In this document: in pieces, positions 1-58,305 of the stretch
Numbering within the stretch: position 1 is the stretch's first letter
How the letters are laid out: each line of letters starts with the position of its first letter
IMG/VR virus record: IMGVR_UViG_3300031951_000175
Span: 1 to 58,305 of that record
Strand: one strand, 5' to 3'
From: a virus
DNA: 58,305 nucleotides
Made by a program: the position numbers and the translations under genes
The notes under the pieces: model-generated
Told to the model about the DNA's origin: nothing
The model's database searches: none
Seen by the model: only the letters and a program-made list of their open reading frames with translations

Positions 1-87
1 ATCGAAAGAGTCGACAACACTATGAGAACATTTAAAAAAATTCAAGTAGAAACTAATCAAGGTTATAAAACATTATTAAACGGTTAA
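1..87 (+). CDS. 3' end of an unidentified gene (partial)
   Basis: An open frame runs in from the left edge and ends with TAA one base before the ATG of the next gene. The visible 28 residues, ending in KTLLNG, are basic and polar with no recognisable motif. The tight junction suggests co-transcription with the following gene. No function can be given. Confidence 0.6.
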   Translation: MERVDNTMRTFKKIQVETNQGYKTLLNG

Positions 88-88
88 G

Positions 89-796
89 ATGAATATAGAC
101 GATAAAATTTTAAAAGAGATCGCAAGATACAATTCGATCAACAAATATATCATGGAACAAGATATTCCGGCACCACCTGCAGATGCGGGAGCAATACCTC
201 CACCTCCGGCAGACGCTGCCGCACCGGTTGATCCTGCTGCAGATCCTGCGGCGGCAGGTGTAGATCCTGCGGCACCAACACCTCCAGCGGCTCCTGGAGC
301 TGAAGGAGAAGCAGCACCTGTTGATGTTGCGGCGGATCCTGATGTTGAAGAAGTCCCTGCTGAAGGAGAAGAAGGTGAAGGAGAAACTGAAGAGTTAGAC
401 ATCACCGATCTTGTTGATTCGCAAAAAACAATTGCTGATAAACAAGAAGAATATTTCACAAATCTTTTTGACCAAATCAAAACTATGGAAGAAAAATTAG
501 CAGAGATGGATACTATTGTATCTAAGTTAGATTCTTTAGAGGCTAAAGTTGAAAAATACAGACCAAAAACGGCACAAGAAAAATTGCAACTTAGATCATT
601 AGATTCAGGACCATTTAAACAAAACTTGGCGGATTTCTTTGATGAGAAAAAAGATGAGATGGAACAAACAGGTAAAAATGAATATGTTCTAACCCAAGAT
701 GAAGTTGAAAGTTATAGCCCATCTGACATAGAAAAATCTTTCAACGAACCAATGGAGGATGAAGATGATATTTTATTAAACAAATTTAATTCATAA
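89..796 (+). CDS. Acidic Pro/Ala-rich protein with C-terminal coiled coil, unknown function
   Basis: The 235-residue product has three visible parts: a short N-terminal helix-like segment (1-25), a long low-complexity stretch dominated by Ala, Pro, Asp and Glu (about 26-105), and a charged helical region likely to form a coiled coil (about 105-165), followed by an acidic tail. Its local GC content is raised by the Ala/Pro codons. I do not recognise the family. The composition resembles flexible linkers and scaffold or core proteins of phages, but this is only an impression. It starts one base after the upstream stop and is followed by a strong terminator, so it is the last gene of its unit. 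Confidence 0.75.
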   Translation: MNIDDKILKEIARYNSINKYIMEQDIPAPPADAGAIPPPPADAAAPVDPAADPAAAGVDPAAPTPPAAPGAEGEAAPVDVAADPDVEEVPAEGEEGEGETEELDITDLVDSQKTIADKQEEYFTNLFDQIKTMEEKLAEMDTIVSKLDSLEAKVEKYRPKTAQEKLQLRSLDSGPFKQNLADFFDEKKDEMEQTGKNEYVLTQDEVESYSPSDIEKSFNEPMEDEDDILLNKFNS

Positions 797-798
797 GT

Positions 799-835
799 TT
801 TAAGGTCGATAAATTCGACCTTAAACTTTTTTTTT
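799..835 (+). terminator. Rho-independent terminator
   Basis: A perfect 11-bp stem, TTTAAGGTCGA (799-809) pairing with TCGACCTTAAA (815-825), closes a 5-base loop and is followed after one base by nine T residues. It separates the preceding unit from the gp32-like gene. Confidence 0.92.
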
Positions 836-846
836 GGCGACACAAT

Positions 847-875
847 TTGACTATAACTTTTTATACACTTATAAT
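847..875 (+). promoter_or_regulatory. Probable sigma70-type promoter for the gp32-like gene
   Basis: TTGACT (847-852) is followed by exactly 17 bases and then TATAAT (870-875), a near-perfect housekeeping promoter. It lies just after a terminator and 31 bases before the SSB start codon. The -10 region also continues as TATAATTTT, loosely like the Bacteroidota TAnnTTTG element. An early or middle promoter read by host polymerase is the simplest reading. Confidence 0.7.
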
Positions 876-906
876 TTTAACATAAACCTTTAATTTTTAT
901 TTACAC

Positions 907-1773
907 ATGGCGACAAATTCATTAGACGCAGTACTTGCACAGTACGAAAAATCAACACAGAACACATCATCGAATGGTTCTAAAATGTCTTCAGAAGACC
1001 GAATGAAGAAATATTTCGCGGCTCTTTTGAAAGATAATGAAAAACAAGGACAGAGACGAGTACGTATTCTTCCTACAACAGACGGTTCTTCACCGTTTAA
1101 AGAAGTATGGTTCCACGAAATCCTTGTGGACGGTAAATATCAAAAATTTTACGATCCAGGAAAAAATGACAACGAACGTTCACCTTTGAATGAAGTTTAC
1201 GAAGAACTTATGTCAACAGGTAAGGAAGCCGACAAACAATTGGCAACACAATACAAAGCTCGTAAGTTTTATATCGTAAAAGTTATTGATCGTGATAACG
1301 AACAAGACGGAGTTAAATTTTGGAGATTTAAACACAACTACAAACAAGAGGGAATTCTTGATAAAATTATTCCAATTTGGAAAGCAAAAGGTGATATCAC
1401 AGATCCTGATAAAGGACGTGACTTAATCCTTGAATTAACAAAGGCAAAAACTCCTAAAGGTGCTTTCTATACGGTAATCCAAACAGTTATGTATGATGAC
1501 CCATCTGCAATTTCAGAAGATGAAACTCAAATGTCAGAGTGGGTTAGTGATGAATTGACTTGGGAAGATGTATATTCTAAAAAACCTGTTGAATACCTTG
1601 AGGCAATTTCAAGAGGAGAAACACCACGTTGGGACTCTGAAAAAGGTGGATATGTTTATTCTAATGATGAAACTTCAGAAGTTTCTATGGGAGGAAAATC
1701 AGCACCAAAATCAATCAATGAAGTTTCTGATCCTCAAGCAAACGACGAGGTTGATGAAGAATTACCATTCTAA
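907..1773 (+). CDS. gp32: gp32-like single-stranded DNA-binding protein
   Basis: This 288-residue protein (T4 gp32 has 301) would coat single-stranded DNA at the replication fork and during recombination. The basic segment around KQGQRRVRILP (about 46-57) resembles the start of the gp32 OB-fold core, and the acidic tail ends in DEVDEELPF, like the partner-binding tip of SSBs. It sits directly before uvsX, as expected for its recombination partner. Oddly there is no cysteine in the whole protein, so the zinc site of T4 gp32 is absent. It has its own promoter and terminator, which fits a need for high, separately controlled expression. Confidence 0.85.
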   Translation: MATNSLDAVLAQYEKSTQNTSSNGSKMSSEDRMKKYFAALLKDNEKQGQRRVRILPTTDGSSPFKEVWFHEILVDGKYQKFYDPGKNDNERSPLNEVYEELMSTGKEADKQLATQYKARKFYIVKVIDRDNEQDGVKFWRFKHNYKQEGILDKIIPIWKAKGDITDPDKGRDLILELTKAKTPKGAFYTVIQTVMYDDPSAISEDETQMSEWVSDELTWEDVYSKKPVEYLEAISRGETPRWDSEKGGYVYSNDETSEVSMGGKSAPKSINEVSDPQANDEVDEELPF

Positions 1774-1792
1774 TTTTAATTATTAAAAATGT

Positions 1793-1823
1793 AACGGGAG
1801 CAGTTTATTGTTCCCGTTTTTTT
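1793..1823 (+). terminator. Rho-independent terminator after the SSB gene
   Basis: AACGGGA (1793-1799) pairs with TCCCGTT (1812-1818) around a 12-base loop, and the 3' arm runs into a T-tract ending at 1823. It would let the SSB transcript end before uvsX. Confidence 0.85.
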
Positions 1824-1853
1824 GTCTATATTTTATATAGTAACACAAAAATT

Positions 1854-2861
1854 ATGGCACTTAAAAAAAACGACTTTAGTTCATTGAAGAAAAAGTTTTC
1901 TTCGGACGCGAAATATAAACCACAAAGATTTTTTGATCTTGGTCCTGAATTTTTGGATGCAGTAGGATTACCTGGACCTGCTATTGGTCACCTTAACATG
2001 TTATTAGGTCACTCCGATACAGGTAAAACAACAGCACTTATTAAAACTGCTGTTGATGCTCAAAAGAAAGGTATTCTTCCTGTATTCATTATTACAGAAC
2101 AAAAATGGTCTTTTGATCACTCAAAAATAATGGGGTTTGAATGTGATGAAGTGGTTGATGAAGAAACAGGTGAATTAACTTGGGACGGATTCTTCTTGTT
2201 TAATAATAACTTCAGTTATATTGAACAAATTACTGATTACATTAACGATCTATTGGACGCACAAGAAAAAGGTGAATTAGACTATTCACTTTGTATTATG
2301 TGGGATTCAGTTGGATCAGTTCCTTGTAAAATGACTTACGAGGGTAAAGGAGGTAAACAACACAATGCAAGTGTTTTAGCCGACAAAATTGGTATGGGTA
2401 TAAACCAACGTATTTCAGGATCTCGTAAGGCAGATTCTAAATACGAAAATACCTTAATCATTGTTAACCAACCTTGGGTAGAATTACCTGACAATCCATT
2501 TGGTCAACCTAAGATCAAGGCAAAAGGTGGTGAAGCAATTTGGTTAAACTCTTCTTTGGTATTCTTATTTGGTAATCAAAAAGGTGCGGGTACAACAAAG
2601 ATCACTGCAACAAAAGATAAGAGAACTGTAAAGTTTGCTTCAAGAACAAAAGTGTCGGTTATGAAAAACCACATCAATGGTCTTGGTTTTGAAGACGGTC
2701 GAATCATTGTAACACCACACGGATTCTTGCCAGGTAAAGATACCACCGAAGAAAAATCATCAATAGAAAAGTATAAGAAAGAATACGCCGATTATTGGAA
2801 AGACATTATCGGAGTTGACGGAGACTTTGATTTAAAAACAGAAAAAGAAGAAAACGAATAA
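1854..2861 (+). CDS. uvsX: UvsX-like RecA family recombinase
   Basis: The 335-residue product should form filaments on SSB-coated DNA and promote ATP-dependent strand exchange and recombination-dependent replication. The Walker A motif GHSDTGKT is at 52-59 and the Walker B strand LCIMWD at about 146-151. The sequence IIVNQPW followed by a KAKGGEAIW segment corresponds to the loop region of RecA-like proteins. It is somewhat shorter than T4 UvsX (391). It follows the SSB gene after a terminator and is followed with one base of spacing by a methyltransferase gene. Confidence 0.92.
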   Translation: MALKKNDFSSLKKKFSSDAKYKPQRFFDLGPEFLDAVGLPGPAIGHLNMLLGHSDTGKTTALIKTAVDAQKKGILPVFIITEQKWSFDHSKIMGFECDEVVDEETGELTWDGFFLFNNNFSYIEQITDYINDLLDAQEKGELDYSLCIMWDSVGSVPCKMTYEGKGGKQHNASVLADKIGMGINQRISGSRKADSKYENTLIIVNQPWVELPDNPFGQPKIKAKGGEAIWLNSSLVFLFGNQKGAGTTKITATKDKRTVKFASRTKVSVMKNHINGLGFEDGRIIVTPHGFLPGKDTTEEKSSIEKYKKEYADYWKDIIGVDGDFDLKTEKEENE

Positions 2862-2862
2862 T

Positions 2863-3426
2863 ATGAACAATTGGAATATAATTAGAACAATACCTGAATG
2901 GGATTATTCAAGTGTTGATGCAAGATGTCTTACTCATGACGGAGATATAATAGATTTGGGATGTTTAGATTGGGACTGGTCAAATTTTTTTATTGGAAAA
3001 AAAAGAGTAATTGGTGCTGATCCCTACGAAAATGAAAAAGATGGAACAGAACTATTCAAAGGAATCGTATGGAATTTTGAAGGAAAAATGAAAATACAAA
3101 ATAATGGTGTTGGGACAACTATTTTTACAGAAGGTGAAGATGAATTTGATGTTATCACATGGAAAACGTTTTGCGATAGATTCAAAATCAGTAAAATATC
3201 TGTTTTAAAACTTAATATTGAAGGTGCAGAGTACGACCTTTTAAGAAGTTTTACGGATGAAGATTTTGATAATATAGATCAAATAGTTGTTAGTTTTCAT
3301 CATAGAATTAACCCTGAATGGCAAAAAGATACCAATGAGTGTATAGAACTTTTAAACAAAAAAAACTTTAGCATTCAAAAGATTAACCATAATTGGGATT
3401 GGTTTTTAGCAGTAAAAAATATTTAG
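2863..3426 (+). CDS. FkbM-like SAM-dependent methyltransferase
   Basis: A 187-residue Rossmann-type methyltransferase. Motif I is IIDLGC (29-34), the following acidic strand is VIGADPYE (49-56), and the segment VLKLNIEGAEYDLLR (about 114-128) is the hallmark of the FkbM family. Family members usually O-methylate sugars or other small acceptors; the substrate here is unknown. It is inserted between uvsX and the 5' nuclease gene, with one base between uvsX and its start. A role in modifying DNA, a glycan or a surface molecule of the infected cell is possible but not shown. Confidence 0.8.
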   Translation: MNNWNIIRTIPEWDYSSVDARCLTHDGDIIDLGCLDWDWSNFFIGKKRVIGADPYENEKDGTELFKGIVWNFEGKMKIQNNGVGTTIFTEGEDEFDVITWKTFCDRFKISKISVLKLNIEGAEYDLLRSFTDEDFDNIDQIVVSFHHRINPEWQKDTNECIELLNKKNFSIQKINHNWDWFLAVKNI

Positions 3427-3447
3427 AAATCACTTAAAAAACAAAAA

Positions 3448-4458
3448 GTGACCAAAACATTATTAGTAGACGGAAATAATTTATTAAAAATTGGTTTCCA
3501 TGGTGTTAGAGAATTCTACCACAATGGAAAACATGTTGGAGGTGTTTGGCACTTCTTAAATACTCTTCGTAAATTTTTGGAAGAACACAACTATGGTAAA
3601 GTTGTCGTATTTTGGGATTCTAAAACTTCATCTTCACAAAGAAGATTGATATACCCAAAATATAAATTAAATCGAAGACCTTCCGAATCAGAGCAAAAAG
3701 AAGAATCTTTTTTAGAACAAAAACAAAGAGTTAGACAATACCTCGAGGAGATGTTTGTAAGACAACTGGAGACAGAACACGCAGAAGCTGATGACTTAAT
3801 TGCATATTACTGTCAAGTGTCATTAGATGAGACAAAAACTATATTCTCGAGTGATAGAGATTTAACTCAATTAATTTCTGAAAAAGTTTCAATTTACTCA
3901 CCATCAACAAAACAATATTATAAGTTCGGAGATAAAATAAAATTACATGATATTGAAATTCCACACTTTAATGTTAAGACAGTAAAGATTCTCACTGGAG
4001 ACAGTTCAGATAACATTGATGGTATCTTTTATCTTGGTGAGAAAACTTTGATCAAATTGTTTCCTGAGTTACTTGAAGAATTAGTACAAATACCATATAT
4101 TTTGGATAAGAGTTCTAATTTACTTAAAGAAGAAAAGGGGAACGTAGCTCTTCAGAACCTGTTAAGTGGTAAAACAAAAGAAGGTATTTTTGGGGATGAA
4201 TTTTATGTCATCAATCAAAAACTTGTAGACTTAGATGAACCCCTTTTAAGTGATGAAGAAAAAGAATTAGTTAGATTATATTACTCAGAGTCGATGGATC
4301 CCGACGGAAGAGGACATAGAAATCTAATTAGAATGATGATGGAAGATGGTTTTTTTAAATACTTACCTAAGGGTGACGACGCTTGGGTAAGTTTTTTGAA
4401 ACCATTTTTGAAGTTAACAAGAAAAGAAAAAACAAATTTTAGAAACAAAAAAAATTAA
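3448..4458 (+). CDS. rnh: 5'-3' exonuclease of the FEN / T4 RNase H family
   Basis: The 336-residue protein should remove RNA primers and 5' flaps from lagging-strand fragments. The first metal-binding aspartate is in LLVDGNNLL near the N terminus; EAEADDLIAYY-like acidic residues (HAEADDLIAYY), FSSDRDLTQLI and LTGDSSDNIDG with the helix-three-turn-helix region follow in the usual order. The start codon is GTG at 3448, giving a protein that begins right at the conserved TKTLLVDGNN; no earlier ATG fits. T4 RNase H has 305 residues, so length is normal. It belongs to the replication cluster. Confidence 0.92.
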   Translation: MTKTLLVDGNNLLKIGFHGVREFYHNGKHVGGVWHFLNTLRKFLEEHNYGKVVVFWDSKTSSSQRRLIYPKYKLNRRPSESEQKEESFLEQKQRVRQYLEEMFVRQLETEHAEADDLIAYYCQVSLDETKTIFSSDRDLTQLISEKVSIYSPSTKQYYKFGDKIKLHDIEIPHFNVKTVKILTGDSSDNIDGIFYLGEKTLIKLFPELLEELVQIPYILDKSSNLLKEEKGNVALQNLLSGKTKEGIFGDEFYVINQKLVDLDEPLLSDEEKELVRLYYSESMDPDGRGHRNLIRMMMEDGFFKYLPKGDDAWVSFLKPFLKLTRKEKTNFRNKKN

Positions 4459-4467
4459 AAAAAACAA

Positions 4468-4917
4468 ATGAAAGAACAGGATATTACCAAAGTTGAATTT
4501 TTGTTAATGTGTAACGATAACATTGTGGTTCAGAGATTCTTTAATGTTAGAAACTTTAATAAAAATGCTCATAAATCTGAGGATTTTTATTATCACATTG
4601 AGAGTATTTGCAATGAGCTAAAATACGATCTTAAGATGAGATCAGTAACCTACATGTTGGATAACCAATATGAAATTTCAGAAAATCCAGATGTACTAAA
4701 CACATCAATTACCGATGGTCCGGAAAATTTTAATCTAATTATTAAGCTTGGAGATATGACAATTTGTCAGCGTGAGTTTGACGCGAAAGTATACCCCCCA
4801 AAGGTAAGATATACCGTAGACCTACGCCCAAAGTTAAAAAGCATCCTTTCCTCACTTACTGACATTTTTTCAGGTAAAAATTTTAATTATTTTTATCCTG
4901 AATTTATCAAAAACTAA
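4468..4917 (+). CDS. Hypothetical protein in the replication cluster
   Basis: A 149-residue protein with mixed alpha/beta character and no transmembrane segment or signal peptide. I do not recognise it. It starts 9 bases after the 5' nuclease gene and is followed by the helicase gene, so it probably belongs to the replisome operon. A small accessory factor is plausible from position only. Confidence 0.75.
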   Translation: MKEQDITKVEFLLMCNDNIVVQRFFNVRNFNKNAHKSEDFYYHIESICNELKYDLKMRSVTYMLDNQYEISENPDVLNTSITDGPENFNLIIKLGDMTICQREFDAKVYPPKVRYTVDLRPKLKSILSSLTDIFSGKNFNYFYPEFIKN

Positions 4918-4919
4918 TA

Positions 4920-4941
4920 CTATTTATTTTTACTAAAGGAG
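4920..4941 (+). promoter_or_regulatory. CTATTTATT motif and a rare strong Shine-Dalgarno before the helicase gene
   Basis: CTATTTATT (4920-4928) matches the motif seen before late genes, but lies 23 bases from the start, further than elsewhere, so its meaning here is uncertain. AAAGGAG (4935-4941), ten bases before the ATG at 4952, is one of very few clear Shine-Dalgarno sequences in this window. Confidence 0.4.
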
Positions 4942-4951
4942 AGAAAACTAT

Positions 4952-6334
4952 ATGGCGACAGGTAAAAATTTTGAGTATTTAGGTAATACGTTTCAGTTAC
5001 AATTACTTAATCAAATCATTGTGGATAAAGACTTTTCACATTCAATTATCGATGTGATCGAGAATAATTATTTTGAGAACAAGTACTTCAAAATCATCAT
5101 TCAAATGATTAGAGAGTATTACACGAAATATGACCACACACCGTCGTTTGATACGTTAGAACAAATCACAAAATCTGAATTACAACAAGAAATTGCATCC
5201 AAGATTGTTATGGATACAATCAAGAAAATTAAAGATGCACCTATCGATGGCGTAGCTTTTGTACAAGAAAAAGCGTTGAAGTTCTGTAAACAACAAGAAC
5301 TACAAAAGGTAATGGGTAAGGCTCAAAAGATCATTGATGGTGGTGAGTTTGAGAGTTACGACACACTTGAAGAAATGGTTAAAACGGCTCTTCAGGTTGG
5401 TGCAAAAGACACTACTATGTTAGATGTGTTTTCCAACCTTGATCAAGTTCTTGAGGATGATTACAGACACCCAATCCCAATGGGAATACCTGGAATCGAT
5501 AGATTATTAAAAGGAGGTTTGGCAAAAGGGGAAATTGGTGTTATCTTAGCACCTACAGGTGTCGGTAAGTCAACTATATTAACCAAAATGGCTAATCACG
5601 CTTTTAACTTAGGATTTAATGTACTTCAGATCTTTTTTGAGGACAACCCAAAGGTTATCCAAAGAAAGCATTTCACATTATGGACGAAAGTTCATCCTGA
5701 CGATTTGTCAGAGAAAAAAGATGAGGTTATGAAGAGAGTTAGGGAAATTGAGGAATCAATGCCAAATAAATTGATAATGAAAAAGTTACCATCTGATACT
5801 ATGACGATGTTACAAATTAAAAATCAAATTAGAAAAATGGTATCTGATGGGATCAAAGTAGATATGATTGTTTTAGATTATATCGATTGTATTGTTCCTG
5901 ACAAAAATTTAGGTGATGAATGGAAGAGTGAAGGGTCAGTGATGAGAGCATTTGAAGCAATGTGTCACGAAATGAATATTGTGGGTTGGACAGCAACTCA
6001 AGGTAACAGATCTTCAATATCTTCCGAAGTTGTTACAACAGATCAAATGGGTGGATCAATTAAAAAGGCTCAAGTTGGTCACGTTATTATATCAGTTGCA
6101 AAGACATTACAACAAAAAGAAATGAAACTAGCAACAATTGCAATCACAAAATCACGTATTGGTGATGATGGTGTTGTATTTGAAAACTGTAAGTTTGATA
6201 ACGCAATGATTGATATAGATACTGAAAGCTCAATGACGTTCTTAGGTCTTGAAGAACAAAAAGAAGAAAGACAAAGACAAAGAGTTAAGGAACTCTTAGA
6301 AAAGAGAAAACAAAGAGAAACACAATCAAATTAA
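4952..6334 (+). CDS. gp41: Replicative DnaB-type helicase (T4 gp41-like)
   Basis: The 460-residue protein should unwind DNA at the fork as a hexamer. An N-terminal helical domain (about 1-150) is followed by a RecA-fold motor with Walker [10 protein letters not shown] (200-208), Walker B MIVLDYID (305-312) and a downstream TQGNRSS segment corresponding to the DnaB H3 region. The C terminus is a charged helical tail rich in Glu, Arg and Gln. The length is close to that of T4 gp41 (475). The primase is not adjacent but lies about 33 kb downstream. Confidence 0.92.
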
Positions 6335-6356
6335 CAAAATAAGTAAATTTATAAAA

Positions 6357-7304
6357 ATGGAAAAAATACTAGTAGAAAATCCTGGTCGGTTTGTCATCTT
6401 CCCTATCGAACACAATGATATATGGGAATTTTACAAACAACACCAAGCAGCGTTTTGGACGGCAGAAGAGGTGGATTTAACTAATGACATCAGAGATTGG
6501 GAAAATTTAACAGACAATGAAAAATACTTTATCAAAAACGTATTGTCATTTTTCGCGGCTTCTGACGGTATTGTAAACGAAAACTTGGCGGAAAATTTTT
6601 ACCGAGAAGTGCAATATCCCGAAGCTAAATTCTTTTACGGATTCCAATTGGCGATGGAGAACATTCACTCATTAATGTATTCGTTGTTGATCGATACGTA
6701 CATTAATAACCCAAAGGAGAAAGATGAATGTTTCAATGCAATTGATAGACTACCCGCGGTTCAGAAGAAAGCCAAATGGGCTTTGGAATGGATTGAAAAG
6801 GCATCTTTTGCAGAAAGATTAGTTGCGTTTGCTGCTGTCGAAGGTATCTTTTTCTCAGGTTCATTCTGTTCTATTTTTTGGATGAAATCAAGAGGGATTA
6901 TGCAAGGTTTGTGTAACGCTAACTCATTAATCTTTAAAGATGAAAATTTACATTGTGATTTTGCAATTCACTTATTAAATAACCATTTAGAAAATAAACC
7001 TTCCGAAAAAAGAATTAAAGAGATTTTACTTTCGGCATTAGAAATTGAAAAGGAATTCATAACAGAATCACTTCCTGTTTCTTTAATTGGAATGAACTCA
7101 AACTTAATGAAACAATATCTTGAATTTGTAGTTGATGGATTACTCGTTAAGATGGGATGTAGTAAAGAATTCAACGTAGAACAACCGTTTAAGTTTATGG
7201 AGCAAATTGCTGTTGAAACTAAAGGTAACTTCTTTGAATCAAGAACTATGGAGTATCAGAAGGCAAAACTGAATGAAACCATAACATTTACAGACGACTT
7301 TTAA
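6357..7304 (+). CDS. nrdB: Class Ia ribonucleotide reductase small subunit (beta)
   Basis: The 315-residue subunit houses the di-iron/tyrosyl radical cofactor that starts reduction of ribonucleotides to deoxyribonucleotides. The expected ligands are visible: Asp40 in EEVD, Glu101 and His104 in ENIH, Glu162 in VEGIFF, and Glu196/His199 in ENLH; the radical tyrosine is Tyr108 in ENIHSLMY. All key residues are kept, so it should be active. It lies 10 bases upstream of nrdA, which supplies the catalytic subunit, and the pair boosts dNTP supply during replication. Confidence 0.95.
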
Positions 7305-7314
7305 TTTTTGGAAT

Positions 7315-9744
7315 ATGTCATTAAAAATAAATAAAAGAGGAGGAGACAGTGTATCATTTAATCCTCAAAAAATTTACAACAGAGTTAAGAGAGCATCAAA
7401 AGGCTTGAATGTTAACTCTGATGAAATTTTCATTAAAGTAATTACTTCTGTACCAACGGAAGGTGAGGTAACTACAAAAGAACTTGATAAATTAGTTTAT
7501 GAGATTGCAGCTTCATACACAGGTAGTCACCATGATTACTCAAGATTGGCTGCGAGTGTTGCGATTTCTTCATACCACAAAGAAACTAATGAAAGTTTTT
7601 CACAAACAATGATGCAACTTTATGAAGATGGAATTATCAATGAAAAATTGATTGAAACTATTAAAGAATATGGTGAAGATACTATTGATGCGGCTATTAA
7701 TCATGAAAATGATTATAACTTCGATTACTTTGCTTGGAGATCATTACAAGAAATGTATTTGTTGAAAAGACCAAATGGTAAAGTAGTTGAAAGACCACAA
7801 CATATGTATATGAGAGTTGCTCTTTGGGTTACTACCAATATGTCTGACGCATTTGAGTACTACAAATCATTATCAAATCAGTTGATTTCAAAGGCAACAC
7901 CAATAATGATTAATGCTGGAACAAAAGTTCCACAATTAGCATCATGTGTACTTCACTATAACAACTCCGACTCAAGAAAAGGTTTATTAGATACATTAAC
8001 AGATATTTCAACTTTCTCCTCTGATGCTGCTGGTATTGGATTATCTATGTCTAACATTAGAAGTAAAGAAAGTAGAATCTCAAGTTCAGGTGGATATGCT
8101 GGAGGTCTTTTAAAATATTTAAAAATTGTTAATGAATCACTTAGATTCTTTAACCAACAAGGTCGTAGACCTGGTAGTGCCGCTATCTATCTTGAACCTT
8201 GGCACAAAGACATCTTTGATCTTTTAGACATCAAGAAGAACACAGGTGCGGAAGAATTGAGAGCTCGTGATTTGTTTACCGCACTTTGGATTCCTGATAA
8301 CTTCATGAGAGCGGTTAGAAATAACACTAGTTGGTATTTGTTCTGTCCTAATGATATCACTAAGGCTGGTTTAAAACCTTTACAAGAATGTTTTGGTGAT
8401 GAATATGAAGAGGTGTATGAAAAGGCAGTATCAATGGGGTTAGGTAAAAAAGTAAAAGCTCAGGACATTTGGAGTAAAGTTGTTGAATCTCAAATCGAAA
8501 CAGGAGTTCCTTATTTATGTTCTAAAGATAATGCTAATAGAAAAACTAACCACCAAAATATTGGGGTCATTAAACAATCTAATTTGTGTAATGAAATATA
8601 TCAATATACTGATGAAGAAACTACAGCGATTTGTACACTTTCATCGATGGTTTTAAAGAATTTTATTCAAGGGGGTAAATTTGATTTTGAACTTTTATTT
8701 AATGAGGTTAGAAAAGTTGTTAGATCACTTAATAAGGTAGTTGATATCAACAACTACTCAACTGAAAAAGGTAGAAAAGGTGGTTTGGAACAAAGAGCAA
8801 TTGCAATTGGTACACAAGGTTTGGCTGATGTATTTTATTTAATGGATTATATCTTCACATCTAATGAAGCTAAGAAATTGAACAAGGACATTTTTGAAAC
8901 AATCTATTATGCGGCAATCTATGAAAGTAATCAGTTGTGCATGAACGGTAAGTATAAACCTTATTCATTCTTCAACGGATCACCAATGTCTCAAGGAGTA
9001 TTCCAATTTGATATGTGGGGATTAGACGAAACTCAACTTTCAGGAATGTGGGATTGGAACAAACTCAAGAATAGTGTTTCACAATATGGGGTTTGTAATT
9101 CATTATTCACGGCTCAAATGCCCGTGGCATCTTCAGCTAAAATTACAGGTTCATATGAAATGACAGAACCAGCACACTCTGCAATCTTTAATAGACGAGT
9201 TGTTGGTGGTGAAATCATGATAGTTAACAAATATCTAATCAACGACTTTGAAAAGATAGGTATTTGGTGTGAAGATTTAAAAAATGAAATCATTATAAAT
9301 GAAGGATCAATTCAAAATATTAACTTTAATAACTATTTGGATTCTGAAGATAAAAACTACAATAAGAAAGTTAAACGAATTGAACATTTAATTCCTAAGT
9401 ATAAAACTATTTGGGAGATCTCACAAAGAGAACTTATTGATATGGCTGCAGATAGAGCTCCATTTATTGATCAATCACAGTCAATGAACATCTATATGGC
9501 AAACCCAACCCTATCTAAGATTACATCATCACATTTCCACTCTTGGGAAAAAGGATTAAAAACTTTATGTTATTATGTAAGAACTAAGGCAATATCAACA
9601 GGAGCTAAACATTTGGCGTTAGATATGTCTAAACGTGAAAAACCTAAAGTAACTCCTGAACCACCAAAAGTTGACTATTCTCACCTAAACTTACCACCAA
9701 GACCTGAGAATTCTGATTTTGAATGTTTTGGATGTTCATCCTAA
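7315..9744 (+). CDS. nrdA: Class Ia ribonucleotide reductase large subunit (alpha)
   Basis: The 809-residue catalytic subunit. An N-terminal ATP-cone (about 1-95) implies that overall activity control by ATP/dATP is retained. The catalytic cysteines are Cys211 (LASCVL), Cys425 (NLCNE, with Asn423 and Glu427) and Cys440 (ICTLSS). The C terminus carries the shuttle pair in ECFGCSS (Cys804, Cys807). The length is close to bacterial NrdA. No intein, split or intron is seen. It follows nrdB and is closed by a strong terminator, so it ends the early/middle metabolic unit. Confidence 0.95.
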   Translation: MSLKINKRGGDSVSFNPQKIYNRVKRASKGLNVNSDEIFIKVITSVPTEGEVTTKELDKLVYEIAASYTGSHHDYSRLAASVAISSYHKETNESFSQTMMQLYEDGIINEKLIETIKEYGEDTIDAAINHENDYNFDYFAWRSLQEMYLLKRPNGKVVERPQHMYMRVALWVTTNMSDAFEYYKSLSNQLISKATPIMINAGTKVPQLASCVLHYNNSDSRKGLLDTLTDISTFSSDAAGIGLSMSNIRSKESRISSSGGYAGGLLKYLKIVNESLRFFNQQGRRPGSAAIYLEPWHKDIFDLLDIKKNTGAEELRARDLFTALWIPDNFMRAVRNNTSWYLFCPNDITKAGLKPLQECFGDEYEEVYEKAVSMGLGKKVKAQDIWSKVVESQIETGVPYLCSKDNANRKTNHQNIGVIKQSNLCNEIYQYTDEETTAICTLSSMVLKNFIQGGKFDFELLFNEVRKVVRSLNKVVDINNYSTEKGRKGGLEQRAIAIGTQGLADVFYLMDYIFTSNEAKKLNKDIFETIYYAAIYESNQLCMNGKYKPYSFFNGSPMSQGVFQFDMWGLDETQLSGMWDWNKLKNSVSQYGVCNSLFTAQMPVASSAKITGSYEMTEPAHSAIFNRRVVGGEIMIVNKYLINDFEKIGIWCEDLKNEIIINEGSIQNINFNNYLDSEDKNYNKKVKRIEHLIPKYKTIWEISQRELIDMAADRAPFIDQSQSMNIYMANPTLSKITSSHFHSWEKGLKTLCYYVRTKAISTGAKHLALDMSKREKPKVTPEPPKVDYSHLNLPPRPENSDFECFGCSS

Positions 9745-9751
9745 AATTAAG

Positions 9752-9781
9752 AATCACTACTTCGGTAGTGATTTTTTTTTT
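9752..9781 (+). terminator. Rho-independent terminator with UUCG tetraloop
   Basis: AATCACTAC (9752-9760) and GTAGTGATT (9765-9773) form a perfect 9-bp stem around TTCG, followed by a long T-run. It insulates the nucleotide-metabolism unit from the baseplate genes that follow. Confidence 0.95.
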
Positions 9782-9801
9782 ACTTAAAAATTCTATAACT
9801 T

Positions 9802-9810
9802 ATATTTATA
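9802..9810 (+). promoter_or_regulatory. Candidate late promoter motif before gp25
   Basis: ATATTTATA lies 6 bases upstream of the gp25 start and just after the nrdA terminator, so new transcription has to begin here. The same 9-base pattern recurs before other structural and lysis genes. No clear -35 element is visible, as in T4 late promoters. Confidence 0.65.
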
Positions 9811-9816
9811 TGTGAT

Positions 9817-10275
9817 ATGGCAAATGGTATTACATACGGTATAGGGTTTCCCTTCGTTGATTCGTTTACAGGTAGATATTTGGATGTTACTGAAACTACC
9901 GAAGCTGAAATTAGAGGTAATCTAGTTCACTTACTTTTAACAAGAAAAGGAAGTAGATATTTTTTACCTGATTTTGGGACAAGATTATATGAATATATAT
10001 TCGAACCACTTGATGGTCCTACGTTTTCAGATATTGAGGCGGAGATAAGGGACACCATTAGAACATTTATGCCAAACTTACAAGTTACAAATATTGTTGT
10101 TGAACCAGCATCTGCAGGACTTGAAGATAAAGGTTATACGGTTAACCAATATGGTGAACGAGAATTTAAAGTTACAAACATTGCCAATTTAGAACACACG
10201 GCAAGAATCAAAATTGATTATAAAATCACTGATTCGGCATTTGAATCACAAGATTTTGTTATATTAAATATTTAA
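9817..10275 (+). CDS. gp25: gp25-like baseplate wedge protein
   Basis: A 152-residue member of the gp25/GPW family, the conserved wedge component that links baseplate and sheath in contractile tails. The family signature is clear: GNLVHLLLTRKGSRYFLPDFGTRL-type sequence (about residues 32-55) followed by a DIEAEIRDTIRTFMP helix. It is first in the tail operon and is followed after six bases by the gp6-like gene, the same order as in many contractile phages. It proves that the phage has a contractile tail. Confidence 0.93.
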   Translation: MANGITYGIGFPFVDSFTGRYLDVTETTEAEIRGNLVHLLLTRKGSRYFLPDFGTRLYEYIFEPLDGPTFSDIEAEIRDTIRTFMPNLQVTNIVVEPASAGLEDKGYTVNQYGEREFKVTNIANLEHTARIKIDYKITDSAFESQDFVILNI

Positions 10276-10281
10276 TGATAT

Positions 10282-12123
10282 ATGGCTGAAAAAAAGATAT
10301 CCTATACGGTCCGAGATTTTCAAGGAGTAAGATCTGAGTTAATAAATTTCACAAGAACTTACTATCCTGATTTAGTTCAGAACTTTAATGATGCTGGGAT
10401 TTTTTCAGTTATGTTGGATCTTAACGCCGCGGTAACTGATAACTTGAATTATCAAATTGATAGAAGTATCCAAGAAACTGTATTACAATTTGCACAACAA
10501 AAGAATTCGGTTTATAATATTGCAAGAACTTATGGTCTTAAAGTACCTGGTCAAAGACCATCGGTTGCTTTAGTTGATTTCTCAATAACAGTTCCTGCTT
10601 TTGGTGATAGAGAAGACATAAGATATTGTGGAATCTTAAGAAGAGGATCTTTAGTTAATGGTGCTGGACAACCTTTTGAAACTGTCTATGACATTGATTT
10701 TGCATCACCAATTAATGCTGAAGGATCACCAAACAGATTAAAAATACCAAATTTTGATTCAAGTGGTAAATTGATAAATTACACCATTGTTAAAAGAGAA
10801 GTTGTTGTAAATGGAGTTACAAAAGTGTTCAAAAGAACAATTACCGCAAATGATGTAAAACCATATTTAGAGTTATTTCTCCCTGAAAAAAATATATTAG
10901 GAATTACAAGTGTGTTGTTGAAACCAGGAACACAATATTCAACAGTACCAAATCCGCAAGATTTTTTAAGTTTGGGGCCTGAAAGATGGTTTGAGGTTGA
11001 TGCATTAGTTCAAGATAGAGTTTTTGTTGAAGACCCAACTAAAGTTTCAGATCAACCAGGTATTAAAGTTGGAAGATACATCACAACCTCTAATAAATTT
11101 ATTTCTGAATACACACCACAAGGTTTCTGTAAAATGACTTTTGGTGGTGGTAACATTTCGGCCGAAGAACAACTAAGAGAATTCGCTAGAGATGGTAAAG
11201 GATTTGATTTAAGTAGATATACTAACAATTACGCTATGGGTGCGGCTTTAACACCAAATACAACACTATTCGTTCAATACAGAATTGGGGGTGGATTAGC
11301 TAGTAATGTAGGTCTAAATACAATCAATCAAATTGGTACAGTTTCATTCGCAGTTAATGGACCTTCTGATTCTGTAAATAGAAGTGTTATTAATAGTCTT
11401 CAGTGTAATAACGTAACTGCCGCAATTGGTGGTGCTAATTTACCAACAACAGAAGATGTTAGAAATATGGTTTCATTTAACTTCGCAGCTCAGAACAGAG
11501 CAGTAACTGTTAATGATTATAATTCATTAATAAGAACAATGCCGTCACAATATGGCGCACCAGCAAAAGTTGCAATCACTGAAGAAAATAATAAAATTAG
11601 AATCAAAATGTTGTCATACGACACTAATGGTAGTTTATCTAATGTTGTTTCAAATACTTTAAAACAAAACATCGCAAATTATTTATCTAACTTCAGAATG
11701 ATCAATGATTATATTTCCGTTGAAGCGGCAGAAACAATTGATTTGGCTGTTACTGTTGATGTTGTATTAGATAATAGTCAAAACCAAGGTGCAATTATTT
11801 CAAAAACAATTGAAATTGTTAGTAACTTCTTTAATCCATTAGTTATACAGTTAGGTCAAAATGTAAACATATCTGAACTTAGAAGACTAATACAAGCAGA
11901 AAACGGTATAGTTAGTATTTCTGACATTTCATTCTTTAATCAAGTTGGAGGTCAATACTCTTCGGCACAAACATCTATGCCTTATTCGGATCCTGTAACA
12001 AGACAAATACAACCAACGGCAGATACTTTGTTTGCAACTCCAACACAAATCTATCAAATTCGATTCCCAAACAAAGATATTAATGTAAGAGTATTGAACT
12101 TGAAATCCGTTAATTTCTCATAG
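10282..12123 (+). CDS. gp6: gp6-like baseplate wedge protein (gpJ family)
   Basis: A 613-residue protein (T4 gp6 has 660). The N-terminal DFQGVRSELINFTRTYYPDL-type segment and the middle region with VNDYNSLIRTMPSQYGAPAKV are typical of the gp6/J-like family, which forms the inner ring of the baseplate with gp25 and gp7. The C-terminal third contains the domain that dimerises in T4. Position after gp25 supports the call. The gene ends before an AT-rich gap that carries another copy of the late motif. Confidence 0.87.
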   Translation: MAEKKISYTVRDFQGVRSELINFTRTYYPDLVQNFNDAGIFSVMLDLNAAVTDNLNYQIDRSIQETVLQFAQQKNSVYNIARTYGLKVPGQRPSVALVDFSITVPAFGDREDIRYCGILRRGSLVNGAGQPFETVYDIDFASPINAEGSPNRLKIPNFDSSGKLINYTIVKREVVVNGVTKVFKRTITANDVKPYLELFLPEKNILGITSVLLKPGTQYSTVPNPQDFLSLGPERWFEVDALVQDRVFVEDPTKVSDQPGIKVGRYITTSNKFISEYTPQGFCKMTFGGGNISAEEQLREFARDGKGFDLSRYTNNYAMGAALTPNTTLFVQYRIGGGLASNVGLNTINQIGTVSFAVNGPSDSVNRSVINSLQCNNVTAAIGGANLPTTEDVRNMVSFNFAAQNRAVTVNDYNSLIRTMPSQYGAPAKVAITEENNKIRIKMLSYDTNGSLSNVVSNTLKQNIANYLSNFRMINDYISVEAAETIDLAVTVDVVLDNSQNQGAIISKTIEIVSNFFNPLVIQLGQNVNISELRRLIQAENGIVSISDISFFNQVGGQYSSAQTSMPYSDPVTRQIQPTADTLFATPTQIYQIRFPNKDINVRVLNLKSVNFS

Positions 12124-12175
12124 GGATTTATTTTTTTTCAAAAGGGACTATTTTTCTATGAAAATAGGAAATAAA

Positions 12176-12184
12176 CTATTTATG
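12176..12184 (+). promoter_or_regulatory. Candidate late promoter motif
   Basis: CTATTTATG ends 17 bases before the start of the 1863-residue protein gene, in a 78-base gap without coding sequence. Confidence 0.55.
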
Positions 12185-12201
12185 AAAAAACGATTTTTTT
12201 A

Positions 12202-15200
12202 ATGCCAAAATCATACAGAATAAGAACCGAAGTTGGTGTTGACAAGTACATCAATGTAAATTTAGAACAAGATTGGGAGTCTTTAGAAGTACTTTCACTG
12301 AAAATACTTGCAAATGATGTTTATACAAGAATGTGTGCCGATTACGGAGTTGTAGTTGGTAGAGTTTTTGTGAATAATGGTTTTGGTTTACCAAATGCAA
12401 GGGTTTCTGTTTTCATTCCCCTTGATGATGCGGATGAACTAAATCCTGTAATTTCAGAATTATACCCATACAAAACTATCACAGATACTAATGAAGAAGG
12501 TTATAGATATAACTTACTTCCCAAGTTACCATCATACAGAGGTCACCAATCTACAGGATCATTCCCAAATGTGTCTGATGTATTAATGGATGACTCATAC
12601 ATTGAAGTCTACGATAAGTATTATAGATTTACTGTTAAAACTAATGAGAGTGGTGACTTTATGATTTTTGGTGTTCCTGTTGGAAACCAAACTATTGTTA
12701 TGGATGTTGATCTTTCCGATATTGGATGTTTTTCATTATCACCACAAGATTTAATTCAACAAGGATTAGCAACAGAGTCTCAAGTGAATGGATCTACATT
12801 CAAATCCTCAACAAATCTAAGAGAGTTACCACAAATTAAAAATTTAGTTTTTGACGTTGACGTATCTCCTTTTTGGGGAGATCCTGATTTATGTCAAGTT
12901 GCGATAACACGAGTTGATTTTGATTTGACAAAATTAGCAAACATTAATATACAACCGACCTCAATTTTCATGGGGTCAATTATATCTACAACAGATGATG
13001 ATGCATTAAAAGTAAGTTGTAAACCAAAAAACAATACAGGAAATCTTTGTGAAATAGTTTCAGGACCTGGCGAAATTTTGGCAATTAGACACACAATCAA
13101 TTCTGACGATCAAGGATTACCAATACTTGAACAATATCAAATAGAAGAGGAAGGAAAAGTTATCGATCAAGATGGAACATACCTATTGAATGTTCCTATG
13201 AATTTGGATTACGTTTTTACAAATGAATTTGGTCAACAAGTATTATCTGACGACCCATCAAAAGGTATCCCAACAAAAGGTAGATATAGATTTAAATTTA
13301 AATGGCAAAACGAACAAGGATTACAAGGGAGTTTTTTACGAGCCAATTTTTTAGTCCCTAATGTTAAAGAATATGGATGGACAAATTATACTGTAGATCC
13401 ATTAACAAATAACACACCCTCAACATACCCTTATAATTTAGGTGTTGGTGTTGTCACAGGATCTACAGTTGTTTTTGGGACGGCACAAGGATTGGCAGAC
13501 CCAACAACAACCAATGTCCAATCTTATATAATATACATAAATGGACAACCATATACAGGAACTCTAAACGCTATTGAAATAACACCAGGAGATCAACTTC
13601 AAATTGTTGCAAATCCTGTTGACCCCTCTCAACCACAAGTTATAACATTTAAACAATACCCACAAGCTCTATTTGATCTTTACAGATCATATGCCTTTAG
13701 TACCGATTGGGATGATTATGTTAACAAACAAGAAGCAATCAATTGTGAAGATACCTTTTACGAATTCCAATACAATAAAGTCTATACAACGGCAATGTTC
13801 CTTGATAGATATAAAAACGGAATTGGAAGGGCAAAACATTTAGGTATAAAAGAAATTGACAACAGAACTTGTAAATCAACTGTTAACACTTTTCCAGTAA
13901 ATGATATAATAAGGAACTTTGATCCTATTTTTTTTGTTTTTAATGTACTTGTTAATATTTTGACATTCCCAATTTTGGTATTGTTATTTGTCGCCCACTT
14001 GATTGCGTTATTGTGGCCTGTATTGAAATACTTGTTATTATTCCTTGGACCATATATTGTATATCAGGGTGTTTCTGCGGGAATAGATTTAGTTTATTAT
14101 ATTACTAGTCTTGGTGATTTTGCACCATTAGGAGGACCGGTAATTTCAATTGGTACTATTTTACAAATTATTGCTCAAGGGCTCAAAGTTATAATTCAAG
14201 TCGCAGCTGGTTTGGCGTTTACATATTTTTATACAAAATTCTTTCTTGATAATACCCAAAATGGTAAGATAGACAATTTCCCAAGAATTGGTCTACCTAT
14301 GATTGCATATCCTGACTGTACAAGTTGTGATTGTGATTGTGGAACAGCAACTTTGGATGATGACTTTGATGCAAATACTTTAGCACAAGAACAACAGGAA
14401 ATTCAAAATAGTTTACAAGACCCCTCAAGCGGACTTGGGTTTGATGTAGTATTGACTCAAACAAATAGTGTAATTGCGCCTGTTAATTCTCCTGGATCAT
14501 ACGATGTTTCCCATCCTAATTTTGAAAACGATGATAATGGAGACGACCCATTCCAATGTGGAAGTACGGGCGGATTCAAAAGTTTTGAGTCATTATTAGG
14601 ACAAAACGATATTAGCACTGCGGTTGCTGTAAAGGCGGCCTTGGATTTCAAAAGAATAATTTCAGGTTATGATGTATTATCATCAACCGACCCAAATAAA
14701 TTATATAGTAACGAACAATATTTGTTACATGCTCCTCAACCGTTTTTATGGTCTGCAAACAAACAAGGGGCTGGTATTGCAGATGAAAGGTATTTTGCTT
14801 ACCCAACAACGGCAACTTTTCCACAACAATTAAATCAATTCAATACAAGAGATAAATATTTTTCAGGTGTTAACCAAATCAAAACAACTGTAAACCCAAT
14901 TTCAGGTTCAACACCATTTTTTGATCAAGTTGTTGTTGTTTTGATGAATTCAGGAACCGCAGCGTCAATTACACCTGGTGGTATTTGTTCTTTCCAAGAT
15001 CCAAACTATATGGATTCAGGTTCTCAGTTTAGAATGAGAAACCTTACGGGTGCAACACTGAATCAATTTGGTAACAATGCAATTACAGGTTTAACAACCA
15101 CAGGTGTTACAACATATACTGTGAATTATGCAGACCCATCTAACTCAAATGGAACATCAAGTTTACCGGCAATAATTTATATTGATCAACCACAAGTTAG

Positions 15201-17793
15201 TCAAGTTGCGGGAACTATAACACAAGAACAAAGTTTTTTACAATATCCGACAGATATAGAATATTTCCAATTGTTAACTGGTTTAACTGTAACAGACTTT
15301 GTAAACACTTCTTTAGGAACATCAGGATATTACAAAAGTGCTTATTTAGAACACAATGTACAATTTAATTATCCAATATGTAATGGAAATAATGTGCCTA
15401 TTTGTCCTTCTTTTGGTCCATACACAATCCAAGACGTTTTATACACTATGCCGAATTGGCAAAATTTTGAAGTTTGTATTTTTGTTCGAGGTGTTGACCC
15501 TCACACCGCACCTCAAACAATTTCTTACGACGTGTCTAAAATATTTGGTCATACTTCGTTCAATGGAAGTGTAGTGATCAGTGGTAGTTATTATTTGAAT
15601 GTACCAATACAAAGTTCTACGGTATCTCAAAAACCTCAAACACACAATACAACAAATAACAATAATGTTAAATTGTATTTTCCATCTTATAATTTTACAA
15701 TTACACCACCAAGTATCAACCCAAACAACTATAGCGGTTTTACATCAAATTTACCTTATTTTTATTTAAGTACTGATGACACACCATCATATACACCAAC
15801 ACCTGGATGGTTAAATGTATCAACACAAACACAAGGTTCTCCTTTTGTTTATGTTGACTCGAGTTCACAATATACTTTACCAAGAAACCAAGCAAATCCA
15901 ACGACATATGTTGGGGGTGGTGCGTTTTTAGGATGGGTTGGTAACAATCCGTTTTCATCAAACATGTTGACTGATACCGCAATATCTGACGATAATCAAA
16001 AGAAACAATATTATAACACTAATGCGGGATATTTTCAACAACAATCTTCATGTGGAGGAAATGGTAATCTAAGTTCTTTATATTCTCCGGCATATTATAA
16101 TCAATCTTTTTCACCTATAAATTTTGGAAATTCACTTCTTATAATCATGAGAAGTGATAGGTTACCAACCTCAACAAGAGTTGAAAATGGAGCAAGTCCT
16201 ACAACAGGATATGCTTTACATCAGAACAACAATTTTGCGGTTTATACTGTTAGTGGTGAATTAGAACCACCAACAATAACTGCAGGTGCTGACTTACCAT
16301 CAGGTGATAGTTTTGATGAAACTGGACCAACTTCAGCTTTGACCTCTACTTTAACATGTGAAGGTATGGTTCCTTTAGAGTGTTATAGCGGTTCAGGAAA
16401 TAATGTTGGTGTAATACCTGCAGGACAATGTTCTATACCTGAAAACAGGATGATAAATGGATGTTACTGTCTTCTTAATAAAAAATATGTCAAAGAGTAT
16501 GGTTCAGATGTGAGATTATTTTTAGAATGGAAAGTTAGATTTACCATGAACTTTGCTGCGTGTAGAGGAGTTTTTGCTCAAGTATTCCAAAACAATTGGA
16601 TCAACGGAGTTCTTTATATGTTTAATTTTAACAAAAGACAAACATTCGGTGTTAATCCATTGATACCAAATTATGATTATTGTACTGATGTTATTGTATT
16701 TGACGACATTAATAATAGTTTTTTCTACAGATCATCTCCTTGGAATAAAACCATCCAACAATTTATTGGTAAGAATAAACCACAAATTAATCCATTAATA
16801 CCACAAAGATTGGCAACATTCCCAGGTTTTGGGTATAATGATAGACAAATCCAATTTCCAACTACACTTACAGATTTAGGACCAAGAGACTTTTTTATAA
16901 ATGAGATCTGTTGTGGGGCTGGTGAAAACGGGTTTGGATCCTATTATGCTGACCAATTAAAATCTACCTCATATCAAGATAACTCAGACATTATACAACT
17001 TGGGTTTTTATCAAGAATATTGAATGAAGGTGTAAGACAAAGAATATTACCAATAGGACAAGGTCAAAATAATACTGAGGGTAAAGGAATTGAACAATTC
17101 TTCAATAGCACAAGGGGAGGATACAGAATAGACGGAGATTGGGCACAAATGTTATCAATCAACTCGGAATGGAAGGTTTTACCATTTATAAGTGAAAACC
17201 TTACAGGACCAAATGCTAATGATTTTATTTTCTTTGGTGATAATTATTATCCTGCAACCCCTCCATCAGGGGCAAATGATATAAAACCTATTATGGGACT
17301 ATTTTTCCAAACCCCTCTTGAAAATTTAAGATATAGAAAAATTGAATCACCAGGTATTGAAACGTATAACTTCAACCCATTAATTCAAAATTACTTTGGA
17401 TATGGTAAATCACAAGTGGTTCCACATTACAAGTGGAGTTTAAAACAAAGTAACCCAAGTCAAAACATATTTGGAACTGAAGACAATAATTGGTATACAA
17501 ATGTTGTTGGACAAGGTTTCTTTAAGAAAAAATACCAAGATCTAGATTTTACAACTTTGGGTGAAAAGTATATTACAAGTACTACTAATTTAGGTTACAT
17601 TTCAAACTATACATTAGCTGGTGTACCTGAACCACTTATACCGCCATCAGTTGTCAATCAGGGACAACCTATTGGTAGCGCTAATCAAGCAGTAGTTGTC
17701 GGAGCACCTTACCATTTCTACTTTGGTTTGAACAATGGTAAAACTGCTTTGAATAGATTCTATAAACTTTATGTAGCAACAACAGAAGAATGA
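12202..17793 (+). CDS. Very large baseplate or tail structural protein with internal hydrophobic segments
   Basis: A 1863-residue protein in the position of T4 gp7. The N terminus has a YINVN motif, followed by a carboxypeptidase-regulatory/transthyretin-like beta domain (about 45-185: VVGRVFVNNGFGLPNARVSV and a later DFMIFGVPVGNQTI). Residues about 577-686 are strongly hydrophobic with three to four possible membrane-spanning helices, followed by a cysteine cluster CTSCDCDCG near 705. The remainder is a long beta-rich region with many Asn, Thr and Pro. A wedge protein is likely. The membrane-like segments could act in host-membrane penetration or be buried; this is inference. Homology to gp7 itself is not evident from the sequence. 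Confidence 0.8.
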   Translation: MPKSYRIRTEVGVDKYINVNLEQDWESLEVLSLKILANDVYTRMCADYGVVVGRVFVNNGFGLPNARVSVFIPLDDADELNPVISELYPYKTITDTNEEGYRYNLLPKLPSYRGHQSTGSFPNVSDVLMDDSYIEVYDKYYRFTVKTNESGDFMIFGVPVGNQTIVMDVDLSDIGCFSLSPQDLIQQGLATESQVNGSTFKSSTNLRELPQIKNLVFDVDVSPFWGDPDLCQVAITRVDFDLTKLANINIQPTSIFMGSIISTTDDDALKVSCKPKNNTGNLCEIVSGPGEILAIRHTINSDDQGLPILEQYQIEEEGKVIDQDGTYLLNVPMNLDYVFTNEFGQQVLSDDPSKGIPTKGRYRFKFKWQNEQGLQGSFLRANFLVPNVKEYGWTNYTVDPLTNNTPSTYPYNLGVGVVTGSTVVFGTAQGLADPTTTNVQSYIIYINGQPYTGTLNAIEITPGDQLQIVANPVDPSQPQVITFKQYPQALFDLYRSYAFSTDWDDYVNKQEAINCEDTFYEFQYNKVYTTAMFLDRYKNGIGRAKHLGIKEIDNRTCKSTVNTFPVNDIIRNFDPIFFVFNVLVNILTFPILVLLFVAHLIALLWPVLKYLLLFLGPYIVYQGVSAGIDLVYYITSLGDFAPLGGPVISIGTILQIIAQGLKVIIQVAAGLAFTYFYTKFFLDNTQNGKIDNFPRIGLPMIAYPDCTSCDCDCGTATLDDDFDANTLAQEQQEIQNSLQDPSSGLGFDVVLTQTNSVIAPVNSPGSYDVSHPNFENDDNGDDPFQCGSTGGFKSFESLLGQNDISTAVAVKAALDFKRIISGYDVLSSTDPNKLYSNEQYLLHAPQPFLWSANKQGAGIADERYFAYPTTATFPQQLNQFNTRDKYFSGVNQIKTTVNPISGSTPFFDQVVVVLMNSGTAASITPGGICSFQDPNYMDSGSQFRMRNLTGATLNQFGNNAITGLTTTGVTTYTVNYADPSNSNGTSSLPAIIYIDQPQVSQVAGTITQEQSFLQYPTDIEYFQLLTGLTVTDFVNTSLGTSGYYKSAYLEHNVQFNYPICNGNNVPICPSFGPYTIQDVLYTMPNWQNFEVCIFVRGVDPHTAPQTISYDVSKIFGHTSFNGSVVISGSYYLNVPIQSSTVSQKPQTHNTTNNNNVKLYFPSYNFTITPPSINPNNYSGFTSNLPYFYLSTDDTPSYTPTPGWLNVSTQTQGSPFVYVDSSSQYTLPRNQANPTTYVGGGAFLGWVGNNPFSSNMLTDTAISDDNQKKQYYNTNAGYFQQQSSCGGNGNLSSLYSPAYYNQSFSPINFGNSLLIIMRSDRLPTSTRVENGASPTTGYALHQNNNFAVYTVSGELEPPTITAGADLPSGDSFDETGPTSALTSTLTCEGMVPLECYSGSGNNVGVIPAGQCSIPENRMINGCYCLLNKKYVKEYGSDVRLFLEWKVRFTMNFAACRGVFAQVFQNNWINGVLYMFNFNKRQTFGVNPLIPNYDYCTDVIVFDDINNSFFYRSSPWNKTIQQFIGKNKPQINPLIPQRLATFPGFGYNDRQIQFPTTLTDLGPRDFFINEICCGAGENGFGSYYADQLKSTSYQDNSDIIQLGFLSRILNEGVRQRILPIGQGQNNTEGKGIEQFFNSTRGGYRIDGDWAQMLSINSEWKVLPFISENLTGPNANDFIFFGDNYYPATPPSGANDIKPIMGLFFQTPLENLRYRKIESPGIETYNFNPLIQNYFGYGKSQVVPHYKWSLKQSNPSQNIFGTEDNNWYTNVVGQGFFKKKYQDLDFTTLGEKYITSTTNLGYISNYTLAGVPEPLIPPSVVNQGQPIGSANQAVVVGAPYHFYFGLNNGKTALNRFYKLYVATTEE

Positions 17794-19586
17794 TGACAGT
17801 AGATCCATCAACAAGAATAATAGAATCAACGCAGAGATATAAATCGGCACCAAAAGTTGATCAATTTATAAATGTACCGTTCGCTCAAACTTCAAAAGAC
17901 TTAATCGAATATGATAGAAGTGTTGATTTGAGTTTGGCAACTGTTTTTGATGAAGAAAGACAAGCGTCCACAATATTCAGACCTGTTACCAAATTTACGG
18001 TTTTATTTGAAAACGCTTATACTGGGTCAACAAAATATGTTCCATATAGAGATAATCTATATTATACAAATGAACTAAATAACGCTATTCTATATTACCC
18101 ATCAGGAAATTTTGGACCAAACCCATCAACAGTCCAAACAGTTCAGTGGACAGGATTTCCACAATATTATGAATTCGATTTTATACGAACAGATAATGAT
18201 GTAATTGGTTATACTCAACCACCAAATAATCATTTAGATTTTAAAAACGTAAGTGCAACAACTTACAATTGGAGTCACTATTTAAGTTATGCTTTTATAA
18301 ATGATTATAATAAAAATTTATTTGCCGTTGAACCTAATTCTCAAATTAATTGGTCTTGGGTTGCTTCAGATGGTTTACCATACTATATAATGGTGGGTAA
18401 CGATTTGAATGGGTTGAATATTACATTTAAGTGTCCTGTAGAACATGGTTTACAAGTAGGAGAGTTTGTTTTATTATCAACAAACTATAACGGAACTGAA
18501 ATGTTTCAGGTATCAAGTTTGGGGGACACTGGAGATGGATCGGACGCATTTATTTTCAACATTAAAAATATTGGTTATACAGGAACAACATTCCAAACAA
18601 ATTCACAAGGGACTTTCAAAAGAGTTATAAATGCCGCAAATTCGGGAGATACTGTTAGTGAATATTATATAAGAAAACACAGAATATTAACAAATCAAGA
18701 ATGTTCTGTCTTAGTAAATGCAGGGTTTGAAAGAAATATTTATGGAGATAAAAGAAAATGTGAAATAAAAGTTTTAACACCAAATAACAAAGCTAGAGTG
18801 TCAACAAAAGAAGGTAATAGATCGTATACCCTTTCATTTAATTGTGATGTTGATATACAACCATTGAGAGATAACCAAGGAAGACCCTTAAGTGAATTAT
18901 TTTTTACGTCAATTTGGAGAGGTTATTTTGGATGGACTAAAGATCTAAAACAAGGGTGGTACTTTAACACCTTCTTAGAGAATAAAAAACCTCAATCATG
19001 GTGGGATGACAATAATGTTAACTCAAATGTTATTGTTAATCAAAATAGTTATGTTTCATTGTTAGGATCAGGACCTTTCTTTTATAATGATTTTTTACAG
19101 TCTGGTGACACTATAGATGGTGATTATTGTGAGTGGAATAATTACGAACAATTAGAAAGAGTTATTTCTTTGTATCAACATAAAATAAAATATAACCCAT
19201 TATGGTTCACACTTTATAATGATTTCTTACCCACAAATCAGCCAGGTTATTTTTATCAACCACACAGTGCAATACAAATTGCGGCATTTTCAGATTACAT
19301 TGAAGAGGGTGATTCATCAAATGTTGTTGGTATTCCTGATTATGCTTATTACTCAACTATGGCGGCATTATTTAGATGGAGAGATAAATATCCTTATGGT
19401 TTTATTGATACTGACGGTATTGGTGTTGATTATCCGTTCTTAAATAATGCTCATTATCCTTATAAAAATACAATTTTTAGAATTACTCCTGAATTATATA
19501 ATATACCAAATGATTATGCAATTTCAGGTTCGGTTCCATTGAACATAACAACAATAGCAGAACCAACTACAGATGAATGCGAATAG
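17790..19586 (+). CDS. Tail/baseplate structural protein
   Basis: A 598-residue protein whose ATG overlaps the stop of the preceding gene (ATGA), so the two are translationally coupled. The N terminus contains VDQFINVPF (about 22-30), a motif shared with the proteins on both sides. The rest is beta-rich with many aromatic residues (Tyr, Trp, Phe), typical of virion proteins. Its place in the T4 order would be that of gp8, but I cannot show homology. No enzymatic motif is seen. Confidence 0.75.
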   Translation: MMTVDPSTRIIESTQRYKSAPKVDQFINVPFAQTSKDLIEYDRSVDLSLATVFDEERQASTIFRPVTKFTVLFENAYTGSTKYVPYRDNLYYTNELNNAILYYPSGNFGPNPSTVQTVQWTGFPQYYEFDFIRTDNDVIGYTQPPNNHLDFKNVSATTYNWSHYLSYAFINDYNKNLFAVEPNSQINWSWVASDGLPYYIMVGNDLNGLNITFKCPVEHGLQVGEFVLLSTNYNGTEMFQVSSLGDTGDGSDAFIFNIKNIGYTGTTFQTNSQGTFKRVINAANSGDTVSEYYIRKHRILTNQECSVLVNAGFERNIYGDKRKCEIKVLTPNNKARVSTKEGNRSYTLSFNCDVDIQPLRDNQGRPLSELFFTSIWRGYFGWTKDLKQGWYFNTFLENKKPQSWWDDNNVNSNVIVNQNSYVSLLGSGPFFYNDFLQSGDTIDGDYCEWNNYEQLERVISLYQHKIKYNPLWFTLYNDFLPTNQPGYFYQPHSAIQIAAFSDYIEEGDSSNVVGIPDYAYYSTMAALFRWRDKYPYGFIDTDGIGVDYPFLNNAHYPYKNTIFRITPELYNIPNDYAISGSVPLNITTIAEPTTDECE

Positions 19587-20376
19587 AATAAAAATTTTAA
19601 AAACCGAACTTGAACAATTTGTTAATATACCAATTAACATGCAATGGGATTTTATGGGTAAAGATGATGCGATTGATGAATACGAAGTGAGTGTACTTGA
19701 TCAAGTTATAGGACCTGCGGCGGATTTTGAAATTGCAAGGTTTCCACATAATATATTTCAGAATCAAGATACAGCAATTAATTATGAATTTTATTTTTAT
19801 GATGATTCACAACCAATAACAGCAAACACTGTTGGTAACTGGAATATTTCATATTTAAATAACGGATTCACCGCGGAAGAAATTTACTACTATTCAAAAC
19901 CGTTTACTAAATCGTTTTTTAAGTTGGATTTTTATGATACTGCAGATGAAAGAGATCAACAAATCTATCTATCTGTAATTTTACCTGTTCAACAAGGATT
20001 AACACAAACAGTTGTTATATCTCCTTTAGTCCCACCAGTTGAAATTAAAAAACCAAAAATGGTTTTAGATTATTTAGGTGATAAAGAAGGATTTTTTATT
20101 TATTGGTTAAGAAGTAGAGATTTTATAGATGTCGATACTTTTTATGTGACTGCAAAATTTTTTGATGCTAGGTTAGGTTTTTTTAAACAAATGACCAATA
20201 CAAGACAAGATTTAATAACACCAACCAAATTTACTTTTAATAATGCAGACTATTTCTATTATAGATATAGTTTGAATTACGCAACTAAAACTTACGAGGT
20301 ATTCTCCACTTCAACAAACTTAAGAGTTGGGGACGGATTATCACCGATAAAATGGTATGAATATGTTAATCCATAA
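19573..20376 (+). CDS. Tail/baseplate structural protein
   Basis: A 267-residue protein that overlaps the previous gene by 14 bases. The N terminus contains LEQFVNIPI (about 13-21), the same type of motif as in the two upstream products. The rest is beta-rich with many Tyr and Phe. The ATG of the next gene overlaps its stop codon, so it is part of a tightly packed operon. No family is recognised; a role in the baseplate or the fibre attachment ring is likely from context. Confidence 0.72.
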   Translation: MNANRIKILKTELEQFVNIPINMQWDFMGKDDAIDEYEVSVLDQVIGPAADFEIARFPHNIFQNQDTAINYEFYFYDDSQPITANTVGNWNISYLNNGFTAEEIYYYSKPFTKSFFKLDFYDTADERDQQIYLSVILPVQQGLTQTVVISPLVPPVEIKKPKMVLDYLGDKEGFFIYWLRSRDFIDVDTFYVTAKFFDARLGFFKQMTNTRQDLITPTKFTFNNADYFYYRYSLNYATKTYEVFSTSTNLRVGDGLSPIKWYEYVNP

Positions 20377-21551
20377 TGGAATTACAACAATATAATTTCA
20401 TAATTTCTCCTGAAAACATCAAGAGTGATTTAGTATTTGTTCCTTATACAGGGGAGACAGATATAACGACAATCATAGACCCTTGTTGTTTAACAGCATT
20501 TACATTTAGTGCAGTAACAACAGGGACAACAGGTGTTTATTTACCAATGGAATATGTGTTATCAGGAAATACAGGTGGTACATCATTTTTAACGGGATTA
20601 ACGGTTAATTTAATGTTTACAGAATCTACTGTGGACATTGGGTATTACACGCCAACGGACGGTTTAATTTTACAACTTGACGTTTTAAATAATTTTATTG
20701 TAACAGCAAATACAATAAATCCTTACACTTTCACATTTTATAATACTTCAGATTTAGAGTTAATAAAATTCTTACAATTAGTTACTTATACTTTAGATTG
20801 GGGTGATGGATCAGCACCACAAGCAGTCTTAGGTATTTCACCAATAACACATACATATCCTGTTAGTCAAACATCTTATACAATAACACTTACGGCAAAC
20901 TCACCATGGGGTATTTCAAAAGTTCAAAAAGATATTATTGTACCTTACACAAATGCAACAATACCAAATCCAAACGGATCAATAACGTTTTATCCTGCGG
21001 GAGGTAGTTGGTCGGCAACACCTATAAGTTATGATTATATTTTTACAGGTGACTCAAACACAAACATAATTGATTATTATTCCTACAATTATACATCAGT
21101 TCCATTTCCAATAACAGGTTTAACCTTATCTTCTGTTAACGACTTAGCACAATTTGGACCTAAAACAAATTTATATGATGGTAAATTTAAATTAGGAGTT
21201 CAGGTTACAGGAACAACAGGGGCTATTGGAACATTTTGGGGACCTGATCCGAGTAATTCTTATACAGCATATACCATAAATGGTATGACTTATTTGGACT
21301 ACGAAGATTATACCATTTATGTTACAGATTCTTATGGTTTAGTTCCTGGTGATATTGTTTTAACGGCATTAACAAAAAATGAGGCTTTATTAAATGTTAT
21401 AGATCAACCTGAAATCATTACTAATGTTTTTGTTGAGAGAGGTAAATACACACCATTGGAAAATATACAAAGAATTGGGGAAGTTGATAATGTAGGAGAC
21501 TTAGAAAAATACGGATACAAATATTTCAACATTGAAAAAGTATCAACATAA
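20376..21551 (+). CDS. Tail structural protein with PKD-like domain
   Basis: A 391-residue protein. Around residues 140-190 the strands TLDWGDGS, ITHTYPV and YTITLTA fit a PKD/Ig-like domain, where the WGDGS loop is the hallmark. Such domains are used as spacers or for protein/glycan contact on cell surfaces and phage tails. The C-terminal part (EIITNVFVERGKYTPLENIQRIGEVDNVGDLEKYG) differs in character and may be the particle-binding part. It starts in overlap with the previous stop codon. Confidence 0.75.
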   Translation: MELQQYNFIISPENIKSDLVFVPYTGETDITTIIDPCCLTAFTFSAVTTGTTGVYLPMEYVLSGNTGGTSFLTGLTVNLMFTESTVDIGYYTPTDGLILQLDVLNNFIVTANTINPYTFTFYNTSDLELIKFLQLVTYTLDWGDGSAPQAVLGISPITHTYPVSQTSYTITLTANSPWGISKVQKDIIVPYTNATIPNPNGSITFYPAGGSWSATPISYDYIFTGDSNTNIIDYYSYNYTSVPFPITGLTLSSVNDLAQFGPKTNLYDGKFKLGVQVTGTTGAIGTFWGPDPSNSYTAYTINGMTYLDYEDYTIYVTDSYGLVPGDIVLTALTKNEALLNVIDQPEIITNVFVERGKYTPLENIQRIGEVDNVGDLEKYGYKYFNIEKVST

Positions 21552-21560
21552 CTATTTATA
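21552..21560 (+). promoter_or_regulatory. Candidate late promoter motif
   Basis: CTATTTATA directly after a stop codon, 18 bases before the next start. Confidence 0.55.
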
Positions 21561-21578
21561 AAAAAAAAGAAAAAACAA

Positions 21579-22484
21579 ATGGCTACAGGTAATTACGGAA
21601 CTATTAGACCAGCGGATGTCAGTCCTGAAGACGTGGAAATCGTTATGGTTTATACACCATCAAGAGATGACACACAAAACTTCATTTTAACAACATTAAA
21701 TGCTCAAGATGTCTTAAGACCATACTTCAATAATAATGCAACAGGAGGAAATACTGTTGAAGTTTTAGGTGGGTTGTATAGTTTAAAACTACCTGCCGAT
21801 CAGTTCACAAGTTTGGGAATTTATACTTTAATGATTAGACCCGCACAAATTAGAACGACTATCACAGATTGTGGTGTTTTATCTGCTCTACCAAATGTTA
21901 AAGGAATAGTAATTGATTTGAATAATGTACCAACAGAATATAGAAATAAATTTGTTAATCAAGGACTTGTAGGATTTAGAGTGGAATATTTGAATCCCGA
22001 TGGAACAAAAATTCCTAACTTCTTTAGAATAATAACATCTTCATTCTACTGTGAACCAGTCATTCAAAACTTAACTAACACAATTCAAAAATCTATTAGA
22101 TATAGATATGTTGAAGGTGCAACAAATCTTTTATTTTGTACACTTTCACCATCTTCATCACCAACAAACAAACCAAGTGCAACTCCGTATATCGGACAAC
22201 CTAACCAAAGTATTATAATAAGTAATACTTACTTCAATCCAATATCAACAGAGATTGAAATAGTAGATCAAGATATTTCAACTTTAGCGATAGCACTTTA
22301 CGGTAACCAAACTAAATCTATTGAGGACGGTATTTACACTATTTACGACGCTGACAATAACATCTACCAACAATACAACTTGTATGAAATTAAAGATCAG
22401 TTTAATACTCTTCTTTATGAAGTTAGACAAAATCGTAATGAAAATATCGATTTCTCTAAAGCTTTTAATAATATTGTTGCTTAA
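21579..22484 (+). CDS. Hypothetical tail-cluster protein
   Basis: A 301-residue protein, probably structural. It begins MATGNYGTIRPADVSPEDVE and has alternating beta strands (YSLKLPADQF, YTLMIRPAQI, GFRVEYLNPDG) and a helical C terminus. A Ser/Pro/Thr stretch lies near residue 195. No known domain is recognised. It is the first gene behind a late motif and overlaps the next gene by one base. Confidence 0.7.
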   Translation: MATGNYGTIRPADVSPEDVEIVMVYTPSRDDTQNFILTTLNAQDVLRPYFNNNATGGNTVEVLGGLYSLKLPADQFTSLGIYTLMIRPAQIRTTITDCGVLSALPNVKGIVIDLNNVPTEYRNKFVNQGLVGFRVEYLNPDGTKIPNFFRIITSSFYCEPVIQNLTNTIQKSIRYRYVEGATNLLFCTLSPSSSPTNKPSATPYIGQPNQSIIISNTYFNPISTEIEIVDQDISTLAIALYGNQTKSIEDGIYTIYDADNNIYQQYNLYEIKDQFNTLLYEVRQNRNENIDFSKAFNNIVA

Positions 22485-25471
22485 TGGCCACACAGAAGTT
22501 TACTTGTCCACCTCAAAGTAGTGCCGCCAATGAATTCTCAAATAATTTGGTTGGAGTTCAGTTAGTCACTGGAGGAGGGTTAACGCAAGCAAATTTTAAC
22601 TTCACAACAAACATATCCGAAAAACAGAATAGAACGTTTAATATTGGTACGTTTTCAGATCCAATAAATCTTGAGAGTATAAATATTGATAATAATATTG
22701 AAGCCGCTGAGATTTTAGCTAACAACTATAGAGTTTACCCAAATTATGATTTATCTCAAGTAACAAACTTTACCCAATATGGTTCTTTAGTAAAAAGATT
22801 TTCAGTTTCAATAACTAAGATAATCAACTTTTATCCTGCAGGATTAGAGGTTTCACCAAATACAAATAAGTTTATAACTCAAGAAACGGCATTTAATATA
22901 ACTTACGATGCGGTAGAGGACGACACAACTTTCGAAGTTTCAGTATCATCTATTAGAAATCCATTTGACATAGATTACACCGTTAATGCTGAAACTAATA
23001 TGTTGTTTAATGAGATGGAAGTTTCACCTCTGAGGAATATGAAATTGGAGTATAAAAAATACGCCTTAGTTGTCAACGGCAATGAATATCCTGTAAATTA
23101 TTTGTACCCTACGACAAGTAATTCATCTACATTAAAATTAATTGTTGATGGAAACCCATTCAACGGGAATTCAATATCTTACGATTATATTGTTATAAGA
23201 CCAAATAACTATGAAGTTAATAAAGTATTTAATCTGAAGTTTGATCCTGTTGAGAATTTTTTATTAAATAGAAATATTAATCCTCCATATACCGCAACTT
23301 TTACAGTACCAAGAGAACAAGAAGATGGAACATTTAAGATAACAACAGAACTTGCCACATTCCCAAAATCAGGACTTTGGAACTTAGATATTGAATCACA
23401 AACATTTGATAACTACCTAACACAAATTAACGATTTTGCAATAAATCTTGATTCATATAACACGAATTTAGTTTCAAGATTTTTAACGACAGGTGCTCTG
23501 AAAGAGTTTGATACACCTGATCATAAATTTGAAAAACTTTTACAGATTTATGGTAGAAGTTTTGACGAAACTAAAGCATTCATTTCGGCGTTAGGTAATA
23601 TTAATAGTGTTCACTATACTGTTAAAAATGATATACCGTCACAACTTTTGAAAAATTTGGCACAAACATTAGGTTGGGTAACAAACTTTTCACCTATATC
23701 GAATGAAGAATTGTTACAGGCAGTTTTTACAACACAACCAAATACTTTTCCTGGTTTACAAATAGGACCAACGCCTGAGGAAATTAATTATCAATTTTAC
23801 AGAAACTTAATTATAAATTCTGCGTGGTTATTTAAATCAAAAGGAACAAGAAAATCTATTGAGTGTCTCTTGAGGATGGTTGGAGCTCCTGAGGCTTTAA
23901 TTGATTTTAACGAACACATTTATGTTGCTGATCAAAGAATTAACATGAGTGAGTTTAATAAACAGTACTTACAATTATCGGGAGGAACTTTCCTACAAGA
24001 ATATCCTGTATTAGAAACTAACAACACATACTCAATACAAGGTATTCAGTACACTGGTTTTACAACAACATTTGCAAATGCAACAGTTTTAACTACAAGA
24101 GAAGATTATCCTGTTGATGAATTTGGATGTCCTAAAATGCCAACACCAACGGAGGAATACTTTTTTCAAATTGGAGGAGGATGGTTCGAATCAACACCTC
24201 AACACAGGATGCCAGAATTTGTAATCCCAACAAATCAAGTATTCATAGGCGATAATCCTAATTTCCAAACTCAACTTTTACCTTTCAACTATGGAGAGGA
24301 ATATCTACAACTGTACAGACATTTCCCATATATGAATTTGGGGTATAAGATTAGAAAAGTCCAAGATAATAAGAAAAGTTGGAGTGATACCTCACCAACA
24401 CAACGAGTAAGTTCAGATGGTGGATTTAATGCTTATTATGAAGTCGGTGAAGAATGTTTAACATTGAATGTAAAAAATGTTGACATTATGATGAATCCCG
24501 CACAAGGTTTGGTTTATGATGTTTGGACAATGTCTAGACAATATAATTACCCAATACCTGAACAAGGTTTATTCTACACTCCTGACACACCTTGTAGTGT
24601 ACCAAATCCTTACCCAAGATATGGTGGAATAGATTGGACAACAATTATCCCAAAACCAAAACAAAAAACTTTCTTTGAATTTGCTCAAACATTTTGGAGA
24701 AATATGGTTAACACTAGAAACCGACAATTTATTACCGATGGTAAAACTGGAGGTTACCCAACACTACAATCAATATATTGGAAATACTTAGAATCTCAGA
24801 CACAAGCAGGAATACCAAATGATAATTTTACATACCAAACTATGATAGATTATATTAATGGTATGGGTGACTATTGGATTAGAATGGTTGAACAAATGGT
24901 CCCTGCAACTACAATATGGAACACAGGAGTTAGATTAGAAAATTCAATATTTCATAGACAAAAATTTGTATGGAGAAGACAAGAAGGCTGTAAAATCGTT
25001 CCTGTTCCTTGTAAACCTTGTTCTTTGGCAACACAATTATTTGTATACGATTGCCCTGTACAACAAGTGGTTTGTGGACTTTATCCTTGGAATAGTGACC
25101 CTACAATAACATCTATGGGTGCAGTCTTGAATGATACTTTAGATACTTTTTATAGCCAAAATTCATTAAACCCAACCGATTGTTTACAGAATTCAATTGT
25201 AACAACTTGGAATGTAGATTTGAGGGTAAATGGATTTGTATTGGTAATATCACCTTTCTACACAGGTATTGGACCATTCAATATCCCAACTAATTCAGAA
25301 TGGGTTGACGCTTTGAGTAGTACATTAAATAATTTACTAACCTCAGGGTATAGTTATAATATTGATGAGGATAACGAACAAATAACAGTCTTTAACAATA
25401 ATTGTCAACCTAATTTTGATGACTTTCAAATAAACATAGGACTTGAGTTCGAAATATATTGTAACGAATAA
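22484..25471 (+). CDS. Large tail protein, gpI-like central region with fibre-type C terminus
   Basis: A 995-residue protein. The centre (about 338-480: TPDHKFEKLLQIYGRSFDE, later FKSKGTRKSIECLLRMVGAPE) resembles the P2 gpI/tail-protein-I type, in which a KGTR..IE..L..LG segment is typical; those proteins connect the baseplate to the fibres. The last 125 residues are Cys-containing and share an arrangement with the C terminus of the next protein (SEWVDALSSTLNNLL, then ITVFNNNC and a final Cys near the end). The N-terminal part (1-330) is beta-rich. Function as a fibre-docking baseplate component is inferred. It is coupled to both neighbours by overlapping stop/start codons. Confidence 0.75.
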   Translation: MATQKFTCPPQSSAANEFSNNLVGVQLVTGGGLTQANFNFTTNISEKQNRTFNIGTFSDPINLESINIDNNIEAAEILANNYRVYPNYDLSQVTNFTQYGSLVKRFSVSITKIINFYPAGLEVSPNTNKFITQETAFNITYDAVEDDTTFEVSVSSIRNPFDIDYTVNAETNMLFNEMEVSPLRNMKLEYKKYALVVNGNEYPVNYLYPTTSNSSTLKLIVDGNPFNGNSISYDYIVIRPNNYEVNKVFNLKFDPVENFLLNRNINPPYTATFTVPREQEDGTFKITTELATFPKSGLWNLDIESQTFDNYLTQINDFAINLDSYNTNLVSRFLTTGALKEFDTPDHKFEKLLQIYGRSFDETKAFISALGNINSVHYTVKNDIPSQLLKNLAQTLGWVTNFSPISNEELLQAVFTTQPNTFPGLQIGPTPEEINYQFYRNLIINSAWLFKSKGTRKSIECLLRMVGAPEALIDFNEHIYVADQRINMSEFNKQYLQLSGGTFLQEYPVLETNNTYSIQGIQYTGFTTTFANATVLTTREDYPVDEFGCPKMPTPTEEYFFQIGGGWFESTPQHRMPEFVIPTNQVFIGDNPNFQTQLLPFNYGEEYLQLYRHFPYMNLGYKIRKVQDNKKSWSDTSPTQRVSSDGGFNAYYEVGEECLTLNVKNVDIMMNPAQGLVYDVWTMSRQYNYPIPEQGLFYTPDTPCSVPNPYPRYGGIDWTTIIPKPKQKTFFEFAQTFWRNMVNTRNRQFITDGKTGGYPTLQSIYWKYLESQTQAGIPNDNFTYQTMIDYINGMGDYWIRMVEQMVPATTIWNTGVRLENSIFHRQKFVWRRQEGCKIVPVPCKPCSLATQLFVYDCPVQQVVCGLYPWNSDPTITSMGAVLNDTLDTFYSQNSLNPTDCLQNSIVTTWNVDLRVNGFVLVISPFYTGIGPFNIPTNSEWVDALSSTLNNLLTSGYSYNIDEDNEQITVFNNNCQPNFDDFQINIGLEFEIYCNE

Positions 25472-27669
25472 TGAGTATTTTAATTTATAATTATAGTGTA
25501 ACGGGGGATTGTAGTAATACAGGTAGCGGTGCGGTTTCGTTTGATATAACTGGAAGTACACCAACAGTATCTCCTTTTAGTATTTCAGATGCAACAGGTC
25601 AAGGATTATTACCACTTTCTGCAGCAACAAATACATACTCAGTAACTGGCCTTACAGGAGGCACATATTATGCTCAACTTACAGATTCTAGTACAGAAAA
25701 AGAAGTTTTAAACATTTATATTTCAACAGGCACTACAGCAACTATTGATTCGTCCAATACCACTTGTGGACAGAATAATGGAACCATAACAGGTTTCACG
25801 TCTGGCGTCTATGGACTTGTTTCTTTTAATTTATATGATATAAGTAATAATTTAATTTCAGGTGTAACAACATCTAATTCTTATTATGAATTCACATCTC
25901 TTTCGGCCGGTACATATTACATTGTTGCAAACGATGGTGGTGGATGTACAGGAATAACCGCATCTGTAATATTAAATCCTTCATCAGGTTTAACATATGG
26001 TGCATATGTTGTTGATGATGCTAGTTGTTTAGGTTCAGGTAGTGGTAAAATTTTCTTAACAGGGTTAACACCACCATTGTCGGCATACACAATAACTTGG
26101 AGTCCTAACGCTTTAGGGCAAACAGGATCAACAATAACAGGACTAACATCTGGATCTTATGTTGCTACTGTTACTAATTCAGTAGGATGTACGTTAAGTC
26201 AGTCATTTACTGTAAACACTATTCCGCCATTAACATCAGGTGGTTTTATTGTGGTATCACAACCTTCTTGTTTTGCCAATGATGGTGAAGTGGAGTTTAT
26301 TGTTGTTGGTGGTACTGCACCATATTTTTTTAGTGGATCATCAGGTCAAGTTGAAATAACATTTGATACTTCCGTAACTTTTACGGGACTATCTTCAGGA
26401 TTATACTCATTTTTTGTGACAGATTCAGGTTTATGTACAATTTATGATTCTGTAAGTTTAATAACACCAAACTCTTTTAGTACTGTTGCAGTAACAACAA
26501 CTAACTCAACTTGTTCTGTAAATGATGGTAGTATTAATGTTTTAGTTGATGGAGGACTTAGTACTGCAACCAACTTACAAATTTCGGTATCTGGAACAAC
26601 AGGTATAAGTCAAATAGGATTGTTTGGTAGTTCTAATGAAACATTTAATGGTCTCGGAAGTGGAACATATATAGTAACAGTTGTATCTGCAGGTTGTACC
26701 TATACCGCATCAACAGTAATAAATTCTGTTAGTTTATATAGTGCAACTACTGAAGTAACCGGAACTACATGTGGATTGAATAATGGGATTCTTGTTGTAA
26801 GTGCGTCAACAGGAGGAACTTTCCCATACACATATTCATTAACAGGACCAAGTTACAACCCAAACACTACTACAAGCCAGTTCAACACGTTTACTAATTT
26901 AGCTAACGGAAATTACGTGTTAACAATACAAGATACCTCATCACCACCTTGTATACAAACATATGCGGTTAATATACCATATAGTCAAAGTGTAAACTTT
27001 AATCTATATCCAAACCAACCTGTAAATGGTAATGACGGATCTATAACTGCGTTTATCACAAGTGGTGAACCACCTTTCACTTTAACTTGGAGTGGAGGAA
27101 CTATAGGACTTCAAACAGGAAGTACTGTTACAGGTCTTACTTCAGGTCCTTACAGTCTAACTGTAACTGATGCTAGTGGTTGTACACTAACAAAATACGC
27201 AACATTAACAGGTACTAAAAAATACACTAATTATTTATACTATAATGTTTGTGATAATACATTTACAGATAGTGGGTTAGTAACTAAAAGAACTATACGA
27301 GCAATGTATTTAGAAGGGTTCAATGACTTAACTAGTGGTGATACAAACTGTATTATAAATTCTGCAACTTTTACGATTGGTGCTGAAGTTGGTGGACAAT
27401 CAGCAGAAACTATATTTTATACATCTTCTGGTTCTACAGATTACCCAAATGATATACTATGGGCAGACGCAATATCGACAATACTTAACGACTTTGTTGG
27501 AATATCAGATGTTACTATAGACCTACCTTCAAATAGAATTATCATAAAAACAAACTGCGAAGAAATCACTAAAAACTGTGGTCCACAAACAATAAATCCA
27601 TTACAAGATACTGAAATAAAAGTCAACTTATTGATTGACTATGACATATCTTGTGTAAGTTGTAGTTAA
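25471..27669 (+). CDS. SprB-repeat tail fibre protein
   Basis: A 732-residue protein made of about seven degenerate beta-sandwich modules of 77-93 residues (approximate ends at 93, 174, 253, 334, 419, 506, 583). Each has an early Cys followed by NDGSI- or NNGTI-like sequence, a central TGLTSGSY or GLGSGTY turn and a VTD/GCT ending. This is the pattern of SprB repeats, known from the mobile gliding adhesin of Flavobacterium. The C-terminal 149 residues form a Cys-rich cap related to the end of the previous protein. It is likely a fibre contacting the host surface. No signal peptide is present, consistent with a virion protein. Confidence 0.8.
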   Translation: MSILIYNYSVTGDCSNTGSGAVSFDITGSTPTVSPFSISDATGQGLLPLSAATNTYSVTGLTGGTYYAQLTDSSTEKEVLNIYISTGTTATIDSSNTTCGQNNGTITGFTSGVYGLVSFNLYDISNNLISGVTTSNSYYEFTSLSAGTYYIVANDGGGCTGITASVILNPSSGLTYGAYVVDDASCLGSGSGKIFLTGLTPPLSAYTITWSPNALGQTGSTITGLTSGSYVATVTNSVGCTLSQSFTVNTIPPLTSGGFIVVSQPSCFANDGEVEFIVVGGTAPYFFSGSSGQVEITFDTSVTFTGLSSGLYSFFVTDSGLCTIYDSVSLITPNSFSTVAVTTTNSTCSVNDGSINVLVDGGLSTATNLQISVSGTTGISQIGLFGSSNETFNGLGSGTYIVTVVSAGCTYTASTVINSVSLYSATTEVTGTTCGLNNGILVVSASTGGTFPYTYSLTGPSYNPNTTTSQFNTFTNLANGNYVLTIQDTSSPPCIQTYAVNIPYSQSVNFNLYPNQPVNGNDGSITAFITSGEPPFTLTWSGGTIGLQTGSTVTGLTSGPYSLTVTDASGCTLTKYATLTGTKKYTNYLYYNVCDNTFTDSGLVTKRTIRAMYLEGFNDLTSGDTNCIINSATFTIGAEVGGQSAETIFYTSSGSTDYPNDILWADAISTILNDFVGISDVTIDLPSNRIIIKTNCEEITKNCGPQTINPLQDTEIKVNLLIDYDISCVSCS

Positions 27670-27966
27670 ATGCCCTCACAAGTTACAATAGTATCGGCAA
27701 TAGGTATTACACCACCATTTAGTGGAACCGCTTGTGATGTCTATGGAAATCAATGTTCATATATAGGAAGTGGAACAACTTTTCCAATAACATTTACATT
27801 ACCATCACAATTCAATACGGCTCCATCATTACAATTAACATTACAAGATTCAATTGGATGTTTAGTGTCTGAAATAATTTATTGTTCAACCGAAGGATTA
27901 CCAAAACAATTCCAAAATTTACAATATTACTTTTTTATGGATGGAACTCAGTTTAATTTTCAGTAA
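27670..27966 (+). CDS. Small fibre-associated protein, paralogue of the minus-strand gene at 38.6 kb
   Basis: A 98-residue protein starting directly after the SprB-repeat fibre stop. It begins MPSQVTIVSAIGITPPF and contains CDVYGNQCSYIG and IGCLVSEI. The 73-residue product encoded at 38578-38799 on the other strand has the same layout (MPTQITI, CDTGYTTCIYI, NNCLVEE). The conserved cysteines suggest a small disulphide-free or metal-linked beta fold. A tip, chaperone or adaptor for the neighbouring fibre is plausible, but unproven. Confidence 0.75.
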   Translation: MPSQVTIVSAIGITPPFSGTACDVYGNQCSYIGSGTTFPITFTLPSQFNTAPSLQLTLQDSIGCLVSEIIYCSTEGLPKQFQNLQYYFFMDGTQFNFQ

Positions 27967-27971
27967 CCAAA

Positions 27972-27980
27972 ATATTTATT
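27972..27980 (+). promoter_or_regulatory. Candidate late promoter motif
   Basis: ATATTTATT, 7 bases upstream of the collagen-like fibre start, just after the previous stop codon. Confidence 0.6.
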
Positions 27981-27987
27981 ATACGAT

Positions 27988-30939
27988 ATGGCATTATTAA
28001 CGGATCAAATACAAGCTACTGGAGTTTCTCTAACAGACTTAATTCACATAGTAATAACTGGTGATACTTCTCAAAATCCTGCGGGATCATCTTTTAAAGC
28101 ATCAATTTCTCAACTTGTTAGTTTAATTAGTGGTTCTACAGGAACAAACGGTACATCAGGAACTAATGGAAGTAGTGGTACAAATGGAACTAACGGTACA
28201 TCAGGAACTAATGGGTCTAGCGGTACTAATGGGTCTAGCGGTACTAATGGAACAAACGGTACTTCAGGAACAAATGGATCTAGCGGTACTAATGGAACAA
28301 ACGGTACTTCAGGAACAAATGGATCTAGCGGTACTAATGGAACAAACGGTACTTCAGGAACAAATGGATCTAGCGGTACTAATGGAACAAACGGTACTTC
28401 AGGAACAAATGGATCTAGCGGTACAAATGGAACAAATGGATCTAGCGGTACAAATGGAACTAATGGTACAAGCGGTCTAAGTGGTATTGGGTTATTTTTA
28501 CCATTATCAGGGGGCACGGTTACGGGTAATACAATATTTAATGCCGGTTTAAGTGCGATAACAATATCGGCAACAACCTATCAAAACTTACCAAGTGATG
28601 TGATAATTATTGACTCAACACAGATTCAATCAGGATTTACAGGTGGAGTCTTGTTCCAAAGTTCAGCAAGTACGGTAAGTCAAACTACTGGATTTACTTG
28701 GGATAATGTAAATAAAAGGTTGGGAATTGGGACTAACACCCCTCTCTATGACTTAGACGTTTATGGGTCTATCTATCAAAAAACCGGAGAATTATTAATT
28801 ACATCCACAAGTGGTGTTAATAAAGAAGGTCCATTTATAGCATCAGACGGCGGAACTAACAGAACCATTCAATTAGGAATTTCAGACAATTCAACTGTAC
28901 CTGTCGGCATTGATATGTTTGTAACTAACAATACATTCCCGCCAAGTTACATGAACTTTAGAGTAAACGATGCTGATCTAGTTAGGATGTCTGGTAGTTC
29001 TGTTATAATTAGCGGTCTTACATATACAAGTGGTATAACCTCTACATCTAAAATAACATTTCCACAGCTGACAATTAATAGTTCATACACCATGACTGAT
29101 AATGATTTTATGATTGATGTTACAGGAGGAACATTCAACGTACAATTACTATCTGCCGTAGGAAGACAAGGAAGAATAGTTGTTATTAAAAATAATGGTG
29201 GAGGTGCAGTTACGGTAGTCCCTTATGGTAGTGAAACTATAGATCTAGCACCATTTGTTATTTTAGGTGAAACAAACTCATTACAATTAGTAAGTAATGG
29301 TAGTTTTTGGGTTGCAATGTCTTATAATATCTCAACAGTAAACTCATCAACAGGTGTTTTTGAATTTAGTGGTTTGACAAAGGCAAGTAATACCACATTT
29401 AATGTTGCCCCTGTTAAAGGTTGGATAGTTGATGATACAACTAATCCGTTGAGTCCCCAACTTTTATTTGTTTATTTTACTGGAGGAACGTATACTGATA
29501 GTTTTGTAACAACGGCTTTTGAGACATTTGTTTATTTAACAAGTGGTGCAACAATTGGACAACAATCAACACCACTAACTGAACAACAAAGAAGACAAAA
29601 TATATTTTTAGGTAAAATAGGACACCCTGAAAAAGTTTCAATTAACTTAGTGTTTTCACAACCTGATTTTGTTTTATCACCATTATCTCAACTTCGTGAT
29701 ATGTTTGTACCTATTAATTTAATTAATGGGGGTGTATATCCATCAGCCAACGGAGCAAACTTAAAATTCAACACAAGTGCCGGGTTTATATATGGATTAG
29801 GTATTAATTTTGCATCGAATACATTGAACCCAAATGCATTATCGATATCAGGAACAAGCCCTTGTACATTCCAATATAGAACACAAACAGGAGGAACGGT
29901 TACAAATGTTACAGATATTGACCCACTTAACTATGATGTTGGGGGTGTTATAACTCCAATCACAGGTACTAAAGCCACAAACCAAAGAATTTACCTATTG
30001 CAAAATGGACAATTTAGAATTCAATATGGTCAAACCGAATATAACACTTTAGTACAGGCGATAGAAGCATTACAAACAGAAACATTCACAATATTCCCCA
30101 ATTTTGTAAATAATGCCGTTCTTATTGGTATATTAACGGTGTTAAGTACCGCAACGGATTTGACCGATACAACTAAAGCAAGATTCTTTTTTGCGTCTAA
30201 GTTTGGTGAAACTGTAGGTGCTACGGGGGGTGTGTCAACAACAAACCTACAACAAGCTTATAATAACTCAGTACAACCTGAAATAACAACCAACTCAACT
30301 TTAGGTGCGTTCTCAATCAAAAATGGTACGGGTAATCCTGATGCCACCACAAATTTATTTGAAGGAATTAATTCTGCAAATACTTTAACATCGGTAATCA
30401 CTGCAAGAGGTACTATCACAGGGTCTAGTATTACTACAAATGGTGCTGTGACGGGAGCTACCGTAATTGGTGATGTTATATCGGGTAACACAGTGTCGGC
30501 CTCAACACTTAACCTTGCAGGATCACAAATAAATACTGCTTGGACATCTTATGTACCTGTTTTGACCGCAAGTGTAACTAATCCTGTAATTGGTAATGGA
30601 ACCGTAGAAGGTTGGTATAAAATAGTTGGTAAAACATGTTTTGTGAGAGGAAATATTGTAATGGGATCAACAACAACATTTGGTGCAGGAGAATGGTATG
30701 TGTCAGTACCATTTACCGCGGCTCATGCTGATGCAATATTATTAAATGCTGACATATTAGATAATGGGACCGCTTGGTATAATGCATTTATAGCGGGTGC
30801 AAGAGCAGGATTTAATACCAAAGCGGCAATACAATATCAAAATACAGGAGGAACTACAGATAGTGTTTCACCAAGTACCCCATTTACTTGGACAACTGGT
30901 GATAGATTTTTATGGAATGGAAGTTATGAAATCGCATAG
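27988..30939 (+). CDS. Tail fibre with collagen-like repeats
   Basis: A 983-residue fibre. A short N-terminal domain (1-48, probably particle-binding) leads into about 120 residues of Gly-X-Y triplets (about 49-167) made of GTN, GTS and GSS. Such triplets form a collagen-type triple helix and give stiff trimeric shafts in phage fibres. Beta-rich regions follow, including LGIGTNTPLYDLDVYGS, a common phage-fibre segment. The C-terminal 130 residues (TSYVPVLTASVTNPVIGNG onwards) resemble a fibre tip domain. It is very probably trimeric and involved in host recognition. Confidence 0.87.
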   Translation: MALLTDQIQATGVSLTDLIHIVITGDTSQNPAGSSFKASISQLVSLISGSTGTNGTSGTNGSSGTNGTNGTSGTNGSSGTNGSSGTNGTNGTSGTNGSSGTNGTNGTSGTNGSSGTNGTNGTSGTNGSSGTNGTNGTSGTNGSSGTNGTNGSSGTNGTNGTSGLSGIGLFLPLSGGTVTGNTIFNAGLSAITISATTYQNLPSDVIIIDSTQIQSGFTGGVLFQSSASTVSQTTGFTWDNVNKRLGIGTNTPLYDLDVYGSIYQKTGELLITSTSGVNKEGPFIASDGGTNRTIQLGISDNSTVPVGIDMFVTNNTFPPSYMNFRVNDADLVRMSGSSVIISGLTYTSGITSTSKITFPQLTINSSYTMTDNDFMIDVTGGTFNVQLLSAVGRQGRIVVIKNNGGGAVTVVPYGSETIDLAPFVILGETNSLQLVSNGSFWVAMSYNISTVNSSTGVFEFSGLTKASNTTFNVAPVKGWIVDDTTNPLSPQLLFVYFTGGTYTDSFVTTAFETFVYLTSGATIGQQSTPLTEQQRRQNIFLGKIGHPEKVSINLVFSQPDFVLSPLSQLRDMFVPINLINGGVYPSANGANLKFNTSAGFIYGLGINFASNTLNPNALSISGTSPCTFQYRTQTGGTVTNVTDIDPLNYDVGGVITPITGTKATNQRIYLLQNGQFRIQYGQTEYNTLVQAIEALQTETFTIFPNFVNNAVLIGILTVLSTATDLTDTTKARFFFASKFGETVGATGGVSTTNLQQAYNNSVQPEITTNSTLGAFSIKNGTGNPDATTNLFEGINSANTLTSVITARGTITGSSITTNGAVTGATVIGDVISGNTVSASTLNLAGSQINTAWTSYVPVLTASVTNPVIGNGTVEGWYKIVGKTCFVRGNIVMGSTTTFGAGEWYVSVPFTAAHADAILLNADILDNGTAWYNAFIAGARAGFNTKAAIQYQNTGGTTDSVSPSTPFTWTTGDRFLWNGSYEIA
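28234..28413 (+). repeat. Four perfect 45-bp tandem repeats in the collagen-like shaft
   Basis: The unit beginning TCTAGCGGTACTAATGGAAC is repeated exactly at 28234, 28279, 28324 and 28369, with imperfect relatives on both sides (28132-28488). Each unit codes for 15 residues, i.e. five Gly-X-Y triplets. The lack of silent changes between copies suggests recent expansion or continuing homogenisation. Slippage would change fibre length in steps of 15 residues without a frameshift. Confidence 0.95.
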
Positions 30940-30993
30940 ACTTTAAAATTCAAAATTAATTCACTTTACCTTATTTTAATTTAATTTTCCTAT

Positions 30994-31974
30994 ATGGAAA
31001 ATATGTTATTTGTTTCAGCACAACCCGATGTCCCCTACTTTATATGGCAAATAAAATTGTATGTTCATAATTTTATTGAAAAAGGAATCAACCCAAATCA
31101 AATACATGTTGTTTTAGGGTTAGTCAATAATGTAAACACACCATCTAAAGAATCAGAACAACTTAAAGAGTTAGGGGTTAATGTGCATTACTTTGTTGAT
31201 CAAAGATCTAAAAAACATTATATACCAAGTATTAAACCATACCTCATCTCAAAGTGGATACAGTCAAATCCTGATTATGGAAAATTATTTTTCCTTCATG
31301 ATGCTGACATTATTTTTAAAGAATTACCGAGTTTTGATCGGTTGTTAAAAGATGAGGTTAGTTATTTATCTGATACAATAGGATACATTGGATATAACTA
31401 TATTATGGATTGTTGTGAAAGATATGAACAACAACACCCCAATTCAGATAAAGGACAACTTATAAGTGAAATGGCAGATGTAATTGGTGTTGACGTTGAG
31501 ACAATCAAAATTAATCAAGAAAATTCTGGTGGAGGACAATACCTAATCAAAAATACAAATTGTGAGTTATGGGATAAAATCTATAGAGACTCAACTACTA
31601 TGTATGACAAGATGTTGGATTATCAAAAAAGATTCCCGATAAATCCAGGTCAAATACAATTTTGGACTGCTGAGATGTGGTCATTATTATGGAATTTATG
31701 GTTGTATAATATTGAAACTAAAGTTACAGAAGATCTTGATTTTTCTTGGGCAACGGATACCATAGAAACTTATGAAAAAAAACCAATACTTCATATGGCT
31801 GGTGTGACTGATAACCTAAGAGCTACAAAATTCTACAAAGGTGATTACATTAATATAAACCCAATTTCTAAGTTGAGAGAAAACCCTAATCATTTTGATT
31901 ACATAGATAAAGATAGTTCGACAATAAAATATATCGATAATATGAAATCTTATATTCAAAAATACAACATATGA
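30994..31974 (+). CDS. Putative GT-A type glycosyltransferase in the tail-fibre cluster
   Basis: A 326-residue protein that starts with a beta strand (MLFVSAQPDVPYFIWQI) and contains LFFLHDADIIF, with the DAD at 103-105, the metal and sugar-nucleotide binding DxD of GT-A glycosyltransferases. QENSGGGQYLIK (about 171-182) and LHMAGV (about 268) fit acceptor-side elements. No transmembrane segment is seen, so it should be cytoplasmic. It lies between two fibre genes. The likely targets are fibre proteins, perhaps their Thr-rich linkers, or host surface precursors; the target is inference. It has no late motif directly upstream. Confidence 0.72.
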   Translation: MENMLFVSAQPDVPYFIWQIKLYVHNFIEKGINPNQIHVVLGLVNNVNTPSKESEQLKELGVNVHYFVDQRSKKHYIPSIKPYLISKWIQSNPDYGKLFFLHDADIIFKELPSFDRLLKDEVSYLSDTIGYIGYNYIMDCCERYEQQHPNSDKGQLISEMADVIGVDVETIKINQENSGGGQYLIKNTNCELWDKIYRDSTTMYDKMLDYQKRFPINPGQIQFWTAEMWSLLWNLWLYNIETKVTEDLDFSWATDTIETYEKKPILHMAGVTDNLRATKFYKGDYININPISKLRENPNHFDYIDKDSSTIKYIDNMKSYIQKYNI

Positions 31975-31983
31975 TTATTTATT
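31975..31983 (+). promoter_or_regulatory. Candidate late promoter motif
   Basis: TTATTTATT, 8 bases before the next fibre gene. The flank GTTAATAG-ATGG closely resembles GTTGATATGCC after the same motif at the minus-strand gene at 38.8 kb. Confidence 0.55.
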
Positions 31984-31991
31984 GTTAATAG

Positions 31992-34070
31992 ATGGTAGAA
32001 AATTGTTATATATTATATTCTTGCGACGGAAGTTACGAACCGATCATTTCAAACTTTAGTGGGTTGAGCGCTTATTCGGCATCATACATCTCTGTAAATT
32101 CGATAGATTCAGTAACAATAGAGGAGACTTGTTTTTATGTGTTAAGTTTAGGTGTGATAGACTGTACCATAACAAACGAAATAACAATTTCAACAGGGAT
32201 AACATGCAATTGTCAATGTTATTGTTATTTTATAAGATCTGTGGTTCAAACAACTGATGTTACATATGTTAATTGTAATGATGAAATTATTGTCGATACT
32301 ATCCAAGAAGGATTAACTTATAATATTTGTAGTAAAGTTTATCCACAGTTTGATAATCAAGTACAAATCCCAATTAAATTAACTGACATTTGTGTTGATA
32401 ACCAATGTCCACCAACAATCCCAACTGTAAAACCAACAAACGAATGTGATGTTATTACTATATTCCCTATGGGAGTTACTTGTATAACACAACAACCTTC
32501 ATCAGAAAGAAATTTTGACGGGGCGGTTGAATTAGTTGTAACAGGAGGAACGCCACCTTATACTATATTTTGGGAAGTTGGAAGTTTTGCGCCAGCACTT
32601 ACTAATCTTGGTGTTGGAGAATACTCAGCATCTGTTACGGATTATTATGGTGATTTCTCAGCATTTACAACTTGTGTTTTAACTGCTGAAACTATAAATT
32701 ATTCAGGTATGTGTTTTGTATTAACAGGTGTAGTAGAGGATCAGTTAGTATACATTAATTCAGAAGTAAAAGGGTTTAAAAATACCAAACCATACTTTGA
32801 AATACAATATGGTGTAAATCTTTTGGGTTACGTTTTTTGGGACCCAAGTTCGTCGAATAAATGGTTTTTTTGTCAAACATTAGATTGTCAATTATCACCA
32901 TATAATACACTTATATTACCTGATGGATTATATCCTACAGGAACAACAGGTGATTGGCAAGTTGTTTCAGACACACCGTATTTAATTGTTGAATCAACAA
33001 TTGGTAATTGTTCGCCACCAACAATACCTAAAGAACAGTTTCCTCTTTGTGCAACAATAGTTTTAAGATCGACAAAACCTGGTTCTGCAACAATCACATC
33101 ACAGGTCCAACTTGACCCAAGTGTCGAAATAAATGGAGAACCTAGTTGGTCATCATCAACAGATCAATATGTTGTATATTGGAATAGCGGATCAACACCT
33201 GCTCAGTGGGTTATGACAGGGTTTACTAACCCATCAACATTGGTTTCAAATAATGATCCTTCATATCCGCCTGTAAGTAATTGGCAGGTTTATGGTTCAC
33301 CTGAAGTTTATAGTGTTGATATTACACAAGGTGAATGTTCAGAATCATACATTGTATTAGCGTCTGCAATTGTAAATGATGCTCTATGTGGAGACAATGG
33401 TAATATTACCGTAAGTGCTTCGGGAGGAGATGCACCATATCAATATTCAATAGACGGAGGAATATCATATCAACCATCACCAATATTTAGTAATGTTTTA
33501 CCAGGAACTTACAGTGTATTTGTAAAAGACGTAAACACAACAATAGGTTCGTTTGGACCAGTGGTAGTTAATAACATACCAACCACCATTTATAATGTAA
33601 CAATGAATGTAAATTACAATAATAATACTTTTACGTTAACCGCACCATCGTTACCTGTTGGAGCTACCTTAACAGTGGACGTGGTTATGTCATCAGTATT
33701 CAATTATTACCCACAAAGTTTAAGTCCAATACCTACATATAATAATTTTACAACTATTAATGGTGTAGGTCTTATGACAAACATTAATACGACAGCTAAT
33801 ACATATCCTTTAGGTGGACCTTGTAGTGTTCCTGGACCATTGAATAATACTCAAATTAGTAATACGTATTTAAACACAATAACATTAACAAGCGGTCAAG
33901 TTGTTACAGGTAGTACTACAAATAGTATTATTAATGCTCCTGTTACATCTTGCTCAAATGCTTTAGGGTATTATACACTATCCATAGCTAATGCAATGAT
34001 AAACAACTGTCAATGTTGTGATGCGAATCTAATTAATACGGTTCCACCAGCACCACAATCAGTTTTATAA
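31992..34070 (+). CDS. Modular tail fibre/adhesin with SprB-like repeats
   Basis: A 692-residue protein. The N-terminal half has many cysteines (including CNCQCYC near 74-80). At least two SprB-like modules are visible (GAVELVVTGGTPPYTIFW and GNITVSASGGDAPYQYSIDG). Between them two copies of a module with YF/W, aromatic strand and W-x-V ending occur (YVFWDPSSSNKWFFCQTL with GDWQVVSD, then YVVYWNSGSTPAQWVMTGF with SNWQVYGS). A similar module occurs in the 417-residue minus-strand protein. The C terminus has a CQCCD cluster. A receptor-binding role is likely. Confidence 0.75.
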   Translation: MVENCYILYSCDGSYEPIISNFSGLSAYSASYISVNSIDSVTIEETCFYVLSLGVIDCTITNEITISTGITCNCQCYCYFIRSVVQTTDVTYVNCNDEIIVDTIQEGLTYNICSKVYPQFDNQVQIPIKLTDICVDNQCPPTIPTVKPTNECDVITIFPMGVTCITQQPSSERNFDGAVELVVTGGTPPYTIFWEVGSFAPALTNLGVGEYSASVTDYYGDFSAFTTCVLTAETINYSGMCFVLTGVVEDQLVYINSEVKGFKNTKPYFEIQYGVNLLGYVFWDPSSSNKWFFCQTLDCQLSPYNTLILPDGLYPTGTTGDWQVVSDTPYLIVESTIGNCSPPTIPKEQFPLCATIVLRSTKPGSATITSQVQLDPSVEINGEPSWSSSTDQYVVYWNSGSTPAQWVMTGFTNPSTLVSNNDPSYPPVSNWQVYGSPEVYSVDITQGECSESYIVLASAIVNDALCGDNGNITVSASGGDAPYQYSIDGGISYQPSPIFSNVLPGTYSVFVKDVNTTIGSFGPVVVNNIPTTIYNVTMNVNYNNNTFTLTAPSLPVGATLTVDVVMSSVFNYYPQSLSPIPTYNNFTTINGVGLMTNINTTANTYPLGGPCSVPGPLNNTQISNTYLNTITLTSGQVVTGSTTNSIINAPVTSCSNALGYYTLSIANAMINNCQCCDANLINTVPPAPQSVL

Positions 34071-34083
34071 ATTGAATATAAGA

Positions 34084-34092
34084 ATATTTACA
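34084..34092 (+). promoter_or_regulatory. Candidate late promoter motif (variant)
   Basis: ATATTTACA, 4 bases before the start codon of the next gene; it differs from the common form at one core position. Confidence 0.45.
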
Positions 34093-34096
34093 ATAA

Positions 34097-36601
34097 ATGG
34101 CTTACATAATTAAAAATACATCTGGTTTAGTTAACACTCGTGTAACGGATACAGGTAGACAAAAAATGTCTGAAGGTAATTTTAATATCTTGTACTTTGC
34201 AGTAGGGGATAGTGAAGTTTCATACAATGAATTACCATCAACATACAATCAGGCTAATACTGTTGTATTAGAGCCACAGTTCAATGCGCAGAATAGTTCA
34301 GGTGTTCCTGAGTCAAATAGACAGTACATCAAATATCCATATTTAGTTGATGAGGGACAAACAAACATATATGGTATTCCTTTTATGGATTCAGGTATTG
34401 AATCTGTTTATAATAGAGCAGCCATGAGAGGATTTTTCACAGGAAATACAACAGCGTCTACTATAGATTGGAAAGCATTAGTTAACAACACATATGTTAT
34501 CACACCAAATTATGTAGTTAATATGTCTACGTTGAACGGAACAAATCAAATAAGTGTACAAAGAATGGACTGTAACGTTCAAAATAATAATACACCTAAT
34601 GTTGGAGATTTTATAACAATATATTACGATGGAAGGGCAGAAACTGATTGTTCTTGTACTAATTTCCCTACACCAACACCTACACCTTCATTGTATAGTA
34701 CACCAACACCTACACCAACACCAACAGGTACAAATTCAATACCATGTGCTTCACCAACACCAACACCTTCACCAACGCATACACCATGTTTAACACCAAC
34801 ACCAAGTGCTCAATGTCCCGTACCACCACCACCTGATTGTTTGAAAGATGTGGTAAGTTGTTTTTCAATTTTAACTTATAGAATTGTTGAAGTTTGTGGT
34901 GATGTTTTAACGTTAGATAGAGAGACACCTGATTTTACAAATTTATCTATTGATTGTTGGGCGAGAACATTAATTTATCCACCACAGATGGTTCCTTTGT
35001 ATGATAGTTTTACACCTGAACCACATTGGAGTAAAAGTGTGATTGACTTCGAATCGGTTTGTGATACTGATCAGTTTGATGTTAAAATATGGAATATGAA
35101 CATTCCTTGGACTGAGAGTCCTGCTGGTTTAGCGTCGGCTCAATTTCAAGACTATACAAAATTTGGTTCTATTAATTATATAGGACAAAAAGAATATTTT
35201 GGATACACTTCATCTGATGGTCAAACATCTACGGACGATGTGTATTACTACAATTCTTTTGGTGAAAAAATTGTAGTTACACCTGAAGAACAAAAAACTA
35301 TAGCAATTATACACTATACTAACCAAACCATTGATTTCTTCTATGGTGAAAAATTTGCATTAGAACCATACGACACTCAAAACCCTGAGAACACCCAAGG
35401 TCAAGCAAGAAATTTCAAGTTACATATGCCAACAATAATGTGGCATAAAAATCCTGAATGTTGTTTTGGACAAACGTTTTGGGTTGATCCTCCTGGATTT
35501 GACAATCAAAATTTATTTCAAGTTCAATATACTAAATCTAAGATTTCACAACAAATGAATCAACCTGGACTTAGGTATTATAATCTTTGGGATACATTTG
35601 CACAACCTAATGGTCAACCAAGTAGAGTAGGTAAAGTTTACCCCGATTCAAAACTAATTGTTATTGACGACGAAGAATTGGTGGCCGCTCTATCATATAA
35701 ATCAAATAGAAACTGGACATTACCGGCACCACAAGTGTCTTTAATAACACCAAACACGTGTGGAACTTCAAATACTACAGGTGTTTTGACAGGAGGAGGA
35801 GAAACACTTTGGGTGACTTATAGATTATCAAATTCAAACACATTTACAAATTCATTACATAGTAATTACTACACAAGTGTCGTTGGAACTGAAAATGTCT
35901 GTTCACCTGAAACACCAAAGAATGTTGCAATTAGATTTGGTGGAGATTTCCCATGTTTAGTACAACCTGGATTCTCACCAACAACTACAACCACAACATT
36001 TAATCCTGTAACCACATCAACAACTACAATTAATCCACCATATACAACAACTACAACAACTCAGTGTCCTGTATGTACTGTTCCTGCTGGATTCTACGCA
36101 CAACAGTTCCAAGTATTGGCTCAAAAAACATTATCGGGAGTAAGACCTGATCCGGCACAATGGAGGTTAATTGATTTTACAAGTCAAATTGAACAATACT
36201 TCATTAATGGTTATGTAACGCAAGAATCTTTAACTGCAACTACTTTTGTTGTGACTGCAGAAAATTATGGAAGTGCACCTATATACAATCTAAACAATTA
36301 CATAAGTTTAGTTCCTAATGGTGCTACAGGACAACAATTAAATTTTGGTGATGAATACTATTTCTACGGTAATTTAGAAACCGACATTCAAGCAACATTG
36401 TATGAGATGAAATATAAAATTAACTTAAGTGATAATGAATTCTTACTCTCTCAAAACCCAACTTGGACCCAAGGAACACCATCTTATGTTACAGAAATCG
36501 CTCTTTTAGATGAAAATAAAGATGTTTTAGTTATGTCTAAAATGCAATCACCTATCTTAAGACAAGGAATTCAACAGTACGTTATCAAATTAGATTTCTA
36601 A
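34097..36601 (+). CDS. Large tail/fibre structural protein with Pro/Thr-rich linkers
   Basis: An 834-residue protein. The N-terminal domain (1-190) begins MAYIIKNTSGLVNTRVTDTG. A Thr-Pro linker (about 192-245, repeated TPTPTP with three Cys) and a poly-Thr linker (about 628-656) separate it from a middle globular part and a C-terminal beta domain. The poly-Thr linkers match those of the 417-residue minus-strand protein. The repeated TP codons (acaccaacacct) form a DNA-level microsatellite. The linkers could be glycosylated by the nearby glycosyltransferase; this is speculation. A structural tail role is likely. Confidence 0.78.
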   Translation: MAYIIKNTSGLVNTRVTDTGRQKMSEGNFNILYFAVGDSEVSYNELPSTYNQANTVVLEPQFNAQNSSGVPESNRQYIKYPYLVDEGQTNIYGIPFMDSGIESVYNRAAMRGFFTGNTTASTIDWKALVNNTYVITPNYVVNMSTLNGTNQISVQRMDCNVQNNNTPNVGDFITIYYDGRAETDCSCTNFPTPTPTPSLYSTPTPTPTPTGTNSIPCASPTPTPSPTHTPCLTPTPSAQCPVPPPPDCLKDVVSCFSILTYRIVEVCGDVLTLDRETPDFTNLSIDCWARTLIYPPQMVPLYDSFTPEPHWSKSVIDFESVCDTDQFDVKIWNMNIPWTESPAGLASAQFQDYTKFGSINYIGQKEYFGYTSSDGQTSTDDVYYYNSFGEKIVVTPEEQKTIAIIHYTNQTIDFFYGEKFALEPYDTQNPENTQGQARNFKLHMPTIMWHKNPECCFGQTFWVDPPGFDNQNLFQVQYTKSKISQQMNQPGLRYYNLWDTFAQPNGQPSRVGKVYPDSKLIVIDDEELVAALSYKSNRNWTLPAPQVSLITPNTCGTSNTTGVLTGGGETLWVTYRLSNSNTFTNSLHSNYYTSVVGTENVCSPETPKNVAIRFGGDFPCLVQPGFSPTTTTTTFNPVTTSTTTINPPYTTTTTTQCPVCTVPAGFYAQQFQVLAQKTLSGVRPDPAQWRLIDFTSQIEQYFINGYVTQESLTATTFVVTAENYGSAPIYNLNNYISLVPNGATGQQLNFGDEYYFYGNLETDIQATLYEMKYKINLSDNEFLLSQNPTWTQGTPSYVTEIALLDENKDVLVMSKMQSPILRQGIQQYVIKLDF

Positions 36602-36655
36602 TAAAACTACAATTTTTATCTTCATAGTTTATAATATAAATAAAATAATAGTTTT

Positions 36656-37264
36656 ATGGCAAAAAATTTAAAAAACTCCCCCAAAGTTTTGGGTCTTGAT
36701 ATTTCCACAAAAACCATAGGGTGGGCATTGTTTGATATTAAAACACAAGAATTACTTGAATTAACTCACATCTCACCAAGACCAAAAATGGAAAAAGATG
36801 AGGATGATAAATTAAAAGAATTATTGTTGAAATCAGAAATATTTGCCGAAAAACTTAAACAATATAAAGATTTAGGAATTGTTAGAATTATCATAGAAGA
36901 ACCACTTTTGAATTCTAATAACATTTATACAATACAAACACTATTAAGATTTAATAGTTTTGTGTTTAAAGAAATCTATAATATAATGGGAATTGTTCCT
37001 GAATTTATTTCAACTTACAACTCAAGAAAATTTGCATTCCCAGATTTAGTTCAAGAAAACGATAAGAAAAAATTTGTATTATTTGGTGGATTACCAAAAG
37101 ACGTGGATAAGAAAATGATCATTTGGGAAAAAGTTGCAAAAAGAGAACCCCAAATTACATGGCATTATACAAAAAACAATACATTAAAGAAAGAAAATTT
37201 TGATCAAACAGACGCCTATACTTGTGTTTTAGGATTTATGAGATCAAAAGAAATTTGGAAATAA
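36656..37264 (+). CDS. RuvC-like Holliday junction resolvase (RNase H fold)
   Basis: A 202-residue nuclease predicted to resolve branched DNA before packaging. Motif I is VLGLDISTKTIGWALFD with Asp15, the second acidic motif is IIIEEPLL with Glu81/Glu82, and the late acidic motif is QTDAYTC with Asp186; this matches the catalytic set of RuvC-type resolvases. It is not related to the T4 endonuclease VII fold, so the phage uses a different resolvase from T4. An exact TATAAATA lies 14 bases upstream (36635-36642), identical to the T4 late -10 box, but this may be chance. It is followed by a strong terminator. Confidence 0.82.
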   Translation: MAKNLKNSPKVLGLDISTKTIGWALFDIKTQELLELTHISPRPKMEKDEDDKLKELLLKSEIFAEKLKQYKDLGIVRIIIEEPLLNSNNIYTIQTLLRFNSFVFKEIYNIMGIVPEFISTYNSRKFAFPDLVQENDKKKFVLFGGLPKDVDKKMIIWEKVAKREPQITWHYTKNNTLKKENFDQTDAYTCVLGFMRSKEIWK

Positions 37265-37290
37265 TATCTTTTATATAACCGATAATTTGA

Positions 37291-37321
37291 AATATCGTCT
37301 TTTTAGACGATATTTTTTTTT
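37291..37321 (+). terminator. Rho-independent terminator
   Basis: AATATCGTCT (37291-37300) pairs perfectly with AGACGATATT (37305-37314) around TTTT and runs into a T-tract. It ends the resolvase transcript right before the 3' end of the convergent minus-strand cassette. Confidence 0.92.
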
Positions 37322-37322
37322 A

Positions 37323-38576
37323 TTAACAAATTGCGCCTGTATCTGTAGCGGTAAAGTTAGGTGAAGTTGACGTTGGAATTGTAATTGAACAAACGTAAAC
37401 GGATGTATAACCGTTTAATCCACCTGTAGATACTGTTCCATCACACTCGTAGTAGTCATATTTAACAAAACTTGGACTATTATTCTCAACGTACCATCTT
37501 GTAAGGATACAAGGAGGTAAAGTTGTAGTTGTGGTTGTAGTACTTGTTGATGTTGTGGTCGTAGTTGGTTGTATATTAGAAAAACAAGCTAAACAAGAAC
37601 CATCAACTCTTGAACCTATTTCAGTTAATAATACAACTGTGTCAACCCCACTTATGTTTTCAAACAAACCTTCAAATGTAACACAAGTTTGTTGACCGTT
37701 AATTTCTGCAAAATATACGTAATTTTCTAAAGGAGTATTTCCTGAAATTAAAACTAAATCTGAAGTATAATAATCTACACCATTGAAACAATCACTAAAT
37801 CTTTTACTATTAGCACATTGAATTACTTCAGTAAACGTATTGAATATAACTTCGCCTGAAAAATTACAAGGATAGTTAATAGTTGTTGTGGTAGTCGTTG
37901 TTGGTGCTATTGTGGTTGTAGTTGTGGTATATGTGACCGCAATAGCCGTAATTGACTTTCCACTACAAGGATTAGGAAGTACTGTTGTCGTAGTAGTCGT
38001 TGTGGGGGCTGCTGTAGTTGTTGTAGTTGTTGTAGGAACTAAACAATCAAAAATGGCGCTAAAATCAAATGTAGCACATGGATCCACAGTTGTGGTTGTT
38101 GTTACACAAATTCCGGTATACGCTACCGTGTCGTCAAAATCAGGACAATCTGATGTGCTTCCAAAAGGACCAAACTGATCACATGGGTCACCTAAGTTTT
38201 GTGCTAAACACCATCTTGTTTCACCTGTTGAATAAAACATGAAATATCCGGTGGTTTGACCTGTAAAATAAGATTCACCATCGTAAATTCCTGCTAACTG
38301 ATAAGTGTCATCATAATTAGTGTCGTTTTCAACACAAAAAAACTGAGGACAAGTACAACCTGAACTACCAATAATTGTACCTGAACCATCTATATCATAT
38401 ACATCTATACCATCTGAATAGTATGATAGTAATGCTGGACTACTACATATTGAGTCTAAATAAACAATGTCACCTACAGTTAAACCACTACCATAAAGAG
38501 TAAAACTCAAAGTAGATCCACAGGAACTGTTAGGGTCTGAGGCGGATGAAAATAAACCTAAATTATTACAAGACAT
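37323..38576 (-). CDS. Thr-linker, Cys-rich fibre-like protein on the minus strand
   Basis: A 417-residue protein made of small Cys-containing beta modules joined by poly-Thr linkers (about 159-163, 182-198, 217-232 and 337-352). The module around YFTGQTTGYFMFYSTGETRW (103-122) resembles the aromatic module of the 692-residue fibre on the + strand. No signal peptide is present. It is oriented against all neighbouring tail genes and starts one base after the 73-residue gene, so the two form a transcription unit. Likely a fibre or particle decoration protein; receptor contact is inference. Confidence 0.75.
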   Translation of the reverse strand: MSCNNLGLFSSASDPNSSCGSTLSFTLYGSGLTVGDIVYLDSICSSPALLSYYSDGIDVYDIDGSGTIIGSSGCTCPQFFCVENDTNYDDTYQLAGIYDGESYFTGQTTGYFMFYSTGETRWCLAQNLGDPCDQFGPFGSTSDCPDFDDTVAYTGICVTTTTTVDPCATFDFSAIFDCLVPTTTTTTTAAPTTTTTTTVLPNPCSGKSITAIAVTYTTTTTTIAPTTTTTTTINYPCNFSGEVIFNTFTEVIQCANSKRFSDCFNGVDYYTSDLVLISGNTPLENYVYFAEINGQQTCVTFEGLFENISGVDTVVLLTEIGSRVDGSCLACFSNIQPTTTTTSTSTTTTTTTLPPCILTRWYVENNSPSFVKYDYYECDGTVSTGGLNGYTSVYVCSITIPTSTSPNFTATDTGAIC

Positions 38577-38577
38577 A

Positions 38578-38799
38578 TTATATCAACAAATTTTCTTCAA
38601 CCAAACAATTATTACTATCAACTGATTTTACACCTACCGAACCCATACCTTCTAAAATATACGGAAGATCAAAAACATATGGGATTTGACCCGATGTTAT
38701 TGTATCTATGTAAATACAAGTTGTGTAACCTGTATCACATGTGTAAATGTCAAAAGGTGAAGAACCGCTTAAACCAGTAATTGTAATTTGTGTTGGCAT
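38578..38799 (-). CDS. Small fibre-associated protein, paralogue of the gene at 27.7 kb
   Basis: A 73-residue protein of the same design as the 98-residue product at 27670-27966: MPTQITITGLSGSSPF, CDTGYTTCIYI and NNCLVEE. In both cases the gene is adjacent to a fibre gene. It is preceded on its own strand by the late motif, so it should be expressed with the structural genes in spite of its reversed orientation. Confidence 0.75.
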   Translation of the reverse strand: MPTQITITGLSGSSPFDIYTCDTGYTTCIYIDTITSGQIPYVFDLPYILEGMGSVGVKSVDSNNCLVEENLLI

Positions 38800-38805
38800 A
38801 TCAAC

Positions 38806-38814
38806 AATAAATAT
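38806..38814 (-). promoter_or_regulatory. Candidate late promoter motif on the minus strand
   Basis: On the minus strand this reads ATATTTATT and lies 6 bases upstream of the start of the 73-residue gene. Its presence in the correct orientation before a reversed gene supports it as a directional signal. Confidence 0.65.
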
Positions 38815-38874
38815 AAAAGAACATGAAAGTTTGTGTAGTTGATGTATTGAAAGTTTATGATTATATTATAGGAG

Positions 38875-39774
38875 ATGGAAGAAAATGAAGCGTTAGTTGA
38901 GTTATTGGAGGAAGTTCTTGGTGATCACGGACTTCATTACCCCAATCGGGGACAAATTTCCTTCAACTGCCCCGTATGTGATGACGGTAGAAATAAACAT
39001 AATATGGAGGTCAATTACATAGATAATGTCTATAAGTGTTGGTCCTGCGGTGATAGTGAGGGTACGCACGGAGCATTAGGTAGAATTTTTGATAAATACG
39101 GAAATAAAAAACAAAAAAAACTTTATAATGTTCTAAAACCTGAAACCGTTGTAAAGAGAGAAAAAAAGAAAAAAACGATGAAACTCCCTGAGGGTTTTAC
39201 GTTGTTCAAAGACTCAAGTCCGGTATATCCTGTGAGAAGACAAGCCATGAATTATCTTAAAAATCGTGGGATCACAGACGAGATGATAGAAAAGTTTGGT
39301 ATTGGATTTTGTGATAAAGGGGATCATGCTGGTCGAATTGTAATCCCATCATACAATACAAAAGGTGAGTTGAATTATTATATTGCGAGAAGTTGGAACC
39401 CAATGTCTCGTGCTAAATATAAAAATCCTGAAGCCGAAAAAGACAAAATTATATTTTGGGAAAATCTAATTGATTGGAACAAAGACATTTATTTGGTGGA
39501 AGGTGCGTTCGATGGGTTATTCGTAGATAACCCAATTCCAATGTTAGGTAAACACATGTCAGAACTTTTGTTTGAGACGATATACAAAAAGGCAAAGGCT
39601 GATATAATTATTTGTTTAGATGCTGATGCTTGGGAAAACGCAGTTAAACTATACCACGAATTACATGGTGGTGAATTATGGGGTAGAATTAAAATAATAA
39701 AACTACCTGACGATAAAGATATTGCCGACCTACGAGGTGAAATAAAAGAAGAATACTATCATATTATAAGATAA
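38875..39774 (+). CDS. gp61: DnaG-type primase (T4 gp61-like)
   Basis: A 299-residue primase. The N-terminal zinc-binding domain has CPVC (Cys32, Cys35) and CWSC (Cys55, Cys58). The TOPRIM core is visible as IYLVEGAFDGLF (about 203-214) and IIICLDADAWENA (about 248-260). It should make RNA primers on the lagging strand with the gp41-like helicase. It is compact compared with T4 gp61 (342). The gene overlaps the next one by one base. The start codon is taken as ATG at 38875, directly after AGGAG, which is too close to act as a normal Shine-Dalgarno. Confidence 0.9.
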   Translation: MEENEALVELLEEVLGDHGLHYPNRGQISFNCPVCDDGRNKHNMEVNYIDNVYKCWSCGDSEGTHGALGRIFDKYGNKKQKKLYNVLKPETVVKREKKKKTMKLPEGFTLFKDSSPVYPVRRQAMNYLKNRGITDEMIEKFGIGFCDKGDHAGRIVIPSYNTKGELNYYIARSWNPMSRAKYKNPEAEKDKIIFWENLIDWNKDIYLVEGAFDGLFVDNPIPMLGKHMSELLFETIYKKAKADIIICLDADAWENAVKLYHELHGGELWGRIKIIKLPDDKDIADLRGEIKEEYYHIIR

Positions 39775-40637
39775 TGGATTTAAAAAAAATTGCACAAGAA
39801 ATTAGGGACATCATTTCTGAAAGACAAAAAGAGTTCCAACTTACCTTTGAAGAGGAAAGTCACAAATATACAATGTTGGATAAAGATGGAAATTTAAAAT
39901 CAGATTTTCCATCGGTATCTAAAGTTATGAAAATATTTTATGACGACTTTCCAACGGAACAAGCGGCGTATAACAAAGCCGGTGGTGATCCTGATGAGGC
40001 CGAAAGATTAATGGAAGAGTGGGCGGAAGCCGGTAGAAAATCAACAAACTTGGGATCTCGTTGTCACTTCTTTTTGGAAGAACATACACTAAAAGAATTT
40101 GGAGTTGAGAAAATTGTACGACAACCAATATTTGATTGTGATGCAGAACAGATCATTAAGAGTGATACTATGATTATGGCTGGTAAGCATTACATAGAAC
40201 TTCTTAAAGAAAGAGGATGTATATTAATTGATACAGAAATGGTTTTAGGTCATCCTGACTTAGGTTATACAGGACAACCCGATAAGGTGTGGTTAGTCAT
40301 TGGAACAAACGGGAATCTTGGTATTTTAATAACGGATTGGAAATCTAACAAACCAAAGAATTTTGCGGTTACCCGTTATACTAAAAAAATGAAACAACCA
40401 TTTGAAGACTTACCTGATAATGCTTTAGGTCACTACAATACCCAGTTACCTTTTTATGGTAAGTTACTTTTGAAAATGTTAGAAGGAACTAAATATGAAA
40501 ACATACAACTATTAGGTTGTATTATCGTTTTGATTACTGAAGAAAGAGAGTACCATGAGTACCGAGTATCCAAAAAAACGATGAATACTATTTTAGAAAT
40601 GGACATGAAACAATATTTGACTAAAATTAATAAATAA
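39774..40637 (+). CDS. PD-(D/E)XK nuclease, RecB/Cas4-like
   Basis: A 287-residue nuclease. The catalytic elements appear in order: His98 in RCHFFLEE, Glu155 in DTEMVLG, Asp170 in GQPDKVW, then DWK (Asp188, Lys190), and QLPFYGKLL (about 224-232), which is the QhxxY motif of RecB-type enzymes. The likely role is DNA end processing during recombination or degradation of host DNA. Translational coupling to the primase and nearness to gp47/gp46 support a recombination-replication role. Confidence 0.82.
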   Translation: MDLKKIAQEIRDIISERQKEFQLTFEEESHKYTMLDKDGNLKSDFPSVSKVMKIFYDDFPTEQAAYNKAGGDPDEAERLMEEWAEAGRKSTNLGSRCHFFLEEHTLKEFGVEKIVRQPIFDCDAEQIIKSDTMIMAGKHYIELLKERGCILIDTEMVLGHPDLGYTGQPDKVWLVIGTNGNLGILITDWKSNKPKNFAVTRYTKKMKQPFEDLPDNALGHYNTQLPFYGKLLLKMLEGTKYENIQLLGCIIVLITEEREYHEYRVSKKTMNTILEMDMKQYLTKINK

Positions 40638-40650
40638 ACTATTATTGAGT

Positions 40651-40743
40651 ATGACACTAACAATAACACCTACTTGGGTAACAACAACTAGTTGGGACCA
40701 ATTATTACCTATTAAAGTAAAAATAAACTATATTATAAAATAA
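40651..40743 (+). CDS. Possible 30-residue peptide
   Basis: A short frame with ATG start that ends 2 bases before the next start codon. The composition (Thr-rich, then KVKINYIIK) is not distinctive. It may be a real micro-gene filling the only gap in this operon, or simply chance in an upstream region that carries a promoter. Confidence 0.25.
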   Translation: MTLTITPTWVTTTSWDQLLPIKVKINYIIK

Positions 40744-40745
40744 AA

Positions 40746-40961
40746 ATGGACGATATTATTAAACCAAAGATTGATCTTAGACAACAACAGACAATCAAAT
40801 GTGAAAAATGCGAGTCAAAGTTCTTCAAAGAAGTAACAATGCTTAAGAAAGTACCTAAATTATTAACAGGAAGTCACGAAGACACAATTGTACCATTCCC
40901 AACTTATATGTGTAATGAGTGTGGTCACGTAAACGAAGACTTTGAATTATTCATAGACTAA
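40746..40961 (+). CDS. Small zinc-ribbon protein
   Basis: A 71-residue protein with CEKCESKFF (first CxxC near residues 19-22) and MCNECGHV (second near 59-62), a zinc-ribbon. Such small ribbons occur in phage genomes as DNA-binding or transcription-associated factors; the role is unknown. Its TAA overlaps the ATG of the next gene. Confidence 0.78.
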   Translation: MDDIIKPKIDLRQQQTIKCEKCESKFFKEVTMLKKVPKLLTGSHEDTIVPFPTYMCNECGHVNEDFELFID

Positions 40962-41107
40962 TGGAAATAGGTAAAATGACTATCAGTGAAGCAGAACCAT
41001 ACTTAGAAAGTATTGCAATGCTTTATGGATTAAACTTGGGTAAAGTTAAACACTTCAAATTTGCAAGAATGATTTTGGCAACCCTTTATTGTAGAGAAAA
41101 CGCATGA
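40961..41107 (+). CDS. Small hypothetical protein (48 residues)
   Basis: A short frame that fits exactly between two genes with overlapping stop/start codons on both sides (TAATG at 40959-40963 and ATGA at 41104-41107), which strongly supports that it is translated. The product begins MEIGKMTISEAEPYLE and is helical and basic in its second half (HFKFARMI). The function is unknown. Confidence 0.7.
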   Translation: MEIGKMTISEAEPYLESIAMLYGLNLGKVKHFKFARMILATLYCRENA

Positions 41108-41346
41108 CATACAAAGAATTTTACTATTGGTTAGATGGTTATTTGACCAATAAGCTTGAAAGTGAAAAACTAAATATCGCACCTATAATTGAAAAGATGG
41201 GTCAAGTAAAAGAGGAAAGAACTAAAAGCGATTTATTACCTTTCCAACACATACCAGTACCGATTAATCCATTCCCCGTCCAAGATGATCCCTACAGACC
41301 ACCATACGAAGTATATTGCGGAGACAAAACACAATTGAATGATTAA
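41104..41346 (+). CDS. Hypothetical protein
   Basis: An 80-residue protein with a helical N-terminal half and a Pro-rich second half (HIPVPINPFPVQDDPYRPP). It is coupled to the preceding small gene through ATGA and overlaps the gp47 gene by 8 bases. This places it firmly in the recombination operon, but no function is recognised. The proline-rich tail may be a protein-contact segment. Confidence 0.7.
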   Translation: MTYKEFYYWLDGYLTNKLESEKLNIAPIIEKMGQVKEERTKSDLLPFQHIPVPINPFPVQDDPYRPPYEVYCGDKTQLND

Positions 41347-42118
41347 GAAACTTATACACTTTTCAGACTTACATATCCGTCTTTTTAAAGACCACGATTT
41401 GTATAAATCAATTTTGGAAACTGCCATTGAACAATGGAAAGAGTTGAAGCCAGAACGCATCGTGTTCACGGGTGATTTAGTTCATTCTAAAAACCAAATG
41501 ACACCTGAACTTATTGAGATGGTTAGATGGTTATTAACAGAATGTTCTTCTGTTGCTAAAACAATTATTATTCCAGGTAACCACGACTTCTTGGTTAATA
41601 ACACAGAAAGATTGGATGCTCTTTCACCTATCATTAATTCACTGAATAGTGAAAACATCGTCTATTACAAAGACAGAGGAGTTTATGAAGACGAAAACAT
41701 CAGTTGGTGTGTGTATTCACAATATCAAGGTAATATTCCGCCTGAAATTACTGAAGCGAAAGGTAAAAGAATTGGATTATTTCACGGACCAATTCAGGGA
41801 ATGAAAACAGATCTTGGGTTTGACTTTGGTGAGGAGGCATATGACGTTGAAAAGTTCGATGGGTTAGAAACCGTGTTATGTGGAGACATTCACAAAAGAC
41901 AAGAATTCAAATTCAAAACCGGTAAAGGTTATATGATTGGGAGTCCAATCCAACAAAATATTGGTGAGAGTATTGGACGACACGGTTATGGGATCTACAA
42001 TGTTGAAAGTCAAGAATATTCTTATGTAGATCTACCAAACCCAAAACCATTTCTAAAGTTCTCCATAAAATCATTTGAAGATATTGAAAATGGAACCGAA
42101 AAACTCCAAAATATTTAG
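41339..42118 (+). CDS. gp47: gp47-like recombination nuclease (SbcD/Mre11 family)
   Basis: A 259-residue metallophosphoesterase, the nuclease partner of gp46 in DNA end resection. All main motifs are visible: HFSDLHIRLF (Asp10, His12), FTGDLVHSK (Asp46), PGNHDF (Asn81, His82), GLFHGP, and LCGDIHKRQEF. It is shorter than T4 gp47 (339), having a reduced C-terminal region. Unusually, four genes instead of the usual one or none are found between its start and that of gp46. Confidence 0.92.
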   Translation: MIKKLIHFSDLHIRLFKDHDLYKSILETAIEQWKELKPERIVFTGDLVHSKNQMTPELIEMVRWLLTECSSVAKTIIIPGNHDFLVNNTERLDALSPIINSLNSENIVYYKDRGVYEDENISWCVYSQYQGNIPPEITEAKGKRIGLFHGPIQGMKTDLGFDFGEEAYDVEKFDGLETVLCGDIHKRQEFKFKTGKGYMIGSPIQQNIGESIGRHGYGIYNVESQEYSYVDLPNPKPFLKFSIKSFEDIENGTEKLQNI

Positions 42119-42809
42119 TAAGGAAATGATGCAGGCGGTGTCTGCATTTTGTGAATCCAAAGAAATTAAGGATGTGGATAATTTCATTTACCTTTGTTTT
42201 AAACAAGGATTTGATATCAGAAAATATGGTCTTTTGGAAAAAACACTTAATGAAGGTGAAAAAGACTTAAAAACGGGTGAAGTTCAGGAAAAACGAGTGG
42301 AAATAGAGGTAATAAAAGAAATACGGGTGGAAGTTCCTGTCGAAGTTATTAAAGAAGTTGAGGTTATTAAAGAGGTTGAAAAGATTGTTGAAATACCTAT
42401 TGAGGTAATCAAGGAAGTTGAGAAAATAATCCACACCTCTGATGATACTCAAGTAAATGAACTGTTGTCAAAAATAGAACAGTTAAACGGAGAAATTTCG
42501 ATTAAAACTACCGAAATTGGCAGAATTAGAGAAGAATTTTCCATTAAAACGGAAGAAATGGAAAATATTTTCCAAAATAAAATGTCTGAAAAGGATGAAG
42601 ATTTAGACGAACTTAGACAAAAGTTAGACATTCTCGTAACAAATGATAAGACAAAAATGTTACAAGAAACACTCCAAAACTTAAGAAGTGAGTTACAACA
42701 AAAAAACGAACAAATAAGAGAATTGGAAAAAATAAACCGAGAACTTCTTAACGGTAATCAAAATCAAGCTTACCTTTTGAGGGGATCAAATTTAAATAGA
42801 CGAGTATGA
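42090..42809 (+). CDS. Coiled-coil protein with VEVPVEVIKEVE-type repeats
   Basis: A 239-residue protein. I place the start at the ATG at 42090; a TTG 15 bases upstream would be possible but is less likely. Residues 1-65 form a small helical domain with FCESKEIKDVDN. Residues about 70-114 are a low-complexity repeat of Val, Ile, Glu and Lys with Pro interruptions (VEVPVEVIKEVE). The rest is a long coiled coil. The repeat also appears in the membrane protein at 47.5 kb. It overlaps gp47 by 29 bases and the next gene by 4. Function unknown. Confidence 0.75.
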   Translation: MEPKNSKIFSKEMMQAVSAFCESKEIKDVDNFIYLCFKQGFDIRKYGLLEKTLNEGEKDLKTGEVQEKRVEIEVIKEIRVEVPVEVIKEVEVIKEVEKIVEIPIEVIKEVEKIIHTSDDTQVNELLSKIEQLNGEISIKTTEIGRIREEFSIKTEEMENIFQNKMSEKDEDLDELRQKLDILVTNDKTKMLQETLQNLRSELQQKNEQIRELEKINRELLNGNQNQAYLLRGSNLNRRV

Positions 42810-43162
42810 TAATTTTAATGTGGATGATTGCGGCCTATGGGATGACCAATATTTTGGTTTACGGATCAATCTTCAACGGATTAAGAAATTGGATCCATAA
42901 TAACGCACAACCTAATGTTGGATTGACTATTTTTAGACCAGTATTTGAATTCATTTCAAACTTAATAAAATGTGTACTTTGCACATCAACATGGGTAGGA
43001 TTCTTTTTATCGTTAACATTGTTTGCACCTTGGCATGAAATAATTGGACTTAATAAATATATTTCTATATTTTTTGATGGAATGTTATCGGCAGGTGCCG
43101 TATGGGCGATTAATAGTGTAATCGAATGGTTTGAAGAAAATAGACCAAATAATAATAATTAA
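42806..43162 (+). CDS. Small integral membrane protein with CxxC
   Basis: A 118-residue protein with an N-terminal hydrophobic segment (about 1-25), a central segment following CVLC (about 60-78), and a third segment near residues 90-106; the C terminus is polar. The general form (FISNLIKCVLCTSTWVGFF) recalls the DUF1360 membrane family, but I cannot confirm it. It is translationally coupled to the coiled-coil gene by ATGA. A membrane protein embedded between gp47 and gp46 is unusual. Confidence 0.72.
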   Translation: MIILMWMIAAYGMTNILVYGSIFNGLRNWIHNNAQPNVGLTIFRPVFEFISNLIKCVLCTSTWVGFFLSLTLFAPWHEIIGLNKYISIFFDGMLSAGAVWAINSVIEWFEENRPNNNN

Positions 43163-43174
43163 CTAAAAGTAAAA

Positions 43175-43492
43175 ATGGGAAAAGCGGCAAAAGAACACAG
43201 AAAGAAAGTTGCAAAACGAAATGCAAAAATTAAACAAGAAAAGGCTGGCATGCAAAAAGCTTTTGATATGTTACTACAACAACAATTGGAAAAATTGAAA
43301 AATGATGAAATGACTGCAATGGTGGGAGATCAAGAAGTTAAAATGGAATTAGTTGAAGATAAAATAGTTGACCATGCATTCAAGTTCACTCCTAATGAAG
43401 AGGAGTCTGCAAAAATCAACAAAGAATTTGAACCTGAATATGATAGTGCGGGATATACAATCGAAGATAGAGAGTTACCAACAGAAGAATAA
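43175..43492 (+). CDS. Small charged hypothetical protein
   Basis: A 105-residue protein that is strongly basic at its N terminus (KAAKEHRKKVAKRNAKIKQE), suggesting nucleic-acid binding, and acidic at its C terminus. No cysteines or membrane segments. It ends 2 bases before the gp46 gene, so it is co-translated with it. Function unknown. Confidence 0.72.
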   Translation: MGKAAKEHRKKVAKRNAKIKQEKAGMQKAFDMLLQQQLEKLKNDEMTAMVGDQEVKMELVEDKIVDHAFKFTPNEEESAKINKEFEPEYDSAGYTIEDRELPTEE

Positions 43493-43494
43493 AA

Positions 43495-45867
43495 ATGGAT
43501 CTTTTTAATCCGCCAAAATTATTTAACTACAATATTATGATAAAAGACTTGGACTTTTCTACGTTTGAAAACCCAATTATACAAGTTGTTTGGGAAGATT
43601 TACCAGAAAACTTCACACAGGATAAACTCAAAAGTGTAAAACATTACTTCTCAAAAAAGTATAACACAACGAATGTAAATGTGTTAACAAAGGCAAAAAA
43701 CGTTGAAACCGAAACGATGCAAAGTATTGATGTTTCGGTAAATATTAACGATGCTCAGTACCAACTTGAACTAATCACAAACTATCTAAAGTCAAAAGGG
43801 CACGAAGATAAAAGTGAGGATATATTAGCTATTAATAGAATGGTTGAGAATAGAATGTCTGGGGACGAAGAAAACCAAGCTCAATTTAAAAAGTGGTATA
43901 TTCGAAACATTGAGTTCTCAAACTTTTTATCATATGGAGAAAATCAAAGATTAGACTTTGATAAGTTAAATGGGATTGTGGTGGTTGAGTCTGATCCACC
44001 AAACTTTGGGGGGAAAACGGTTCTTACCGTTGACCTCCTAATGTTTTTATTCTTTAATGAAACGACAAAAACAACCAAAGCCGAGGAGATCTTCAACCGA
44101 TTTTCAAATAAAGACAAAGTTCACGTTAAAGGTGAAATTACAATTGATGGTGAAGATTATGTTATTATAAGAAACATTGAAAGAAAGTTATCTAAGAAAG
44201 GTGATTGGAACGTTAAAACAGAATTGGACTTCTTCAAAAAATTATCGGACGGTACCTTATTAAATTTTACTGGTGAACAAAGAAGAGAAACAGAAGCCTT
44301 CATTAAGAATTCAATTGGAACCAAAGAGGACTTCTTAATGACAATTCTAACAACAGGATCAAATCTTGAAGAGTTGTTAGAGTCAAAACCAACGGCAAGA
44401 GGCCAGGTTTTGTCACGTTTTATGGGACTTGAGTTTTTGAAAAGAAAAGAAGAAGTTGCAAAAGAAATCTACTCCGAGTTTTCAAAACAAAAAATTTCCA
44501 ACATTTATTCATCAGAGCAATTAAAGACTGATATTGAAACGTATCAAAACTCAATTTCTGAATTACAAAATCAAATTAAGGAAAGTAAATTAAAATTGGT
44601 TGAGACTGATGAAGCGATAACAAAAGGTAAAACATATCGTGATGATATGTTAAAGAAAAAACACACAAACATTGATCAAGAATTGAGTTTGTTAAACCCT
44701 GAAAAAACCAAAGATGAAATTAAAGAAATTGAACGTGAGAAATCGGGATATCTTGCAAAAATATCCGAAATCAAAGTTGTTGAACCTTCTAAATTCTATG
44801 AAGAAGAAATCCATGACAAGGTTAAAGAAGAGATCAACATTCTTTACAAAGAGATCGTTAAAGTTGATACAGAAATTGCGTCAATTAACAAATTAAAATC
44901 TTCAGTTGAAGGTGGAATCAAATGTGAACACTGTGGAATTGAGTTGATGAATGCTGCTATTACAAATGCCAAAATTGCCGAATTAGATGGATTTATCGTG
45001 CAAAAAACCACAAAAACAACACTTATGACGGATTTATCCGACAAAGAAAAAAGTTTTGTACAACTCAAAAAAGAGTTTGACGAATATGAAAAAAACAAGT
45101 TGGTTAAAGAAAAGTATGAGATTTCTGTTGAAAGTTGTGACCTTAAGATTGGGTCGTTAAGTGATAAGATCAAAAGATGGGAGGAAATTCAAGATAAAAT
45201 CCAAGAAAATCAAAAAATCGAAGCTCAGTTAATAAAGGCCGACGTGAGATTAGATGAGTTGGAAAATCAAAGAAGAACGATTAATAATTCAATCACAACA
45301 AACGAGGGATCAATTAAATCTATTGAGGAAAAGATTGATATTAACCAAAAGAAAATTGTTACAATTAAAGAGGAAGAAGAAAAAGAAAAGATATATAAGA
45401 TCTACTTGGAACTTTATGGTAAGAACGGTATATCAAAAATAATTATGAAAACAATGATGCCATTAATCAATTCTGAATTACAAAGATTGATGGAAGACTC
45501 ATGTTATTTCAAATTGGAAATTCGTATTAATGAAAAGAATGAGGTTGAATTTATTATGACTGATAATGCAACTGGTGTTGAGAAATTAATGACTTCAGGT
45601 TCAGGTTTTGAAAAAACAATTTCTTCATTAGCTTTGAGATCAGTTCTTACTAAGATTGCAAGTTTACCCAAACCAAATCTTGTTGTTCTTGATGAGGTGT
45701 TTGGAAAAATTGCTAATGACAACTTAGAGATGGTTTATGAATTCTTCACAAAAATTAAAGATTATTTTGAAAAGATCTTTGTAATAAGTCACAACTCAAT
45801 AGTATCAACTTGGGGTGATCATGTTGTAAAAATTAAGAAAGAAAACAATTTGTCAAAAGTTTTATAG
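43495..45867 (+). CDS. gp46: gp46-like recombination ATPase (SbcC/Rad50 family) with N-terminal extension
   Basis: A 790-residue SMC-like ATPase that partners gp47. The canonical start WYIRNIEFSNFLSYGEN only appears at about 134, so there is a roughly 130-residue extra N-terminal domain. Walker A is degenerate (ESDPPNFGGKTVL, 165-177), lacking the usual first Gly. Two coiled-coil arms flank a zinc hook CEHC (Cys477, Cys480). The signature TSGSGFEKTISSLALRS and Walker B NLVVLDEVFGK (about 727-737) are intact. T4 gp46 has 560 residues. The enzyme should resect DNA ends for recombination-dependent replication. Confidence 0.9.
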   Translation: MDLFNPPKLFNYNIMIKDLDFSTFENPIIQVVWEDLPENFTQDKLKSVKHYFSKKYNTTNVNVLTKAKNVETETMQSIDVSVNINDAQYQLELITNYLKSKGHEDKSEDILAINRMVENRMSGDEENQAQFKKWYIRNIEFSNFLSYGENQRLDFDKLNGIVVVESDPPNFGGKTVLTVDLLMFLFFNETTKTTKAEEIFNRFSNKDKVHVKGEITIDGEDYVIIRNIERKLSKKGDWNVKTELDFFKKLSDGTLLNFTGEQRRETEAFIKNSIGTKEDFLMTILTTGSNLEELLESKPTARGQVLSRFMGLEFLKRKEEVAKEIYSEFSKQKISNIYSSEQLKTDIETYQNSISELQNQIKESKLKLVETDEAITKGKTYRDDMLKKKHTNIDQELSLLNPEKTKDEIKEIEREKSGYLAKISEIKVVEPSKFYEEEIHDKVKEEINILYKEIVKVDTEIASINKLKSSVEGGIKCEHCGIELMNAAITNAKIAELDGFIVQKTTKTTLMTDLSDKEKSFVQLKKEFDEYEKNKLVKEKYEISVESCDLKIGSLSDKIKRWEEIQDKIQENQKIEAQLIKADVRLDELENQRRTINNSITTNEGSIKSIEEKIDINQKKIVTIKEEEEKEKIYKIYLELYGKNGISKIIMKTMMPLINSELQRLMEDSCYFKLEIRINEKNEVEFIMTDNATGVEKLMTSGSGFEKTISSLALRSVLTKIASLPKPNLVVLDEVFGKIANDNLEMVYEFFTKIKDYFEKIFVISHNSIVSTWGDHVVKIKKENNLSKVL

Positions 45868-45897
45868 AATTTTTAAAACTAATTAGAATTTTATCAG

Positions 45898-45905
45898 TAT
45901 ATTTG
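45898..45905 (+). promoter_or_regulatory. Candidate Bacteroidota-type -7 element
   Basis: TATATTTG matches the TAnnTTTG element that the Bacteroidota primary sigma factor recognises, and lies 21 bases before the next start codon in a 59-base gap. No good -33 TTG is placed correctly, so it may be weak or activator-dependent. Confidence 0.45.
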
Positions 45906-45926
45906 TAGAACAATTAAAACACACAA

Positions 45927-46451
45927 ATGAACTACTTACTTTTTGTATATTATAATTCTGAAGTAGAAAATTCAGAAGAAAAAACACAAGAAATCGGAAC
46001 ACAACTTGCAGAACATATGACTAGTGGTCAGGTTAAATTTATGTATGGAGATCGACATGCAATCTTCCATTTTGGATGTAAAAGTGATTTTAAAGATGTT
46101 GCTGATGTAGTATTCTTTATTTCCGAAGAAATACCGGGATTTGAATATCTTTTAACAAAAAAAGGTAGAGACCACAGTTCAAACTTTGATGAAGACAACC
46201 TTGAGCACTTAATGTCGTTAAAGAACACCACACCGAAGAAACATAAACCAGCGGCACCAAAATTAAGAACAAAAAATCTTGGTGATGGTGAAACGTTTTT
46301 GGATATTGCAGATCTTATTTTAAATCTAAAAAGAAAAGAAGTTTGTAATATGACTTTGGACGAACTATTAGATAAAATTAGTACTCAAGGTATGAATTCA
46401 TTATCTGAAGTTGAAAAACAAAAGTTAGACGAATACTCAAAATCACTTTAA
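45927..46451 (+). CDS. Hypothetical protein with Bacteroidota-type C-terminal motif
   Basis: A 174-residue protein. Residues 1-85 form an alpha/beta domain (MNYLLFVYYNSE, VKFMYGDRHAIFHFG, DVVFFISEE), 95-115 is a basic linker, and the last 35 residues (LDELLDKISTQGMNSLSEVEKQKL) strongly resemble a helical tail (DUF6576-like) found in Bacteroidota proteins such as rhomboid proteases. This fits the proposed host. The protein is in front of the sigma factor gene, separated by 9 bases, so it may be involved in transcription control, though nothing in the sequence proves that. Confidence 0.72.
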   Translation: MNYLLFVYYNSEVENSEEKTQEIGTQLAEHMTSGQVKFMYGDRHAIFHFGCKSDFKDVADVVFFISEEIPGFEYLLTKKGRDHSSNFDEDNLEHLMSLKNTTPKKHKPAAPKLRTKNLGDGETFLDIADLILNLKRKEVCNMTLDELLDKISTQGMNSLSEVEKQKLDEYSKSL

Positions 46452-46460
46452 CAAACATAT

Positions 46461-47261
46461 ATGAAAGACAAAAACACAGGGGCACCTATCAATCAGGATG
46501 AGATTTATCACTACCTTAAAGATATTAGAAAAATTAAGGTAATGACTGCAGAACGCGAACGTCATTTAGCCACACGAATGAAGTCGAATGATCTTACCTT
46601 GATTGAAAAACAACAAATTGAGGAAGAACTTTTAACAGGAAACCTACGTTTTGTAATAACAGTTGCAAAACAATATCAAAATCAAGGTTTAGATTTGTCA
46701 GATCTTATTGCAGAAGGTAATTTTGGTTTGATGAAAGCAATCAAGAACTTTGATTGGAATAAAGACTTACGTTTTATATCTTATGCTGTTTGGTGGGTTA
46801 AACAATCCATAATCCAATCTTTGAACGATAATTCGAGAACGATCCGTCTACCGGTAAACGTTGTCCAAGACTTACAAAAGGCTAAAAAGGAATTAGAGCA
46901 AACAGGAAAAAAACTTGACGACAAGTTCCAAACTTTACCATCTATCATAGATTTGGATATGAATATCAATGAAGACGGTGATACTTTGATTGATATGATT
47001 GAGAATAAAGACGCTGTAGCACCTGACGCTAGTTTTCACACAAAAGACATATTAAAAGATAAGTTAATGAGACTTTTAGATGTTTTGGATGAAAGAGAAA
47101 AAGTCATTGTAGGTGATTACTTTGGTTTAACAGGAACACCAAGAACATTGGAAGATATTGGATCTGACTTTGGTTTAACAAAAGAACGTGTTCGTCAAAT
47201 TAAAGAAAAAGCTCTTCGTAGACTTAGAAATGATTCTTCCGAATTATTTGATTATTTATAG
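46461..47261 (+). CDS. RpoD-like sigma70 family factor
   Basis: A 266-residue sigma factor. Region 1.2 (DEIYHYLKDI, 13-22), region 2 (NLRFVITVAKQYQNQGLDLS to RFISYAVWWVKQSI, 61-117) and region 4 with its helix-turn-helix (TLEDIGSDFGLTKERVRQIK, 229-248) are clear. It resembles the short primary sigma of Bacteroidota rather than T4 gp55. Region 3 is shortened: after RLPVN the helical element seen in host RpoD appears to be missing. This would redirect host RNA polymerase to phage promoters, possibly the TATTTAT motif (inference). The stop codon overlaps the first stem of the structured RNA. Confidence 0.9.
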   Translation: MKDKNTGAPINQDEIYHYLKDIRKIKVMTAERERHLATRMKSNDLTLIEKQQIEEELLTGNLRFVITVAKQYQNQGLDLSDLIAEGNFGLMKAIKNFDWNKDLRFISYAVWWVKQSIIQSLNDNSRTIRLPVNVVQDLQKAKKELEQTGKKLDDKFQTLPSIIDLDMNINEDGDTLIDMIENKDAVAPDASFHTKDILKDKLMRLLDVLDEREKVIVGDYFGLTGTPRTLEDIGSDFGLTKERVRQIKEKALRRLRNDSSELFDYL

Positions 47262-47398
47262 AATGGGTTGAACCGAGATTACCCATACAACTCGGCAGAA
47301 GGTGCCTGAAGTCACCAGGGTGAAACTCCCCAATTCTATCTATACGGTAGAATGAAATTACACTCCCCCACTGGTACCGGTGGGGGTTTTATTGTTTT
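47258..47398 (+). ncRNA. Structured RNA candidate with pseudoknot and switch-like stems, unknown class
   Basis: A GC-rich island in AT-rich surroundings. Possible pairings: P1 47258-47264 with 47333-47339 (7 bp); P2 GGGT 47265-47268 with ACCC 47281-47284; pseudoknot CCGAG 47273-47277 with CTCGG 47291-47295; P3 GGTG 47301-47304 with CACC 47313-47316; P4 GGG 47318-47320 with CCC 47328-47330. The 3' arm of P1 can instead pair with 47346-47353 (8 bp hairpin), so the two states exclude each other. A terminator follows. It could be a 3'-UTR-derived RNA, a stability element or a riboswitch-like unit. It matches no tRNA, tmRNA, hammerhead or other class that I know. Confidence 0.6.
47365..47398 (+). 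terminator. Strong Rho-independent terminator
   Basis: CCCCCAC (47365-47371) pairs with GTGGGGG (47380-47386) around an 8-base loop that can close one extra wobble pair, followed by a T-rich tract broken by single A and G residues. It ends the sigma factor/structured RNA transcript. Confidence 0.93.
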
Positions 47399-47434
47399 AT
47401 AGGGTTTATAATTATCAATCATTTGATTATTTTG

Positions 47435-47443
47435 ATATTTATC
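47435..47443 (+). promoter_or_regulatory. Candidate late promoter motif before the lysis/membrane cluster
   Basis: ATATTTATC, 16 bases before the start of the next gene and just after the strong terminator, so a fresh start of transcription is expected here. Confidence 0.6.
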
Positions 47444-47459
47444 AAATAAAACAAATTAA

Positions 47460-48683
47460 ATGAATAAAAAATTTTTACCCTGGTTTTTATTGTTTTGTGC
47501 TTTAGGATTGTCAGGGACTGCCGCTTATTATAGTGTTATAGGTTTATCAATAATTTTCTCAGCTGTTGCAATTCCTGTTATTATAATGGGATCGTTTTTA
47601 GAAATATCTAAACTTGCAATTGCAACCTATCTACACGACAAATGGAAAGAAACTTACGGAGTTTTGAAGATCTATCTTACAATGGCCCTTGTAGTTCTTT
47701 CAATTCTAACTTCTGTTGGTATCTACGGGTTACTTTCAACAGGATTCCAAAAAAATATTGCGGGTCTTGAAATTAACAATAAAGTAATTGAAAATATTGA
47801 AGTTAAAAAAACTCGATTCGAAGAAATCAAAACTGACTATCAAAAAGAGAAAAGTGTTTTGGACAAAGATATCACCAATTTAAGAAACGCCCTCTCAACT
47901 AACACAACTACCCAATCAATAGATAGAACGACGGGACAGGTCATTACAAGAGCAAATGGAGGTAATAGAAAGGCTTTTGAGACTCAGTTAAAAGTTGCTC
48001 AAGAGAATAGAGATGGAATATCAAAGAAAATTGAATCCCTTAATGATAGTATTACTAGATTAGATTTAGAAATATTAGATCTTGCTTCCACAGAAATTGA
48101 ATCAGGTGAGTTAGGTGCAATCAAGTATTTAAGTGAGATTACAGGTTGGGATGTTAAAAAAACTGCTAACTTTTTTATTCTAACTCTGATATTTGTGTTT
48201 GATCCTTTAGCAATTGCTTTAGTTATTTCTACAAACCAAGCATTTAAAATTTATAGAAGAAAAGATGAGGAAGAAGATAAAGTTGAAGATGAGTATCCTT
48301 TTTATGATGAGGTAGAAATACCTGAAAGTTATTTTGCAAATCATACCCCCCAAGTCACCCCCCAAGTCACCCCCCAAGTCGAACCTGAAATTGTTGAAAG
48401 AATTGTTGAAGTTCCTGTTGAAATTATTAAGGAAGTTGAAAAAATTGTTGAGGTTCCTGTGGAAGTTGTAAGAGAGGTTCCTGTTGATAGATTGGTTGAG
48501 GTTGTAAGAGAAGTTCCTGTTGAAGTGGTAAAAGAAATTGAGGTTCCTGTCGAGGTCCCCTTCAAATATTACGTAAACGATAATGGTCAAATATTTGATG
48601 ATCAGGGAAATGAAGTTGAAGAAAGATTGTTTAATAAAAAGTTAGAAGAGATTGAGAAGAGGGTTTTAAAATATCAAAAATAA
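47460..48683 (+). CDS. Polytopic membrane protein with coiled coil and Pro-Val-Glu repeats
   Basis: A 407-residue protein with hydrophobic helices at about 7-24, 27-45, 70-92 and 237-257. A long coiled coil (about 105-215) lies between the third and fourth. The C-terminal cytoplasmic or periplasmic tail carries three tandem PQVT units (12-bp DNA repeats at 48350-48377) and a VEVPVEVVREV-type repeat (about 307-369). The same repeat type occurs in the protein at 42.1 kb. It is first in a unit containing the endolysin gene and may be part of the lysis or envelope-modifying system; a holin role is possible but it is far larger than normal holins. Confidence 0.75.
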   Translation: MNKKFLPWFLLFCALGLSGTAAYYSVIGLSIIFSAVAIPVIIMGSFLEISKLAIATYLHDKWKETYGVLKIYLTMALVVLSILTSVGIYGLLSTGFQKNIAGLEINNKVIENIEVKKTRFEEIKTDYQKEKSVLDKDITNLRNALSTNTTTQSIDRTTGQVITRANGGNRKAFETQLKVAQENRDGISKKIESLNDSITRLDLEILDLASTEIESGELGAIKYLSEITGWDVKKTANFFILTLIFVFDPLAIALVISTNQAFKIYRRKDEEEDKVEDEYPFYDEVEIPESYFANHTPQVTPQVTPQVEPEIVERIVEVPVEIIKEVEKIVEVPVEVVREVPVDRLVEVVREVPVEVVKEIEVPVEVPFKYYVNDNGQIFDDQGNEVEERLFNKKLEEIEKRVLKYQK

Positions 48684-48686
48684 TAT

Positions 48687-49280
48687 ATGGAAATAATTGA
48701 AAATTTAATCCAAACAAACTTTAAAAAAGAAGACAAAAAAAATCAAATAGTTCTTTGTCACACATCAAGAACACTTTTTGATTATATGGTCTCAATAAAA
48801 TTTAGATTTGGTGGAAAACCTATCAGATTACCTCATTACATTATTAGTAGAGACGGTAGGATTTTGCAGTTATTAGATGAAGAATTAAATGGTTATTTTA
48901 CTAATAATGATCGAATAAATTCCAAATCAATTGTGGTTTGTTTGGAAAACTTAGGATGGTTAGAAAAAGAACCTTTAAAACACCATCACATTAATTGGAT
49001 TGGTAATATTTATAAAGAGAAAGTTTTTGATCGTAAGTGGAGAGATTATTTTTTTTGGCACCCATACACCGACATACAAGTTGAAAAAACTGCAGAGTTG
49101 TGTTTAGAGTTGACAAAAAAACATAAAATTGAAAAAAACTTTATTGGACACAACACAAAGGTAAAAGGTGTTGAGTCTTTTATGGGTATCATTACGAGAT
49201 CAAACTTTGATGAATTTGCAACGGATCTAAGTCCGGCATTTGATTTTGAAAAATTTAATAAATTGTTGAATGATGAGTAA
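48687..49280 (+). CDS. Endolysin: N-acetylmuramoyl-L-alanine amidase (Amidase_2 type)
   Basis: A 197-residue amidase that should cut the bond between MurNAc and the stem peptide. Features in order: LCHTS with His25 (zinc ligand), LPHYIISRDGRILQLLDE (48-65), SIVVCLENLGW (81-91), YTDIQVEKTAELC (127-139), FIGHN with His155 (zinc ligand) and SPAFDFEKF (182-190), the usual family ending. Asp180 is placed where the third ligand is expected. No signal peptide, so export would rely on a holin or other route. Neighbouring small membrane proteins support a lysis cluster. Confidence 0.85.
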   Translation: MEIIENLIQTNFKKEDKKNQIVLCHTSRTLFDYMVSIKFRFGGKPIRLPHYIISRDGRILQLLDEELNGYFTNNDRINSKSIVVCLENLGWLEKEPLKHHHINWIGNIYKEKVFDRKWRDYFFWHPYTDIQVEKTAELCLELTKKHKIEKNFIGHNTKVKGVESFMGIITRSNFDEFATDLSPAFDFEKFNKLLNDE

Positions 49281-49863
49281 CTACGATGAAATAAAAAATT
49301 TGATTAGAGCATCAAGAAATGCCTTTAATACAAATTTAAATGAAGATGCCCAACGTATTAAAAAACAGTATGGGTTATTAACAGAACAACCTGTTGAGAA
49401 GGAAGAAGAAGTTGTTAAAGATGAAAACCAATCTTTCCAAAAAGAAAAAAAGGATTCTGATGAAATCGGAACTCAAAGAGATAAACAAAAGGCTTTTAGA
49501 ATATTGGCCAATATTATCGTTCTTCATGGAAAAACTAAGGCCGATCTACAATTGACTACAGATGAAAAAAACGCATTTACCTCAAGTGTTGATGAGTTTA
49601 GAACTGATGTTGCCGAATTAGTTGAATTTGGCAGACTTAATGTTTTCCCAAGTAACGTTGAATGGTCGGGTAAAATTTTAGAAAATGATATTGAATTTTT
49701 CTATACAATAAACGAACCAAATGGTATCTACATTAATGGTCAAATGATAAAAATAGATCAAGATTATTTGGAAACAATTAATAAGTTACAAGCTTATTAT
49801 GAGAAATTTAAAAATAAATGGAGTAAAATTGTCGCAACAAGACAAGAAGATGTTGAAAAATGA
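49270..49863 (+). CDS. Hypothetical protein downstream of the endolysin
   Basis: A 197-residue, highly charged protein that overlaps the amidase gene by 11 bases. A disordered N-terminal part (about 1-75, Glu/Lys rich) precedes a helical and beta-rich C-terminal domain. No membrane segment. The start at 49270 is followed by a second ATG; either may be used. The family is not recognised; it overlaps the next gene by 4 bases, so the operon continues. Confidence 0.72.
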   Translation: MMSNYDEIKNLIRASRNAFNTNLNEDAQRIKKQYGLLTEQPVEKEEEVVKDENQSFQKEKKDSDEIGTQRDKQKAFRILANIIVLHGKTKADLQLTTDEKNAFTSSVDEFRTDVAELVEFGRLNVFPSNVEWSGKILENDIEFFYTINEPNGIYINGQMIKIDQDYLETINKLQAYYEKFKNKWSKIVATRQEDVEK

Positions 49864-50213
49864 AAGAGTTCTTAATTAAAAATTGGAAAAATATTGTTCT
49901 TGGTTTATTGGGGGTGATTTTTGTTTATTTGTTGGTTCGAGTTTTTACACCAACTCCTGATATGTCAGAACTTAACAAATATAAGTTAGAACAAATAGAC
50001 AAACACATCAACGAGATGAAAAACCTCCAAAAAAGTTTGAGTGACTCAATACAATCTTACCAACACAAAATTGATGAGATTGACGATAAAATTTCACATA
50101 TAAAAATTGAGAAAAAAGAGGTAAATAATTTTTACACTCAAAAAAGAGAAGAGATAAAAAACGCAGACAAGAAACAAATTGATAGTCTGTTAAGAAGTAG
50201 ATATAATTTTTAA
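49860..50213 (+). CDS. Membrane-anchored coiled-coil protein (possible inner-membrane spanin)
   Basis: A 117-residue protein with a single N-terminal transmembrane helix (about 11-28, IVLGLLGVIFVYLLVRVF) followed by a coiled coil that fills the rest. This is the topology of inner-membrane spanins (Rz-like), which span the periplasm and help disrupt the outer membrane. The context (endolysin upstream, a signal-peptide protein downstream) supports this. No sequence homology to known spanins is claimed. Confidence 0.65.
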   Translation: MKEFLIKNWKNIVLGLLGVIFVYLLVRVFTPTPDMSELNKYKLEQIDKHINEMKNLQKSLSDSIQSYQHKIDEIDDKISHIKIEKKEVNNFYTQKREEIKNADKKQIDSLLRSRYNF

Positions 50214-50214
50214 C

Positions 50215-50631
50215 ATGAAAAAACTAATATTTTTAATTTCATTTGTGTTTGTTAGTTTCATATCCGAAGCACAAGTAAAAAAACCTGTCGACACAACCCA
50301 AATGTGTATTCCTTACGATGTAGCACAAAAAATGTTATTAGAACTTAATGATTACGACAGATTGAAAGAATTATCAAAACTAGATAAAAAAGAAATCACC
50401 GAACTTAATAATAAAATAAATCTTTTAGAAAAAACAAATAATACTTGGCAAGTTAAAGATTCTTTAAGTGGTCAGATAATTTTACAAACAGAAGAAAAGG
50501 TAAAAATTTATAAAGAAGAAAATGAGAATTTAAACAAAGAATTGAAGAGACTTAAAACAAAAAATACACTATTTAATATTATATCAGGAGCTATTATTGC
50601 TCCATTAACATATATCGCAGTTTTTAAATAA
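50215..50631 (+). CDS. Secreted coiled-coil protein with C-terminal membrane anchor
   Basis: A 138-residue protein with a signal peptide (KKLIFLISFVFVSFISEA, cleavage after Ala near residue 19, before Gln-Val, the type common in Bacteroidota), a coiled-coil middle and a hydrophobic C-terminal helix (about 118-136). No lipobox cysteine at the cleavage site. It starts one base after the previous gene and could work with it at the envelope in the last step of lysis; this is inference. Confidence 0.68.
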   Translation: MKKLIFLISFVFVSFISEAQVKKPVDTTQMCIPYDVAQKMLLELNDYDRLKELSKLDKKEITELNNKINLLEKTNNTWQVKDSLSGQIILQTEEKVKIYKEENENLNKELKRLKTKNTLFNIISGAIIAPLTYIAVFK

Positions 50632-50876
50632 TGGCCCTTACATCCTCAGATAAAAAAGAAATTGAAGTAATGATTAGAAAAGAGATCAAAGATTTCTTCA
50701 ATTCTAACACTGCTAAACAATTTGAGGATAAGTTGATTGATAAAATCTCCAAAGAAATGCAAAAAGGAGGTCTTAAAAAAGACGTTAAAGAAATCGTCAT
50801 AAAATCATTCCAAGAATACTTTCAGACCATGTATCAGCAAAGATATTATTGGGAGTCAAAATTTAGAAGTGTGTGA
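50631..50876 (+). CDS. Small hypothetical protein
   Basis: An 81-residue helical protein rich in Lys and Glu, without membrane segment or Cys. Overlaps the previous stop by one base and the next gene by 4. Ends YYWESKFRSV, with an aromatic C terminus. A protein of this kind in this location could be a virion component; unknown. Confidence 0.68.
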   Translation: MALTSSDKKEIEVMIRKEIKDFFNSNTAKQFEDKLIDKISKEMQKGGLKKDVKEIVIKSFQEYFQTMYQQRYYWESKFRSV

Positions 50877-51646
50877 TGGAAGATATTTTTAACAAAATAA
50901 AGGAAAAGGTTAGTTATGGATTGGCAGATAATGCTGATGCAAAATATGATACATTGAAAGCATTAAACAAAGCTTCATCAGAATTATCTGAAGAAAAACA
51001 TTTTACCGATTTTTTGAAAGATAAAGAAGACTTGATGAAAGTTTATTTGTTGGTTAAAAACAAAAAATTGTCAAACAATCAAATAAAGAAAAAAATAAAA
51101 GAATATTTGAAAGATCCTGAGGAAATAACAAAATTCCTTGAATCGGTTTTAAATTCCAACAAGTCAAAAAAGAAAGAAGAATCTAAAGAGGCGATGGGAG
51201 CGGCATCCGCTGGTGGATACTCAATGCCATTATTCTCAACGACTAAAGGTGATATAGTTAAAGGTGTTAAGACTGTCAGAGAACAAGCCGAATATGACTT
51301 AAGTATTGAGGATGGTGATGGAGAAGTAACGAAAGCCGAAACAAAAGAAGCAACAAGTGTATCATCAAGTGGACAATATAATCAACCCTCAATTTGGGCA
51401 AAATCCATGAAGAAAAAAGATTTCAGAGGATATTCTAAGTCACAAATTCCTGGAGGAAAGTTTGTCCAAGTTAAGAAAAAATGTAAAAAATTCCCTTATT
51501 GTAATCAGGGGGATATAAAGGCATTGAAAATATTCGAAAACGAATCAGTGCAGAACGCAATAGACAGTGTCTCGAGTAGCTACGGGATTGATAAAAACTA
51601 TATTTCAGAAATTGTCTTTCAGGAAATCAGACAAAGACAAAAGTAA
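50873..51646 (+). CDS. Hypothetical protein, possibly virion-associated
   Basis: A 257-residue protein. The N-terminal half (1-105) is helical and charged. A Gly/Ala/Ser segment follows (AMGAASAGGYSMPLF, about 104-118). The C-terminal part contains KKCKKFPYCNQGDIKALKIF, with a CNQGD loop, and a helix near the end. I do not recognise a family. The ATG is coupled to the previous stop. The next gene has its own late motif. Confidence 0.7.
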   Translation: MMEDIFNKIKEKVSYGLADNADAKYDTLKALNKASSELSEEKHFTDFLKDKEDLMKVYLLVKNKKLSNNQIKKKIKEYLKDPEEITKFLESVLNSNKSKKKEESKEAMGAASAGGYSMPLFSTTKGDIVKGVKTVREQAEYDLSIEDGDGEVTKAETKEATSVSSSGQYNQPSIWAKSMKKKDFRGYSKSQIPGGKFVQVKKKCKKFPYCNQGDIKALKIFENESVQNAIDSVSSSYGIDKNYISEIVFQEIRQRQK

Positions 51647-51648
51647 AG

Positions 51649-51657
51649 ATATTTATA
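51649..51657 (+). promoter_or_regulatory. Candidate late promoter motif
   Basis: ATATTTATA, starting 2 bases after the previous stop codon and ending 13 bases before the next start. Confidence 0.6.
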
Positions 51658-51670
51658 AAGAAAAATAATT

Positions 51671-53230
51671 ATGAACACAAGACAATATATTAACTCAAGA
51701 TTTGAAAAAATTATATCAGAAAACATTAATGAGAAAGCAGATGCTATCTTACAAAGATTGAATTATGATGAGGAGGCACCATTCAATCCTGCTGGTAAAT
51801 CATTTGACTATGTACAAGAAGGTATGAAAGAAACTTGTGAACAATGTGGGTCTGAAATGAATGAAGGTGAATGTTCAGAATGTGGTTACCAAAATGAAGA
51901 GATTATGGAACTTGGCGGCATGGATGACGGACACCCGAAATATGGAAAGATGAATTTTTCAAAACTTTCAAGAAAAGAAATTGAAAAAATTATGAAAGAT
52001 ATGGACAATATGGAAGATGACGATGAAGAAGAATTCGTAGATTATGATGATATAGATTATGGTGATATGGATGATGATGAAGAAGAATATTATCCTGAAC
52101 TGAGAATACCTCATGACATGCCATCATACAAAACTAAATATAGACATAGTGATGATGAAGACGATGAATGGGAAGAAGTAGATTTAGACACAGAAACTGA
52201 TTGGGATCAATTAGAAGAAGATGAATGTACTGAGTGTGGTGATATGTATGAAATTGAACTTGATGAAAAATTATATGGAAACCAAACAAAACTTGACAAA
52301 AACAAAAACGGTAGAATAGATAGAGAGGATTTCAAAATGTTAAGAAAACAACAAGATGAGGAAGAAACTCTTTACGAAGTTGAATTTGAAAAAGATGAGT
52401 TTAAAGAAGAAAGTAAACCTGACTTTTTAGATTTAGACAAAGATGGTAATAAAAAAGAATCTATGAAGTCTGCAGCTAAAAGTAAAAAAATGAAAGGAAA
52501 GGTTACTGAGTCTTTAATTTTTACTGAAAATGAGTTGATTTCACTTATTGAAAAAACAGTAAATGAAGAAAAAAAATTCAAAATGAGCGAGCCTAAAGGT
52601 TATCAAGAGTACGAAAAAGCACACAGAAAAGATAAGAAAGAAAATGAAGATTATTTAAAGATGGTTGCTAAAAAAATGACTGATTACTTGAAAGGTATGT
52701 CTGACAAAGAGTCTAAATACGAAATGAAAGAAACACAAAAATTCCCAACTGAAAATGGTGGTAAAAGAAAAAAATATACTCCATCTGAAGCTGTTGATGA
52801 ATACATTGATGCATTCTCTTATCCTGGACAAACTAATTTAGTTTATGATGAGATCAAACCTAATGATGAAAGAATTGAAAAATATCTGAAAGGTGACAGT
52901 ACTACAGGAAATGCACAAGTTGATAAAGACGGAAAGGCTTTAGGTAATGTTGTACCAAGTGAAGTTGGTGAGAAATTCTTCAAAAACTATAAAGATAATC
53001 TTTATGGTCAAGAACAACAACAGGCTTCTTATAAGAGACAAACCCAACCTGTTGATCAGGCTGGTGAGGTAACTGAAAGAGGTTCTTTAAAATCTAAGAA
53101 AGGTAAAAAAACCGCACAAAGTGTTTTGAATAAAGTTGAGGAATCTGTTAATCAAAAAGAAAAACAAAAATTAACAGAAGAATTCCAAAGAATTCAAAAT
53201 CTAATGGGCTATAACCAAAAGACTCAATAA
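51671..53230 (+). CDS. Acidic protein with zinc-ribbon and EF-hand-like loops
   Basis: A 519-residue, very acidic protein. A zinc ribbon is visible (Cys56, Cys59, Cys68, Cys71), a second CxxC lies near 186. An Asp/Glu-rich stretch covers about 110-185. LDKNKNGRIDREDFKMLR (about 209-226) has the exact spacing of an EF-hand calcium loop; DLDKDGNKKESM (about 253-264) is a second, weaker one. The C-terminal half is helical and basic-acidic mixed. Function unknown; behind a late motif it may be an internal virion or scaffold protein. No protease motif is seen. Confidence 0.72.
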   Translation: MNTRQYINSRFEKIISENINEKADAILQRLNYDEEAPFNPAGKSFDYVQEGMKETCEQCGSEMNEGECSECGYQNEEIMELGGMDDGHPKYGKMNFSKLSRKEIEKIMKDMDNMEDDDEEEFVDYDDIDYGDMDDDEEEYYPELRIPHDMPSYKTKYRHSDDEDDEWEEVDLDTETDWDQLEEDECTECGDMYEIELDEKLYGNQTKLDKNKNGRIDREDFKMLRKQQDEEETLYEVEFEKDEFKEESKPDFLDLDKDGNKKESMKSAAKSKKMKGKVTESLIFTENELISLIEKTVNEEKKFKMSEPKGYQEYEKAHRKDKKENEDYLKMVAKKMTDYLKGMSDKESKYEMKETQKFPTENGGKRKKYTPSEAVDEYIDAFSYPGQTNLVYDEIKPNDERIEKYLKGDSTTGNAQVDKDGKALGNVVPSEVGEKFFKNYKDNLYGQEQQQASYKRQTQPVDQAGEVTERGSLKSKKGKKTAQSVLNKVEESVNQKEKQKLTEEFQRIQNLMGYNQKTQ

Positions 53231-53277
53231 TTTACATTACTTAGTCTTATCCTATAATTTTTTCATAGTTTTTTACT

Positions 53278-53745
53278 ATGGATAATTTTCTAAATTACAT
53301 TACAAAAAATCTTGACCCTGAAGAGGTGGACATCTGGTTCAGGGTCAATAATATAATTCCTGAAAAAATGGAATTGTATTATGACCTGTCTTATAGTCTA
53401 TTCTTGTTAATCAAAAATACATATCTTGGAGATGAATCTGATAATGGTGAAACCACAGTAAAGATGAATGACACCGACAACAAAAAACACTTCAACTGGT
53501 GTTGGAAAAAAATCATAGATAACTTTGAAAGAGAAAGTATTTCATTTGACATGGAAGGAGATCACTACGAGTATTTTTTTACACTATTCAATGAGATATA
53601 TTACAGACAAAGCAAAGAAGCAATTAGAAATTCAATAGATGTATTTTTCAATGATCTTTTCAATAGAGAAAAGGCATTCACACAAGTCGATCTTGATTTA
53701 ATCTTTAATATATACAAAACACTAGATAAAAATCTTAAGGTTTAA
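53278..53745 (+). CDS. Hypothetical protein
   Basis: A 155-residue helical protein rich in Asp, Asn and aromatic residues (DNFLNYITKNLDPEEVDIWFRVNN; later HFNWCWKKI). No membrane segments. It has its own short upstream region without a recognisable promoter. No family recognised. Confidence 0.72.
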   Translation: MDNFLNYITKNLDPEEVDIWFRVNNIIPEKMELYYDLSYSLFLLIKNTYLGDESDNGETTVKMNDTDNKKHFNWCWKKIIDNFERESISFDMEGDHYEYFFTLFNEIYYRQSKEAIRNSIDVFFNDLFNREKAFTQVDLDLIFNIYKTLDKNLKV

Positions 53746-53808
53746 ACTTTACAATAGTTTATTTAGAACCTAATTTATGTGTAATAAACAATAATTTTTT
53801 AATTTCAA

Positions 53809-53979
53809 ATGGAAACTTTAGAAAAAATTAAAGAGCTTACTGAGCAACTAAGTGTTGACGTTAACAAATTCTTTAGCGGAAACAAAAGTGCTGGTACAAG
53901 AGCTAGAAAAACCTCACAAGATTTAAAGGCACTTTTACAACAATTAAGAGGTGAAATTTTAGAGGAGAAAAAAAAGTAA
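53809..53979 (+). CDS. Histone H1-like (Hc1-type) DNA-binding protein
   Basis: A 56-residue frame, METLEKIKELTEQLSVDVNK at the start, with the diagnostic centre GNKSAGTRARKTSQDLKALL and a Lys-rich end. The GNKaAGTRARK sequence is the signature of the small histone H1-like proteins that are common and abundant in Bacteroidota. These compact or protect DNA; in a phage it may coat the incoming or packaged genome or compete with the host protein. The gene sits in an otherwise unexplained gap, is followed by the next gene after one base, and has a normal ATG. It is an indicator of the host phylum. Confidence 0.83.
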   Translation: METLEKIKELTEQLSVDVNKFFSGNKSAGTRARKTSQDLKALLQQLRGEILEEKKK

Positions 53980-53980
53980 T

Positions 53981-54175
53981 ATGAGGGAATTGGATATTTT
54001 GTGTCTTTTTATTTTTGTATTATCAATAATATTTGTTACTAATCAAATATTTAAGATTTCTGCTGAAATATTAAGTGAAAATCCTCAGAAGATAATTTAT
54101 CGAGGATTTGAAAAAATATCCAATTACTTCTTTGTATCCTACTTAATAACTTATATTTTAATCAAATTTTTTTAA
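53981..54175 (+). CDS. Small membrane protein
   Basis: A 64-residue protein with two hydrophobic helices (about 5-24 and 43-62) separated by a polar loop. Follows the histone-like gene by one base and precedes the next by four, so part of an operon. A holin-like topology is possible, but it is distant from the endolysin gene. Function unknown. Confidence 0.68.
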   Translation: MRELDILCLFIFVLSIIFVTNQIFKISAEILSENPQKIIYRGFEKISNYFFVSYLITYILIKFF

Positions 54176-54179
54176 AAAA

Positions 54180-54608
54180 ATGTATAACGAATTAAAAGAC
54201 ATATTTCAATTTTTAGTGTCAGTTAGAAAATTGAAAACATACTTGACAATAGATATTGAATTTCCTGCTAATTGGAAAATACCTAAAAAATATGTGATAG
54301 AAGATAAGATTGTTGAGAACGAAAAATTAAATGATAATTTTAGATTTTTTTCATTTGTTACTGAATTTAACGAAGTAGAAATGAACCAAACAGTTTCTAA
54401 TATAAAGAAAATAATTTCTTACAATAAAGAAATCGAAATGAAAGAGAAATTGTTGAAACAAAAAATAGACGAATTAAAACGAATTTTTGAAAAAGAAAAC
54501 TTAGACAATTTACAGTCATTAAAATTTGATATTTTAGAAGAAAAATTAGATGATGGAGAAGAAATCGTTGACACGAGAGGAACAAATGGTGGATTGGTTG
54601 AACAGTGA
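54180..54608 (+). CDS. Hypothetical coiled-coil protein
   Basis: A 142-residue protein with a beta-strand N-terminal part (TYLTIDIEFPANWKIPKKYV) and a helical C-terminal part likely to be a coiled coil (about 75-125). Overlaps the next gene by 59 bases in a different frame. No family recognised. Confidence 0.7.
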   Translation: MYNELKDIFQFLVSVRKLKTYLTIDIEFPANWKIPKKYVIEDKIVENEKLNDNFRFFSFVTEFNEVEMNQTVSNIKKIISYNKEIEMKEKLLKQKIDELKRIFEKENLDNLQSLKFDILEEKLDDGEEIVDTRGTNGGLVEQ

Positions 54609-54753
54609 AATTGAAAAAGATAAAATCGAATTAGATAAAGAAAAAAAAGATCTAATAAATTCATTAAAATCAATAAAAAAAGAAGAAGTTTTACCAAAAC
54701 AAGAAAAACTTAGTTTATGGAAGAAAATAAAGAAAGTGTTATTGGGGTCTTAG
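54550..54753 (+). CDS. Small charged helical protein with amphipathic C-terminal tail
   Basis: A 67-residue protein, coiled coil over most of its length, ending in LSLWKKIKKVLLGS, a short amphipathic basic helix. Start may be 54550, 54553 or 54586; the earlier ones include SLTREEQMVDWLN and are preferred. The unusually long overlap with the gene before and the 37-base overlap with the gene after make a compact three-gene cluster. The tail resembles that of the next protein, suggesting a common binding surface such as membrane or nucleic acid. Confidence 0.6.
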   Translation: MMEKKSLTREEQMVDWLNSEIEKDKIELDKEKKDLINSLKSIKKEEVLPKQEKLSLWKKIKKVLLGS

Positions 54754-55034
54754 AAAAACTGGCATTAGTCACTGATGGATTGCAAAATATTTTTCCTGAT
54801 GGTAAAGTCATTTGTGTTTATGAATTAAATGACGAGGACTTCAAACAAGTACAAGAAAATTTTCGAAAAATAGATCACTCACACAAAAGATTTTCTATTG
54901 ATATTTCAGGAATTGAACACGTATTTATTCACGAAAATTTTGAAAGATCTGAAATTAAAGAAGAAGTCAAAATAGAAGAACCAAAAAAACAAAGTTGGAT
55001 TAGAAAAGTACTATCTAGTTTTAAAAGTAGTTGA
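54717..55034 (+). CDS. Hypothetical protein with amphipathic C-terminal tail
   Basis: A 105-residue alpha/beta protein (VICVYELNDEDFKQVQENF, then FSIDISGIEHVFIHENF), followed by an acidic linker and the basic amphipathic tail SWIRKVLSSFKSS. Starts inside the preceding gene. The fold is not recognised. A terminator follows directly. Confidence 0.7.
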   Translation: MEENKESVIGVLEKLALVTDGLQNIFPDGKVICVYELNDEDFKQVQENFRKIDHSHKRFSIDISGIEHVFIHENFERSEIKEEVKIEEPKKQSWIRKVLSSFKSS

Positions 55035-55649
55035 TCTCCTATATAGGGATTGTTTACTAATCCCTTTTTCAGATAAAATATCATACAAGTATTTTTTTTG
55101 TGCTTTGGAGGATTCAGAAACTATAATACAATCAATTCTTTGTTGAGAAATTAAAAATTCATTAAGGTTATCTAAAAATCTTTTTGATTCGTTTTCATCC
55201 TTCAATGAAAACAATTTAACATCATCATCATTTTGTAAAACAACCTTATTATTCAATCTTGAAATTAACTTTATTGAATTTTTTGGTAAGTAGTTTTTGA
55301 TAAAAACATCCATAGTTATTTTTGTCTTTTTATCAACGTCGTAAATCTTTTCAGGTATTTTATATTTTACAACTTTAAGTATCTTATAGTCAGGATCATC
55401 CAAATCTACCAAAACCTGCCTACCCATCTCATCCCTAACAAACATCTTATCAAAGTTATTATCCTTCTTTTCAAGAATAGACAATTCATAATCACAAGGT
55501 TTTGCATTTTCAACCTTAGTTTCAAAAATGACAGATTGATTTTCCTCAATTAATTTATCGAAGAAAAGATTAGCCCTTTCTTTAGTTTTAAATTTGTTGA
55601 TTATTTTTTTTCTTTCTTTATTTTTAAAGACAACAACTAAGTAGTTCAT
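55011..55649 (-). CDS. Hypothetical protein on the minus strand
   Basis: A 212-residue alpha/beta protein beginning MNYLVVVFKNKERKKIINKF, highly charged, without membrane segments. The C-terminal segment (RIDCIIVSESSKAQKKYLYD, ISKQSLYRRST) is basic and could contact nucleic acids. The last 24 bases overlap the end of the convergent + strand gene. No family recognised; the DnaJ gene starts divergently 30 bases away. Confidence 0.75.
   Translation of the reverse strand: MNYLVVVFKNKERKKIINKFKTKERANLFFDKLIEENQSVIFETKVENAKPCDYELSILEKKDNNFDKMFVRDEMGRQVLVDLDDPDYKILKVVKYKIPEKIYDVDKKTKITMDVFIKNYLPKNSIKLISRLNNKVVLQNDDDVKLFSLKDENESKRFLDNLNEFLISQQRIDCIIVSESSKAQKKYLYDILSEKGISKQSLYRRSTTFKTR
55045..55069 (+). 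terminator. Rho-independent terminator inside the opposite-strand gene
   Basis: AGGGATT (55045-55051) pairs with AATCCCT (55059-55065) around a 7-base loop and is followed by TTTTT. It ends the + strand operon 11 bases after its last stop, while lying in the coding sequence of the convergent minus-strand gene. Confidence 0.85.
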
Positions 55650-55678
55650 AAATTAATAATAATATTTTCTTTTTATAA

Positions 55679-56596
55679 ATGAATAATGAAAATTTTTACC
55701 AAGTTTTGGGGGTCCAAGAAAATGCGACTCAAGATGAAATAAAGAAGGCATACCGTAATTTGGCGAAAGAGAATCACCCTGATACAGGTGGTGATGAAGA
55801 TAAGTTTAAAAAGATTTCGGTTGCTTACGATGTTTTAAGTGATGAATCTAAAAGAAGAGAATACGATACCAAAAGAAAAAATCCATTTGGTAATTATGAT
55901 AACTATGAAGATATGTTCTCTAATATGTTTGGTGGTAGAAAACCAAGACAAACCGTACACACTACAAACATTACAGTGAATGTTGGTGTTTTAGATTCAT
56001 ATAGGGCAAATAAACATTCTCTTTCATATAGAAGACAAACAATGTGCGAACCATGTTCAGGCACTGGCGGCGATAAAAAAACTTGTGGGACTTGTAACGG
56101 TTCAGGTGTTGTAGTTAGACAAGTTGGATCAGGATTTTTTGTTCAAGTAGTACAGATGGCTTGTGATGGATGTGGAGGAATTGGAAGTATAACCATTAAC
56201 CCATGTTTTATGTGTAGTGGAAGTGGATCAAAACCTGAAATAAAAAACTTGGACATATCTCTACCTCATGGAATAGATAATGGTCAGTTTTTAAGATTAC
56301 AAGGAATGGGAGATTTTAAAAATGGAAACTATGGAGATCTTGTTGTTAGAGTTGATTTGAAACCACAGGATGGATTTGATAAGGTGGGTAATCATTTGGT
56401 ATATAATGTTTTTATGACACTTGATGAACTTAAACAAGGAAGTTTTAATGTCCCACATCCCGATGGTATGATGAATGTTAAGATGCCCAAAAAAGTTGAT
56501 ACATCACTACCATTGAGAGTCAAAGCAAAAGGATTTAGATTAGATACTGTTGGTGATTTGATGATCAACCAATATGTGAGATTTGATAGGGATTAA
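55679..56596 (+). CDS. dnaJ: DnaJ (Hsp40) co-chaperone, complete type with zinc motifs
   Basis: A 305-residue protein. The J domain covers about 1-67 with HPD at 33-35 (stimulates DnaK ATPase). Four CxxCxGxG motifs ([32 protein letters not shown]; about 123-185) form two zinc sites. C-terminal substrate-binding domains follow, somewhat shortened compared with bacterial DnaJ (about 375). The Gly/Phe linker is short. All catalytic elements are present, so the phage could redirect host DnaK to fold phage proteins such as fibres, or to control replication complexes. It ends in a 4-base overlap with a convergent small gene. Confidence 0.93.
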
Positions 56597-56754
56597 AATA
56601 AAGATATAACATCTTTGACAAACGATACGATACCGTATATACCAAAAAAGAAAAATATCCCACCACCAATTAGAACAAATCTTTGAGTGTTCTGTACTTG
56701 TTTACTTTCTTCACAAGTTCTACATTTTACTTCTGTTGCTTTTTTCTCTTCCAT
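56593..56754 (-). CDS. Small membrane protein with CxxC motif
   Basis: A 53-residue frame on the minus strand starting [20 protein letters not shown]: a CxxC pair (Cys11, Cys14) is followed by a single strongly hydrophobic helix (about 26-46, [20 protein letters not shown]) and a short tail. It fills the gap exactly between two genes, its stop overlapping that of dnaJ. A membrane-anchored zinc or redox site is possible. It is too short for common ORF limits but convincing from its composition and position. Confidence 0.65.
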
Positions 56755-56761
56755 AAATTAA

Positions 56762-57268
56762 TTATAACACAATGGTTTTAATATGAAAATAGTTTTCCAA
56801 CATTACTTTCTTTTGTTGGGGTTTGTTTTTGTTGAAGAATCTAAGATAATTACCATCAAATGAATAAGTACTTGTTGGAATGACATAAACCCTGTCAGTA
56901 GACTTTTCAATTATAAATTCTAAATAATCAAAAACTTCTTCATCTTCATTGTCCTCATCTCTATAAACAAACTTTAACCTATCACCCAATGAATGATCAG
57001 CAAATGATCTAATAATTTTTGGATATTTTAATTCTATAACTTGTGATAAAATGTCGTTAGGGACCGCAACTCTTTCGTGTGTTGAAGTATCAGAGTCAAT
57101 AGAATCTAAAATTGATTGTCTTATGAAATCAAAATCTTTATTACCCTTTCTATCTATTGATTGATGACTTGAAGCATAGAATGAATTACCTCTTGGACTG
57201 ATATATAATAAATCTTCCCTGTCGGCTTGCTCGGCAATAATTGATCTTAGAGTTTGAAGCATTTTCAT
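56762..57268 (-). CDS. Hypothetical protein, start set by the late motif
   Basis: A 168-residue acidic protein (MKMLQTLRSIIAEQADREDL at the start, EDNEDEEVFDYLEF in the centre). A longer frame reaches to 57475, but the extra part would overlap the divergent methyltransferase gene and reads like a shadow of it. The late motif at 57274-57282 lies five bases before the ATG at 57268, which supports this start. The beginning is like that of other structural proteins in the window (helical, charged). Function unknown; late expression makes a virion protein likely. Confidence 0.75.
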   Translation of the reverse strand: MKMLQTLRSIIAEQADREDLLYISPRGNSFYASSHQSIDRKGNKDFDFIRQSILDSIDSDTSTHERVAVPNDILSQVIELKYPKIIRSFADHSLGDRLKFVYRDEDNEDEEVFDYLEFIIEKSTDRVYVIPTSTYSFDGNYLRFFNKNKPQQKKVMLENYFHIKTIVL

Positions 57269-57273
57269 ACTAG

Positions 57274-57282
57274 AATAAATAT
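57274..57282 (-). promoter_or_regulatory. Candidate late promoter motif on the minus strand
   Basis: On the minus strand this reads ATATTTATT, 5 bases before the start codon at 57268; the second minus-strand example after the one at 38.8 kb. Confidence 0.65.
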
Positions 57283-57336
57283 TTGAAAAATAAAAATACA
57301 ATTGATTAGTCATCTTGTTTTTACTATCTTTATTAC

Positions 57337-58176
57337 ATGTTAAGTTATATCGGAGGTAAGAGTAAAATTGGTAAATGGATTGTTCCATTCTACGACAAAA
57401 ACATGGAGGTCTATTTAGAGACTTTCGGAGGAATGTTTTGGTGTTTCTATAATATGGATCTAAAACAATTCCCAAATCTAAATAAAGTTGTTTATAACGA
57501 CTTTAACCCACTAAATTATAATCTATTCAAATGCGTCCAAAACCCAAACGAGTTGTTAAGGGCGATAAATTCAATTGATTGTCAAAAACAAGGCGTGGAT
57601 CTTACACCTGAAATATACAAACAACAATTTATCAGCTTTCAGGCTGAAGTTTTTAATGAAGGTTTCAGCGTAGAACCTGGCGATTATGAAGTTGCCGCTA
57701 AGTATGTCTATATTCTAACACAAGTTTTTAGTGGATCAAAACCTGAGACATCTAACTTCATTGACCTTAAAGGGAAATACAAATCAAAATATCTTACATT
57801 TAGAGATAAGTTATCTAAACCTGATTGGTTGGATCACTTTTTAAAAATTACTGATGTTGAAAACATGGATTTCGCAGATGTAATCAATAAGTATGACTCA
57901 CCATCAACTTACATTTATTTGGACCCACCGTATTGGAAAACGGAAAATTACTACTCCAACCACGACTTTGATCGTCAAGATCATGAACGTTTGGCTAATG
58001 TTTTACACGGGGTTCAAGGTAAGTTTTCTTTATCTTACTATGACTTTGAATTACTTCACGAATGGTTTCCCGAAGACCAATACACTTGGGTTAAAAAAGA
58101 GTTTGCTAAAGCTGCGGCTGCTAAGAAAGGTGAGAAACAAAATATGGGGGAAGAATTATTGATAATGAATTATTAA
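57337..58176 (+). CDS. D12-class (Dam-like) DNA adenine-N6 methyltransferase
   Basis: A 279-residue enzyme. The N-terminal SYIGGKSKIGKWI (3-15) and LETFGGMF (27-34, SAM-binding motif I) match the D12 class, followed by VVYNDFNPLNYNLF (51-64) and the catalytic DPPY at 196-199 in YIYLDPPYWKTENYY. It should methylate adenine in DNA, probably protecting phage DNA from host restriction or marking it; the recognition site cannot be read from sequence. No restriction enzyme partner is nearby. It is divergent from the minus-strand gene, sharing a 68-base control region. Confidence 0.9.
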   Translation: MLSYIGGKSKIGKWIVPFYDKNMEVYLETFGGMFWCFYNMDLKQFPNLNKVVYNDFNPLNYNLFKCVQNPNELLRAINSIDCQKQGVDLTPEIYKQQFISFQAEVFNEGFSVEPGDYEVAAKYVYILTQVFSGSKPETSNFIDLKGKYKSKYLTFRDKLSKPDWLDHFLKITDVENMDFADVINKYDSPSTYIYLDPPYWKTENYYSNHDFDRQDHERLANVLHGVQGKFSLSYYDFELLHEWFPEDQYTWVKKEFAKAAAAKKGEKQNMGEELLIMNY

Positions 58177-58193
58177 TTTTTTACTGTTTACAA

Positions 58194-58202
58194 ATATTTA
58201 TT
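58194..58202 (+). promoter_or_regulatory. Candidate late promoter motif
   Basis: ATATTTATT, 14 bases before the start of the last, incomplete gene. Confidence 0.6.
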
Positions 58203-58216
58203 AAATAAAAAATATT

Positions 58217-58305
58217 ATGTCACTTAGGTTCACCAATCTATTAAGAGATCTTATTGTTGAAAGTTCAAGATTTCAAGTATTATTCGATAAGTTCGTAAAA
58301 CCAAA
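58217..58305 (+). CDS. 5' end of an unidentified, probably late gene (partial)
   Basis: The visible 29 residues begin MSLRFTNLLRDLIVESSRFQ and are helical and basic. The pattern of an N-terminal helix with SRF..ll resembles the start of the 519-residue protein at 51.7 kb (RQYINSRFEKIISE), and both follow a late motif. The gene runs off the right edge. Confidence 0.6.
   Translation, partial: MSLRFTNLLRDLIVESSRFQVLFDKFVKP

Follow-up and report, generated by a model that had tools for sequence, protein, structure and literature searches.

The window analysed here is a virus record of 58,305 bases in which a small structured RNA lies between two protein genes, all of them on the plus strand. Its immediate upstream neighbour is a sigma factor gene (46461–47261, 266 amino acids, stop codon at 47259–47261) that matches PHROG 351, RNA polymerase sigma factor, with an E value of 3e-53. 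The downstream neighbour (47460–48683) is a gene here called ‘mem’, whose product fell into no clear family in family searches and is described as membrane-protein-like from its hydrophobic N-terminal part. The gene before sigma (45927–46451) has a DUF6576 domain at its end (Pfam, E 2.6e-12). Shortly 5' of several start codons in the window (9802, 21553, 27972, 47435, and 51649) stands ATATTTAT or TATTTATA, and TATTTATA is also found at 47253, in the last bases of the sigma gene and just 5' of the RNA; the two are possibly forms of a phage promoter motif.

The RNA is roughly 110 bases long and its conserved core (47263–47353) is made up of the P1 hairpin with a putative pseudoknot, followed by the hairpins P3, P4, and P5. 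The 5' half, that is P1 and a loop CCGAG matching a downstream CUCGG, is nearly invariant. Specifically, P1 (47263–47286) pairs AUGGGU (47263–47268) with ACCCAU (47281–47286) around the nearly invariant loop UGAACCGAGAUU. Among 57 distinct copies its four inner pairs do not vary, the pair 47264–47285 is A-U in 31 and U-A in 17, and the outermost pair is open in 20. The putative pseudoknot helix (47273–47295) would join CCGAG (47273–47277) to CUCGG (47291–47295), and is paired, but invariant, in all 57. Possible tertiary pairs (47296 with 47308 and 47297 with 47307) would connect the junction CRGAA with the loop of P3. P3 itself (47301–47316) reads GGUG-CCUGAAGU-CACC in the window and, in most relatives, has GAGA/UCUC or GGGA/UCCC stems with the loop CACGA. 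P4 (47318–47330) is GGG-UGAAACU-CCC, with a heptaloop of the UGAAAAU type that we take to resemble T-loops, and P5 (47333–47353) is AUUCUAUC-UAUAC-GGUAGAAU. An intrinsic terminator (47365–47390, CCCCCACUGG-UA-CCGGUGGGGG-UUUU), read and folded from the sequence, follows; its hairpin (47365–47386) is present and conserved, as are the two small hairpins P3 and P4, all three of which had been described in a first-pass annotation of this DNA.

Patterns together with a covariance model place the RNA in at least 94 IMG/VR contigs besides the window. The core pattern matched 93 IMG/VR stretches, 90 of which were left once the unrelated L112, L125, and L141 had been removed, while the use of relaxed patterns and of the covariance model brought in L295, L298, L069 (the same as L332), and L333 among the matches listed. 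Model R1 gives 120 bits to the window, which is one of its own source sequences. The P4 hairpin sequence differs in two divergent groups (L082/L090 and L098/L124), from which the three members scored reach 68–82 bits, they also being among the model's sources; in the L098/L124 group the terminator-like hairpin starts about 58 bases further on. Along with L112, L125, and L141, the pattern matches L292, L293, L294, L296, and L297 were without the rest of the element and were dropped. All of these apart from L297 are short IMG/VR contigs that have in common a longer stretch with CCGAGATNACCC...CTCGGC, unrelated to the RNA. One further candidate copy, L300 at 19.7 bits, was judged to be chance.

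The first-pass annotation could assign the RNA to no known family, and the Rfam check it called for bears this out: Rfam 15 gave no match at the gathering threshold in the window, nor did Rfam in eight relative loci. Matches at low thresholds were few and weak, none covering the core, and the Rfam results for window and relatives include no known self-cleaving ribozyme family. ARAGORN found no tRNA or tmRNA in the window or in five relative loci, and a search by DNA similarity gave no match in a phage isolate collection. In the literature searched, which included PMC8040213, PMC12197685, and PMC2864571, the RNA is nowhere described. We class it as a new family within a known kind, the structured RNAs borne by phages, which is not to say that it is proven to be unpublished.

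Two ideas of a cellular source were also considered. A bacterial origin is rejected as far as tested, absence not being shown: with the covariance model and strict filters, 395 Bacteroidota genomes gave no credible copy and one weak match (27.7 bits), whose E value of 0.0024 per genome means that about one such match is expected by chance in 395. A scan of genome contigs with a loose pattern gave nothing resembling this RNA by eye among the matches listed. Antisense tRNA-Glu-like matches of the loose pattern gave rise to the idea that the RNA is complementary to, or copied from, host tRNA. This was rejected as well: the real 13–14-mers, conserved in the RNA, are present in 10 and 7 of 118 Bacteroidota genomes, and the backwards-read controls in 5 and 11; at the 11 loci of the first 13–14-mer pattern ARAGORN found no tRNA.

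What makes a conserved structured RNA convincing is the set of relatives and not the fold of the window alone, which is only mildly better than that of shuffled sequence (z −2.03, with 9 of 200 shuffles equally good). The main alignment (A1) holds 57 distinct sequences from the 90 usable copies, L100, L133, and L163 being left out because their 3' end is too short. A second (A2) holds 33 selected copies, 31 of them hand-picked from the 57 and the others L069 and L333. In A1 the five-helix structure has standard pairs in 94.7% of cells as against 86.8% in column shuffles, and 141 cells in which both sides have changed as against 48.3, neither value being reached in any of 500 shuffles. When the partners are slid by 1–3 columns, pairing is at most 51.2% and such cells number at most 31. 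Both controls leave relatedness in. There is no excess in the number of pairs with any double-sided change (10, compared with 8.7 in shuffles, 112 of 500 being as high) or in further pair types (27 compared with 26.7). Divided by helix, double-sided changes affect all four pairs of P3, four of eight in P5, one of six in P1, and one of three in P4. The covariance analysis with relatives that the first-pass annotation had advised yields compensatory changes in P3 and P5 and in single pairs of P1 and P4; the annotation's central observation, a compact structured RNA after the sigma gene, holds with covariation in 57 distinct copies and recurrence in other IMG/VR contigs.

Mutual information is highest for columns of P5 and P3, and next also for a junction-to-P3-loop pair, columns 36 and 48, which is G-C in 41, A-U in 13, and G-U in 3 copies and so paired in all 57. 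We regard this pair as possible, relatedness being a confounder such that a few ancestral changes could account for the pattern. Unconstrained RNAalifold recovered P3, P4, the greater part of P5, and the helix of the pseudoknot, but matched the GGG of P1 not to ACCC but to the C-run with which the terminator begins; the three pairs of this contact are G-C in 49, 48, and 46 of the 57 copies and include no double-sided change. The hairpin with pseudoknot geometry seen in the first-pass annotation stands as far as P1 and CCGAG/CUCGG are present and conserved. The helix between the latter is invariant in A1, in part because the search patterns demanded its letters, and the lack of double-sided change there follows from a core that is nearly invariant. 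A pattern in which two of the five pseudoknot pairs were freed returned 87 stretches, equal in number to the earlier set minus six that misfit after CTCGGC, with no new contig among the 80 matches listed. In A2, the pseudoknot helix of L069 has one change from A-U to G-U and is still paired. The pseudoknot is consistent with these data, though covariation does not establish it. Were the element no functional RNA at all, its pairings would be due to chance and its end would be an ordinary terminator. The weak single-sequence fold score would agree with this, as would the closing stem, which pairs at chance level, but conservation and double-sided changes extend over many contigs, some of whose copies lie next to sigma proteins that share about 71% identity with that of the window, and we consider this explanation hardly tenable.

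The closing stem (47258–47264 with 47333–47339) does not survive the comparison, as all seven of its pairs form in 2 of 57 copies and on average 3.65 of 7 are kept, which is also the value (3.65) obtained with shuffled partners. The hairpin at 47333–47353, which had been proposed as the alternative to this stem, is conserved as P5 (mean 6.58 of 7 pairs) in its own right. The pair of mutually exclusive stems is accordingly not a conserved feature, and the switch suggested on its basis is not supported, the closing stem being at chance level.

The surroundings of the RNA bear on the same question. Between the sigma gene and the ‘mem’ gene lies a variable cargo site, as judged from loci selected by either the sigma gene or this RNA. 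In 39 of 95 RNA loci the first protein gene to follow downstream is convergent and belongs to one homologous family, and a gene of this family (about 140 amino acids) lies within 1.5 kb in 41 of the 95, 39 being downstream of the RNA and 2 upstream. A second cargo gene, ‘itsafs’, is found in 15 RNA loci; 39 of the 95 have neither cargo gene nearby, and 81 have a ‘mem’ homologue within 1.5 kb downstream. With a convergent gene following so often, the RNA does not serve generally as a leader switch. For ‘mem’ in particular, a riboswitch or attenuator in its leader would suit the window and 48 loci (36 + 13 in all), where the order is RNA, terminator, and same-strand ‘mem’ with no cargo family between (one of them, L116, has another convergent ORF there), and the three-pair contact between the P1 GGG and the terminator C-run could act as an anti-terminator. 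Against such a leader function, besides the convergent genes, this contact is short, does not covary, and competes with P1, and the terminator stems vary in sequence among relatives. We therefore hold a leader function to be very improbable.

The convergent cargo protein has no family match. Its predicted structure (mean pLDDT 76.8) is weakly RelE-like: many of the higher-ranked structural matches (Z 3.8–4.7) are chains of RelE, HigB, YoeB/ParE, and RegB, the best RelE-type row having Z 4.7 over 77 residues with an rmsd of 4.5, in a range (Z under 8) that may mean merely a common arrangement. Ranked above them is an L,D-transpeptidase (Z 5.0); Foldseek returned nothing at E ≤ 0.001, and no type III toxin is named among the structural matches listed. 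Among 35 distinct 3' flanks of the convergent gene (two incomplete flanks being left out), 34 have a recognised RNA element, which is the present RNA in 27 (in one together with an element termed RNA D), RNA B in 5, and RNA D alone in 2; the 35th (L062) has a D-like element by eye. These flanks and the RelE-type rows are what would be expected if the RNA were a partner of small RelE-like proteins, an antitoxin-like or inhibitor RNA of a roughly type III-like kind that is sometimes an orphan. However, the cargo gene is about as common without the RNA (11 of the 28 loci examined out of 33 RNA-less sigma loci) as with it (41 of 95), so that neither gene nor RNA depends on the other. Moreover, the gene is convergent and not downstream in one operon, the highest structural match is not a RelE-type chain, and neither cargo gene is near the RNA in 39 of 95 loci. 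An antitoxin-like role is thus quite unlikely in our estimation. A broader proposal, which we find similarly doubtful, is that the site between sigma and ‘mem’ is a slot in which RNA-protein modules are shuffled, with several promoter-led RNAs (the present one and those termed RNA B, C, and D) each next to a small RelE-like or other cargo protein; the RNA would control such a protein directly or, as an orphan of antitoxin-like type, counter a host RNase; if true, this would amount to a new class of RNA-protein module in phages.

Several other elements were seen at the cargo site. RNA B is a second promoter-led conserved sequence, with AGTAGAAGTG and complementary ends (L024:3831–4000, L025, L016:5159 onward, L038:5508 onward, and L075:5540 onward), situated 3' of the convergent cargo gene in phages where the present RNA is missing from that place. 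RNA C, a third such element with GTCGGGAAGCTTACT...GGGTTTAAA, occurs at L028:3985 onward, L025:4033 onward, L097, L100, and L123 (on the minus or the plus strand), where a promoter-like box comes first and is followed by the RNA, a terminator-like hairpin, and the ‘itsafs’ ORF, an arrangement that in our view resembles type III toxin-antitoxin loci. RNA D is a small promoter-led hairpin with terminator-like sequence, AGAACAACCAC, that faces the convergent cargo gene (L047:3971 onward, L072:4267 onward, and L152, with the D-like L062). Many proteins of both cargo families start with M-x-LL...(I/L)-x-E (L117, L098, L082, and others for the convergent family; L028 and L100 for ‘itsafs’), which we take to resemble the capsid-targeting leader of T4 internal head proteins, and by this analogy the cargo proteins may be packaged and injected.

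Signals for transcription divide the loci. A TA..TTTG box that starts 19–31 nt upstream of the first GGG is present in 26 of 93 loci, compared with a shuffled mean of 1.5 (L132 and L165, with less than 60 nt upstream, were left out); the 26 represent 18 distinct upstream sequences, and 20 of them also have an upstream TTTG box. We take this to be a Bacteroidota-like −7 box, matching the Bacteroidota promoter consensus, and the carrier phages hence probably infect Bacteroidota. No such box was recognised in the window or in most sigma-adjacent copies. In 58 of the 67 boxless loci the stop codon of an open frame of at least 100 codons falls between 17 nt before and 1 nt after the first G. Promoter boxes at some loci and abutting stop codons at others point to two settings, one embedded in a 3' UTR and one apparently independent. 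Common to both is the 3' side, as 91 of 91 loci have a terminator-like hairpin with a T-run after the element, where 11.9 would be expected from shuffled sequence (L095, L100, L133, and L163 were left out, having too little downstream sequence). A TTG-started frame of about 11 codons crosses the 5' half and is kept in 22 of 24 distinct segments, its start being lost in 2; a short peptide encoded by the core is unlikely, and we read the frame as a side effect of the conserved RNA.

If the element acted solely in cis, as part of a 3' UTR in which it protects or tunes the mRNA of sigma or of another preceding gene, there would be no separate RNA product. This would suit the 58 of 93 copies whose first G lies no more than 17 nt beyond, or 1 nt inside, the end of a long open frame, and it is conceivable for the sigma mRNA in the window and in most sigma-adjacent copies, where no promoter was recognised. 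It would also fit an RNA that follows several different upstream genes, and it has a precedent in the L17 downstream element as presented in PMC2864571. Such an element would have no need of a promoter-like box right before it, as in 26 of 93 loci, or of an invariant core, which a simple protective hairpin can do without, and in L107 and L152 the next upstream gene is on the opposite strand. We regard this cis-acting role as unlikely, if less so than the leader and antitoxin-like roles. The first-pass annotation had offered three functions, of which a stability element alone likewise leaves the copies with their own promoter-like box unexplained; a 3'-UTR-derived regulatory RNA is the best fit of the three, with the proviso that the RNA is only partly 3'-UTR-embedded.

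The link to the sigma gene is close and patchy. Of 155 sigma relatives the best 80 were retained, and 47 of these have the RNA beside them, 44 found by pattern and three (L069, L070, and L071) by the covariance model, which was applied to all 36 pattern-negative loci. The other 33 records contain no credible copy elsewhere in the record (7 + 26 searched; records may be fragments), a single 19.7-bit match among them being judged chance. Given a presence as patchy as this, the RNA is dispensable. Each of 12 long RNA-carrying records has one copy. A quick tree built from 72 sigma proteins requires at least nine changes between presence and absence, six of them forced by well supported branches, and RNA carriers stand on both sides of the deepest split under a midpoint root, a distribution that would reflect old presence with losses, or else repeated gain. 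Seen from the RNA, 77 of 94 loci have a same-strand sigma gene upstream, at a distance of 3 nt to 2.9 kb, and several of the other 17 have little upstream sequence. Ten records without sigma in the locus were searched beyond it: the gene is about 1.8 kb upstream of the RNA in L087 and L158, 9–10 kb away on the opposite strand in L082 and L090, and absent from six (L128, L169, L098, L124, L156, and L163, the longest of 104, 92, and 54 kb).

Based on the conserved fold and its surroundings, we now put forward, with reasonable though by no means full confidence, a mechanism in which the element is a small structured noncoding RNA gene, partly 3'-UTR-embedded, that acts in trans by binding a protein. 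In the window the RNA directly follows the sigma gene and co-transcription with sigma is thus probable; the RNA would then be cut from the 3' UTR, or its transcription would start inside the end of the sigma gene. In other phages we propose that it is driven from its own promoter-like box, and in each case the RNA would end at the terminator. The folded core, consisting of P1 with its pseudoknot, the T-loop-like P4, and the invariant purine-rich joints, would bind a phage or host protein in trans, and the variable stems of P3 and P5 would merely hold the shape. A core that keeps its letters while the stems beside it vary suggests that the RNA binds a conserved component of the infected cell.

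Some features of this RNA recall known systems. Type III toxin-antitoxin RNAs such as ToxI contain a pseudoknot and form tandem repeats upstream of the toxin gene in one operon. The present RNA is similarly compact, with pseudoknot geometry and a terminator, and is sometimes near a possible RNase, but it has no tandem repeats (one copy per record, 12 of 12) and no consistent toxin gene, and its neighbour is convergent. The stable RNAs C and D of T4, small stable RNAs of a T4-like phage whose function is not known, can be likened to it by description alone, as small phage RNAs. GOLLD and ROOL RNAs are linked to phages and, like the present RNA, are structured noncoding RNAs whose function is not known. 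They are large, ornate, and homo-oligomeric, as reported in PMC12286853, whereas the present RNA is about 110 nt long and without an Rfam match. Two further cases come from PMC2864571. The L17 downstream element of Lactobacillales and Listeria is, like the RNA described here, a structured domain that belongs to a protein gene's 3' UTR; the present RNA differs in having no Rfam match and in also occurring with its own promoter-like box. The manA and wcaG RNAs, treated there as possible gene-regulatory domains and carried by T4-like cyanophages, are likewise phage-carried and known mainly from environmental sequences; unlike them, the present RNA often faces a convergent gene and again has no Rfam match.

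The essence of our proposal is a phage RNA whose core is held nearly constant within a covarying structure. To our knowledge, descriptions of phage noncoding RNAs that combine a covarying structure with a nearly invariant core are few, and those from Bacteroidota phages fewer still. Once a carrier phage is cultured, the function of this RNA can be tested with the help of the alignment, the covariance model, and the naturally occurring close relatives that have or lack it.
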